A stretch of 55,467 bases of DNA from Microbacteriaceae bacterium (GTDB taxonomy: Bacteria > Actinomycetota > Actinomycetes > Actinomycetales > Microbacteriaceae). Positions 1 to 55,467 of the stretch are shown in pieces; position 1 is the stretch's first letter, and each line of letters begins with the position of its first letter. Location: positions 1-55,467 of the forward strand of contig CANCKM010000003.1 in the NCBI GenBank assembly GCA_947378555.1, written 5' to 3'. The notes beneath the pieces were generated by a model. That model made no database searches. It worked only from the letters and a program-made list of their open reading frames with translations, and was not told where the DNA came from. A program made the position numbers and the translations under genes.

Positions 1-165
1 TTCCAACCAAGGGAACCGTCCCGTGAGACACGCCCCCGTGATGGTGGTCAACGCGATTGGGTTTCCAAACCTAAACGCGAGGAACGTCCACAACAAGACT
101 GGGATAACCGTCCACCACGCGATGACCGTGACACCCCACCCGAACGACCAAAATGGAAAAACTAG
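1..165 (+). CDS. C-terminal fragment of an Arg/Pro-rich protein, truncated by the window start
   Basis: Frame 1 is open from base 1 to TAG at 163-165: FQPREPSRETRPRDGGQRDWVSKPKREERPQQDWDNRPPRDDRDTPPERPKWKN*. Low-complexity basic tail; family not identifiable. Confidence 0.55.
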   Translation, partial: FQPREPSRETRPRDGGQRDWVSKPKREERPQQDWDNRPPRDDRDTPPERPKWKN

Positions 166-228
166 AACTACTACCCGACTATCGGGCAAGTCAGCAGTTG
201 GCATTAAGATTCACATAGGAGAGGCATC

Positions 229-381
229 ATGTCTGAGCAACTAATCGAGCAACTCAATCAAGAGATCGACCGAGTGCGGCAACTGCCACTCGAGGAGCAA
301 GTCGCCTCTTTCGAAGCCCTCCGAGCACAATTGGAACTTGTTCTGGAAACCGCAGAGCGCAACCTGAACAGCGAGAAGTAG
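229..381 (+). CDS. Small conserved-type hypothetical protein (50 aa), absent from the supplied ORF track
   Basis: ATG at 229 preceded by AGGAGAGG; translates to MSEQLIEQLNQEIDRVRQLPLEEQVASFEALRAQLELVLETAERNLNSEK*. The stop lies 3 nt before the tlyA start. Same position as small Rv1693 upstream of tlyA in Mycobacterium. Confidence 0.75.
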   Translation: MSEQLIEQLNQEIDRVRQLPLEEQVASFEALRAQLELVLETAERNLNSEK

Positions 382-384
382 AAC

Positions 385-1191
385 ATGCGAATAGATTTAC
401 TGCTAGTTGAACGCGGTCTGGTTTCTTCAAGAAACCGCGCCTCAACCATGATTGAGGCCGGGCGAGTTCTCGTCAACGGCAAAGCGGCACGAAAGTCGTC
501 GCAGCCGGTTCTGGAAACCGACCAAATAACCGTGCTCGAGGCAATCGACTACGTAAGCCGGGCCGGTCATAAGTTGGCCCGCGCGCTCGATGTCTTCACC
601 GACCTCGAGGTCGAAGGCAAGACAGCGATGGATGTTGGCGCCTCAACCGGAGGCTTCACCGATGTGCTGCTTCGACGCGGCGTCAAGCTGGTTTACGCAC
701 TTGACGTGGGCCACGACCAGTTGTCACCAGAGCTTCAGGACGACCCAAACATCATCAGTATCGAGGGCTTCAACGCCCGCGAGCTTAGCCTCGCCACGCT
801 CTCGCAGCTCGCGAGAGTGCCCGAAGCAAAAATCAAGATTGATCTTGTGGTTGCCGACCTGTCGTTTATTTCACTGACTCTGGTTCTAGCCCAAATGCTC
901 TCGGTAGCGCCAAAAGCGGACTTCGTGCTTCTAATCAAACCGCAGTTTGAAGTCGGCAAACAGTCGCTCAGCGCTCACGGAATCGTGAATGACCACCGAC
1001 TTCGTGCCTCGGCCATCCATCAGGTGGTTGACTTTGCTCACGAAATTGGCATGGGCATTCGTGGTTTGGCTAAGTCGGATTTGCCTGGCACTCATGGAAA
1101 CATCGAGTATCTTCTGTGGATTAGTCCGCTTGAGCCTACAAATCGTTCAAAATGGGATGAGAGAATCGATTCCATCGCTAAGGAGAGTTAA
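385..1191 (+). CDS. tlyA: TlyA family rRNA (cytidine-2'-O)-methyltransferase
   Basis: N-terminal S4 domain (MRIDLLLVERGLVSSRNRASTMIEAGRVLVNG) and FtsJ-like methyltransferase (MDVGASTGGFTDVLL, LIKPQFEVG). Confidence 0.93.
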   Translation: MRIDLLLVERGLVSSRNRASTMIEAGRVLVNGKAARKSSQPVLETDQITVLEAIDYVSRAGHKLARALDVFTDLEVEGKTAMDVGASTGGFTDVLLRRGVKLVYALDVGHDQLSPELQDDPNIISIEGFNARELSLATLSQLARVPEAKIKIDLVVADLSFISLTLVLAQMLSVAPKADFVLLIKPQFEVGKQSLSAHGIVNDHRLRASAIHQVVDFAHEIGMGIRGLAKSDLPGTHGNIEYLLWISPLEPTNRSKWDERIDSIAKES

Positions 1192-2138
1192 TGAGTGAAG
1201 CCAGACGGGTGTTGATTGTAACCCATACCGGTCGCACCGAAGCGTTGGCTGCCACCCAGAAGACCTGCGAACAACTTGTCGCCTCGGGAATTATCCCGGT
1301 GATGACCAATGCTGAATTAGCCGATGCCCGCGCCTATTCGGCCCAACAGTTGCTGGTCGAGGATTCAATGCTTCGGGTTGAGGAACTCGGTGTGGATTGC
1401 GCTGCCGAGGATATCGAACTCGTTATGGTGCTTGGTGGCGATGGAACCATCTTGAAGGCCGCCGAAATTGTGCGCGAGGAACAAACCCCCCTGATGGGCA
1501 TCAATCTTGGGCACGTGGGCTTTTTGGCCGAGTCCGAGCGTGATGGGCTGTCCGACGCGGTTCAAAGGGTGGTCGCCAAAGATTACCTGGTGAAGGAACG
1601 TCTCACGCTGGACGTATCGGTAATCGTCGATGGAGTTGTGGTCTATCGAACCTGGGCGCTAAATGAGGCCACGATCGAAAAAAGTGCTCGTGAACGAATG
1701 ATGGAGGTTGTTGTCGAGGTAGACAGCAGGCCACTGTCAAGTTTCGGCTGCGACGGCATCGTCATGGCAACCCCTACCGGATCAACCGCCTACGCGTTTT
1801 CTGCCGGAGGCCCAGTGGTTTGGCCCTCGGTTGAGGCGCTGCTATTGGTGCCACTCAGCGCCCACGCGCTGTTCGCTAGGCCAATGGTCATTAGCCCCAA
1901 CTCGCTGCTTGCGGTCGAGGTGCTGAGGCGCAGCTCTGGCCACGGTGTGCTTTGGTGCGACGGGCGCCGCACACGCGAGTTGCCACCGGGAGCAAGAGTT
2001 GAGGTTCGCCGTTCGACCAAGTCGGTGCGTTTGGCACGGTTGCGTCAGGGGCCATTCACAGACCGCCTGGTTAAAAAGTTCGCACTACCCGTCCACGGCT
2101 GGAGGGGTCCAGACGGCGCTAGAGACGAGGTGAGCTAA
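1191..2138 (+). CDS. nadK: NAD kinase
   Basis: GGDGT motif (MVLGGDGTILKAAE), NLGHVGFLAE, TPTGSTAYAFSAGGP. Downstream of tlyA. Confidence 0.94.
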   Translation: MSEARRVLIVTHTGRTEALAATQKTCEQLVASGIIPVMTNAELADARAYSAQQLLVEDSMLRVEELGVDCAAEDIELVMVLGGDGTILKAAEIVREEQTPLMGINLGHVGFLAESERDGLSDAVQRVVAKDYLVKERLTLDVSVIVDGVVVYRTWALNEATIEKSARERMMEVVVEVDSRPLSSFGCDGIVMATPTGSTAYAFSAGGPVVWPSVEALLLVPLSAHALFARPMVISPNSLLAVEVLRRSSGHGVLWCDGRRTRELPPGARVEVRRSTKSVRLARLRQGPFTDRLVKKFALPVHGWRGPDGARDEVS

Positions 2139-2140
2139 AG

Positions 2141-3838
2141 GTGATTGAAGAGATTTACATTCGAGACCTAGGGGTCATACAAGAGGCTCGCCTGCCTTTT
2201 AAGCCGGGTCTAACGGTGCTCACCGGCGAGACTGGTGCTGGCAAGACCATGGTGCTTTCTGCGCTTGGTTTATTGCTTGGTGAGCGCGCCGATACCTCAG
2301 CGATTCGTCGCGGGCAAGATCAGGCGTTTGTCGAGGGGCGATGGATGTTGCCTGCCGACAGCGAGATTGCCGAACGGGTTCGAGAAGCCGGTGCCGACCT
2401 CGATCAAGGGGAATTGATTTTGAATCGCTCGGTTTCGAGCGAGGGCCGCAGTCGTGCTGCGGTTTCCGGGCGGGCTGCCCCGATTGCACTGCTGAGCGAG
2501 CTGGGAAACCAACTCGTGGTGGTTCACGGGCAATCCGACCAGATTCGGCTCAAGAGCCCGCTGGCACAGCGTGAGGCCCTTGACAAATTCGCCGGACCGC
2601 AACTTGAACTGACAATGAAGGCCTACCGCGACAACTACAAGCTTTGGAAGGTTCGGGCCACCGAACTGGCTGAACTCAGAGCCCAACTGGCCAATCGGGA
2701 ACGCGAGGCCGATGAACTTAGAGCCTCGGTCACCGAGTTGGCCTCAGCCGAGCTGCTGCCTCAGGAAGACGTGCTGCTCACCGAGCGAGCCGCCAAGTTA
2801 GCGAACCTCGAGGAGCTTCGTCTGGCGGCAACAAGCGCACATGAGTCGCTTTCGAGCGAAAACTTTGGCGACTCCCTAGATGCCATCGCCCTGCTCGGTC
2901 AAGCCAGACGAGCACTCGAGCAAGCCACCCAACACGACCCTGAGTTGGAGCGCATAGCTGAGCAAGTTCGCAACATCGGCTACCAACTAAGCGACACCGC
3001 CACCGAATTGGCGGGGTACCTAGATGGGCTTGAGGCGGATGCCTCGGCCGAACTAGAGGCTCTGCAACTGCGTTTGGCAACCATTGGTCAACTCATGCGC
3101 AAGTATGGCCCGAGCTTGGACGAAGTCCTTGCTTTTCAAGAAAGCGCATCCCAGCGCGTTCTCGAGTTGGATTCATCAACCGAGACGATTGACCGACTCG
3201 AGACCGAAACCCTGCAGCTTCAACAACGGCTGCTGGACCAAGCCGGCGAGGTAACTCAGCTCAGAAGAGCGGCAGCGATTTTGCTCGCTCGGGAGGTTTC
3301 CGAAGAACTATCCGCCTTGGCTATGGGCGGAGCCGAATTGGTCGTGCAAATCGATCCGGCCACTGAGCTTTCAAATCACGGCGCAGACACCGTATCAATA
3401 TTGCTGTCGGCATATCCGGGAGCCGAACCTCGACCACTTGGCAAAGGCGCCAGCGGCGGAGAGCTCTCGAGGATCATGTTGGCAATCGAAGTTGTGCTGG
3501 CCAAAACCGAACAAACCCCGACCTTCATTTTCGATGAGGTTGATGCGGGTGTCGGTGGCGCGGCTGCGACTGAGGTTGGGCGCCGACTGGCCATGTTGGC
3601 CAAGCAGGCTCAGGTAATTGTGGTGACCCACCTGGCTCAGGTTGCGGCCTACGCCAATCAACATTTGCGCGTGCTAAAGACCAGTTCGGTGGATTTCACG
3701 GGAACCGATGTGGTGGCACTCGACTACCACGGAAGAATCGAAGAGCTAACTCGGATGCTCTCTGGGCTAACCGAATCGGATTCCGGTCGGGCGCATGCGT
3801 CAGAGTTATTGGAGCGTGCGCACCGCGAGTTCGCCTAG
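2141..3838 (+). CDS. recN: DNA repair protein RecN
   Basis: Walker A GETGAGKTMVL, GASGGELSRIMLA signature, FDEVDAGVGG. Confidence 0.95.
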   Translation: MIEEIYIRDLGVIQEARLPFKPGLTVLTGETGAGKTMVLSALGLLLGERADTSAIRRGQDQAFVEGRWMLPADSEIAERVREAGADLDQGELILNRSVSSEGRSRAAVSGRAAPIALLSELGNQLVVVHGQSDQIRLKSPLAQREALDKFAGPQLELTMKAYRDNYKLWKVRATELAELRAQLANREREADELRASVTELASAELLPQEDVLLTERAAKLANLEELRLAATSAHESLSSENFGDSLDAIALLGQARRALEQATQHDPELERIAEQVRNIGYQLSDTATELAGYLDGLEADASAELEALQLRLATIGQLMRKYGPSLDEVLAFQESASQRVLELDSSTETIDRLETETLQLQQRLLDQAGEVTQLRRAAAILLAREVSEELSALAMGGAELVVQIDPATELSNHGADTVSILLSAYPGAEPRPLGKGASGGELSRIMLAIEVVLAKTEQTPTFIFDEVDAGVGGAAATEVGRRLAMLAKQAQVIVVTHLAQVAAYANQHLRVLKTSSVDFTGTDVVALDYHGRIEELTRMLSGLTESDSGRAHASELLERAHREFA

Positions 3839-6092
<2,254 letters not shown>

Positions 6093-6093
6093 C

Positions 6094-7011
6094 TTGGAGC
6101 CGCTGCAAAGGCTGATTGATGGCTATCTGCGGCACCTCACCATAGAGCGTGGCTTAGCAAAAAACAGCCTGCTTGCTTACGAGTCCGACCTTGAGCGATA
6201 TCGAGAATTTCTAGGTAAAAAGGAAATCCGTGAGGCTCAGGCCATAACCGAATCGGTGGTGTCCGATTTCGTTGCAAACTTGACCGGCCAGCAGAAGCTC
6301 GTCGCTTCTTCGGTGGCCCGAGTTCTGGCTGCGGTTCGTGGCCTTCACCGCTACTGGTTGCTTGAGGGGGTTTGCGAAGGTGATCCGGCGGCCGAGGTAA
6401 AACCACCGAAGTTGACTATGCGACTGCCAAAGGCAATCACGGTTGATCAAGTCGAACGGCTCTTGGATTGCGCCGGGGCCGCTTTGTCACCAGAGCATCC
6501 AATAGCGATTCGCAACCGAGCGATTCTGGAGTTGCTTTACGCCACCGGAGGTCGAGTTTCGGAAATAGTGAACCTTGATCTCGACGATCTGGTTGATCCG
6601 ACGATACTTCGCCTGCTGGGCAAAGGATCCAAAGAGCGAATGGTTCCGGTTGGCAGTTATGCGCAAAACGCTATCCATAGTTATCTGGTTCGAACTCGAC
6701 CAGCGCTCGCCACTAAGGGAATCGGAACCCCGGCACTGTTCTTGAATCAGCGAGGCACTAGGTTGTCTCGCCAGAGTGTGTGGCAGATTATCTCGGATGC
6801 TGCTTTGGCCGCGAAACTTGAAGGCGAAGTTTCACCCCACACTCTGCGCCACTCATTCGCAACCCATTTGCTCGAGGGTGGCGCCGATGTGCGTGTCGTG
6901 CAGGAACTCCTCGGGCACGCGTCGGTCGCCACGACACAGATTTATACGCTCGTGACCGTCGATTCGCTCAGGGAGATTTACGTCACCGCTCACCCGAGGG
7001 CTCGACGCTAA
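6094..7011 (+). CDS. xerD: Site-specific tyrosine recombinase XerD
   Basis: Catalytic pattern R...K...HTLRHSFATHLLEGGADVRVVQELLGHASVATTQIYT; chromosomal context next to parA-scpAB. Confidence 0.93.
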   Translation: MEPLQRLIDGYLRHLTIERGLAKNSLLAYESDLERYREFLGKKEIREAQAITESVVSDFVANLTGQQKLVASSVARVLAAVRGLHRYWLLEGVCEGDPAAEVKPPKLTMRLPKAITVDQVERLLDCAGAALSPEHPIAIRNRAILELLYATGGRVSEIVNLDLDDLVDPTILRLLGKGSKERMVPVGSYAQNAIHSYLVRTRPALATKGIGTPALFLNQRGTRLSRQSVWQIISDAALAAKLEGEVSPHTLRHSFATHLLEGGADVRVVQELLGHASVATTQIYTLVTVDSLREIYVTAHPRARR

Positions 7012-7087
7012 AAGCCAGCTGAACTGAGTCAAAGCGTTGCCGTGGCAGGTAGGCTAGAGGCAAAGATATCGGCGATGGGAGGAAACC

Positions 7088-7924
7088 TTGACGAGCACTG
7101 CGAAAACTCAGGCTAAAAGTTTTGGAACCCCAAAACCGTTGAAAACCCATGGTCCAGCCAGGGTCATTGCCATGTGCAACCACAAGGGCGGCGTGGGTAA
7201 AACCACCTCGACCATCAATCTCGGAGCTGCGCTCGCCGAATACGGTCGACGTGTCTTGGTTATCGACTTCGACCCGCAAGGCGCGCTTTCTGCCGGCCTA
7301 GGATTCCACGCCTTTGAGGGCAACACAATCTATGAACTGATGACCGACCGGTCACTCAACACCAAAGACGTGATCCTGAACACCTCGGTGCCGAACCTGC
7401 ACCTGATTCCGGCAAACATTGAGCTTTCCGCCGCCGAGTTGAAGTTGGTCAACGAGGTCGCCCGCGAATTTATTTTGGCTCGTGTTTTGAAGTCGGTTAT
7501 TGACGATTACGACGTGATTCTGATCGACTGCCAACCATCACTCGGTTTGCTTACGGTAAACGCCCTGGCGGCGGCCCACGGTGTGATTATTCCACTGGCC
7601 TGCGAATTCTTTGCACTTCGAGCCGTTGCCCTGCTGGTTGACACCGTTGAACTAGTAAAAGAGCGCTTGAATCCCGGTATCAAGATCGATGGCATTTTGG
7701 CTACCCTCTATGACGCCCGCACACTGCATTCACGCGAGGTGCTAGAGCGCATTCACGAACGTTTCGGGGAATTGGTTTTTAAGGAAATCATTGCCGGCAC
7801 TGTGAAGTTCAAAGACGCGAGTGCGTCGGCGACTCCAATCACGGTCTACGCTCCTGATTCTGATGCCGCGGAGTCTTACAGATCCGTTGCTAGAGAACTT
7901 GTCTCTCGTGGCTGCGCTCCATAA
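7088..7924 (+). CDS. ParA family ATPase (position matches PldP/Rv1708-like, upstream of scpA)
   Basis: Deviant Walker A CNHKGGVGKTTSTINLGAAL, DFDPQGALSAGL, DVILIDCQPSLGLLTVNAL. Confidence 0.92.
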   Translation: MTSTAKTQAKSFGTPKPLKTHGPARVIAMCNHKGGVGKTTSTINLGAALAEYGRRVLVIDFDPQGALSAGLGFHAFEGNTIYELMTDRSLNTKDVILNTSVPNLHLIPANIELSAAELKLVNEVAREFILARVLKSVIDDYDVILIDCQPSLGLLTVNALAAAHGVIIPLACEFFALRAVALLVDTVELVKERLNPGIKIDGILATLYDARTLHSREVLERIHERFGELVFKEIIAGTVKFKDASASATPITVYAPDSDAAESYRSVARELVSRGCAP

Positions 7925-8744
7925 GTCGCAACTGGCAGAGGCAACTGAACTGGCAGAAAGGCCAGCGGGTTTCGCCGTTAATCTAGGCAACTTCGATGGC
8001 CCCTTTGACCTTCTGCTATCGCTCATCTCCAAGCATGAGTTGGACATCACAGAGGTTTCACTCAGTCGGGTGACGGACGAGTTCATTGCATACCTAAAAA
8101 CCTTGGACGGCGACGAAGAGCTTGAACAGGCTAGCGAGTTTCTAGTTATTGCCGCCACCCTCTTGGATCTGAAAATTGCAGGTCTATTGCCAAAAGGCGA
8201 GGTTGTCGATGCCGAAGACGTGGCCTTGCTTGAGGCTAGAGACCTTCTCTTTGCCAGACTGCTTCAATACCGAGCCTTCAAAGAGGTTTCAAGTTGGTTC
8301 AGCACGGCTTTGGCTTTGGAAGCCAGGCGTTTGCCGCGTGACGTTCGCATCGAGGAGCGCTTTAGAAAGAGCCAGCCAGAATTGGTTTGGAACCTAACCG
8401 CAGCCGAGTTTGCCGCCTTGGCCGAGGCTACGTTGACCCCGCGTGAAATTCCGAGCGTTGGCCTGACTCATCTGCACGCCCCTAGAATCAGCATTCGTGA
8501 GCAGGCAGCCGAAGTTATCTCCATGTTGCGCCGCGGCAAAGCCTTGACCTTTAGGGAGCTAATCGGATCCATTCGCGATAGAGGAATCGTGATTGCCCGA
8601 TTCTTGGCCATTCTGGAACTCTATCGACTGGCCGCAATCAGTTTCGAGCAGTCAGCACCACTCGCCGATTTAGAAATAACTTGGAGAGCGCAAAACTTTG
8701 ATGATGAACAACTAGCAACGCTTGGAGCCGACTATGACTCTTGA
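7908..8744 (+). CDS. scpA: Segregation and condensation protein A
   Basis: FAVNLGNFDGPFDLLLSLISKHELDITEVSLSRVTDEFIAYL; probable GTG start at 7908, overlapping the parA 3' end; followed by scpB. Confidence 0.92.
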   Translation: MAALHKSQLAEATELAERPAGFAVNLGNFDGPFDLLLSLISKHELDITEVSLSRVTDEFIAYLKTLDGDEELEQASEFLVIAATLLDLKIAGLLPKGEVVDAEDVALLEARDLLFARLLQYRAFKEVSSWFSTALALEARRLPRDVRIEERFRKSQPELVWNLTAAEFAALAEATLTPREIPSVGLTHLHAPRISIREQAAEVISMLRRGKALTFRELIGSIRDRGIVIARFLAILELYRLAAISFEQSAPLADLEITWRAQNFDDEQLATLGADYDS

Positions 8745-9306
8745 CCCAATGAACGAGGACAACCTGAGGTCGGCGGTTGAAGCGATTCTCATGGTGGCGG
8801 ATGTTCCGCTCTCACTGGTTTCACTAGCAACCGCGCTCGAATCCCCGGTGGCCGAAATAAAGGACTGCATCTTGGCGCTGCGGCAGGACTACGATGGCGA
8901 GAGTGGCGGAGTTCAAAGAGGTTTTGAGCTTCGCGAGGTCGGTGGTGGCTGGAGAATATTTGTCCGCGAAAGCTACGACTGGGCTGTTCGCATGTTCATC
9001 GACAACGAAAATCCAACCAAACTCAGTCAAGCGGCGCTCGAGACTCTGGCCGTGATTGCTTATAAGCAGCCAATTGCGCGCGGTCAGATAGCTTCCATCC
9101 GGGCGGTAAACGTTGACGGTGTGGTTCGAACCCTGCTTAGTCGGGGTCTCATAACTGAGCTCTACACCGATTCAGAGACCGGCGCAATAAATTACGGAAC
9201 CACCGAGTTGCTTTTGCAGTTGCTCGGAATTAATTCGCTCGATGAGATGCCGCTAATCAGCCCATTTCTTCCCGACCAGAACAGTAGCTTCGATGTCAGC
9301 CTATAG
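8734..9306 (+). CDS. scpB: Segregation and condensation protein B
   Basis: LRSAVEAILMVADVPLSLVSLA...LSQAALETLAVIAYKQPIARGQIASIRAVNVDGVVRTLLSRGLI is typical ScpB. Confidence 0.92.
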   Translation: MTLDPMNEDNLRSAVEAILMVADVPLSLVSLATALESPVAEIKDCILALRQDYDGESGGVQRGFELREVGGGWRIFVRESYDWAVRMFIDNENPTKLSQAALETLAVIAYKQPIARGQIASIRAVNVDGVVRTLLSRGLITELYTDSETGAINYGTTELLLQLLGINSLDEMPLISPFLPDQNSSFDVSL

Positions 9307-10156
9307 CTGGAGTGATTTTGCCGATGATGCACCGGATCGACCCGGTCAGCCAACCCCTGAAGAACGAGAGCTAACCGAGGGGGTTCGGCTACAAAAAGCG
9401 CTCGCCAACGCGGGAGTAGCGTCGCGACGGGTCTGCGAAGACCTCATCAAAGCCGGTCGAGTGAAGGTCAACGGCAAACAGGTCACCGAACTTGGTTCTC
9501 GAATCGACCCCGAGGTGGATAAGGTCACGGTGAGCGGGATTCCCGTTCAATTCGACACCAGCCGGGTTTACCTGGCGCTAAACAAACCTTTCGGGGTGGT
9601 TAGCACCATGAGCGATGAACACGGTCGCCCGGATCTCATGCAGTTCGTGATTGATTACGATCGCGTCTACAACGTAGGCAGGCTCGATGCCGAAACCACA
9701 GGTCTGTTGATTCTGACAAACGATGGCGATTTGGCTCATAAACTGGCGCATCCTAGTTTTGGGGTGAAGAAAACCTACCTCGCAAGGGTTGAAGGGCAGG
9801 TCACCAACGCGATCATTACCCAATTGCTGGCGGGGTTTGAGTTGGAGGATGGCGAAATTGCCGCTGATGAGGCGCGCATCGTTGACGTTTCAGGCAGAGA
9901 GAGTCTTGTGGAGTTAGTCCTTCACTCGGGGCGCAATCGCATTGTGCGAAGGATGCTCGAACACGTCGGGCATCCGGTGATTGGTCTGGTTCGTAAGCAA
10001 TTTGGCCCAATCCATCTCGGTTCGCTCAAATCGGGACAATTGCGTGAACTCACTAAAATAGAGCAGGGTGCTTTGTTGAAGGCGGCCGAAGGCAAGCCGG
10101 AGCGTGCGCCAAGACCTCCAAGACCAAAGGCTGCAAGCGATAAGAAAAGGCGATAA
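9293..10156 (+). CDS. rRNA pseudouridine synthase (RluB/RsuA family)
   Basis: S4 domain (LQKALANAGVASRRVCEDLIKAGRVKVNG) and GRLDAETTGLLILTNDGDLAHKLAHP catalytic motif. Confidence 0.92.
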   Translation: MSAYSWSDFADDAPDRPGQPTPEERELTEGVRLQKALANAGVASRRVCEDLIKAGRVKVNGKQVTELGSRIDPEVDKVTVSGIPVQFDTSRVYLALNKPFGVVSTMSDEHGRPDLMQFVIDYDRVYNVGRLDAETTGLLILTNDGDLAHKLAHPSFGVKKTYLARVEGQVTNAIITQLLAGFELEDGEIAADEARIVDVSGRESLVELVLHSGRNRIVRRMLEHVGHPVIGLVRKQFGPIHLGSLKSGQLRELTKIEQGALLKAAEGKPERAPRPPRPKAASDKKRR

Positions 10157-10161
10157 AAAGT

Positions 10162-10521
10162 ATGATTCGTGCCATCCGTGGAGCCATTCAACTTGACATT
10201 GACGACCGTGAACAGGTTTTAAAAGCCACCGCCGAACTTCTGTCGAAAACACTGCATGCCAATGACCTCGACAACTCGCAACTCATCTCTATCCTCTTCA
10301 CCGCGACTCCTGACATTACAAGTGAGTTTCCTGCCCTAGCGGCCCGTGAACTGGGTCTCGAAGATGTTCCGCTGATGTGCTTTGTGGAAATGAACGTGGA
10401 GCGTGCCATGCCCCTGGTAATCCGCATGATGATTTATGCCGAAACCGAGACCCCTCGTTCAGAAATTCAACATGTCTACCTTCGAGGCGCCACGGCTCTT
10501 CGCTTGGATTTGGCGCAGTGA
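10162..10521 (+). CDS. aroH: Chorismate mutase, AroH class
   Basis: IRAIRGAIQLDIDDREQVLKATAELL...LISILFTATPDITSEFPALAARELGLEDVPLMCFVEMNVE...IQHVYLRGATALR. Confidence 0.9.
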   Translation: MIRAIRGAIQLDIDDREQVLKATAELLSKTLHANDLDNSQLISILFTATPDITSEFPALAARELGLEDVPLMCFVEMNVERAMPLVIRMMIYAETETPRSEIQHVYLRGATALRLDLAQ

Positions 10522-11618
10522 TACCAGCAACATCGGCTGCCTCGCGCATCAAAGGTTCAGTGCGCATTGTTGGGGCAGGCCTGCTTGGAACCAGTATTGG
10601 CTTGGCGCTGGTGAAAAAGGGCGTGACGGTATTCGTAGATGATGTCTCGCCAGCCAATCAAAAACTTGCAATCGACTACGGTGCCGGCGTAAAAGCCTCA
10701 CCACTTGACGAGCCATCCTTGATTATCGTTTGTGTTCCGCCAGACGTAACGGCTAGCACGGTTGCGGCTGAGCTCAAGGCTCACCCGACGGCAGTTGTTA
10801 CCGACGTGGCAAGCGTCAAAGCCGAGATCCTTGAGCAACTTTCCCTTTTTGGATCAAGCCTCAATAACTATGTCGGTTCCCATCCGATGGCCGGCCGAGA
10901 ACGTGGGGGAGCCATCGCTGGTCGGGCAGACCTTTTCGTGGGGCGCCCATGGGTGGTTTCACCACATTCAGATTCTTCAAAGCATGCGGTTCAGTCGGTT
11001 GAAGATTTGGCCATTGAGCTCGGAGCCTTTCCGACGGTGTTTTCGGCTGAGGATCACGATCGAGCGGTAGCCATGGTTTCACACCTGCCGCAACTGGTCT
11101 CGAGTCTTTTGGCTTCACAGTTGAATCTTGCCGTGGCCAATGATTTGAGTTTGGCGGGTCAAGGATTGCGCGACACCACTCGCATAGCGGCTAGCGACCC
11201 CAAACTGTGGATTCAAATACTAGAGGCTAACGCACCGTCGCTTTCAGCGCTTCTTCGGAATTTTCTCGCCGAAGCAAATCAGGTACTCGTGGCCCTAGAA
11301 GAACCAGCCGCCCCAGGTGCGTTGGCTGCCATAGGTAATGTGCTCGAGCAAGGCAATCGCGGGGTAAACCGCATCCCAGGTAAGCACGGAAGCAATCCGA
11401 CCCAATATTCCCAGCTGGTCGTGATGATTGACGACAAGCCCGGAGAGTTGGCGAGGTTGCTAACCGAAATTGGTTTGATTGGGGTCAACCTAGAAGACTT
11501 GAAGCTAGAGCATTCCCCAGGAGCGCTAATCGGTTTGGTGGAAGTCTTTGTGATGCCCGAGATGGAGATTAAACTCAGCCAGGATCTCGTCGCTCGCGGT
11601 TGGAGAATTGCGGGATGA
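10518..11618 (+). CDS. tyrA: Prephenate dehydrogenase
   Basis: VRIVGAGLLGTSIGLALVKKGV Rossmann motif, VGSHPMAGRERGG, C-terminal ACT-like domain. Likely GTG start 10518 overlapping the aroH stop. Confidence 0.9.
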   Translation: MIPATSAASRIKGSVRIVGAGLLGTSIGLALVKKGVTVFVDDVSPANQKLAIDYGAGVKASPLDEPSLIIVCVPPDVTASTVAAELKAHPTAVVTDVASVKAEILEQLSLFGSSLNNYVGSHPMAGRERGGAIAGRADLFVGRPWVVSPHSDSSKHAVQSVEDLAIELGAFPTVFSAEDHDRAVAMVSHLPQLVSSLLASQLNLAVANDLSLAGQGLRDTTRIAASDPKLWIQILEANAPSLSALLRNFLAEANQVLVALEEPAAPGALAAIGNVLEQGNRGVNRIPGKHGSNPTQYSQLVVMIDDKPGELARLLTEIGLIGVNLEDLKLEHSPGALIGLVEVFVMPEMEIKLSQDLVARGWRIAG

Positions 11619-12304
11619 GCAATTTCGTTGTTGCCATAGATGGCCCAGCCGGATCCGGTAAATCTAGTGTTAGTCGGCAGGTAGCTCGAGAGCTCAATTT
11701 TGGATATTTGGATACCGGCGCGGCCTATCGAGCCTTGGCCTGGGCAGTGATGGAAGCCAGGCTTTTCAGCTTAGACAACCTGCAGATCGCTCTCGAGGAT
11801 ACTCCCACGTTTGAACGCGCTTTTGGATATCAGATTTCAACAGATCCGGAACATTACTTTGTTCGGGTTGGTGAAAGCGACGTCACCGAACAGATTCGCA
11901 GCAGCGAGGTCGCTGAGGCGGTAAGTGCTGTTGCTCGAATACCAGTGGTTAGAGACTTCATGAAAACTCTCACCAGAGCCATCGCTCAGGACTGCAAACA
12001 GTCAGGGATTGTGATTGAAGGGCGAGATATCACAACGGTTGTCGCGCCGGACGCCCAGGTAAAAATTCTGCTAACCGCCGATGAAACGGTTAGACTTAAA
12101 AGACGTTCCATTGAGCTTGGTGAAAAATCTTTTGCCGCCGTGGTTCGTCAAGTTTCCGAGCGTGATGCAAGCGACGCAAAAGTCGTCGATTTTATGACTC
12201 CGGCCACCGGAGTAACACTCGTTGACTCAACTAACCTCGATTTCAGGCAAACGGTTTCGGCCGTGTGCGCTCTAATCGAGCAGCAACGCAGTAAGGGAAT
12301 CTAA
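11615..12304 (+). CDS. cmk: Cytidylate kinase
   Basis: [65 protein letters not shown]. Confidence 0.95.
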
Positions 12305-13815
12305 TGACTATCGAAGACTTCAACGCCGAACCAATTGACCCGGCGTTCATTGAAAAAATTCGCAGCTTGAGCACCGAAGAGGAAGAAGCCCGTGCCCGGG
12401 TTTTGCGATCAGGCCTCGAGGACTACGACCTTGAGCCGGAGGACCTTGACGTCCTCGGCAACGAAATCGACCTCGACGGTGGCTACCAACTACTTCCTGC
12501 CCTTCCAGTCCTGGCAATCGTTGGTCGTCCAAACGTAGGTAAATCTGCCCTGGTGAACCGGATTCTAGGTCGCCGCGAAGCCGTTGTCGAAGACAAACCC
12601 GGAGTCACCCGTGACCGAGTTTCTTATAAGGCCGAATGGAACACCCGTAAGTTCACATTAGTTGACACCGGTGGCTGGGAACCCGATGCCCGTGGAATCG
12701 ATAAATCCGTAGCTCTTCAGGCCGAAATTGCCGTGGAGCTCGCGGACGCAGTCTTGTTCGTTGTAGATGCGATGGTTGGACCAACCAGCACCGATGAACG
12801 AGTCGTAAAGATGCTGAGGGCAAGCGGAAAGCCCGTCATCCTAGCCGCAAATAAAATTGATGACCTGCGCCAAGAGCCAGAGGCTGCATCGCTCTGGGCC
12901 TTGGGGTTGGGCGAACCCATGCCGGTTTCTGCTTTGCACGGGCGAGGTGTTGCCGACTTGCTTGATGCCGCAATGAAGGTGTTGCCAGCAATCTCGGCGG
13001 TAGCCAAGGAAGAGTTCGGTGGTCCTCGCCGGGTAGCACTCATTGGCCGACCAAATGTTGGTAAATCCTCACTTTTGAACCGCGCCGTTGGATCAGAGCG
13101 TGCAGTGGTGAACGAACTTGCTGGAACCACTCGCGATCCTATTGATGAACAGGTTGAGTTGGGTGGCAAGGTATGGCGATTCGTCGACACTGCCGGCATC
13201 CGCCGCCGTGTCCACCTGGCTCAGGGAGCAGACTTTTACGCTTCGCTTCGCACCGCAGCCGCTCTTGAGCGCGCCGAGGTGGCAGTTGTTCTCTTCGACG
13301 TCACACAACCGATCAGCGAAGCCGATATTCGGATTGTCGACATGGTTCTTGAATCTGGCCGGGCCTTGGTTCTGGCTTTTAACAAGTGGGACGAGCTCGA
13401 TGACGAAAGACGTCGATACCTAGAGCGTGAAATTGAGCAGGATCTTGCCCACGTCGACTGGGCTCCGAGGGTCAACATTTCGGCCAAGACGGGTCGCCAC
13501 CTTGAGAAGTTGGTTCCCGCGCTAGAAATTGCCCTTGATTCATGGGATCAGCGAATCGCCACCGGAAAACTAAACGCGTTTATCCAAGAGTTGACGATGG
13601 AAACCCCGCACCCAGTGCGTGGCGGAAAGCAACCCCGAATCCTATTCGCTACCCAGGCAAGCAGCCGCCCTCCAAAGTTCGTGCTCTTTACCACCGGCTT
13701 CTTGGATCCGGGCTACCGTCGGTTCATTCAGCGTCGCCTGCGAGAAACCTATGGTTTTGAAGGCACGCCGATTGAGGTTGGAATGCGCATCCGTGAGAAG
13801 CGCAAGCGCACCTAG
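12304..13815 (+). CDS. der: GTPase Der (EngA), two G domains
   Basis: Two G1 motifs ([28 protein letters not shown]), DTGGW and DTAGIRRR, C-terminal KH-like domain. Confidence 0.96.
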
Positions 13816-13821
13816 GTCGTT

Positions 13822-13850
13822 TTGAACTGAGGAGGCAGGCAGGGTATTCT
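13822..13850 (+). promoter_or_regulatory. Predicted sigma70-type promoter of tRNA-Pro
   Basis: TTGAAC (13822-13827), 17-bp spacer, TATTCT (13845-13850), about 30 bp upstream of the tRNA. Confidence 0.65.
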
Positions 13851-13879
13851 TTCTTAGTTGCCGAGAGGCAATGAGACAG

Positions 13880-13953
<74 letters not shown>

Positions 13954-14084
13954 CGGTTTTTTTGCATCTTTCACTAACCCTGAGGATATCTCGGGACAAA
14001 CGTGCAAAAACATCTCTAGAATTAGTACTTGTGCGCAACTTATTAAGATAGTTGCCCTAGTCTTTGCCGAGGGGTGAATCTCCA

Positions 14085-15836
14085 GTGACTCTTACGCTAC
14101 AGAAACCAGAAGCGAAAACGGAACCTAGAGTTTCGATACCGGAACTTCCAACCCCGCCAAACGATTTTGAGCTTTGGTGGTACCTCGGTCGTCAACGACG
14201 TGAAGTTCAAATCGCAATGTCACTTTCCTTTATCATCGCCTCCGTGAGCATGATTGAGTTTTCAAGGAACTCGCCATGGCTTTTTGTCTTTTTTATTCTG
14301 TTGGGCGTCAATGTAGTTTCCTCAGTTTTGCATCTCTTTACAGGGTTCAACGGCAGGAAAGTTTCCCGTCAGAGTCACGAGAAAACCGTGGCCAGCTGGA
14401 AGGATCGAGCTGACAAAACTTATGCGGATGTCGACGTGTACTTGCCCTGTTGCGCGGAGGACCTCTCGGTGCTTCGAAACACGTTCTATTACACCTCCAA
14501 GATGGAGTGGGGTGGCAACCTCAAGGTTTGGGTTTTAGACGACGCTGACCAGCCGGAGGTAAAACTCCTGGCTCAAGAATTCGGTTTCGAGTACATAGTC
14601 CGCTCAAATCGCGGCGAGATGAAAAAGGCGGGAAACCTCAAGAATGCATTCTCGACAACGACGGCGGAATTCATTGTCATCTTCGACGCTGATTTTTGCC
14701 CAAGGGTTGATTTTCTTGAACACACCGTTCCCTACATGGTGGATGAAAAAGTGGGCATCGTGCAAACCCCGCAGTTCTTTGATGTCAAACCTCACATGAG
14801 TTGGCTCGAGCGAACCGCAGGAGCCACCCAGGAACTCTTCTATCGCTGGGTGCAGCCATCGCGCGATCGTCTGGGTGGCGCAGTGTGCGTTGGCTCATGT
14901 GCTCTCTATCGCAGAACAGCGCTGGATGAAATCGGCGGTTTCGCTCAGATTGAACACAGCGAAGATGTTCACACTGGACTCGCCCTGATGCGAGCTGGTT
15001 TTGAGACAAAGTACGTTCCGATCCTGATTTCTAGGGGACTATGCCCGGACGACCTCAGTGGCTTCCTGAACCAGCAGTACAGATGGGCCAACGGTTCCAT
15101 GACTTTGCTGAAGAGCGGAACTGCCCAGATTTTCCCCCTCAGCGTTTGGCAGGCGGCGTGTTTCTGGTCTGGCTTCAGCTACTACATCAGCACCGCGGTA
15201 AACGTGCTGCTACTGCACTTTCCAATTGTTTATCTGTTACTGTTTGACCCAACTGCGGTTAGAGCTTCGTACGTTCTCTACTTTTTACCTGGTTTCTTTA
15301 CGTACTTCGTCTTGATTCCAAGGGCCTCAAGGTTGCCCTGGCGCTTTGAGGTGATGCGAGTGCAAATTGCTTACAGCCTGTCTCACGCGCTAGCAATCTG
15401 GCACAAGATTCTGGGTATAACGGCCGGCTGGGTGCCGACCGGTGTGGTTGGAAAAAAGAACCCGCTAGCCAGGTCAATAGCCAAGGTTGGGCTTACCGTG
15501 CTTGCTGTGAACGTCCTGGTTCCCTCCGTCGCAATGACCTATGACATTGCCGTGTATGGCTGGAAGGAATACTGGGCCACGGCTGCTGTCTTAGTTTCCT
15601 ACACCTACTTGGCCGTTCCGCTGGCTTGGGGATTTCTCACACTGCTCTACCCAAATATCTCAATCCCCGATTGGTTGCAGCGCAAGCCGAAACTCAGAAA
15701 ACCAAGGGAACCTAACAGGAGTGGCCAACTGTCGCTGCCTAGAGCTTTCCTGATCACCTGCGCCCTGATTGTTTTTGGGTTCTTCGCGACCGTTGGCTTT
15801 GACGCCCCGCTTGCCTTCCTGACAGCAACTGCCTAG
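14085..15836 (+). CDS. Family 2 processive glycosyltransferase, cellulose synthase catalytic subunit-like (CslA/BcsA-like, no PilZ domain seen)
   Basis: Multi-TM; VWVLDDAD, FDADFCPR (DxD), EHSEDVHTG (TED-like), QQYRW (QxxRW). Start GTG 14085 after GAGGGG; the track start at 14064 is also possible. Confidence 0.88.
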   Translation: MTLTLQKPEAKTEPRVSIPELPTPPNDFELWWYLGRQRREVQIAMSLSFIIASVSMIEFSRNSPWLFVFFILLGVNVVSSVLHLFTGFNGRKVSRQSHEKTVASWKDRADKTYADVDVYLPCCAEDLSVLRNTFYYTSKMEWGGNLKVWVLDDADQPEVKLLAQEFGFEYIVRSNRGEMKKAGNLKNAFSTTTAEFIVIFDADFCPRVDFLEHTVPYMVDEKVGIVQTPQFFDVKPHMSWLERTAGATQELFYRWVQPSRDRLGGAVCVGSCALYRRTALDEIGGFAQIEHSEDVHTGLALMRAGFETKYVPILISRGLCPDDLSGFLNQQYRWANGSMTLLKSGTAQIFPLSVWQAACFWSGFSYYISTAVNVLLLHFPIVYLLLFDPTAVRASYVLYFLPGFFTYFVLIPRASRLPWRFEVMRVQIAYSLSHALAIWHKILGITAGWVPTGVVGKKNPLARSIAKVGLTVLAVNVLVPSVAMTYDIAVYGWKEYWATAAVLVSYTYLAVPLAWGFLTLLYPNISIPDWLQRKPKLRKPREPNRSGQLSLPRAFLITCALIVFGFFATVGFDAPLAFLTATA

Positions 15837-15851
15837 CATCACTAACGGTTG

Positions 15852-15884
15852 CGCTCTTGAGAGGGCACGATTTCGCTCTTGAGA
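15852..15884. repeat. Exact 11-bp direct repeat CGCTCTTGAGA, 22-bp period
   Basis: CGCTCTTGAGA at 15852-15862 and 15874-15884, each followed by RRGCA, in the intergenic region upstream of GH6. Confidence 0.7.
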
Positions 15885-15963
15885 AAGCAAGGCCGGGTGT
15901 CGATTCGAGTATTAGCACACAGAGTAATTAGTTGAAACTTTTACCTGTTGCTAAACTTTAGCG

Positions 15964-16974
15964 GTGTCTAAAATCCTCAGAATCCAGCCGAGCCACCGGG
16001 GTGAAAGACGCATAGCCACAGTTATCGCTTCCTGTGTTTTAGCCCTAGCCGTAGGAGTGTCAACTTCCGGTTGCACGGGACCGCTGGCAGACCTGCTATC
16101 AGGCAATCCGCTGAGATCCAAGACCTTCTTTGTAAACCCATTTTCGGAGGCGGCCAAGGCGGCTGAGGCGGTCAACGAGTGGTCGAGTTACGCAGCGACC
16201 ACAGGTTTTAAAAAACTCGCAGCTCAACCTTCCGGGATTTGGCTAACCCCCGAGAAATACAGCATAAGGACGGTTCATGAAACTGTCTCAAGATTTGTGC
16301 ATTCGGCTGCTCGACTCAAGAGGACCCCAATTTTTGTCGTGTATGGAATCCCAAATCGCGACTGCGGAAGCGAGTCTGGGGGAGGGCTTTCCCGCCACGA
16401 CTATCCGCGATGGATTGCAAACATTGCCTCAGCTGTGACCAACAGTCAAGCAGTAATTATTCTGGAACCGGATTCTCTTGCTCTCACCGAAACCTGCAAC
16501 AACGAGGCTGAGCGTCTGTCTGAGATTCGGAGTGGGATCGAGGCTTTTGCTAAGACTCAGGCAATCCTGTATATTGATGCTGGGCACTCTGAATGGCTTG
16601 AGCCCGAAAAAATTTCTAATCTTTTGAATCAAGCAGGTGTGCAACGGGTTCAGGGTTTCTTTACAAACGTTGCTAACTACAACTCAACTTCAAGAGAACA
16701 AAGATTTGCCGAACAGGTTTCCGCACTAACCGGCGGTTCGCACTACGTGATTGACACCTCAAGAAATGGTGGGGGGTCGAACGGGATTTGGTGCAATCCT
16801 GAGGGTAGAAAGCTTGGTCAAACCACGTTGGTCAACTCCAAAGGTGGCGCAGAGGATGCGCGGCTATGGATTAAACCTCCTGGGGAAAGCGATGGCTACT
16901 GTAACGGTGGTCCAGTCGCTGGAGCTTGGTGGGAGGCCAGAGCCGAGCAACTGATTTTAGATTCAAACTGGTAG
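15964..16974 (+). CDS. Glycoside hydrolase family 6 (endoglucanase/cellobiohydrolase-type), secreted, probable lipoprotein
   Basis: Both GH6 signatures intact: VVYGIPNRDCGSESGGG and VIILEPDSLA; also YIDAGHSEWL, HYVIDTSRNGGGS, WIKPPGESDG. N-terminal hydrophobic segment ending STSGC. Confidence 0.93.
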   Translation: MSKILRIQPSHRGERRIATVIASCVLALAVGVSTSGCTGPLADLLSGNPLRSKTFFVNPFSEAAKAAEAVNEWSSYAATTGFKKLAAQPSGIWLTPEKYSIRTVHETVSRFVHSAARLKRTPIFVVYGIPNRDCGSESGGGLSRHDYPRWIANIASAVTNSQAVIILEPDSLALTETCNNEAERLSEIRSGIEAFAKTQAILYIDAGHSEWLEPEKISNLLNQAGVQRVQGFFTNVANYNSTSREQRFAEQVSALTGGSHYVIDTSRNGGGSNGIWCNPEGRKLGQTTLVNSKGGAEDARLWIKPPGESDGYCNGGPVAGAWWEARAEQLILDSNW

Positions 16975-17029
16975 CCGATTTAGGTAGCCAGTAGGTGTAA
17001 GTAGTAGCACAGATGGATATGGAGAAAAA

Positions 17030-18016
17030 ATGAACTATTCAGCCGAGGAACCGCGTGTAGCGGTAATCATTGAAGACGAAGATGACATTCGCGATTTGCT
17101 CGAGGTAATTCTCGTGCAGGCAGGCTTTCACACGATTGCCACCAAGTCGGGTATCGAGGGAATCATGGCCGTTAAGGAACATTCTCCGCTCATAACCACA
17201 CTTGATGTGAGCATGCCTGGAATGGACGGCTTTGAAGTAGCAAAGCGAATTAGATCATTCAGCTCGAGCTACATTTTCATGCTGACCGCTCGCGATGAAG
17301 AGATTGACACCATCCAAGGCTTAGAAGCCGGTGCCGATGATTACATCACTAAGCCATTCCGACCTCGCGAACTTCGTGCGCGAATCGATGCCGTTCTGCG
17401 ACGTCCTGTGTCGATGAAGCTAACCAATGGCTTCCGCGAACTGCGTTCGGATGACGCATCGTCTGACACCAGAGTGCTCGAGCGCTTGGATGCACGTGGC
17501 CCGAGCACAACCGCCACTATGACGCCTGCCGAAATGGACGCTGTTGCTAGCCGCTCAAACATTCAGAAATCCGATCAACTAGCCGCCCCGGCCCGTGCCG
17601 CGGCGCGACCAGCCAGTGCAGCCGCACCAAAGCCAACTGTGGCCGCGGCCCCAACCCCACCGGTTGCCGCCCCGACCGAAGCCGGCGAGAACTGGTTGAC
17701 GCACAATGGTCTTCGCTTGATGCCTTCAATGCGTCTTGTTGAGGTAGACGACGTTGAGATCGATTTGACGCGAACCGAGTTTGACCTTCTAGCTTCACTG
17801 ATCGAGTCAAACCGTCGTGTTCGCAGCAAGGCCGACCTAGCGCTTTTGCTTCGTGGCGAAAGCTACGTCACCGCGTACTTTGTGAACGAGTCTGACAAAC
17901 GCGCTGTAGAGACCCACATCAGCAACCTGCGTCGTAAGCTCGGAGACGGCCTCAACACTCCTCGTTGGATTGAAACCGTCCGTGGCGTTGGATACCGTTT
18001 GGCTCCAGCCCAGTAG
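17030..18016 (+). CDS. OmpR-family response regulator (REC, long Ala/Pro linker, winged helix)
   Basis: REC: VIIEDEDDIRDLL, TTLDVSMPGMDGFE, LTARDE, TKPFRPRELRARI; C-terminal wHTH: LTRTEFDLLASLIES...VETHISNLRRKLGDG...IETVRGVGYRL. Confidence 0.95.
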   Translation: MNYSAEEPRVAVIIEDEDDIRDLLEVILVQAGFHTIATKSGIEGIMAVKEHSPLITTLDVSMPGMDGFEVAKRIRSFSSSYIFMLTARDEEIDTIQGLEAGADDYITKPFRPRELRARIDAVLRRPVSMKLTNGFRELRSDDASSDTRVLERLDARGPSTTATMTPAEMDAVASRSNIQKSDQLAAPARAAARPASAAAPKPTVAAAPTPPVAAPTEAGENWLTHNGLRLMPSMRLVEVDDVEIDLTRTEFDLLASLIESNRRVRSKADLALLLRGESYVTAYFVNESDKRAVETHISNLRRKLGDGLNTPRWIETVRGVGYRLAPAQ

Positions 18017-18025
18017 TAGGTGTTT

Positions 18026-18062
18026 AAAAACCGGTCAGGCAATCAGCCTGACCGGTTTTTTT
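18026..18062 (+). terminator. Rho-independent terminator of the response regulator gene
   Basis: AAAAACCGGTCAGGC-AATCA-GCCTGACCGGTTTTTTT. Confidence 0.93.
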
Positions 18063-18176
18063 ATGTCCTGATTTGGGCTTGAGTGCACGGCATTTTAGAG
18101 GGCGTTGATTCTTCTTTGCAATCGTGATGGGCCTTGCCGCCACAGCGTCGCGACTTCACAGGGAGTCCTCAGGCAC

Positions 18177-18211
18177 AAAAAAACACGGACCCCAGAGGGG
18201 ACCGTGTTTTT
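18177..18211 (-). terminator. Rho-independent terminator of the minus-strand GT2 gene (near-symmetric, possibly bidirectional)
   Basis: AAAAAACACGGACCCC-AGA-GGGGACCGTGTTTTT, one internal mismatch, immediately 3' of the minus-strand CDS stop. Confidence 0.88.
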
Positions 18212-18224
18212 GGGTGAAAGCTGT

Positions 18225-19670
18225 TTAGACGCGGAAGCCTCGGTGAGACTTCAACACTCTGCGGAGCATGAATAGGGTCTGAACTGCGGCGGTCCAACCT
18301 AGGATTGGCCAACCGATGTCCAAGATAAGGGTCTGGGTCTTGAGGGACAACTGGGTCCAGAGCAACGCTAGTGCCGCAAAGAAAACCACGGTTCCAACTA
18401 GTGGGCTGAGGAACGCGTTTCCTGACCCACCCTCAGCCTTTGCCTGTTCGGCCCAGCTGTCGGTCTGTGAGTTCTTGGCGAATCGGCCCCAGGCGCGAAC
18501 AAAGTGGCCCATGCGAACCCACATGTAAATCTCAGGGAGAAATACTGAGTAGGCGTAGCCTAGGTCGCGCCAGGTGCGAGCCTTCATCGACATTGCAGTC
18601 TTAATGTTCAGGACTGTTGCAACGAATGGTGGGATCAGCCAGATTGGTGAGAAGACGAAGGTCTTGTTCGAAAGAGCACCTGCGAGAAGCAGAACGAACA
18701 AGAGGCGTGTGATTACGTTTACCAACATCGAAACGTTCTCAGTCCAACGCAAACGAAGGTTCGGGTGGAATGGCATACCCTTAGTGTCGCCTCGCTGACC
18801 AGGCCACATGAGCTCAATCGCTCCAGCGTTCCACTTGACCTGCTGAGCGTCAAGACCACGAAGGCTTGTCATACCGCCCACGAATGCTCGGGAAGTCGCG
18901 CTGATCTTGGTAAGGAATCCGGCGTTCTTGATTTGCAATGACAACAGTGAGTCTTCAACTTCGCTGTCACGAACCCAAGGTGAGTTCTGTCGGTTTTCGG
19001 CCATAACTTCGCGCAGAGCCTTGATCGAGAAGATTGAGTACTGACCACCGAGTACGGCCATGTTGCGACCGCGGAGCATGTTCTGCATGTTGAAGGCGGC
19101 GAACTGTGCGCGCTGACCAGAAATCAGGAAGTTCTCAAGCGGGCCGGATCGCTTGGCGTCGTCGATGGTGTAAATCGCCGAGATGCCGCCGATGCGGGAG
19201 TCCGAAGCAATTTCAGCTTCTAGCAACTCGATTGCATTTGGCTGAGCGGTCGTGTCGCCGTCAACACCAAGCATGTAGTCGCAGGCCTCAACGAGCGAGA
19301 AGCCGTAGTTTAGGGCTCCAACCTTTTTGTCCGGGTTGCGACCGATGTCGTGCACGAAAATCTGTGTGTTTTGGGTTACGCCGTCCCAGGTGCGGGAGTG
19401 TGAGCCAGCGAAGTGGCTTGCAACCTTGGCAGTGTTGTCAGTGGTGTTGTTGACGACAACGTGAATGACGTCTGGCAGGCGAGTCTGGCTCAAAAGTGAG
19501 TCGAGCACCTCGCCGATTGAATCCGCCTCGTTGTAGGCCGGGATTACACAGCCAATCGAGGAACGCATGGTTGGAAGCTCATCAATCATGTCGTGGAAAG
19601 TGTCGTCAAACGCCGACTGTACAGGCGTGGCCTTGGAAGGGCCTCGGAAATTTTTGTCGTTTTTATTCAT
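18225..19670 (-). CDS. Family 2 processive glycosyltransferase (second, divergent GT2)
   Basis: GCVIPAYNEADSIGEVLDSLL, GVDGDTT (DxD), SEVEDSLLSLQIKNAG (ED), QQVKWNAG (QxxKW in place of QxxRW), C-terminal TM segments. Confidence 0.88.
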   Translation of the reverse strand: MNKNDKNFRGPSKATPVQSAFDDTFHDMIDELPTMRSSIGCVIPAYNEADSIGEVLDSLLSQTRLPDVIHVVVNNTTDNTAKVASHFAGSHSRTWDGVTQNTQIFVHDIGRNPDKKVGALNYGFSLVEACDYMLGVDGDTTAQPNAIELLEAEIASDSRIGGISAIYTIDDAKRSGPLENFLISGQRAQFAAFNMQNMLRGRNMAVLGGQYSIFSIKALREVMAENRQNSPWVRDSEVEDSLLSLQIKNAGFLTKISATSRAFVGGMTSLRGLDAQQVKWNAGAIELMWPGQRGDTKGMPFHPNLRLRWTENVSMLVNVITRLLFVLLLAGALSNKTFVFSPIWLIPPFVATVLNIKTAMSMKARTWRDLGYAYSVFLPEIYMWVRMGHFVRAWGRFAKNSQTDSWAEQAKAEGGSGNAFLSPLVGTVVFFAALALLWTQLSLKTQTLILDIGWPILGWTAAVQTLFMLRRVLKSHRGFRV

Positions 19671-19706
19671 AAAATCAATGCTTCCAGACGATTCACAGCG
19701 AATACT

Positions 19707-19754
19707 AGGTTTTTCCTGAGGTTTTCCATAAGTTTTTCCCAGAGATTTTGACCG
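19707..19754. promoter_or_regulatory. 12-bp-phased direct repeat array (AGGTTTTTCC type) between divergent genes
   Basis: Units begin at 19707 AGGTTTTTCCTG, 19719 AGGTTTTCCATA, 19731 AGTTTTTCCCAG, 19743 AGATTTTGACCG. They abut a minus-strand -10 (TAGTAT, 19707-19702). Confidence 0.6.
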
Positions 19755-19837
19755 TTTTTGCTGCTAAGTGCCATCGCGATAGAGTGGTACAGGTTTTTGC
19801 ATTTGAAATCGACGAATTTTTCCTTATCGGAGGCGCA

Positions 19838-20428
19838 ATGTCAGGTTCACGGATCCCAGTTTACGTCCGACTCATAGCCCTAGTCTCGCTCGCATCACTG
19901 GCCTTGGTCGGCTGCACAACACTGGGCGTTTCAGGTCTCAAGGACCTCACCAAAACCGGTGAGTTGTCAGCAAATCTCAAAAACGACCTTCGTTCGGGTT
20001 CGGCGGTTCACAAACTCATTGCCGGTGACGCGAAACTGACCGTCACCTACTGGTCGACGCTTCGAATGGACAAATGGAAAGCCGGAATCAGCAAGCCACT
20101 GACCTTCTCAATTGCGGGAGTCGCGGCCCATGGCTCAAAGAGAAACGTGTTTCTAAAACAGGCATCGATGGACACCGTGGTTTACGGCCCGTTCGGAACG
20201 ATTGAGTCGCCTCAGCTCAGGAGCGATACCAGTTCTGTAAAGCCCGGCTACTTGATCACCAGGCCTTACAGCTACAGCCAGGTTTTTCAGATTCCACCAA
20301 TCGACAAAACGGCCACCAGTGTGACTTTGAGTTTTGCCTTTGAAGTGCTGATCGAAACCGGTGTTGGTACCGGCAAGTACGTCAAACAAACCACCAACGA
20401 TCAGATTACGGTCGCTATAACGCAGTGA
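19838..20428 (+). CDS. Putative lipoprotein of unknown family (196 aa)
   Basis: ATG 19838 after GGAGG; MSGSRIPVYVRLIALVSLASLALVGCTT has a clear lipobox (LVGC). No recognised domain in the rest. Confidence 0.75.
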   Translation: MSGSRIPVYVRLIALVSLASLALVGCTTLGVSGLKDLTKTGELSANLKNDLRSGSAVHKLIAGDAKLTVTYWSTLRMDKWKAGISKPLTFSIAGVAAHGSKRNVFLKQASMDTVVYGPFGTIESPQLRSDTSSVKPGYLITRPYSYSQVFQIPPIDKTATSVTLSFAFEVLIETGVGTGKYVKQTTNDQITVAITQ

Positions 20429-20458
20429 TAAGTTTCGTTTCGGTCCATTCGGTGGTGG

Positions 20459-22228
20459 GTGAAAGCAATGTGGGGGCGTAAACCCGGCGATTTTCGAGCT
20501 AGTCGCTTTGCCACGCCACGGGCTGATTCCAACTCCGGTCACACCAACGAAAGGCATCTGACCTTTTCGCAGGAAACCGACGTTTCACCGCTGACTCGTC
20601 AGTTGCCAATCACAATAAGCGTCGCAGTGTCAGCGCTTCTCACCTTTGTTCTGACGCCACAGGTCTTCAACGATAATTTCTTTTTCGTTGGGGTAATCGT
20701 GATTTTTGTCGCCGCGGGTGTGGCCTCCCTCGAACCCGTTTCGCCGTCTCCAAAGCTGCTAATCCTGCTGCCAATGTCTGACATTTTGGGAATAGCGCTC
20801 ATGAGCTCCCACGACGGCGGAAGTGTTTATACCCTTCTGTTCTTCATTCCCATCAGCTGGATGTCATCGCTGGCATCTTTCAGAGCATCCATGCTACTCG
20901 CCGCTAGCCCCCTCGTTTTTCTAGTCTCTCTCGCTTGGGCGCATGGCAAACCGCTGAATCAGGCGGAGATTACAAATTTTGCTCTTGTTTCAGCAGTGCT
21001 CATCGTTGTCGCTTCCGTTTCAAATCAGAGTGCGAAAAAGGTTAATGCTCGAAATGTTCTTATGCGGGGGCAACTTGAGTTGCTTGACGAGGTTTTGCTT
21101 CGAGAACGTCGACAGCAGGAACTCTTGGACGTCGTTCTAAATTCCGTGGATGTCGCCATCTTGCGAGTAGACAAGACCGGCAAGACCATTTTCTCTAATG
21201 CCGCTCATAGGCGACTAGTGAACCACTTCGGGGTGATTCCAGAAATGGAGGTGCCACCTCAGCTTTTCAAGAGCGATGGAGTCACCGAGTATGAGACTGA
21301 CGAGCGCCCCTACCACCGGGCGCTAAGCGGGGATCGCCTGGAGCGTGAAGTGGCGTGGATTGGTGATGGAACCAAGCCGCAGATGGCGATTTTGCTCAAC
21401 GTTCTAGGCTTCGTGGACGAAAACAGTAATCCAGACGGTGGCATCGTGGTGGCAACGGACATTACCGATGAGATGACTTCTATTCAGAGCCGCGAAGACC
21501 TCATGACTTCAATTTCTCATGAAATACGTAACCCGCTCACAGCGGTTCTTGGTTTTCTAGATTTGGCTCTGGATGACGACACGCTTTCCGCTGGCACCAG
21601 AAAACAACTTGAAATTGCAACTTTTAACTCAGAACGCATCATGAAGCTCATCGAAGGGTTGCTGGTTCGGGTCGAAGACGACAGGCGCTTAGGTCTTGCA
21701 AAGCTAGATTGGCACAATCTATCCGAGGTGCTCATTCACGCAGTAGAAGACATCGCCCCTTCGGCAGCGCAACGAAATATCGATATCGAGTTGGCCGACG
21801 TCGATCCGCTGTTCATGAAGGTAGATCCAATCAGGATTCGTCAGGTATTCGACAACCTTTTATCCAACGCGGTCAAGTACAACAAGGACAACGGTTCGAT
21901 TCGAGTGACGGTAAATGTCACACGACCGACCCAATCGGCTGGGCAGGTTCCGACGTCATCGGTTGAGGTCAGGGTTACCGATAGCGGCATGGGAATAGCA
22001 GAGGCGGAACAGGTGAATCTGTTCAAGCGTTTCTATCGAGCCAAGTCCGTCCGAGGAACGAGCATTCACGGAACGGGACTTGGCCTGAGTATTAGCCGGG
22101 AAATCATGCGACTGCACGGCGGTGACTTGCATCTCGAGTCGGTTGGCGGTCGAGGAACCAGCGCCGTGTGTCGTTTTCAGGTGACCAATCCAAGCGCTAA
22201 TCTGTTTACTAAGATGCCAACAGCGTAA
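20459..22228 (+). CDS. Membrane sensor histidine kinase (N-terminal TM segments, PAS-like region, HisKA, HATPase)
   Basis: SISHEIRNPLTAVLGFLDLA (H-box), FDNLLSNAVKYNKDNGSI (N-box), VTDSGMGI, FKRFYRAK, GTGLGLSISREIMRLHGG. Exact start uncertain (20459 or 20468). Confidence 0.92.
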   Translation: MKAMWGRKPGDFRASRFATPRADSNSGHTNERHLTFSQETDVSPLTRQLPITISVAVSALLTFVLTPQVFNDNFFFVGVIVIFVAAGVASLEPVSPSPKLLILLPMSDILGIALMSSHDGGSVYTLLFFIPISWMSSLASFRASMLLAASPLVFLVSLAWAHGKPLNQAEITNFALVSAVLIVVASVSNQSAKKVNARNVLMRGQLELLDEVLLRERRQQELLDVVLNSVDVAILRVDKTGKTIFSNAAHRRLVNHFGVIPEMEVPPQLFKSDGVTEYETDERPYHRALSGDRLEREVAWIGDGTKPQMAILLNVLGFVDENSNPDGGIVVATDITDEMTSIQSREDLMTSISHEIRNPLTAVLGFLDLALDDDTLSAGTRKQLEIATFNSERIMKLIEGLLVRVEDDRRLGLAKLDWHNLSEVLIHAVEDIAPSAAQRNIDIELADVDPLFMKVDPIRIRQVFDNLLSNAVKYNKDNGSIRVTVNVTRPTQSAGQVPTSSVEVRVTDSGMGIAEAEQVNLFKRFYRAKSVRGTSIHGTGLGLSISREIMRLHGGDLHLESVGGRGTSAVCRFQVTNPSANLFTKMPTA

Positions 22229-22240
22229 AGGGGCTAAATC

Positions 22241-23398
22241 ATGTCTATTGCTTTACCAACAATCGAGACCGTTCAGTTGCTCAGGGGAGTGGCCATCGTT
22301 GCCGCCGGTGCCCTAGTGATCGGTGCAAATGCGCTTGCCAAGTCGAGACCATCGGCTAAGTATTGGAATTCCAGTTTGGTTTTGGTTTTTGGTCTCTGGA
22401 CCGCACAGAATTTTGGTTTCCTCGGGGTTGGTAACGCAAATTTGGGCAGCGTAGTTTCGTTGACCTTCGCCATTCTGGCGACCGGTTCGGTTTGGTTGGG
22501 TTTTCGCACCGAAAACTCCAAATCGGCTCCGGTTGGTCGAGTCCTGGCGCTCGCAGGCATTTCCGCCCTCATTTTAGTTTTGGGTCTGATTTTTCCCATA
22601 CTTGAGAGCCCGGTCTTCGCATTGCTTGCGGTTGCTATTCTTGCCGCGCTAGCTGGCAGGGAGTCTTTTCAAGGCCTAATGAAAAGCAATTTTTATGGCC
22701 GGGCCCTAGGGTTTGTAATGATTGTGACCAGCGCGCTGACATTGGCGCTCTTGGTTAGCTTTGCCCTGAACCTCCGCGCTGTCTTGGATACTTTTGAATC
22801 CGACTCCGGAATGGTTGCGGCCGTAAGCCAGCCCGTTGTCCTGAGCGTCACGGGTGCGCTCGGGCTGATTTCAATCATTTCGATTGCCTGCCTCGTTTCG
22901 AATGCCAACCCACTCAAGGCCCAGAAGCCAGCTACCCGAGGCGGCCTCGTGCTCAACCGTGAAGATTTTCTGCACCTCGCAAAAGACCAGCTTGGCAGGG
23001 CAGAACAACTGGAAACCGGCATGGCCTTGCTCTCGGTGCAGGTAAAAAACATCAGGGAAATAAACGAGGTATTCGGCAGATCCGCGGGGGATTCAACCCT
23101 CGAAGATTGCACCGTTGCCATGCGCAAGGTGCTGCCAGCAACCGCGCTTCTCGGCAGGGGCGACAAAGGGCATTTCCAAGTGCTTTCGGTGACCGACTGC
23201 CTCGACTCCACGAAGCTTCTCGAAAACAAATTGCGAAGCGCAATTTCCGAACTCGTCAGTGAAGAGGCTGGAGGCATTCGGCTTTCGGCAGATTTCGCGT
23301 TCGCCGACACCCGTGTCGATCGATACGATATCGGCTTCCTGGCTGAGAAATCGGACGCGCGCCTGATGGACTCGGTTGAGGAATCCAGGATCGTTTAG
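22241..23398 (+). CDS. Multi-TM protein with degenerate GGDEF-like domain
   Basis: Several hydrophobic helices, then LLSVQVKNIREINEVFGRSAGDSTLEDCTVAMRKVL...LLGRGDKGHFQVLS, aligning with a GGDEF fold but DKGHF in place of GGDEF. Confidence 0.7.
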   Translation: MSIALPTIETVQLLRGVAIVAAGALVIGANALAKSRPSAKYWNSSLVLVFGLWTAQNFGFLGVGNANLGSVVSLTFAILATGSVWLGFRTENSKSAPVGRVLALAGISALILVLGLIFPILESPVFALLAVAILAALAGRESFQGLMKSNFYGRALGFVMIVTSALTLALLVSFALNLRAVLDTFESDSGMVAAVSQPVVLSVTGALGLISIISIACLVSNANPLKAQKPATRGGLVLNREDFLHLAKDQLGRAEQLETGMALLSVQVKNIREINEVFGRSAGDSTLEDCTVAMRKVLPATALLGRGDKGHFQVLSVTDCLDSTKLLENKLRSAISELVSEEAGGIRLSADFAFADTRVDRYDIGFLAEKSDARLMDSVEESRIV

Positions 23399-23508
23399 CG
23401 CAGAAGGAGTGCCGCAAGACAGTAACTTCCTAGGGCGGGTCAGATGTTGCAGTTTGGGTTTCCGGATAGCTCTTTCAGTTCAATCAGATAGCGTCTAAAA
23501 TCAAAAAC

Positions 23509-24105
23509 ATGCCACAGCCAACGACAGCCTCAATGCTGCAGCAACTGAAGACCTTGCCAAACCTGCTCAGCGCCTTGCGCCTTGCACTGGTCCCGGTTTT
23601 TCTCCTGCTGTTGCTGTCTAACAATCAACTGTGGTCGATCATCGTTTTGGCCTTTTCAGGGCTCACCGACTTCCTCGATGGTTTCTTGGCCAGAAAACTA
23701 AATCAAACCACGAGGCTGGGCCAGTTGCTCGACCCAGCCGCCGATCGGTTGTACATTTTCGCAACGCTGGTTGGGCTGTCCGCCACCGGGCACATCCCGT
23801 TTTGGCTCATGATCATTGTGGTGTCGCGCGACGTTATGCTGCTGCTGGTTTATCCGGTCTTGGCAACCCACGGCTTCGGTCCGCTACCTGTGCACTACTT
23901 AGGAAAAGCAGGAACTTTTGCCCTTCTCTATTCATTTCCCCTGCTTCTCATGGCAGACTTGTGGAAGGGTGCTGAGCTGGTTATTTTGCCTCTCGCCTGG
24001 GCTTTTGCACTGTGGGGAGTCGGTCTGTACTGGTGGGCTGGCGTGGTGTACGTAAAACAGGTTTTTCAGGTCGTCAAGACCAATATGTCTAATGTCTTAG
24101 GCTAG
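23509..24105 (+). CDS. CDP-alcohol phosphatidyltransferase (PgsA-like)
   Basis: GLTDFLDGFLARKLNQTTRLGQLLDPAADRL matches DG(x)2AR(x)8G(x)3D(x)3D. Confidence 0.92.
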   Translation: MPQPTTASMLQQLKTLPNLLSALRLALVPVFLLLLLSNNQLWSIIVLAFSGLTDFLDGFLARKLNQTTRLGQLLDPAADRLYIFATLVGLSATGHIPFWLMIIVVSRDVMLLLVYPVLATHGFGPLPVHYLGKAGTFALLYSFPLLLMADLWKGAELVILPLAWAFALWGVGLYWWAGVVYVKQVFQVVKTNMSNVLG

Positions 24106-24128
24106 TTTCTAGGGAGTGATTTTTAACT

Positions 24129-24569
24129 ATGGATAACGGTGTCGATTCTTCGAGCGACGTTCAGACCACCCAAAGGTTTCCTGAGGATTTAGTTGCGGAT
24201 CAGGTTTCGCAACTGTCGCCTGAGGAACAGTCTGCGATTAATGCCTTGCCAAGCGGTTCGGCCCTGTTGATAGTGACTCGTGGTGGCGACCTTGGTTCGC
24301 GTTTTTTGCTTGACCAAGACGTCACAACTGTTGGCCGCCATCCCAACGCCGACATATTCTTAGACGATGTCACGGTTTCTCGCCGGCACGCAGAGTTTCA
24401 CAGACATGGAACCGCTTTTGAACTTCGAGATCTGGCATCTTTGAACGGCACTTATTTCGACGGAGTTCGAATCGATACCGCGATGCTTGAAAATGGCGCA
24501 GAGGTTCAGATCGGCAAGTTCCGCCTAGCTTTTTTTGCTTCTCGTCACGACATCCCAAAGGCCGTTTAG
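24129..24569 (+). CDS. FHA-domain protein, GarA/OdhI-like
   Basis: TTVGRHPNADIFLDDVTVSRRHAEFHRHG...DLASLNGTYFDGVRI; N-terminal VQTTQRF resembles the phosphorylatable ETTS motif of GarA/OdhI; followed by a MerR gene. Confidence 0.88.
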   Translation: MDNGVDSSSDVQTTQRFPEDLVADQVSQLSPEEQSAINALPSGSALLIVTRGGDLGSRFLLDQDVTTVGRHPNADIFLDDVTVSRRHAEFHRHGTAFELRDLASLNGTYFDGVRIDTAMLENGAEVQIGKFRLAFFASRHDIPKAV

Positions 24570-24572
24570 TCG

Positions 24573-25274
24573 ATGGGAACATCTGTCGCGCCGCAATTTT
24601 TTAACTCTAGGTCTTCCAAGTTATTCACCATCGGTCAAGTTCTCACCAGACTTGAAGAGGCGTTCCCGGACTTAACCCCGTCCAAGCTTCGGTTCTTCGA
24701 AGATCAGGGACTGGTGCATCCGCAGCGGACAAGTTCCGGGTACCGAAAATTCACCGAGCAAGACATTGATCGGGTTCGGGTGATTTTGGAATTGCAGCGC
24801 GACCGGTATTGGCCTCTAAAAGTTATCGGCTCCTACCTGTCTGATCTAGATGCCGGGCTTACCCCCGAGCTTCCCGGTGCAGCGACCGAGACTCAAAAAT
24901 TTTTGCTCGGTAGGGGCAATCGTTTGAGCGTTGTCGAACTAATGGCAGAGACTGCCATTTCTGATTCTCTGCTAAGCGAGGCCCAAGAAATGTCGATCCT
25001 AGGTCAGCATCCCTTTGATGCCGCCCAGGTCGAAATAGCCAGGGCTCTGGTTCAGCTTCAACGTTTCGGAATCGCTCCGAGGCACCTTCGAGGGGTAAAG
25101 GCTTCTGCCGATCGGGAGATTGGCATCATCGAGGGTGTCATAGCGCCAGTTTTAGCCAAATCCGATTCGGCCAGTCGCTCAAGAGCCGCACACTACGCAC
25201 TTGAGATTCAAAGCCATTTTGCGACAATCCAATCTGAGCTGGTTCGGTCAGTAATTTCCAAGATTGACTCCTGA
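24573..25274 (+). CDS. MerR family transcriptional regulator (FtsR/Rv1828-like)
   Basis: LFTIGQVLTRLEEAFPDLTPSKLRFFEDQGLVHPQRTSSGYRKFTEQDIDRVRVIL; context downstream of the FHA gene. Confidence 0.88.
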   Translation: MGTSVAPQFFNSRSSKLFTIGQVLTRLEEAFPDLTPSKLRFFEDQGLVHPQRTSSGYRKFTEQDIDRVRVILELQRDRYWPLKVIGSYLSDLDAGLTPELPGAATETQKFLLGRGNRLSVVELMAETAISDSLLSEAQEMSILGQHPFDAAQVEIARALVQLQRFGIAPRHLRGVKASADREIGIIEGVIAPVLAKSDSASRSRAAHYALEIQSHFATIQSELVRSVISKIDS

Positions 25275-25421
25275 GTCCTATTCTTTAGTTAACTAGGCGG
25301 CTGCAAAAGTCCGTGTTTTCTAGAGAAATTAACCGCGACACGCCGAATGCGTCGGGTAACGGCGGATAACCGGCAAAGCGCACAACAATTAAACCTGAGG
25401 TTGAACCTGAAAGGAGCCGAG

Positions 25422-25970
25422 ATGTCACAAACTGAATCCGGCGACCCGGTTGAATACTCCCAAGACATGCTCTTTACCGATGGTCTGCCATCGCTCGACC
25501 CAAAGGTCGGCTATCGCGGTACAGCGGCTGCTTCGGCGGTTGGAATCAGCTATCGCCAACTCGATTATTGGGATCGAACCGGTTTAGTTCAGCCAAGCGT
25601 TCGCGGTGCCGCCGGTTCTGGTTCGCAGCGGCTTTATTCCTTCAGAGACATCTTGGTTCTAAAGCTCGTGAAGCGATTGCTTGACACCGGAGTTTCCCTG
25701 CAGCAAATCAGAACCGCCGTTGAGCAGCTGCGAATCTCAGGAATCAACGATTTGGCAAGAATCACGCTCATGTCAGACGGTTCCAGGGTTTATCTCTGCA
25801 CGACTCAAGACGAGGTCATTGACTTGTTGGGCCGCGGCCAAGGCGTGTTCGGAATCGCAGTTGGTCGAGTTCTCGCCGAAGTCGAAGCCAGCCTCATTAA
25901 CATTCACGCCAGTTCGGTCGATGACGTCGATGAACTTTCGGCCCGCAGACTCAACCGCAAAGCGGTTTAG
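25422..25970 (+). CDS. MerR family transcriptional regulator (Rv1830-like)
   Basis: GYRGTAAASAVGISYRQLDYWDRTGLVQPSVRGAAGSGSQRLYSFRDILVLKLVKRLLDTGVSLQQIRTAV; start ATG 25422 after AAGGAG. Confidence 0.88.
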   Translation: MSQTESGDPVEYSQDMLFTDGLPSLDPKVGYRGTAAASAVGISYRQLDYWDRTGLVQPSVRGAAGSGSQRLYSFRDILVLKLVKRLLDTGVSLQQIRTAVEQLRISGINDLARITLMSDGSRVYLCTTQDEVIDLLGRGQGVFGIAVGRVLAEVEASLINIHASSVDDVDELSARRLNRKAV

Positions 25971-25972
25971 TT

Positions 25973-26869
25973 CTAAATTTTCTCGTCTGCCGATTCCAAG
26001 GCTAGAACCTGATCCAAATTCTGACCTCGCATAACGCGGTGGTTGCGCGCTTCGTTTTTCTCGTTTTTACGGTCTCGTCGGGTCTCTGACGCAAACGATC
26101 CCTCAATTCGATTGAGCACCGAATCAAACTGTAGGGCCAAGGCGGCCGCGGTGTCACCTGGCCAACTATGGATAGGTCGTGCAGCGCCCTGCACCTGCTG
26201 CATGGTTGCGCGTTCCGGAATTCTTTCGTTGAAGAGTTTTCCGCCGAAGAGAGATTGAAGTTCGGCCACCCGGTAAAGGTGTTCGCGATTTTGTTCCTGA
26301 AAACGATTAACCAGCAAGCCAGCCTGGTCCAGGCGAGTGTTTAGCCGCCTGCGAATTTCCTCGATTGCAGACATGGCTCGCTGCGAGGCGACCACCGAGT
26401 AAATCGAGGGCTCGGTCACGAGCAACACTCGGTCGCTGCAAACCCAGGCCGTTCTGGTCAAGCCGTTGAGTGATGGTGGGGTGTCGATGATCACCAAATC
26501 GTATTCGTTTTCGACTCTGCTCAGAGCTTCCTCAAGCTTCCAAACTTCACGCAGCGCCGGCTGTGGAGTGTCAAAGACGGAAACGCTTCTGCTGCCAACC
26601 ATTACATCTATGTTTCCTGAGCGTGCCTGAGCCCATGGAGAGGCTACGATAGCCCTATGCACAACGTTGTGTTTGGGTGACTGTAGGACATCGGCAACGG
26701 TTTCGCGGAATACCCCAATAGCGCCTAATCCAGTGGTTGCGTCACACTGCGGGTCGAGGTCTACGACAAGCGTTCGTAGCCCGCGAGCAAACGCAGCGGA
26801 GGCTAACCCCAGGGCGACCGTGGTCTTGCCGACTCCTCCCTTTAGGGAGCTAACGCTTAGAACATGCAC
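25973..26869 (-). CDS. ParA family ATPase
   Basis: MHVLSVSSLKGGVGKTTVALGLASAAFARGLRTLVVDLDPQCDATTGLG, VIIDTPPSLNGLTRTA; GTG start at 26869. Confidence 0.9.
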   Translation of the reverse strand: MHVLSVSSLKGGVGKTTVALGLASAAFARGLRTLVVDLDPQCDATTGLGAIGVFRETVADVLQSPKHNVVHRAIVASPWAQARSGNIDVMVGSRSVSVFDTPQPALREVWKLEEALSRVENEYDLVIIDTPPSLNGLTRTAWVCSDRVLLVTEPSIYSVVASQRAMSAIEEIRRRLNTRLDQAGLLVNRFQEQNREHLYRVAELQSLFGGKLFNERIPERATMQQVQGAARPIHSWPGDTAAALALQFDSVLNRIEGSFASETRRDRKNEKNEARNHRVMRGQNLDQVLALESADEKI

Positions 26870-26929
26870 CTGAATAGGCTACCTTTTTATTTGAAGCAAG
26901 TGCTACACCGAGAAATGCCTGAGGAATCT

Positions 26930-29900
26930 ATGTTTAAAAAAATCCTGGTCGCAAACCGCGGTGAAATTGCCGTTCGTGCTTTTAGAGCCGCGTATGAGCT
27001 TGGGGCGTCCACGGTTGCCGTTTTTCCTTATGAAGATAGAAACTCCACCCACCGACTCAAGGCCGACGAGGCCTACCAAATCGGCGTCGAGGGTCATCCG
27101 GTGCGGGCTTACCTTGATGTTGCAGAGATCATTCGGGTGGCCAAAGAGTCTGGTGCCGACGCCATTTATCCGGGATACGGTTTCTTGTCCGAAAACCCCG
27201 AGTTGGCAGAGGCCGCCAAGGCCAATGGCATTGCCTTTATCGGGCCATGCTCCGATGTGCTCGAGTTAGCCGGAAATAAGGTAAACGCCAAAGAAGCCGC
27301 CATGCGCGCGGGTGTTCCTGTCTTGCAGTCCTCAATCCAGTCAGCCGACCCAGCAGTCCTGATACCGGCAGCCGAAAAGATCGGGTTTCCACTATTCGTG
27401 AAAGCAGTAGCCGGAGGCGGTGGACGTGGCATGCGCCGAGTCGCCGAGGCGAAAGACCTTGCCGGCGCTCTGGGTGAAGCAATGCGCGAGGCGGAAAGCG
27501 CCTTTGGCGACGCAAGAGTCTTCTTAGAGCAGGCGGTCCTGCGACCGCGCCACATCGAAGTTCAAATATTGGCCGACGGACAAGGCGGGATTTCTCACCT
27601 TTTCGAGCGAGACTGTTCAATTCAACGAAGAAATCAAAAGGTTGTTGAAATAGCCCCGGCACCGCTGATTGATGAGAAGCTGCGCCAGGATCTCTACCGT
27701 GACGCAGTCGCGTTTGCCAAAGAGATCGGTTACATCAATGCCGGGACCGTTGAGTTCCTGATTGACACGGTGGGCCCAAACGCCGGAAAACACGTGTTTA
27801 TCGAGATGAACCCTCGAATTCAGGTTGAGCACACCGTCACCGAAGAAATTACGGACGTTGACCTAGTCCAGAGCCAGATGAGAATCGCTGCCGGGGAATC
27901 CCTTGTGGATTTGGGTTTGACGCAGGACAAGATTCAAATGCACGGCTTTGCCCTGCAGTGTCGAATCACAACCGAGGATCCAGCGGCCAATTTTCGCCCT
28001 GACACGGGCAAAATCACCACCTACCGTTCACCCGGTGGAGCTGGCATCCGACTCGACGGTGGAACCGTGAGTGCGGGATCAGAAGTGAGCCCCTACTTCG
28101 ACTCGATGCTAGTGAAGGTTATCGCTAAGGGTCGAGACTTTGCCTCTGCGGTGTCACGTTCAAAGCGTGCGCTCGCGGAATTCCGAATCCGCGGCGTTTC
28201 GACCAACATATCCTTTTTGCAAGCGGTGTTGGCAGACCCAACCTTCGCCAGCGGCGACCTAAGCACCTCGTTCATCGACGAGCGACCACAGCTGTTCACC
28301 TCAAGGCCCTCTCAAGACCGTGGCACCAAAATATTGGCTTGGTTGGCAAACGTAACGGTGAATCAACCGTACGGCCCAAGGTCTGGGCACCTAACCCCGT
28401 CGATGAAGTTGCCCAAGCTTGACATCACTCAATCGGCCCCGGCGGGTTCAAGGCAATTGCTTCTGGAAGTTGGCCCAACAGCGTTTGCGGCTCAACTGCG
28501 GGCACAAATTCCGGTTGCAGTGACCGACACCAGTTTTCGTGACGCTCACCAGTCGCTCCTAGCAACCAGGGTGCGCGGGCGCGACCTGGTGCAGGTTGCA
28601 CCATACGTTGCACGGCTAACCCCGCAACTGTTATCGGTTGAGGCTTGGGGTGGCGCAACTTATGACGTTGCCCTGCGTTTCTTGGGGGAGGACCCTTGGG
28701 ATCGCCTAGCCGCTTTGCGGGCCGCAATGCCAAACCTGTGCATTCAAATGTTGCTCAGAGGCAGAAATACCGTTGGCTACACTCCGTATCCTGACGAGGT
28801 GACCGAGGCCTTTGTGACCGAGGCCGCCGCCACAGGTGTCGACATCTTCCGGATCTTCGACGCACTCAACGATGTCAATCAAATGCTTCCTGCCATTAGG
28901 GCTGTCCTGGCAACTAAAACTGCCGTGGCTGAAGTCGCCATTTGCTACACGGCCGATTTGCTTGACCCGGCCGAAACTCTATACACGCTCGACTACTACC
29001 TCGAGCTCGCGCAACAGATTGTTGACGCCGGTGCGCACATCCTAGCCATCAAAGATATGGCCGGATTGTTGCGACCAGCGGCCGCCGAAAAGCTTGTGAC
29101 AGCGCTGCGGGCGCGATTTGACCTTCCGGTTCACCTGCACACCCACGACACCGCTGGTGGTCAGCTGGCAACCCTAATGGCGGCTATCAACGCCGGGGTG
29201 GATGCGGTTGACGTAGCGAGTGCTCCGGTTGCCGGAACCACGAGCCAACCTTCGGCCTCTGCTCTGGTTGCCGCCTTGGCGCACACCGAGCGCGACACCC
29301 TAATCAAACTCAGTGCCGTTGCCGAGCTAGAACCTTACTGGGAGGCGGTTCGCAAGGTCTACGCGCCTTTCGAGTCTGGTCTCCCTGGCCCGACCGGTCG
29401 CGTTTATAAGCATGAGATTCCGGGTGGACAGTTATCCAACCTAAGACAGCAGGCCATCGCGCTTGGGCTGGGTGACCACTTCGAGCGAGTCGAAGACATG
29501 TACGCGGCAGCCAGCCAAATTCTTGGGCGACCAACCAAGGTGACCCCGTCTTCAAAGGTGGTTGGCGATCTCGCCCTGCACCTGGTTGCGGTGAACGCCG
29601 ATCCTGCCGACTTTGCCGAAAACCCACAGAACTATGATGTTCCGGATTCGGTAATCGGGTTCATGGCCGGCGAACTGGGCGACCTGCCCGGTGGTTGGCC
29701 AGAACCCTTCCGCACCAAGGTGCTTCAGGGCAAACACCCCAAGTTTGGCATCACCCCGGTGGACGCTTCCGATCTGGCCTTGTTAGTCGGCGATGATTCA
29801 AAGGCTCGCCGCGCAACCCTAAATCGTCTGCTGTTCCCAGGGCCGACGGCAGACTTCGTTAAGTCTCGGGATACCTACGGCAATCTCGACCAGATTGACA

Positions 29901-30331
29901 CTGTTGATTACCTTTACGGTCTTGAACAGGGTCGCGAACACGTCATTGAGATAGCCAAGGGCGTTCGTCTCTTCATCGGGCTTGAAGCAATTGGTTCGCC
30001 GGATGCCAAGGGATTCCGAACTGTGATGGCGACGATGAACGGTCAACTGCGTCCAATAAACGTGCGCGACAACAAAATCGCGGTGCACACGGCACAGGCA
30101 GAGAAAGCCGACCCGGCAAAGTTGGGTCAGGTAGCTGCACCGTTTGCCGGAGTCGTGACTTTGCAAACGGTTGACGGGGCGAGTGTCGAAGTGGGCCAGC
30201 CAGTTGCAACCATCGAGGCGATGAAGATGGAAGCCACCATCACAGCTACTGTCGCTGGCATCGTTCGACGGTTAGCGGTTAGCAAAACCCAAACCGTGGA
30301 CGCCGGAGACCTCATCCTAGTAATCGAATAA
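26930..30331 (+). CDS. pyc: Pyruvate carboxylase
   Basis: Biotin carboxylase domain (KKILVANRGEIAVRAFRAA, GGGGRGMRRV), HMGL-like domain (VTDTSFRDAHQSLLATRVR), C-terminal biotinyl motif EAMKMEATI. Confidence 0.96.
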   Translation: MFKKILVANRGEIAVRAFRAAYELGASTVAVFPYEDRNSTHRLKADEAYQIGVEGHPVRAYLDVAEIIRVAKESGADAIYPGYGFLSENPELAEAAKANGIAFIGPCSDVLELAGNKVNAKEAAMRAGVPVLQSSIQSADPAVLIPAAEKIGFPLFVKAVAGGGGRGMRRVAEAKDLAGALGEAMREAESAFGDARVFLEQAVLRPRHIEVQILADGQGGISHLFERDCSIQRRNQKVVEIAPAPLIDEKLRQDLYRDAVAFAKEIGYINAGTVEFLIDTVGPNAGKHVFIEMNPRIQVEHTVTEEITDVDLVQSQMRIAAGESLVDLGLTQDKIQMHGFALQCRITTEDPAANFRPDTGKITTYRSPGGAGIRLDGGTVSAGSEVSPYFDSMLVKVIAKGRDFASAVSRSKRALAEFRIRGVSTNISFLQAVLADPTFASGDLSTSFIDERPQLFTSRPSQDRGTKILAWLANVTVNQPYGPRSGHLTPSMKLPKLDITQSAPAGSRQLLLEVGPTAFAAQLRAQIPVAVTDTSFRDAHQSLLATRVRGRDLVQVAPYVARLTPQLLSVEAWGGATYDVALRFLGEDPWDRLAALRAAMPNLCIQMLLRGRNTVGYTPYPDEVTEAFVTEAAATGVDIFRIFDALNDVNQMLPAIRAVLATKTAVAEVAICYTADLLDPAETLYTLDYYLELAQQIVDAGAHILAIKDMAGLLRPAAAEKLVTALRARFDLPVHLHTHDTAGGQLATLMAAINAGVDAVDVASAPVAGTTSQPSASALVAALAHTERDTLIKLSAVAELEPYWEAVRKVYAPFESGLPGPTGRVYKHEIPGGQLSNLRQQAIALGLGDHFERVEDMYAAASQILGRPTKVTPSSKVVGDLALHLVAVNADPADFAENPQNYDVPDSVIGFMAGELGDLPGGWPEPFRTKVLQGKHPKFGITPVDASDLALLVGDDSKARRATLNRLLFPGPTADFVKSRDTYGNLDQIDTVDYLYGLEQGREHVIEIAKGVRLFIGLEAIGSPDAKGFRTVMATMNGQLRPINVRDNKIAVHTAQAEKADPAKLGQVAAPFAGVVTLQTVDGASVEVGQPVATIEAMKMEATITATVAGIVRRLAVSKTQTVDAGDLILVIE

Positions 30332-30422
30332 AAACTTCAACCAGCCCATTTCGGTTGAGGCAATCGACGCTTTGCTAGACTCTAAGGGTTCAGTGATGTC
30401 TGGGTCCTGAGGAGGATGCATT

Positions 30423-31625
30423 TTGGCTTTCGGAAGCAAAAAACGCGATGACGGTTCGGCCGATTTTCTAGCACCGAGGCCCGCTGCCGAGCCTGGTATT
30501 GACCAGGAGCGCACCCATTCTTTGGCTGAAGTAGCGATCGATGCCGGAACGGTGGATGTGACTCCTGCCACCTCAACCATGCAGGTGGTAGCCGAGGCGC
30601 CGGTTGCAGAAAACTCGATTGATTCAACCGAAAACGCGGTTCGCGTGAACTATTCGAGGCGTGACAGCCTGCGCGGAGAAACCTTTGATCAGCCGGAACC
30701 GGCGGCTATGTTAACCGCTGACCGACTCCTAGACGCCTCGGCCCGCAATCGACCTGCCCCCGAATCTGGTATTCGTCGCTTTGTCTATTTCGCAACGCTG
30801 CGCACCGTCAACCTCGGCGACTCTTTGAAAACCCGTGAGCGCAAAGCCCTCGACGCGAGAATCGGCGCGGCGCTTGAAGGCGGAACAAAATTCATCCCAA
30901 TCCTCACCCGAAAAGGTGGAGTCGGTAAAACCACCGTAAGCACACTTTTGGGAATGGCAATGGCCATGGTCCGAGAAGACCGTGTCATCGCCATTGATGC
31001 CAACCCCGACCGTGGAACTCTGGCCGAACGAGTCAGCAAATCGACAAGGTTCACGGTTCGCGATGTTGTGAACCGAGCCGCATCCATCGACGGTTTCAAT
31101 GATTTTTCGAGCATGGTTTCGCGCGACGCCTCAAGACTCGACGTTTTGGCGAGCGACAGCGACCCGATGCTTTCCGAAGCCTTCGATGAGGGTGACTACA
31201 ACGTGGTTGCCGATATGGCAGCGCGCTACTACTCGGTGGTTCTGACCGACTGTGGCACCGGCATAGTTCACTCGGTTATGCGCCCAACCCTGCAGCGAGC
31301 CAGCGGTCTGGTTGTTGTCTCCGGTGGTTCAGTTGATGAGGCTAGATTGGCCTCCGAGACGCTGACCTGGCTTGAGGCCAATGGCTATGGAGATTTGGTG
31401 AGAAATGCAACGGTGGCTCTCAACACAGCAACGCAGGGCACTCAACTCGTGAAAATCGATGAAATTGAGCAGCACTTCAAAACCCGGGTTCGCAATGTCG
31501 TTCGCATCCCTTACGACCCTGCGCTAGCTGCCGGTTCGGTTATTAAGTTCAATGAGCTCAAATGGCAGACCCGCGAGGCGGCTAGAGAACTGGCTGCTCT
31601 TGTGATTGACAGCCTAAACGCCTAA
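30423..31625 (+). CDS. MinD/ParA-like ATPase with disordered N-terminus
   Basis: FIPILTRKGGVGKTTVSTLLGMAMAMVREDRVIAIDANPDRGTLAERV; VVLTDCGTGIVHSVM. Confidence 0.85.
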   Translation: MAFGSKKRDDGSADFLAPRPAAEPGIDQERTHSLAEVAIDAGTVDVTPATSTMQVVAEAPVAENSIDSTENAVRVNYSRRDSLRGETFDQPEPAAMLTADRLLDASARNRPAPESGIRRFVYFATLRTVNLGDSLKTRERKALDARIGAALEGGTKFIPILTRKGGVGKTTVSTLLGMAMAMVREDRVIAIDANPDRGTLAERVSKSTRFTVRDVVNRAASIDGFNDFSSMVSRDASRLDVLASDSDPMLSEAFDEGDYNVVADMAARYYSVVLTDCGTGIVHSVMRPTLQRASGLVVVSGGSVDEARLASETLTWLEANGYGDLVRNATVALNTATQGTQLVKIDEIEQHFKTRVRNVVRIPYDPALAAGSVIKFNELKWQTREAARELAALVIDSLNA

Positions 31626-31656
31626 CAAACTAAAAAAGACAGAGGCTCCAAAAAAA

Positions 31657-32154
31657 TTGGCTATCCGCGAGATTCGCTTGTTCGGCGACCCCGTCCTAAA
31701 GACCATTTCTGACCCGATAACTCGTTTTGATGCTAAAGATGCAGCCCTGGTTCAAGATCTTTTGGAAACCACTGCGGTTCCGGGTCGGGCAGGCGTTGCC
31801 GCCCCGCAGATCGGGGTCAACCTAAGGGCGTTTAGTTATCACGTCGATGGCGTGATTGGGTATGTGATCAATCCGGAAATAGCCGAACTGAGCGGTGCGG
31901 TTTCGTTGCTAACCGAGGGCTGCCTCTCGGTTCCCGGGCTTTGGCATCCAACGCCCAGGTACGCGTTTGCCCGGGTTGTCGGCGTCGACTTGCAGGGGGA
32001 TCCCATCGAAGTATCCGGAACGGGATTAATGGCTCAGGCACTGCAACACGAGTGCGATCACCTAGATGGACTTGTTTACCTAGATCGCCTAGTGCCCGAG
32101 CAACGCAAACTCGCCATGAAAGAGCTGCGTGACTCCGAATGGTTCTTGCGCTAG
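31657..32154 (+). CDS. def: Peptide deformylase
   Basis: GRAGVAAPQIGVNLR (GxGxAAxQ-like), EGCLSVPG, QHECDHLDGLVYLDRL. Confidence 0.95.
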   Translation: MAIREIRLFGDPVLKTISDPITRFDAKDAALVQDLLETTAVPGRAGVAAPQIGVNLRAFSYHVDGVIGYVINPEIAELSGAVSLLTEGCLSVPGLWHPTPRYAFARVVGVDLQGDPIEVSGTGLMAQALQHECDHLDGLVYLDRLVPEQRKLAMKELRDSEWFLR

Positions 32155-32157
32155 TTT

Positions 32158-33960
32158 CTAGCTTCTGGGCTGGTAGATCTCGTGAATCTGCTCGGCGAAA
32201 TCCGTAATCACTAGGTTGCGCTTTACCTTGAGCGATGGCGTGATGTGGCCACTGGCTTCGGTGAGTTCAACGTCAAGGATCGCAAATTTCCGAATCGACT
32301 CGGCTTGCGAGAAATTCTTGTTGACTCGGTTGACCGCTTCTTGGACGGCCTTGAGCACGATGGGCAACTTGGCAGCCTCGGCGAGCGAGACCTGCCGATC
32401 AATACCCTGGTTCTTCAACCAGATTGGCAGCATCTCTGGGTCAAGCGAAATCAGAGCCGCCACGAACGGTTGCTGGTCTCCAATAACCACGGCCTGACCA
32501 ATCAGTGGGTCTGCCCGCAGCGGATCCTCCATCGGCGCTGGAGCTACGTTCTTGCCTCCGGCGGTGACGATGAGTTCTTTCTTCCTGCCGGTAATGCTCA
32601 AAAAGCCCTCGCTGTCGAGTTCACCGATGTCGCCGGTCCTAAACCAGTCGCCCTCGAACGACTCCGCGGTTGCCTCTGGGTTTCTCCAGTAAGAGCGCAG
32701 AGTGTTGGTGCCTCGAAGCAGAATTTCGCCGTCTTCGTTGATTTTGATGCCGCAGCCGGGAAGGAGTTGCCCGACCTTGCCAATCTTTATGGCATCCGGT
32801 CGCGCAATCATGGCTGGAGCGGTGGTTTCGGTGAGGCCATAACCTTCGAGCACAATCAAGCCGATTGCCCTGAAGAAGTGACCAAGGCGCGGCCCAAGTG
32901 GGGCACCTCCGGAAACTGCAAATCTCACTCGACCACCCATGGCTGCCCGCAGTTTGCGGTAAACCAATAGGTCGAAAACTCTAAAACGGACGCTTAGCAA
33001 AAGACCCGGGCCCCTCGGGTTATCCATCGCCTTGGAATAGGCAATCGCCGTTGCGGCGGCCTTGCGGAAGATGTCACCCTTGCCTGATGCCTCGGCCTTT
33101 TGCTCAGCCGAGTTGTAGACCTTCTCGAAAACCCGGGGCACTGCCAGCAAAAAGGTTGGTTTGAAGCTCATCATCGCCGGACCGATATTGCGAGCGTCTG
33201 GTTGGTGACCAACGGTCACACCGCCGTGAACGCAGAGGACTTCGATGAATCGAGCGAATACGTGTGCCAGTGGCAAGAACAACAGGGTCGTCGCTCCCTC
33301 GCTTACAACGGTCGGCAATTCCAAAACCGCGTTTCGAGATAGGTCAACGAAACCTCGGTGCAGCAGTTCACAGCCCTTTGGCTTTCCAGTGGTGCCCGAG
33401 GTGTAGATAATTGTCGCCAAATCGTCAAGCGTGGCCGATTTACGTCTCATTTCCAAGATGTCTTCACCGACCTCTGCGCCGAGTGTCTTCAGGTGAGCCA
33501 AGTCGAGGGTGTCAAGTTGCCAAACCTGCTTAACGAGTGGCAAAGATTGCCGAACCTCGTCGAACTTGGAACGCATTGCGCCATTCTCAACGATGAGAGC
33601 GACCGAATCCGAGTTTCCTAGAATCCACTCGATTTGGGCGGGAGCAGAAGATTCGTAGACCGGCACCGAAACTGCACCGGCGAACCAAAGAGCGAAATCC
33701 ACCAGGGTCCACTCGAGTCTGGTGCGGCTCATTATTCCAACGGCTTGACCTGGTTGAATGCCACATGCAATGAAGCCCTTAGCGAGGGCTTTTACGTCCT
33801 CTAGGAATTCTGCGGCGGTGACCGGACTCCACGCGTTTGGCTCGTTTTCGACCTGAAACAGCACAAGATTCGGCGTTTTAGCGGCTCGTTCAACCAATAA
33901 ATCAGTTATGTTCGAGTGCAACGCCGTTTCAATCAGGAGCGGGACATCATAGGACTTCAT
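32158..33960 (-). CDS. Long-chain acyl-CoA synthetase (AMP-dependent ligase)
   Basis: IIYTSGTTGKPKGCELLHRG, LEGYGLTETTAP, WFRTGDIGELDSEGFLSITGRKKELIVTAGGKNVAP. Confidence 0.94.
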   Translation of the reverse strand: MKSYDVPLLIETALHSNITDLLVERAAKTPNLVLFQVENEPNAWSPVTAAEFLEDVKALAKGFIACGIQPGQAVGIMSRTRLEWTLVDFALWFAGAVSVPVYESSAPAQIEWILGNSDSVALIVENGAMRSKFDEVRQSLPLVKQVWQLDTLDLAHLKTLGAEVGEDILEMRRKSATLDDLATIIYTSGTTGKPKGCELLHRGFVDLSRNAVLELPTVVSEGATTLLFLPLAHVFARFIEVLCVHGGVTVGHQPDARNIGPAMMSFKPTFLLAVPRVFEKVYNSAEQKAEASGKGDIFRKAAATAIAYSKAMDNPRGPGLLLSVRFRVFDLLVYRKLRAAMGGRVRFAVSGGAPLGPRLGHFFRAIGLIVLEGYGLTETTAPAMIARPDAIKIGKVGQLLPGCGIKINEDGEILLRGTNTLRSYWRNPEATAESFEGDWFRTGDIGELDSEGFLSITGRKKELIVTAGGKNVAPAPMEDPLRADPLIGQAVVIGDQQPFVAALISLDPEMLPIWLKNQGIDRQVSLAEAAKLPIVLKAVQEAVNRVNKNFSQAESIRKFAILDVELTEASGHITPSLKVKRNLVITDFAEQIHEIYQPRS

Positions 33961-34039
33961 AACCGGAGCCTTTCTTAGGCAATTTGTGTAACTCTATTGC
34001 CTCAACGGTCAACCTCGGCGCGATTTGCCCGAACCGAAA

Positions 34040-34093
34040 CCGAATCGATATTCGGCAGCCGAGTTTCGACTACTAAACTTCTCAAGTAAGTTT
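34040..34093. promoter_or_regulatory. Possible operator/promoter upstream of the ROK kinase gene
   Basis: Inverted repeat CCGAAT-CGAT-ATTCGG (34040-34055); -10-like TAAACT (34074-34079) embedded in AAACTT-N7-AAGTTT (34075-34093). Confidence 0.4.
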
Positions 34094-34117
34094 TTTTCGG
34101 AATAAAACGAGGTTCAC

Positions 34118-35062
34118 ATGTTCACAGTCGGCATCGACATCGGCGGCACCAAAATAGCGAGTGCCCTGGTTGACCAACATGGGCAGCTCATTCGAGAGAA
34201 ACGAGTGCCAACCCCGGCCAACGACAGTGCTGCCCTCACCGAAACCGTGGTGCAGTTAATCCGCGAAATGTCCGAGGGGCACACCGTGATTGGCGCTGGA
34301 GTCGCCGCCGCCGGTTTCATCGATGCCGATCAGGCAAACATTGTTTACGCCCCAAACCTCAGCTGGAGAAACGAGCCGCTCAAGGCTCAACTCGAAGCTC
34401 AACTGGACATCCCCGTTCTGATTGAAAACGACGCCAACGCTGCTGGCTGGGCGGAATACCGATTCGGTGTTGGGCAGGGCACCAAACACATGGTCATGCT
34501 CACAATCGGAACCGGAGTCGGTGGAGCGATAATCGCAGATTCGAGACTGCTTCGCGGTGGCTTCGGAATCGCGGCTGAGTTGGGGCACATGAGGGTGGTG
34601 CCAGATGGCAGACCCTGCGGTTGTGGCCAAAACGGTTGTCTCGAATCGTACGGGTCCGGAACCGCGCTGTTGAAATCGGCGAAAGAATTGGCAAACTCGA
34701 ACTTGCCTCAGGGGTCAAGGTTGCGTCAGCTTCAGGACGATGCGGGCGAGCTCACCGGCAACGAGGTCTACACCGCCATTTTGGAACGTGATCCCGGAGC
34801 CCTTGGTTTGCTAAGTGACTTGGGTTCGTGGATCGGGCAGGCAATCGCCAGCCTCACGGCAATCCTTGACCCTGAAATGGTGGTCATCGGCGGTGGCGTA
34901 TCTGCCTCGGGCGATTTGCTGCTGAATCCTATTCGCGAGGCTTATCTCAAACACCTTCCCGCTAGGGGATTCAGGCCGGAGTTGGAAATCAAAGCCGCCG
35001 GATTCCTAAACGACGCTGGACTAGTTGGGGTCGCCGACCTAGCTCGCAAGGCTCTTTCCTAG
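34118..35062 (+). CDS. ROK family sugar kinase (glucokinase-like)
   Basis: VGIDIGGTKIASALVD, IENDANAAGWAEYRFG, GTGVGGAII, CGCGQNGCLESYGSG. Confidence 0.93.
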   Translation: MFTVGIDIGGTKIASALVDQHGQLIREKRVPTPANDSAALTETVVQLIREMSEGHTVIGAGVAAAGFIDADQANIVYAPNLSWRNEPLKAQLEAQLDIPVLIENDANAAGWAEYRFGVGQGTKHMVMLTIGTGVGGAIIADSRLLRGGFGIAAELGHMRVVPDGRPCGCGQNGCLESYGSGTALLKSAKELANSNLPQGSRLRQLQDDAGELTGNEVYTAILERDPGALGLLSDLGSWIGQAIASLTAILDPEMVVIGGGVSASGDLLLNPIREAYLKHLPARGFRPELEIKAAGFLNDAGLVGVADLARKALS

Positions 35063-35132
35063 GCAAATCTGGGGTCTTGAGCTTCAACCGATAAACTATT
35101 GATAGTCGGATTGAGATTTTTCTAATGAAAGG

Positions 35133-35831
35133 ATGCAAATCTTGGCATACTTTCTGCTGAAAACTTTTGTCCTTGGACCATTGCTCAGAGTGCTGTTTCG
35201 CCCTTGGGTTCGAGGCATGGACAACATCCCGGCAACCGGAGCTGCGATTCTAGCGTCCAACCACCTTTCCTTCTCTGATTCCATATTCCTGCCCTTGCAG
35301 TCCAGGCGACCCGTGGTATTTCTTGCCAAGAGTGATTACTTCACCGGCAAGGGTGTGAAGGGAGCTTTGGTTCGTTGGTTTTTCAAATCAACTGGGCAAC
35401 TGCCGATTGACCGTTCCGGAGGCAAGGCGTCCGAAGCCTCGCTCAATACCGGGCTCAGAGTTCTAGAGCAGGGTCAAATGCTTGGAATTTACCCAGAGGG
35501 CACAAGAAGCCCAGACGGCAGACTCTATCGCGGTCGCACCGGAATCGCCCGAATGGTGCTTGAGGCGAAGGTCCCGGTGATTCCAGTCGCAATGATCGAC
35601 ACCGAGAAGGTTCAGCCAATTGGCAAGCGACTGCCTCGTATTCGCCGAGTCGGAATAGTGGTGGGCAAACCTTTGGATTTCAGTCGGTTTGACGGCATGG
35701 AAGGCGATCGAATCGTCTTGCGCGCGGTCACCGATGAAATCATGTACGAACTCATGAAGTTGAGCGGTCAAGAATACGTCGATGCCTATGCGTCGACAGT
35801 CAAAGCAAAACAGGCAAGACTGGCCCGCTAG
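35133..35831 (+). CDS. 1-acyl-sn-glycerol-3-phosphate acyltransferase (PlsC-like)
   Basis: ASNHLSFSDSIFLP (NHxxxxD), GIYPEGTRSPDGRLYRGRTG. Confidence 0.92.
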   Translation: MQILAYFLLKTFVLGPLLRVLFRPWVRGMDNIPATGAAILASNHLSFSDSIFLPLQSRRPVVFLAKSDYFTGKGVKGALVRWFFKSTGQLPIDRSGGKASEASLNTGLRVLEQGQMLGIYPEGTRSPDGRLYRGRTGIARMVLEAKVPVIPVAMIDTEKVQPIGKRLPRIRRVGIVVGKPLDFSRFDGMEGDRIVLRAVTDEIMYELMKLSGQEYVDAYASTVKAKQARLAR

Positions 35832-35851
35832 GGTCGGCAGAAGAGATAAAA

Positions 35852-37213
35852 ATGAATGACAAAGTAGTTGCAGCCGACCCAACCGTTTTGGCTGGACTTG
35901 ACAACTATGTCAACCTGCCCGCGGCTCAACAGCCAACCTGGCTTGATCAGGACGAAATCAAGCGAGTGCGCGCCGAGCTCGCAGTTTTGCCACCGCTGGT
36001 TTTTGCTGGCGAAGTAGACACCTTGCGCAAGCGGTTGGCCGAAGCCGCCGCTGGTCGGGCATTCCTGCTGCAGGGTGGCGACTGTGCCGAGACCTTTGCC
36101 GATGCGACCGCTGACAAGATCAGAAACCGCGTCAAGACACTCTTGCAGATGGCGGTGGTTTTGATGTACGGCGCGTCCATGCCGGTAATCAAGATGGGAA
36201 GAATGGCTGGGCAGTTTGCCAAGCCACGTTCTTCCGATACGGAAACTCGCGAGGGAATCACTCTTCCGGCCTACCGTGGCGACGCCGTCAATGGCTATGA
36301 CTTCACCGCCGAATCTCGCCGTCACAACCCAGAGCGTCTGTTGAAGACCTACAACACCTCGGCGGCAACTCTAAACCTGATCCGCGCTTTCACCACGGGT
36401 GGATTTGCCGACTTGCGTTTGGTTCACGAATGGAACAAGGGTTTCATTGATAACCCGGCCAACGCCAGGTACGAGTCACTGGCAAAAGAAATTGATCGTG
36501 CAATAAAGTTCATGGCTGCCTCTGGCGTCGACTCCAGCGAACTAAAAGCTACCGAGTTTTATGTCAGTCACGAAGCGCTGCTCTTTGACTACGAGAGACC
36601 GATGACCCGCATCGACTCAAGAACCGGAACCCCCTACGACACCTCGGGTCACTTCATCTGGATCGGTGAGAGAACTCGTCAAATCGATGGCGCTCATGTT
36701 GATTTCCTGTCCAAGGTCAGAAACCCAATCGGCGTAAAAATCGGCCCGAACACCCAGGTCGCCGACATCCTTGAGCTAATCGAAAAGCTTGATCCAAATC
36801 GTGAACCAGGTCGACTAACCTTTATCACCCGAATGGGTGCGACCAAGATTCGCGAGGCGCTGCCGAAGCTTGTCGAGGCGGTTCGCGATTCTGGAGCCCT
36901 ACCGCTCTGGATAACCGATCCAATGCACGGAAACGGAATAACCACCGCCAACGGCTACAAGTCAAGACGTTTCGATGATGTCATGGACGAGGTTCGAGGC
37001 TTCTTTGAGGTTCACAAGGCCGCGGGAACCTTCCCCGGAGGAATCCACATCGAGCTAACCGGTGACGACGTAGCCGAGTGTCTAGGTGGCTCCGACCACA
37101 TCGATGAAGCCACTCTTGAGCAACGTTACGAGTCGCTTTGCGACCCTAGGCTCAATCACATGCAGTCACTCGAGCTTGCCTTCTTGGTGAGCGAGGAGCT
37201 GGCTCGGCGCTAG
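35852..37213 (+). CDS. Class II 3-deoxy-7-phosphoheptulonate synthase
   Basis: FLLQGGDCAETFAD, MPVIKMGRMAGQFAKPRSS, WITDPMHGNGITTANGYKSRRFDD, GGIHIELTGDDVAECLGG. Confidence 0.96.
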   Translation: MNDKVVAADPTVLAGLDNYVNLPAAQQPTWLDQDEIKRVRAELAVLPPLVFAGEVDTLRKRLAEAAAGRAFLLQGGDCAETFADATADKIRNRVKTLLQMAVVLMYGASMPVIKMGRMAGQFAKPRSSDTETREGITLPAYRGDAVNGYDFTAESRRHNPERLLKTYNTSAATLNLIRAFTTGGFADLRLVHEWNKGFIDNPANARYESLAKEIDRAIKFMAASGVDSSELKATEFYVSHEALLFDYERPMTRIDSRTGTPYDTSGHFIWIGERTRQIDGAHVDFLSKVRNPIGVKIGPNTQVADILELIEKLDPNREPGRLTFITRMGATKIREALPKLVEAVRDSGALPLWITDPMHGNGITTANGYKSRRFDDVMDEVRGFFEVHKAAGTFPGGIHIELTGDDVAECLGGSDHIDEATLEQRYESLCDPRLNHMQSLELAFLVSEELARR

Positions 37214-37215
37214 CC

Positions 37216-39135
37216 CTATCTCAGGTTAGAGATCACAACGGTGTCGTGAACTCGAAGTTTGGTGCCCGCGTTAGCGGACACGCTGCGAACCTTTACGATT
37301 CCCCAGTTTTGCCGCAGTTGGTCGGTGTTCACTTTAACGGTGAGTTGCAGGCTCTCCAGCAGTGACTGCGCCGCACTCAGCGTCTCGCCAACCACGTTGG
37401 GCATAATCACCAGATTTGGCCCCTTGGAGACCCAAAGCGTCACCTTGCCACCCTTGCCGATTGGTTCGGTTTGCGGCGTGAGGCGAAGGGCTAGACCGGA
37501 GGCCACGGTGTCGCTGAACTCACTCTCAACCGTCAAGACTGTAAGACCCTGACTTTGGATGTTGTTTATCGCGGTGGCTTGATTCAAGCCGGTCACAGCA
37601 GGCAGCGGGCCAAGTGACTTTTTGAGGCTGATCGGTGTCGACTCTGCCACCCGTTGAAGATTGCTACCGAGAAAGTCAAAGACTGTTCCGGCCTTGGCCT
37701 CATTGAAGTACTCGGCAATTGCACCAACCGAAAAGTTGCTTTTGGCTAGCCTGCTGGTTGCAGTTTTAACATCCAGCCCGCGAAGGGGAGGAACCAGGGA
37801 CATCCTCGGACCCTTCGAAACGATAATGACAAGATTTGAGCCCTTTAAGAAGAACTGCCCGGCGGCCGGTTGGGTTCTGATGATGTAGCCATCACCGACG
37901 CTGCCGGAAAACTCGTTAATCACTCTGAAGTTCTCGGTCAGGCCTGCAATCGCCGGGGTGGCGGCGGCCAGCTTTCGATTGGTCAACTCGGGCACCGTCG
38001 CAAATCCACCCGGCCCAGCACCAAACCACCAGCCTGACCCCAAGCCCAGCAAAAGCACGATAACGCTAAAGAAAGCTATCGCGCCAGCGCGTTTCTTTCG
38101 GTTCTGGCCAAGCTGTTCCAGCGGCGACCACGGTGCCTGGCTGGTTTCCAACTCGGTCAAAATTTCCGTTTGCCCGGCAGCGCCAATCTCGGCTGATTGA
38201 ATGACCGGTTGGAGCTCTTGACCTTCGGTTAGGAGCACTCGAGTTTGGTCGGCAGAGCGCCCGGGCCGAAGGGTATCCATCGTCATTGTTTTATTTTGGT
38301 TCAGGTCGAGTTTCGCCTGGCGAACCGCGCTAAGAAAGGCGGCGGCATCGGCGGGTCTGTGTTGCGGCTCGCGAGCAGTTGCCCAAAGAACCAACTCATC
38401 GAGCAGGGAGGGTATCGAATCTTGAAGGCTGGAAGGGGCGGGAACCTGGTGATTGGCATGTTGAAACGCGACCTGCACCGCCTGTTCGCCCAGGAAGGGC
38501 TGCCGGCCTGTCAACATTTCGAACAGCAAGATACCGGCGGCGTAAACGTCACTTCTGGCATCGGCCTCTCCACGCGTCACCAACTCTGGCGAAAGGTAGG
38601 CGACGGTTCCAATGAGTGAACCGGTTTGAGTTTGATTGCTTATCGAGCGTGCGAGACCGAAATCCCCGAGCTTCACGGCTCCAAAGTCGGAAAGAAAAAC
38701 GTTTTCCGGTTTCAGATCGCGATGCAGGATGCCTGCGGTGTGGGCGGCGGCGAGACCGGCCAAAATGGGTTCAATAATGTCTAGCGCCCTGGTTGCCTCG
38801 AGCGGTGCATGCTGGTCGATTGCCTGCCGCAAAGTTATGCCGGGCACATACTCCATGGCTAGATAAATCAGATTGGCATCTTCGCCCTGATCGAAAATGT
38901 TCACCAGGTTTGGGTGAGAAAGTTTGGCTGCGATGCGTGCCTCGCGAATAAATTTATTTCGGAACGAGGCGTTGTCGGCAAGGTGTGCGTGAATAATTTT
39001 GAGGGCGACGTTGCGTTCAAGCCTCAGGTCTTCGGCCAGATAGACGCTTGCCATGCCACCGCTGGCGATGAGTCGCTCAATGCGGTAGCGCCCACCAATA
39101 ACTCGACCCACCAAAGGTCCATCAGACATATTCAA
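37216..39135 (-). CDS. Ser/Thr protein kinase with TM segment and about four PASTA repeats (PknL/PknB-type)
   Basis: YRIERLIASGGMASVYLAEDLRLERNVALKII, GILHRDLKPENVFLSDFGAVKLGDFGLAR; four PASTA-like units after the TM. Confidence 0.94.
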   Translation of the reverse strand: MNMSDGPLVGRVIGGRYRIERLIASGGMASVYLAEDLRLERNVALKIIHAHLADNASFRNKFIREARIAAKLSHPNLVNIFDQGEDANLIYLAMEYVPGITLRQAIDQHAPLEATRALDIIEPILAGLAAAHTAGILHRDLKPENVFLSDFGAVKLGDFGLARSISNQTQTGSLIGTVAYLSPELVTRGEADARSDVYAAGILLFEMLTGRQPFLGEQAVQVAFQHANHQVPAPSSLQDSIPSLLDELVLWATAREPQHRPADAAAFLSAVRQAKLDLNQNKTMTMDTLRPGRSADQTRVLLTEGQELQPVIQSAEIGAAGQTEILTELETSQAPWSPLEQLGQNRKKRAGAIAFFSVIVLLLGLGSGWWFGAGPGGFATVPELTNRKLAAATPAIAGLTENFRVINEFSGSVGDGYIIRTQPAAGQFFLKGSNLVIIVSKGPRMSLVPPLRGLDVKTATSRLAKSNFSVGAIAEYFNEAKAGTVFDFLGSNLQRVAESTPISLKKSLGPLPAVTGLNQATAINNIQSQGLTVLTVESEFSDTVASGLALRLTPQTEPIGKGGKVTLWVSKGPNLVIMPNVVGETLSAAQSLLESLQLTVKVNTDQLRQNWGIVKVRSVSANAGTKLRVHDTVVISNLR

Positions 39136-39209
39136 CCTCCGAAATCAAAGTTTCGAAAAGGTCTAGCATTTGCTTGGATCACCAATCGTCACAGAAATAT
39201 GTTTACACG

Positions 39210-39605
39210 GTGGCAGATATAAACCTGTTAGGTGCTAACGTGTGGCAATCTTATCTTGTGACTGACGCACTGGCCCAAGTGGGCAAATGGATAACCGTTC
39301 CTGAAGCAGCCGAGATTCTTGGCATTCCGATGGGAAAGGTTCGACGACTAATCGAAGAGCACAACCTGATTGCGGTTCGCCGCGAAGGAGCTCTTAGAAT
39401 TCCTGCCGAGATAATTGTCAATGGTGAGCCACTGCCAAGCCTTCGAGGAACCGTTTTGGTTTTGCTCGACTCGGGGTTCAACCTCGAACAGGCCGTCCAA
39501 TGGCTTTACACCGAAGAGCCACTTCTCGGAGCCACTCCGATGAACGCGCTACTGGCCGGAAGAAAATCCGAAATCAGAAGACTGGCCCAGGCTCTAGCTC
39601 TCTAA
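39210..39605 (+). CDS. Rv2175c-like DNA-binding protein
   Basis: WITVPEAAEILGIPMGKVRRLIEEHNLIAVRREGALRIPAEII HTH; divergent from the PASTA kinase as in the pknL-Rv2175c pair. Exact start uncertain. Confidence 0.82.
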   Translation: MADINLLGANVWQSYLVTDALAQVGKWITVPEAAEILGIPMGKVRRLIEEHNLIAVRREGALRIPAEIIVNGEPLPSLRGTVLVLLDSGFNLEQAVQWLYTEEPLLGATPMNALLAGRKSEIRRLAQALAL

Positions 39606-40717
39606 GAATCTCGGTTTATGACCTTGAGCGCTAGCTCGCGCAGTTGTTGCTTCGCGCTTGGGTTCATGTCGATCAGGTCTAGAGCTGCCAGGCTCTCGTT
39701 GGCCAATTCGTCTATCATTCGCTCAGTTTTTGCAAGAGCTTGCGTTGAAACTATCGTTCGCTGAAGAAAACCGATTTGTTCGGCATCCAACTCTTTTGCC
39801 GTCAACAGCTCATCCACCACTTTGCCAACCGAGGTTGGCAGCGCTTCTCTGGTCAGGGCGATGAGCACCGTGCGTTTTCCCTCGCGCAAATCGTCACCAG
39901 CTGGCTTGCCGGTAACGCTCGGGTCGCCGAAGACTCCCAGAATGTCATCTCGCAGTTGGAAGGCCATTCCAAGGGGGATTCCGAACGCGCTGAGCGCTCG
40001 CAGCAGCCCAGGCTCTGCTCCTGCAAAAGCGGCGCCAATTAGCAGCGGGGCTTCAATGCTGTATTTGGCCGTCTTGTAGAGCATCACGCGATTGGCTCGG
40101 CCAACCGCCTCGCTCACCGGCCTCGTCATAGCGGCGTTTTCTTCAAGAACATCGAGATACTGACCGGCCATGACCTCAACCCGCATCCGGCTGAATTCGT
40201 CGCGACAGGCGGATTCGATTATCAGATTTGGTGACTGCAGAAGCGCGTGACCAAACAGTTCGCTACTCCAGCCAAGCATCAGGTCGCCGACGAGCACCGA
40301 ACCGGCCACCCCAAAGCGTTCGGGGCTGCCACCCCAACCAGATTTCTGATGCAGTGCCTCGAACCGTTTGTGAACCGATGGTGCACCGCGACGAGTGTCT
40401 GATTGATCTAGAAGGTCATCGTGAACCAGAGCGGCTGCATGGAACATTTCAAGTGCGGCGGCAATGCCCACCATCGATGCCGAGGATTTCGCCAACTGCT
40501 CCGGGTTCTGTTGGGGTTCTGCCACCGACAGGGTTCCGGCCCAGGCCCAGTAGCAGAAGAGCGCTCGGAATCGCTTACCTCCGGCTAATAGGCTTTGGGT
40601 GTAGTCGACAACTGTAGTTAGGTCCGGCGAGATTGCCGAAAACTCGTTTCTGCGTTCTTCGCAGAAATCTTCCAGTTGTTCCTGAACAAGTTGCAATAGG
40701 TTGGCTGTTTCACTCAC
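39602..40717 (-). CDS. Polyprenyl (geranylgeranyl-type) diphosphate synthase
   Basis: First Asp-rich motif VHDDLLDQSDTRRG and second FQLRDDILGVFGD; GGKRFRALF. Confidence 0.94.
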   Translation of the reverse strand: MSETANLLQLVQEQLEDFCEERRNEFSAISPDLTTVVDYTQSLLAGGKRFRALFCYWAWAGTLSVAEPQQNPEQLAKSSASMVGIAAALEMFHAAALVHDDLLDQSDTRRGAPSVHKRFEALHQKSGWGGSPERFGVAGSVLVGDLMLGWSSELFGHALLQSPNLIIESACRDEFSRMRVEVMAGQYLDVLEENAAMTRPVSEAVGRANRVMLYKTAKYSIEAPLLIGAAFAGAEPGLLRALSAFGIPLGMAFQLRDDILGVFGDPSVTGKPAGDDLREGKRTVLIALTREALPTSVGKVVDELLTAKELDAEQIGFLQRTIVSTQALAKTERMIDELANESLAALDLIDMNPSAKQQLRELALKVINRDS

Positions 40718-40783
40718 AGGGATAGCCTAATCGCCAGCGTCAAGTTAGAATTCGACTGCTGCATAACAATGTTGGAGGGATCA

Positions 40784-41143
40784 ATGGCACTGTCAGAGAG
40801 AGAACAGAAACTGCTTGACGAGCTCGAACGTGGGCTTTATGAATCGGACTCCAATTTTGCGAGTCGTGTTTCGCGTAAACCCAAGAGCAGCCCGGCCGCG
40901 CGCCTCGTCACGGGTGTCCTTTTGGCAATGATTGGCTTATCGGTGCTGGTGTTTTCAGTCGTAATTCAGTTTGTGGTTTTTGGGGTGGTCGGTTTCGCCT
41001 TCATGCTAGGTGGATTGGTTTTGGCGAGCACAAGCTGGTCAGGCCCTTCCCTTTCGGCCGAGAAGGTCGCAAAACCCCGTAAATCGGGAATCTCCTCAAA
41101 GAGCTTCTTTGAAGATCGCTGGGATAAACGCCAGGGGGGATAG
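40784..41143 (+). CDS. DUF3040 membrane protein
   Basis: MALSEREQKLLDELERGLYESDSNFASRV plus two hydrophobic helices; position between the polyprenyl synthase and mraZ. Confidence 0.85.
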   Translation: MALSEREQKLLDELERGLYESDSNFASRVSRKPKSSPAARLVTGVLLAMIGLSVLVFSVVIQFVVFGVVGFAFMLGGLVLASTSWSGPSLSAEKVAKPRKSGISSKSFFEDRWDKRQGG

Positions 41144-41166
41144 TCGCCCGTCTTTTTTCAAGTTTG

Positions 41167-41195
41167 AACCCGAATCCAGAGGATTCGGGTTTTTT
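41167..41195 (+). terminator. Rho-independent terminator after DUF3040
   Basis: AACCCGAATCC-AGA-GGATTCGGGTTTTTT. Confidence 0.92.
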
Positions 41196-41306
41196 CGTTA
41201 ATCGGTGATTAGCAAGAAATTCGCCCCATTTCCCTCCACCCGTGAATTCCTTGTGTTTATTGGGCTCTCAATCAGCTTTGCGCCAATTTATTCCCGCGCT
41301 CTAGAG

Positions 41307-41346
41307 TTTGTGGTGCAAAGTGGTGTAAAGTGGGGCAACATGGAAC
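41307..41346 (+). promoter_or_regulatory. Putative MraZ box (10-bp direct repeats) upstream of mraZ
   Basis: TTTGTGGTGC / AAAGTGGTGT / AAAGTGGGGC / AACATGGAAC at exact 10-bp spacing, 26 bp upstream of the mraZ ATG. Confidence 0.8.
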
Positions 41347-41371
41347 CGATGCGACGAGAAAGGGGATTGTG

Positions 41372-41800
41372 ATGCTAGGCACGCACTCACCCAAACTCGA
41401 CGAAAAGGGGCGTCTGATCCTTCCGGCCAAGTTCAGAGAAGAGTTGGCCAGTGGCGTCGTACTGACCCCGGGTCAAGATCGCTGCATCTACGTTTTCAGC
41501 CTCGCTGAGTTTGCGGCCATTCAAGAAAAGATTCGACAGGCCCCTCTGGCAAGCGCTGAAGCTAGGGCTTACACAAGGGTTTTCTTGTCCCAGGCCCACG
41601 ATGAGGTGCCAGACAAGCAGGGGAGAGTAACCATCCCCGCGACACTTCGAAACTTCGCCGGTCTCAGCAAAGAACTCGCCGTTGTTGGCATTGGTTCGCA
41701 TGCTGAAATTTGGGATGCAACCGCCTGGCAAACCTACCTCGCTGACAAAGAGCAAGCCTTCTCAGATTTGACCGAGGAGGTGATTCCCGGCCTCTTTTAG
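41372..41800 (+). CDS. mraZ: Transcriptional regulator MraZ
   Basis: [25 protein letters not shown]; second half [18 protein letters not shown]. Confidence 0.95.
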
Positions 41801-41819
41801 TTTTGATGCCGGTAGCAAA

Positions 41820-42788
41820 TTGACAGATAAAAAACCAATTTCTGAACTACACGAGCCAGTGATGCTCGAACGCAGCCTGCAACTGCTTGGCCCGGCTCTC
41901 GAGCGCGACGGAGCGGTGCTAGTCGACTGCACTCTGGGTTTGGGCGGCCACAGCGAAGCCTTTCTCCGAGCCTTTCCCAAGCTCACTCTGGTTGGCATTG
42001 ATCGCGATCAAAACGCACTAAGGCTGGCGGCCGAGCGCCTCGAACCGTTTGCCGATCGAATCCATTTGGTTCACGCGGTATACGACGAAATCGCCGAGGT
42101 CCTCTACGACCTGAAAATAAACGCCGCCGATGCGATCTTGCTCGATTTGGGTGTTTCCTCGATGCAACTGGATGAGGCTGACAGAGGATTTGCCTATTCT
42201 TACGCCGCGCCACTCGACATGCGAATGGACGCGAGCAGCGGTAAAACTGCTGCCCAAATACTCGCGTCTTACCCCGAGGCGGAATTGGCTCGAATCTTCA
42301 AGGAATACGGCGAAGAGCGCTATGCCAAACCAATTGCTCGTGAAATTGTGGCACTCAGGGTTAAAGCGCCTTTCACCCTCAGCACCCAATTGGCCAGTCT
42401 GATTACCAAAATTGTTCCGTACATCCCGGGAAAATCCAGTGGTCACCCGGCCAAACGTGTATTCCAGGCACTCAGAATCGAAGTTAACGGAGAACTTGAG
42501 GTTCTTGCCGACACGATGCCAGCCGCGATATCCACTTTGGCCCTGCACGGTCGAATACTGGTGCTTTCCTATCACTCCCTGGAAGACAGAATCGTCAAGC
42601 GGGCCTTAGCCGCCGCTGCCAATTCATCGGCCCCAATTGAGCTTCCAATCGAGTTGCCTGAGCATGCCCCGACAATCAAACTTTTGGTTAAGGGAGCCGA
42701 GCAGGCCACCCCAGACGAGATTCTCAAGAATCCGCGGGCAGCCTCGGTGCGCTTGCGCGCCGCCGAGAAGATACGGCTTCCCAAATGA
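41820..42788 (+). CDS. rsmH: 16S rRNA (cytosine(1402)-N4)-methyltransferase RsmH
   Basis: HEPVMLERSLQLL, DCTLGLGGHSEAFL, LGVSSMQLDEADRGFAYSYAAPLDMRMD, SYHSLEDRIVK. Confidence 0.95.
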   Translation: MTDKKPISELHEPVMLERSLQLLGPALERDGAVLVDCTLGLGGHSEAFLRAFPKLTLVGIDRDQNALRLAAERLEPFADRIHLVHAVYDEIAEVLYDLKINAADAILLDLGVSSMQLDEADRGFAYSYAAPLDMRMDASSGKTAAQILASYPEAELARIFKEYGEERYAKPIAREIVALRVKAPFTLSTQLASLITKIVPYIPGKSSGHPAKRVFQALRIEVNGELEVLADTMPAAISTLALHGRILVLSYHSLEDRIVKRALAAAANSSAPIELPIELPEHAPTIKLLVKGAEQATPDEILKNPRAASVRLRAAEKIRLPK

Positions 42789-43444
42789 GCGCGAACCGAG
42801 CCATGAGAGCCGCAAATGCCCAACGCCTGCCGAGTCGCTTCGAGTCGATTCAGGTAGGGCTGCGTTCCGTACCGCTTTCCAATCGTCGCTCCCGCCCAGC
42901 TTCGGTAATCGTGGTGACGCTACTGATTGGTTTCATAGTCGTCCCGCTGCTCAGCTTGCAGTTGAACATTGCTACCGAGCAGGGCGTCTATGAGTTGGCC
43001 GGGCTCAAAGCTCAAAAGAAGGATTTGGCAATAACCTCACAAATCCTTGGCCAACAGCTTGATTCCCTCAGCTCGGATCAAAACCTTTCGAGTGCTGCGA
43101 CCCAACTGGGAATGGTCTCAAATACCAACCCGGTATTTTTGCGCATTGCCGACCAACGCATTTTTGGTCACCCAAAGGCTGCCACGGCAGCAGACGCGAC
43201 GCATTTGGGGTCGAATTTGGTTCCCAATGCTGCTCAAAACAAGCACACCAGGGTTGCTAACCTGCTGGCTCAAGAGGCCGCGGTCAAAGCCCAAATAATA
43301 GCCACTCGAAAAATCGCGGCCCTAAAATTGAGCACGGAAACTCAGCTTGCGCAAAAATCGGCCGGCAATCTTGCGAATGCCAAAAGACCAGCGCCGGTCG
43401 CGGTTAAAGTTGCCGACGGCATCCCAGCCTCACCCACAAATTAG
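42785..43444 (+). CDS. FtsL-like septum protein (single TM, coiled coil, long C-terminal tail)
   Basis: Basic N-terminus, one TM (VIVVTLLIGFIVVPLLSLQLNI), location between rsmH and ftsI. Confidence 0.65.
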   Translation: MSANRAMRAANAQRLPSRFESIQVGLRSVPLSNRRSRPASVIVVTLLIGFIVVPLLSLQLNIATEQGVYELAGLKAQKKDLAITSQILGQQLDSLSSDQNLSSAATQLGMVSNTNPVFLRIADQRIFGHPKAATAADATHLGSNLVPNAAQNKHTRVANLLAQEAAVKAQIIATRKIAALKLSTETQLAQKSAGNLANAKRPAPVAVKVADGIPASPTN

Positions 43445-43465
43445 TGAAGGTAATCGAGGTTTCTC

Positions 43466-45223
43466 ATGAAGGGTTTATTGCCTGGCAATCCCGACCGAAG
43501 ATTCCGTCGGGTGCGCGGTCTCGCGATCCTCGCCGTGGTTTTGATCCTGTGGCGACTCGTTGTGTATCAAGTGGTGGATGCTAACCAGCTAAAAGAGGAT
43601 TTGCAGGCCAAACTTTCTGAGACCCGAACGCTTCCGGCCATGCGTGGAAAGATTCTGGACTCGAAGGGCAGAGTGCTGGCAAAGACGGTTTTTGAATATG
43701 ACGTAAATGCCGCACCTGACATCGTGAATCCCTTTGTTCGGTTAAACGGAACAACTACCGTCGAAGTTTCAATTGCTCAGGCCGCTGCCGAGATTGCAGC
43801 GATTTTGAATATTCCGGCGAAGGTTGTGCTTGCCAAGATAACGGGAACCAGCAAGTACTCGAACATCATGAAAAAGGTTGACGCCGAGCGCTATCGCAGG
43901 TTGCAGGCTTTAGAAATACCATGGCTTTTTTACGATTCCTTGCCTCGGCGCATTTACCCGAGTGGCGCGGTTGCCGGCAACTTGCTTGGCTTTGTTGGCG
44001 TCGACGGCAGCGCCCTTGCCGGCATAGAGCGAACCATGAACTCTTGTTTGACCGGCGTGGATGGCAAAGAGTCCTATGAAAAAGGCGTCGACGGCATCAA
44101 GATTCCGGCAAGCGTTCAGACCACCCAAGCCGCTCGCGATGGCTCCGATGTGGTTTTGAGTATCGATTCCGACCTTCAGTATTACGCCCAGCAGGTTATG
44201 GCCAAGTACGTTCGGGATGAGAGAGCGGATTGGGGCAGCGCCGTAGTCGTTGAGGTTAAGACCGGAAAAATATTGGCAGCTGCCGAAGCGCCAACGGTTG
44301 ATCCCAATGTTTTTTGGAAAGCCAAGGCCGAAGATCGTAAATCACGCATATTCCAGGTCACCTTCGAGCCTGGATCGACGCTAAAAACCGTGGCCGCCGC
44401 AACCGCCGTTGACTCTGGGTATGCAACGCCTTCAACCAAGGTTCGCGCTCCTTATCGCCTAAAGGTGACCAACCAGGACTGGATTCAAGACAGTCACGTG
44501 CACCCCACCGAACACTTGACGCTAACGGGAGTCCTGAAGGAATCGTCAAACACCGGCATTTCGCTGATTGCCGGTCAGGTTCCGCTAGCCACGCGTTTCG
44601 CATATCTCAAACGATTTGGGCTGGGTGAACGCACCGCGGTGAACTTTGAGGGCGAGAGCGGCGGAATCCTGGGCAACTACAAGAGCTGGGATGCCCTAAC
44701 CGCAAATAACTCGATGTTTGGCCAGGGCATTTCGGTTACTCCGATTCAAACGGCCTTTTTCTACCAAACGGTTGCAAACCAAGGTTTGAGATTGCCACCG
44801 CGCTTGGTGATGGGCTGTCAGGGTTCCGACTCAAAATTGGTGTCAACCGTTGTCCCGCAACCAACCCGAGTCATTTCCAAGCAGGCTGCTCGATCGACGG
44901 TTGACATGCTCGAGAAGGTCGTTGAACAGGGTGGCATTGGCCGCACGGCTGGCGTTGCCGGTTACCGAATTGCCGGAAAATCTGGAACCGCTCAAATCAA
45001 AGACGGCGATGGATACGGTTCCCGCTACGCGATTTCCTTCATCGGAATGGCACCGGCTAATGATCCCGAATATGTGCTGGCCGTGACCATTTACAAGCCT
45101 CGAACCGTGAGCAACTCGATTGGTGCAACGCCGCCGTTTAAAGCCATCATGGAACAACTGCTTAGAATGTATCGAGTGCCACCTTCGACCACCAAGTCCA
45201 TAAAGATTGCTACCAACTGGTAA
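43466..45223 (+). CDS. ftsI: Peptidoglycan D,D-transpeptidase FtsI (class B PBP)
   Basis: Penicillin-binding motifs GSTLK, SSN and KSGTAQ; MRGKILDSKGRVLAKT. Confidence 0.94.
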   Translation: MKGLLPGNPDRRFRRVRGLAILAVVLILWRLVVYQVVDANQLKEDLQAKLSETRTLPAMRGKILDSKGRVLAKTVFEYDVNAAPDIVNPFVRLNGTTTVEVSIAQAAAEIAAILNIPAKVVLAKITGTSKYSNIMKKVDAERYRRLQALEIPWLFYDSLPRRIYPSGAVAGNLLGFVGVDGSALAGIERTMNSCLTGVDGKESYEKGVDGIKIPASVQTTQAARDGSDVVLSIDSDLQYYAQQVMAKYVRDERADWGSAVVVEVKTGKILAAAEAPTVDPNVFWKAKAEDRKSRIFQVTFEPGSTLKTVAAATAVDSGYATPSTKVRAPYRLKVTNQDWIQDSHVHPTEHLTLTGVLKESSNTGISLIAGQVPLATRFAYLKRFGLGERTAVNFEGESGGILGNYKSWDALTANNSMFGQGISVTPIQTAFFYQTVANQGLRLPPRLVMGCQGSDSKLVSTVVPQPTRVISKQAARSTVDMLEKVVEQGGIGRTAGVAGYRIAGKSGTAQIKDGDGYGSRYAISFIGMAPANDPEYVLAVTIYKPRTVSNSIGATPPFKAIMEQLLRMYRVPPSTTKSIKIATNW

Positions 45224-45227
45224 GGCT

Positions 45228-46793
45228 ATGAACGAGCAAATTCCTCCTATTCTTAGGCCCGAGCGGGTTCAGCCAATCTCACTTGGCGAGCTAAAGCTGC
45301 GCTTTGGTTTGTCTTGGGCTACCGAAATAGTGCCTGCTGCGAGCGAACCAAGTTCCAAGGTGCGGGTCAGTGGAATCAGCATGAATACCGCCGACCTCAG
45401 GCCGGGCGACCTATTTGTTGCAATGCCTGGGCTCAAGACCCACGGGGCGCGCTTCGTCAATAAGGCAGTCTCATACGGGGCCGTTGCGGTTATCACCGAC
45501 CAAGCCGGTGTCGAACTCCTCGATGGGGTTTCCGTGCCCGTTTTAGTTCTAGAGAACCCTCGAGCTCAACTCGGTGACCTAGCCGCTTTCGTCTACGGCA
45601 ACGTTGCCGGCAACCTTCCAAAACTTTTTGCTACCACCGGCACCAATGGTAAAACCTCAACCTCGTATTTTCTTGAGGGAATCCTTCGTCAGATTGGCGA
45701 GGTCACCGGTCTCACCTCGACGGCCGAGAGGCACATAGCCGGCGAGGTCATCGTGAGTCGCTTGACGACGCCGGAGTCGACTGAAATGCAGGCCCTGATT
45801 GCGCGAATGCGAGAGCGAGGCGTTACCTCGGTTGCAATCGAGGTCTCTGCCCAAGCTCTAACCCAACTGCGTGTTGATGGCATGGTCTTTGATGTGGTTG
45901 GGTTCACAAACCTCAGCCACGATCACCTAGATGATTACCCTGACCTTGCAACCTATCTGCAAGCCAAGGCCCAACTCTTCACAGCCAAGCGTGCGAAGCG
46001 CGGCGTGGTCAGTCTGGATTCAAAATACGGTTCCGAACTTCTTGAAATTAGCCAGATTCCGACCGTCACGATTTCCAGCCATTCGGCAACCAAAGCAGAC
46101 TGGAACCTCACTGTGACCAGTGAAGAGCCTGGGAAAACCGCTTTTCGATTGGTCGGTCCAAATCAGGAACTAATCGAATCCTCGGTGTCAATCCTCGGAG
46201 CCCACATGGCGGCCAATGCCGGCCTGGCTATCGTGATGCTCATCGAGGCGGGATTCGAGTGGCACCTCATCGCTCAAAGAATTGTAAACGGAATTGTCGC
46301 CTTTTTACCCGGTCGAACCGAACTGGTTTCTGCCGCTGGTTCACCAAGCGTTTACGTTGATTTTGGTCACAGCCCCGATGCCTTCTTGAACACCCTGGCA
46401 GCAGTTCGCAAGGTCACCGCTGGGCGGGTCATCATGGTCTTTGGGGCCGACGGTGATCGGGATCCTTCGAAGCGTGAAGCGATGGCTCGGGTTGCCGCAA
46501 GCGGTTCTGACATCTTGGTAATCACCGATCATCATCCACGGTTTGAGGATCCGGCTTCGATTCGAGCCGTTCTAATAAGCGCGGCACGGCAGGCCAAGCC
46601 CGAAATGGAACTTTACGAGGTTAGCCCACCCGAGCAGGCAATCCGCAAGGCCGTATCGCTTGCAAAATCCGAGGACGCCATTCTCTGGGCAGGTCCGGGT
46701 CATCAGGATTATCGTGACATCCGCGGGGTCCGAACTCCCTACTCGGCCAGACAAGAGGCCAGGGACGCGCTCAAAGAATTCGGTTGGCAATGA
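45228..46793 (+). CDS. murE: UDP-N-acetylmuramoyl-L-alanyl-D-glutamate ligase MurE
   Basis: ATTGTNGKTSTSYFLEGIL, GFTNLSHDHLDDY, FGADGDRDPSKREAM, TDHHPRFEDP. Confidence 0.93.
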   Translation: MNEQIPPILRPERVQPISLGELKLRFGLSWATEIVPAASEPSSKVRVSGISMNTADLRPGDLFVAMPGLKTHGARFVNKAVSYGAVAVITDQAGVELLDGVSVPVLVLENPRAQLGDLAAFVYGNVAGNLPKLFATTGTNGKTSTSYFLEGILRQIGEVTGLTSTAERHIAGEVIVSRLTTPESTEMQALIARMRERGVTSVAIEVSAQALTQLRVDGMVFDVVGFTNLSHDHLDDYPDLATYLQAKAQLFTAKRAKRGVVSLDSKYGSELLEISQIPTVTISSHSATKADWNLTVTSEEPGKTAFRLVGPNQELIESSVSILGAHMAANAGLAIVMLIEAGFEWHLIAQRIVNGIVAFLPGRTELVSAAGSPSVYVDFGHSPDAFLNTLAAVRKVTAGRVIMVFGADGDRDPSKREAMARVAASGSDILVITDHHPRFEDPASIRAVLISAARQAKPEMELYEVSPPEQAIRKAVSLAKSEDAILWAGPGHQDYRDIRGVRTPYSARQEARDALKEFGWQ

Positions 46794-48190
46794 TAAACCT
46801 GACTCTCACGGACATTGCTTCGGCCATCGGCGGTCGAATCGAGGGAAATCCGGTGGTTTCAATCACAGGATCGGTGGAAACCGATTCAAGATTGGTTGGT
46901 GCCGGGTCGCTCTTTTTTGCTAAGCCGGGCGAGTTTGATGATGGCCACGACTACGTTCTGAATGCCCAGCGGGCCGGGGCAGTAGCCGTTGTGGTCGAGC
47001 GTGTGGTTAGCGGTGTTGACATTCCGCAGCTGGTGGTTGCAAACTCCGTCTCGGCTTTGGGCTTGTTAGCCAAGCACGTTCTGAAAACGGTCAGAAATCG
47101 CGGTGGCCTCAAGGTTGTTGCAATCACCGGATCCAACGGTAAAACCACTACCAAAAACATGCTCGGGCAGATTCTTGGTGCGGTCGGCCAAATCGTTTCC
47201 CCCATCGAGTCATACAACAACGAGGTTGGTGCCCCAATCTCGATTCTCAAAGTAGATTTTGACACCGACTTTTTGATAGCCGAGGTCGGTGCCGGTGGAC
47301 CCGGAAGCGTTCGATACCTGGCTCAAATAATCGAACCCGACATCGCCGTTATCTTGAAGGTCGGCATGGCTCATGCCGGTGAGTTTGGGGGAATCGAAAA
47401 TACGGCCAAGATCAAATCCGAGCTCGTCGAGGTTTTGGGTTCTGAAGATCGCCTGCTGCTAAATGCAGACGATGGATACGTTCGTGCCATGGCAGACGGC
47501 ACCGCGGCAGAAATCACCTGGTTTGGTTCGGCAGGCGACGCAAACTACCGTGCCAGTAACTATTCGCTCAGCATCGAAGGCACCGGTTTTGATTTGCACT
47601 GGCCCGATGGTCAAACCAATCACCTCACCTTGAAGATCCTTGGTGAGCATCACGTAATGAATGCTTTGGCAAGTGCCGCCGCCGCAGATCTTCTTGGGGT
47701 GAACCGGCAAACCATCATTTCCAGGCTCGAGCAAATGGAGATTGCCGAGCGCTGGCGAATGCAGTTGCTTCAGCGCGAAGACGGCGTGAGCATCATCAAT
47801 GACGCCTATAACGCGAGCCCCGACTCGATGAAGGCGGCCTTGCAAACCCTAGCCCAGCTAGGTCGCTCCGGCCGCAGAACAGTCGCGGTTTTAGGTGAGA
47901 TGGCAGAGCTTGGAGAATTTTCGGCAGCCGAGCACGACACGATTGGAAGAATCGTGGTTCGCCTCAACATCAAGCAACTCATCGTCATTGGAGCCGCCGC
48001 CAAACTTATTCACATGGGCGCATCGCAGGAAGGATCCTGGGATGGCGAATCGAAATTCTTTGAGTCGATAGCCGAAGCTGAGGACTATCTTCGTGGGATG
48101 CTTGAACCGGCAGACATTGTGCTGGTGAAATCTTCGAAGTCAGCGAATCTTAGACAGCTGGGCGACAAGCTAATGGAGGCAAGTTTTTGA
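46784..48190 (+). CDS. murF: UDP-N-acetylmuramoyl-tripeptide-D-alanyl-D-alanine ligase
   Basis: [49 protein letters not shown]. Confidence 0.95.
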
Positions 48191-49275
48191 GAGCTTTAAT
48201 GCTGGCCGGTGCCTTGGCCATGGCGATAACTCTATTTCTGACTCCGGCTTTCATTTGGCTGTTCAAGCGCGTCGGTTGGGGCCAGTTCATTCGAGCCGAT
48301 GGCCCGCAATCGCATCACACCAAGCGTGGAACGCCAACTATGGGTGGCATCGTAATAATTATTGCCACCTTGTCGGGCTACTTTTTCGGCAAGGCCCTAA
48401 ATCTTGAAACTCCAAGCATTTCGGCACTTCTGGTGCTCTTCATGATGGTCGGTCTCGGGTTTGTTGGATTTATCGATGATTTCATCAAGACTCACCGTCG
48501 CCGAAGCCTCGGATTGTCTGGCTGGGCAAAAATTCTAGGCCAGGGCATTGTGTCGGTGGCCTTTGCGCTTCTTGCCCTGCAGTTTCCGAACGCGAAGGGC
48601 CTCACCCCGGCAAGCACCCAGATCTCGCTTTTTCGCGACATAAAGGGCCTTGACTTCGCAGTTTTTGGAACCATTGCCGGTTTGATTTTGTTCGTGATCT
48701 GGATTTACTTTCTGGTTGCGTCCGCCTCGAACGGAGTCAACATAGCCGACGGCCTCGACGGTCTGGCCACCGGATCTTCGGTCATGGCCATCGGCGCCTT
48801 CGCCATCATTGGCTTCTGGAAGTTCAATCAGGCATGTGCCCCACTCATGGAAAACGCCAGCAGTTGCTATGAAACCCGAGACCCGCTAGATCTCGCAGTG
48901 GTGGCCTCGGCCATCGTTGGGGCTCTCGCCGGGTTCCTTTGGTGGAATACCTCTCCGGCTCAGATTTATATGGGGGATACCGGATCCCTTGGTCTTGGCG
49001 GTGCTTTGGCGGCGCTAGCCATCCTGTCTCGAACCGAACTGCTTCTGATTCCAATCGGTGGCCTGTTCGTTGTGGTTACCGGCTCGGTCATCCTGCAACG
49101 TCTCTACTTCAAAATCACCAAGGGAAAAAGAATATTTCTCATGAGCCCACTGCACCATCACTTTGAGCTTAAGGGCTGGCCCGAAGTGACCATTGTGGTT
49201 CGTTTTTGGATTATCGCCGGCCTCGGGGTGCTCGGCGGAATCGGTCTTTTCTACCTCGAGTGGATTAGCGGCTGA
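48187..49275 (+). CDS. mraY: Phospho-N-acetylmuramoyl-pentapeptide-transferase
   Basis: [63 protein letters not shown]. Confidence 0.96.
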
Positions 49276-49286
49276 GGAGTTCAGGA

Positions 49287-50768
49287 ATGAATCGTTTAGA
49301 CGATCTCAACAGTTGGCGCTCAGACTGGCGTGGCTTGAAAGTCGCGGTTCTGGGTCTTGGTGTTTCCGGCTTTTCGGTAGCCGATACCTTGGCCGAGTTG
49401 GGTGCCGACCTGCTGGTGCTGGCCGAGAAAGCAGAGCCGGAACTAACCGACATACTGGACGTTCTAGAGGTACGACACCTGAGCGGAACCGTCTCCACGC
49501 CGCTCGAACCAACCGCTCTAAATGACGCGTTGGTCGAGTTCATGCCCGAGATTATTATTACCTCACCGGGATTGACCCCCAACAACCCAATGATTCTTTG
49601 GGCCAAAACCAAAGATATTCCGGTCTGGATCGATATTGAGTTGGCCTGGCGCTTGCGCGATAAGAGCGGAAAGGTCGCCGACTGGTTGGTTGTCACCGGA
49701 ACCAACGGAAAGACCACGACCAGTCAACTGCTCGAGGCCATGCTTTTGCAAAGCGGTCAAAGAGCCATCGCCTGTGGCAACATCGGCGTTCCAATCCTCG
49801 ATGCTATCCGTGACCCACTCGGCTACGACTGCCTAGTTGTAGAGCTTTCCAGCTTCCAACTTCACTACCTCGGACAAATATCGCCCGTAGCGAGCGCCGT
49901 TCTGAATCTGGCCGATGACCACCTCGACTGGCACGGCAACTTTGATGCTTACCGCGATGCCAAGGCCAAGGTTTACGAAAATACCTCATTGGCCTGCGTT
50001 TACAACGTAAATGATTCGGCCACCGAGGCGCTGGTTGAAAACGCCGAGGTTATTGAGGGGGCAAGGGCAATCGGGTTCACAACCGGCATCCCGAGCCGAA
50101 GTCAAGTTGGTTTTGTAGAGGACATTCTTTGTGACCGAGCCTTCGTTGAAAACCGTGCCGAGAGTGCGTTGGAAATCGCGACTCTGGATGACCTGTCGCA
50201 AATTGGAGTTCTGACCCCGCATCTGATGGCAAACGTTGCCGCCGCCACAGCTATGGCTCGAGCCGTCGGAGTGACCCCCGAAGCCATTAGGTCGGCCATC
50301 CGAGGTTTTCGGCTTGACGCTCACCGAATTGAGTTGATTGCAGAATCAGATGGCGTGCGATGGGTAGACGACTCGAAGGCGACTAATCCTCATGCGGCTG
50401 CGGCCTCACTCTCATCATTCGACAAAGTCATTTGGATCGTGGGTGGGTTGCTGAAGGGCGTTGACCTGAGCGATTTGGTTGACCGATTCAAAGACCGACT
50501 GAGCGCCGCGGTAGTAATCGGTGCCCAGCGAAACTCGGTTATCGAAGCGCTTCAGCAAAACGCCCCGGGTTTACTAGTCGTAGAAATCGCCGAGAGTGAC
50601 CCGAACGCGGTGATGCAGGCTGCCGTCGTGGCAGCTAAGAAACTCGCCAAACCGGGCGATACGGTTTTGCTCGCTCCAGCGGCTGCCTCAATGGATCAGT
50701 TTCGCGATTATGCCCACAGGGGCGAAGCCTTTGCCGAAGCCGTGAATATCGAACTCGGTGAAATATGA
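49287..50768 (+). CDS. murD: UDP-N-acetylmuramoylalanine-D-glutamate ligase
   Basis: VVTGTNGKTTTSQLLEAML, LNLADDHLDWHGNFDAY, WVDDSKATNPHAAAASL. Confidence 0.95.
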   Translation: MNRLDDLNSWRSDWRGLKVAVLGLGVSGFSVADTLAELGADLLVLAEKAEPELTDILDVLEVRHLSGTVSTPLEPTALNDALVEFMPEIIITSPGLTPNNPMILWAKTKDIPVWIDIELAWRLRDKSGKVADWLVVTGTNGKTTTSQLLEAMLLQSGQRAIACGNIGVPILDAIRDPLGYDCLVVELSSFQLHYLGQISPVASAVLNLADDHLDWHGNFDAYRDAKAKVYENTSLACVYNVNDSATEALVENAEVIEGARAIGFTTGIPSRSQVGFVEDILCDRAFVENRAESALEIATLDDLSQIGVLTPHLMANVAAATAMARAVGVTPEAIRSAIRGFRLDAHRIELIAESDGVRWVDDSKATNPHAAAASLSSFDKVIWIVGGLLKGVDLSDLVDRFKDRLSAAVVIGAQRNSVIEALQQNAPGLLVVEIAESDPNAVMQAAVVAAKKLAKPGDTVLLAPAAASMDQFRDYAHRGEAFAEAVNIELGEI

Positions 50769-51967
50769 GGCTTGCCAGCTCGATCGGTCAAGGCCTACGC
50801 CGAATTCTTGACCGGCTTTTTGGGGCGCAGTCAATCCATTTTTACCGACTCCTTGGCGTGACGCTGCTGCTGTTGCTCTTCGGGTTGATGATGGTGCTTT
50901 CTTCTTCATCGGTGGATTCACTCAAGAGCTCGGGAAACTCCTACGCGATTTTCACCCACCAGCTCGGATCGGCCGGGTTTGGTCTTTTGGGCATGATATT
51001 GCTCTCAGTCATTCCGGTTGCTTTTTACTATCGGTTTGCCGCCGTTCCCTTTGTGATTCTGCTTGGGCTGCAACTTTTGCTCACCACGACTTCACTTGGA
51101 GTTTCGGTAAACGGAAACAAAAACTGGCTGAGAATCGGAACCCAAACGATTCAACCGTCCGAATTTTTGAAGCTTTTGATGATTTTGGTAATAGCCCAGT
51201 GGATGGCGCGCCATATCGCGCAAATCCAGAATCCAAAGTATTTCACCGGCCCGGTGATGGGCATCGGTCTGCTGACAGTGATTTCGGTAATTCTGGGAAA
51301 TGACCTTGGAACCTCTATTGTGCTTCTCATTATTTTGTTCGGTTCGGTTTATTTGGCTGGCGCACCAAGGCGGCTTTTGGTTGCTATCGCGCTTACCCTC
51401 AGCCTCGTTGGGTCAGCCTTCATCACTCGTGGAACCCGTTTCGAGCGAATCATGGTTTGGTTGTTCCCCGGCAGCGCCGAAGACTCGCCTTTCACCTGGC
51501 AGTCGCTTCATGCGATGTGGGCTTTCGCGGCCGGCGGCATCTTCGGTTCCGGACTCGGCGAATCCAGACTCAAATGGAGTTGGATTCCAGAAGCCCAGAA
51601 TGACTTCATTTTTGCAATCATCGGTGAGGAATGGGGCTTGCTCGGTTCAGTCATGGTCGTCGGCTTCTTCATCTTTTTGGCCTTCAGCATGGTTCAAATC
51701 ATGCAGCGCACCGAGACGGACTTTGGCAGATTCGTAGCCGGTGGCATCGCTGTCTGGATTACTTTTCAGGCTCTCATCAATATCATGGTGGTCTTGCGTT
51801 TGCTGCCGGTGCTCGGGGTTCCACTGCCCCTTATTTCAGATGGTGGCTCTTCTTTGTTTTCCTCGTTGGCCGCCATTGGGGTTCTGTTGTCTATTGAACG
51901 AGAAAACTACGCTCAGGAACTGATTGCGGGCCAGCGGCCACCAAAGGCAAAGTTGGTTCGACGATGA
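50765..51967 (+). CDS. ftsW: Lipid II polymerase FtsW (SEDS)
   Basis: NGNKNWLRIGTQTIQPSEFLKLLMI, EAQNDFIFAIIGEEWGLLGS, PVLGVPLPLISDGGSSL. Confidence 0.95.
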   Translation: MRLASSIGQGLRRILDRLFGAQSIHFYRLLGVTLLLLLFGLMMVLSSSSVDSLKSSGNSYAIFTHQLGSAGFGLLGMILLSVIPVAFYYRFAAVPFVILLGLQLLLTTTSLGVSVNGNKNWLRIGTQTIQPSEFLKLLMILVIAQWMARHIAQIQNPKYFTGPVMGIGLLTVISVILGNDLGTSIVLLIILFGSVYLAGAPRRLLVAIALTLSLVGSAFITRGTRFERIMVWLFPGSAEDSPFTWQSLHAMWAFAAGGIFGSGLGESRLKWSWIPEAQNDFIFAIIGEEWGLLGSVMVVGFFIFLAFSMVQIMQRTETDFGRFVAGGIAVWITFQALINIMVVLRLLPVLGVPLPLISDGGSSLFSSLAAIGVLLSIERENYAQELIAGQRPPKAKLVRR

Positions 51968-53040
51968 CCAACTTCCTGCTTGCCGGTGGAGGAACGGCGG
52001 GCCACATTAACCCGATGCTTTCGTTGGCCGATGCCATTGTGGCCGAATCTGACGCCAACCGAGTTTGGACCCTCGGAACCAAGGGCGGCATGGAGTCGAA
52101 GTTGGTTCCTGAGCGCGGTTACGAGCTGTTGCTTATCGAGCGCTTGCCGTTCCCTCGCCGCCTCAACAGCTATGCGCTTAGGTTTCCAAGGGAGTTTCTA
52201 AATGCGGTGAGGGCGGTGCAAAACTACTTGAGACTGCACCAAATCGACGTGGTGGTTGGCTTTGGTGGTTTCGCCAGTGCGCCGGCATACTTGGCCGCCA
52301 AGCGCGAGGGTGTAAAGGTTGTGGTTCACGAGGCCAACGCGCTTCCCGGGTTGGCAAATCGATACGGGGCGAGATTTGCAGCGGCGGTGGGTGTGGCATT
52401 TCGAAACTCAAAACTTCCGAATGCCCAGTTTGTCGGCATGCCGCTGCGCCGAGAAATAAAAGAACTCTTGACGACCTCAGATCGCGATGCTGCCAGAAGG
52501 CACTTTGGTTTGGATGAAAACACCACGACCCTTTTGGTCACGGGTGGGTCTCTTGGGGCAAAGCGAATCAACGAGAGCGTGATTGGTGCCCGGCATCTAT
52601 TCTCGGCGGCTGGCATTCAAGTGCTTCATATCGTGGGGGACCGGTCGGATTTGAAGCCCGAGTCGACTAACGATTACGTTCGAATCGCCTACTGCGATCG
52701 CATGGACCTGGCAATTGCGGCTGCCGACTTTGCTATCTCTCGAGCCGGAGCATCAACGGTTTGCGAATTTGCGGCCGTCGGATTGCCAGCGGTATTCATT
52801 CCATACCCGGTCGGCAACGGAGAGCAAAAATTCAACGTGGTTGACTTACTTGCAGCCGGAGGTTGCCTGACGGTGGCGGACGCCGATTTCAGTACCGAGT
52901 ACATTGCGAGCACAATTATCCCAGTGGTCTCTGACAGCAGAAGGCTCAAAAAGCTCTCTAGAGCAGCCAAGCAAATTGGGGTCTCGGATGGCGATGAGCG
53001 ATTGTTGAAACTCATCAACAGCGTGTTGTCAACCAAATAG
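51964..53040 (+). CDS. murG: UDP-N-acetylglucosamine-lipid I GlcNAc transferase
   Basis: LLAGGGTAGHINPMLSLAD, VGFGGFASAPAYLAA, HEANALPGLANRYGA. Confidence 0.95.
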   Translation: MTNFLLAGGGTAGHINPMLSLADAIVAESDANRVWTLGTKGGMESKLVPERGYELLLIERLPFPRRLNSYALRFPREFLNAVRAVQNYLRLHQIDVVVGFGGFASAPAYLAAKREGVKVVVHEANALPGLANRYGARFAAAVGVAFRNSKLPNAQFVGMPLRREIKELLTTSDRDAARRHFGLDENTTTLLVTGGSLGAKRINESVIGARHLFSAAGIQVLHIVGDRSDLKPESTNDYVRIAYCDRMDLAIAAADFAISRAGASTVCEFAAVGLPAVFIPYPVGNGEQKFNVVDLLAAGGCLTVADADFSTEYIASTIIPVVSDSRRLKKLSRAAKQIGVSDGDERLLKLINSVLSTK

Positions 53041-53087
53041 CCTCAGCAACAACCTAACCTTCTAGGTGAATACACAAAGGATTACCA

Positions 53088-54476
53088 ATGATTAAACCCG
53101 ATTTCTCGCAGCCGGTGCCCAACGATCTAGGCTGGGTTCACTTTATCGGCATCGGCGGATCAGGCATGAGTGGCATCGCAAGAATCCTCTTGGGCATGGG
53201 GCATAAGGTCACCGGAAGCGATTTGCGCGACACCTCAAACGTTGCCGCACTTCGAGAGTTGGGTGCCGAGATTTTCATCGGCCACGATGAGTCACACCTC
53301 GGAAACCCAGATACCGTAGTGGTCACCTCGGCGCTCTGGCCAACCAACCCCGAGTACTTGCTGGCCCAGAGTCGCGGCATCCCGGTTATCCATCGTTCTC
53401 AGGCACTTGCCTACCTAACCACCAAGAAGCGCTTGATTGCCGTTGCCGGGGCGCACGGCAAGACCACCAGCACCGGAATGATTGTCACCGGCCTATTGGA
53501 GCTGGGTGAAGACCCTAGTTTCGTAAACGGCGGAGTGATTGCCGCTCTCGATGCGAGTTCGGCCAGCGGCAAGAGCGACCTGTTCGTTATTGAGGCCGAC
53601 GAGTCGGACGGCTCGTTTCTGCACTATTCAACCGCCATCGCGCTGATTACCAACGTCGATGCCGATCACCTAGATCACTACGGTTCGCTCGAGGCTTTTG
53701 AGGCCGAGTTCGCTACCTTTGCGAGAGGCGCGAAGGAGTTCGTGGCAATCAGCTCGGATGACCCCGGGTCGGTGCGGGTCACCAAACTGTTGGTGGGAAA
53801 GAAGCTGCTGACCTTCGGTGAAGCTGAAAACGCTGAAGTTCGACTGTCTCGAATCGACGCATCTGGCCCAATGGTCAACTTCACTATTGAATACCTTGGC
53901 GAGAAGTACGAAGCCGAACTTCTAATACCCGGCCATCACAACGCGCTAAATGCGGCCGGAGCCTTTGCCGTGTTGGTTGGTCTCGGTCACGATCCCGCCA
54001 AATCGTTGGCTGCCATTTCAACTTTTGCCGGCACCGAGCGCCGTTTTGAGCTGCACGGCCTAGAGCGTGGAGTTTCGGTTTACGACGATTTCGCACATCA
54101 CCCGACCGAGGTGGCGGCGGCTTTGCAGGCAGCTAGAGCGGTTGTTGGTTCAGGCAATCTCATAACGGTATTTCAACCGCATCTTTACAGCCGCACCCGA
54201 TTGATGGCCAAGGAGTTTGCCGAGGCGCTTGACCTAAGCGACCAGGTAGTCGTTCTAGACATTTATGCTGCCCGCGAAGACCCTGAACCGGGTGTCACCG
54301 GTGAGTTGGTTTCGAACGCCTTCCAAGACAAGTCAAAAGTTCATTACGTAGCAGACTGGGATGATGCCCCGGCAGTAGCCGCCAAGCTGGCTCAGGCCGG
54401 CGACTTCATCATCACAATGGGTTGCGGCGATGTTTACCGCATGGTTCCTCAACTGCTCGAAGCGTTGACCGTTTAG
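53088..54476 (+). CDS. murC: UDP-N-acetylmuramate-L-alanine ligase
   Basis: [61 protein letters not shown]. Confidence 0.96.
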
Positions 54477-54484
54477 GTCTTGCC

Positions 54485-55327
54485 TTGAGACGCTTTGATG
54501 AGGGGCCGGCCAAACCGTCGGCTAAGTTGCGTCAGGAGCGACAGCGATTAAATCGGCTGCGGCAGAGCTCGGTTTTCGCAAGAAACCAATCAGCCACTCG
54601 GTCAATGGAGGCGCTGCGCTTCACGGCCCAGCTTCGCCGCAAACGGATTTTTTGGGCGTCTTTGATTGCCCCGTTGGTTGCCCTTTTGCTGCTGGTTTTG
54701 GCTACCCTCGTCACGCCGCTGCTTTCGATTGACAAAATCGTGGTTCAGGGCACCAACAGACTGAAGCCGGTTTCGATACAGAACGCTCTTGAGTCGCAGT
54801 TGGGCTCACCCCTGACCTTGGTTTCAGCCGAGGGAATCGCAAAATCTCTTCAAACCTTCAGCCTGATTGAAAGCATTTCGGTTATCGCGCAGCCGCCGCA
54901 CACCCTCGTGGTTCGAGTGCGAGAGCGCGAACCGATTTGCATCGTTGAAATCAGCGGCCAGCGATTCCTCTTTGATCCGGCCGGAGTTCAAATCGGAGTG
55001 GCTTCAAACCAAGACAGGCTTCCCCTGGTTCAGATTTACGGCAACCCGAAGACGAGTTCCCAGTTCTCTAGGGCGATGGATGTGGTTTTAGCGCTGCCGG
55101 TATCTCTTCTGCCGAAGGTCGAGTCCATCCAGGCCAAAACCAAAGACGATGTGCGGTTGCGCCTGCGCGGCGCTTCGCACCAGCAGATCATTTGGGGTGA
55201 TGGCTCCAAGGGTGCCCTAAAGTCCAAGGTGTTGGCAGCGATGCTTCGGCATCTCAGGGGCGACGGGGCACTGACTGTTGACGTATCTTCGCCGACCGCT
55301 CCGGTGGTTAGATACGGGAATTATTAG
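54485..55327 (+). CDS. ftsQ: Cell division protein FtsQ (POTRA domain)
   Basis: Single TM (FWASLIAPLVALLLLVLATLV) followed by POTRA-like ISIDKIVVQGTNRLKPVSIQNAL; follows murC. TTG start 54485 probable. Confidence 0.88.
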   Translation: MRRFDEGPAKPSAKLRQERQRLNRLRQSSVFARNQSATRSMEALRFTAQLRRKRIFWASLIAPLVALLLLVLATLVTPLLSIDKIVVQGTNRLKPVSIQNALESQLGSPLTLVSAEGIAKSLQTFSLIESISVIAQPPHTLVVRVREREPICIVEISGQRFLFDPAGVQIGVASNQDRLPLVQIYGNPKTSSQFSRAMDVVLALPVSLLPKVESIQAKTKDDVRLRLRGASHQQIIWGDGSKGALKSKVLAAMLRHLRGDGALTVDVSSPTAPVVRYGNY

Positions 55328-55457
55328 ACACGCGTGAGCGGCCTCCAAGGGCCTGACGTTCGCTGCGCTTACCTTCGTGACACAAGGTCTATACAGCAGC
55401 CTATAAAACCAAACTCAGGTGAAATAACTCGGTGAAGAGCAAACTGAAGGATAAAAC

Positions 55458-55467
55458 GTGGTTCGTT
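55458..55467 (+). CDS. Possible start of the next gene (ftsZ expected by synteny), truncated by the window end
   Basis: GAAGG RBS-like sequence 7 nt before GTG at 55458; only VVR is visible, so identity rests on synteny alone. Confidence 0.3.

Follow-up and report, generated by a model that had tools for sequence, protein, structure and literature searches.

Gene content and distribution of the cluster

The window, that is, the whole stretch of 55,467 nucleotides of Microbacteriaceae DNA that was analyzed, carries an exopolysaccharide-type gene cluster with the following members:

from 14064: cellulose-synthase-like glycosyltransferase
from 15964: GH6 glycoside hydrolase
17030–18016, plus strand: OmpR/PhoB-family response regulator, the presumed binder (Pfam Response_reg, 1.8e-25; Trans_reg_C, 2e-18)
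18225–19670, minus strand: GT2 glycosyltransferase, the presumed target (Pfam Glycos_transf_2)
ORF from 19748, likely start at 19839: short probable lipoprotein
20459–22228, plus strand: histidine kinase, a possible partner of the regulator (Pfam HisKA, HATPase_c)

The regulator and GT2 genes are convergent; strong hairpins with T-runs, resembling terminators, can be made out by eye at two places between them (18028–18064 and 18176–18213). The cluster also includes, next to the kinase gene, that of a GGDEF-domain protein (22241–23398, plus strand), which may not make c-di-GMP because its signature motif appears degenerate, with GRGDKGHFQ in place of the expected GGDEF. Further along, an FHA-domain-like protein is followed by two MerR-family regulators (24129–25970, plus strand), an arrangement that we take to be reminiscent of the OdhI/GarA–FtsR neighbourhood.

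Among 80 loci encoding the GT2 gene in bacteria of the Microbacteriaceae/Nocardioides type, some of them cut by contig ends, the gene is accompanied in its cluster by the regulator (72 loci), GH6 (61), the lipoprotein (51), and the kinase (47). Within the genus, the GT2 gene and the regulator gene are each present in 1 of 67 genomes, the one analyzed here; many of the 67 are incomplete, and both genes are missing from all 22 good ones. Given that the two are missing from the same 66 genomes, gene and regulator come and go together, and their restriction to this genome within the genus may reflect either horizontal gain or sole retention. A search for a closer relative with the GT2 gene, covering 67 genomes from the genus and 400 from the family, gave 70% identity at best, in other genera; short-range footprinting was precluded because no close relative has the gene.

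The repeat array upstream of the GT2 gene

The 168-bp intergenic region upstream of the GT2 gene (19671–19838) contains a repeat array at 19701–19765, in which the sequence-only reading had recognized four units:

unit 1, start 19707: AGGTTTTTCC
unit 2, start 19719: AGGTTTTCCA
unit 3, start 19731: AGTTTTTCCC
unit 4, start 19743: AGATTTTGAC

All four starts agree with the sequence, as does a T-run claimed to continue the series at 19755 (19755–19759). The array had also been called exact, which it is not, because the whole AGGTTTTTCC is found once only, the other units varying by single bases or in the length of the A-run. The self-similarity at period 12, with 44 of 60 pairwise identities among the four units, is the highest in the whole window for this period. 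Among 5,000 dinucleotide-shuffled versions of the intergenic region, in which the best of periods 9 to 14 averaged 27, not one attained 44 at any of these periods, and scores of at least 42 at period 12 occur at 12 places of the 1.5-Mb genome, most of the others listed resembling, by appearance only, codon-type repeats. The four-unit array is thus real and beyond chance. Elsewhere in the same genome, a search for ACCTNNGGAAAAACCT returned mismatched copies only (27 matches vs. 16 in the control).

A direct repeat conserved upstream of orthologous GT2 genes

Orthologous GT2 intergenic regions, in which the sequence-only reading had proposed to check the repeat phase, carry an 11-bp direct repeat at the same place. 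A sequence near TCTTGAG-N4-TCTTGAG (11-bp register, at least 11 of 14 matches) lies upstream of GT2 in 59 of the 80 loci. At 12 or more matches of 14 and 11-bp spacing, 54 hits were obtained in all flanks on both strands, 49 of which are located no more than 350 bp upstream of GT2, in 44 of the 80 loci; strict hits upstream of GT2 at other spacings number three at 10 bp and two at 12 bp. In a second set of 17 whole-genome loci, which overlaps the first in part (several species had already been used), the best upstream pair beats everything else on its strand in every case (17/17), and the position in orthologous promoters is therefore conserved in both sets. Many of the relatives' GT2 promoters have extra, weaker units in phase, such as the five in Agreia; in Herbiconiux the half-site reads CTTAAG, and in GC-rich relatives the half-sites are kept without A-tracts. 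No array identical to that of the window was found in the relatives, and a search covering part of the literature yielded no description of this motif or regulator.

Across 12 genomes, sites with at most one mismatch number zero to three per genome, in most cases with the GT2 promoter among them. Additional sites, TCTTGAGGTGTTCCTGAG and TCTTGAGGGTTGCTTGAG, are shared by several genomes of Plantibacter (L304, L305, L306, and L133) and Nocardioides (L307 and L308); no gene clearly lies downstream of the one conserved in Plantibacter L133, and a box in Agromyces (L126) is not an obvious promoter site, sitting as it does between convergent genes. In another Plantibacter locus (L123:829–1518), a perfect TCTTGAG-N4-TCTTGAG precedes genes encoding proteins with SipW-type signal peptides (TIGR04089), a class including matrix proteins; no such site was detected at one mismatch or fewer in three other Plantibacter genomes.

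Position and register of the array

A half-site matrix was derived solely from the relatives, the window array never being included, and run at 11-bp spacing. On the minus strand of the window it finds the pair AAACTTATGG (19735–19726) and AAACCTCAGG (19724–19715), with a score of 9.7–9.8 that is attained by 5 of about 110,000 positions of the window, by 88 of 3.0 million positions of the genome (few of them intergenic by a crude ORF call), and in 9 of 2,000 shuffles of the intergenic region. This is weak, since nearly all good relatives score 19–31 vs. 9.8 here. With the half-sites found by the matrix as anchors, the array resolves into four units, all on the minus strand:

19738–19747, unit A: AATCTCTGGG, a weak outer half-site 12 bp from B, with a low matrix score alone
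19726–19735, half-site B: AAACTTATGG, first (upstream) member of the core pair, 6.8 bits by the relatives' matrix
19715–19724, half-site C: AAACCTCAGG, second (downstream) member of the core pair, 11 bp from B
19703–19712, unit D: AAACCTAGTA, weak, overlapping the proposed −10

Aligned to the relatives' motif, the T positions are 19745, 19733, 19722, and 19710, that is, steps of 12, 11, and 12 bp, and the central pair B and C therefore stands in the usual 11-bp register. The 12-bp phasing proposed from the sequence thus holds for the outer steps, A–B and C–D, but not for the central one. Of the head-to-tail repeats of 6–8-bp half-sites at 10–11 bp expected for an OmpR/PhoB-family operator, the relatives show the 11-bp form, which in the window is represented by the core pair only. 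The conserved unit of the array is ACTTATGG/ACCTCAGG, the equivalent of TCTTGAG(G/C), with the A-run merely a linker; AGGTTTTTCC corresponds to the reverse complement of this linker (GGAAAAA) plus the beginning of the next half-site (ACCT). A further element, AGGTTTTTGC, is present at 19791, 84 bp off, as had been noted, but is probably coincidental as a candidate unit because it contains no half-site scoring above 2 with the relatives' matrix. Unit B lies 63 bp from the GT2 start, a distance equal to that of box 1 in L028, the relative most similar by sequence identity, and unit A lies 75 bp from it, near the 74 bp of Agreia and several Cryobacterium loci. The array looks like a weakened local copy of a putative switch present upstream of GT2 in dozens of related bacteria.

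Boxes at the other units of the cluster

Similar sequences precede two further units of the cluster:

13965–13996, plus strand: a series of three box-like half-sites, spaced 11 bp, in front of the gene at 14064 (cellulose-synthase-like; pair scores 9.5 and 8.9)
15853–15884, plus strand: exact TCTTGAG at 15855 and again at 15877, a step of 22 bp, in front of GH6 and the regulator (matrix score 15.7)

The T positions of the first group are 13967, 13978, and 13989, and its score was attained in 12 of 1,500 shuffles. For the second, only 3 of 3.0 million genome positions and 2 of 1,500 shuffles score as high, at a 22-bp spacing that was added to the 11-bp one after the sequence had been seen; in relatives, the threshold applied revealed no boxes upstream of GH6. 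Across the genome, a score of at least 8 at 11 bp is reached by 18 intergenic positions, three of which belong to this cluster: one is in the GT2 promoter, and the others are overlapping pairs in front of the cellulose-synthase-like gene. Because similar boxes precede the cellulose-synthase-like gene and the GH6–regulator unit, all of the exopolysaccharide-type cluster is probably under the control of one regulator. A regulon extending beyond it cannot be claimed, as matches to TCTTGAG-N4-TCTTGAG with up to three mismatches in this genome are near the control level (143 vs. 113 hits), and the best are mostly within genes.

The response regulator and the GT2 promoter

The product of the gene at 17030–18016 combines the receiver and winged-helix (Trans_reg_C) domains expected of a cognate regulator: receiver at residues 12–119, a linker of about 120 residues with an Ala/Pro-rich stretch, and winged helix at 243–324. 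Its DNA-binding domain mostly shares 60–79% identity with its counterparts in the relatives and has a conserved recognition helix (DKRAVETHISNLRRKL in the window, DKRAVEAHMGNLRRKL in Cryobacterium breve). Among the equivalog matches listed, none attains its cut-off, the nearest models being MtrA, which has the best E-value (161 vs. a cut-off of 300), and PhoB. As a PmrA (BasR) orthologue the regulator was rejected, with 103 bits for NF007928 against a cut-off of 330.

For the GT2 promoter, the earlier reading had pointed to the following element:

19702–19707, minus strand: TAGTAT, a possible −10 of the GT2 gene

Both this hexamer (19707–19702) and a poor TATGGA at the −35 position, 17 bp away, are present as described, and a consensus scan found no full sigma-70 promoter for GT2. 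Of 45 deduplicated upstream regions from the relatives, 36 have a CAGACT/CAGAGT-like hexamer downstream of the first box, at distances of 61–62 bp (29 regions), 50–51 bp (4), 40 bp (2), and 73 bp (1); this hexamer is a candidate −10. Such steps of about 11 bp are expected if the regulator needs a fixed face relative to RNA polymerase. TAGTAT is 2–3 bp off this phase, and the window array is about 35 bp closer to it than the relatives' boxes are to their hexamer; TAGTAT may nevertheless serve as the −10 of GT2.

Comparison with known boxes

As a predicted operator, the array belongs to a known kind of switch, of which the PhoP, ArcA, and PmrA boxes are examples. The PhoP box of Mycobacterium tuberculosis is a direct repeat of 7-bp TCACAGC motifs with a 4-bp spacer, for which affinity increases with three or four repeats and decreases strongly if the spacer is off by one base (PMC4832192). 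It shares with the box described here the 7-bp motif plus 4-bp spacer (11-bp register), an OmpR/PhoB-family binder (presumed here), and an actinobacterial host, but the motif is another one, and two of the three steps in the window are one base longer, whereas PhoP is strict on 4 bp. If the PhoP spacer rule applies, little contribution is expected from A and D, given their 12-bp steps; the long linker might, speculatively, make the rule less strict.

ArcA sites of Escherichia coli are built from degenerate repeats, two to five in number, that lie on the same face of the helix at a spacing of 11 or 22 bp (PMC3798270), and thus provide a precedent for the 22-bp pair at 15853–15884 and for multi-unit arrays. 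However, the ArcA motif is different, and ArcA is a global regulator, whereas the box described here hardly occurs outside one cluster in the genomes examined. The half-site of the PmrA box, CTTAAG-N5-NTTAAT in type (TCTTAATATTATCCTAAGC; PMC3973317), is nearly identical to that found here (CTTGAG, or the Herbiconiux variant) and is likewise arranged head to tail in an 11-bp register; the regulator here is, by contrast, not PmrA by the curated model, and its presumed target is a polysaccharide cluster. Finally, in a model of the initiation complex, the −35 region accommodates a PhoB dimer alongside sigma (PMC3348028). The layout proposed for the window resembles the pho box in that tandem repeats would replace the −35 just upstream of the −10, while the strong boxes of the relatives, unlike this layout, stand 50–62 bp before the hexamer.

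A predicted operator of the adjacent regulator

The sequence-only reading regarded the tandem repeats upstream of GT2 as the operator of the neighbouring OmpR/PhoB-family regulator, a prediction that, with unit and phase corrected, is largely supported by the 11-bp repeat of the relatives, the matrix match, and the linked regulator. We consider it likely, albeit well short of certain, that the array is the operator of the 17030–18016 regulator, with B and C bound over the −35 and GT2 activated from TAGTAT. The kinase encoded at 20459 would phosphorylate the regulator, whose dimers would then occupy half-sites B and C of the minus strand, spaced 11 bp, in a head-to-tail arrangement and possibly extend to unit A, 12 bp off. 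The bound protein, which we infer to be this regulator, would overlap the missing −35 and help RNA polymerase to start GT2 from TAGTAT, and the same regulator would control the whole exopolysaccharide-type cluster. Points against this reading are the poor half-sites, the two 12-bp steps, the phase of TAGTAT, and the overlap of D with the −10.

The last of these makes repression possible. Bound at C and D, the same regulator would cover the spacer and the −10 and block RNA polymerase at GT2, in keeping with an array that abuts TAGTAT and with the location of strong boxes further upstream in relatives, hence a different geometry here. We regard this as unlikely, given that D is low-scoring and 12 bp from C, that a poor −35 is what an activated promoter is expected to have, and that in relatives the box and the hexamer are separated by helical steps suited to contact with RNA polymerase; the array probably activates the GT2 promoter rather than repressing it.

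Very unlikely, in our view, is a decayed operator, that is, a relic in a reduced genome that now binds poorly and leaves GT2 constitutive. The core pair retains its 11-bp register and upstream position, boxes also occur at the other two promoters of the cluster, and the 12-bp self-similarity is above what decay would leave, although degenerate half-sites, two 12-bp steps, the lack of an identical array in relatives, and the sporadic occurrence of GT2 in the genus would all be compatible with it. Least probable of all is that the array is no operator but helically phased A/T-tracts acting as curved DNA, an UP element, or a product of slippage, with a chance likeness to the box: A-tracts of 4–5 bases do recur at 11–12 bp, and the probability of the matrix match arising by chance, taken by itself, is about 0.5% (9/2,000 shuffles), but half-sites lack A-tracts in GC-rich relatives, the match falls at the predicted place and spacing, and boxes recur within the cluster.

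An operator bound by the adjacent regulator thus remains the reading we favour. A broader proposal, possible though doubtful, is that an undescribed, cluster-specific actinobacterial system recognizing TCTTGAG-N4-TCTTGAG governs this polysaccharide cluster from Microbacteriaceae to Nocardioides and here acts on a 12-11-12 array, tolerating 12-bp steps, perhaps, to speculate, by virtue of the regulator's long linker.

Implications

The locus offers a testable regulator–operator pair that would be conserved across at least two actinobacterial families, together with a concrete motif for a two-component system that has yet to be characterised and is likely to control a surface polysaccharide. With its 12-bp steps on either side of an 11-bp core, the array would also provide a natural test of how strictly OmpR-family regulators depend on 11-bp spacing.
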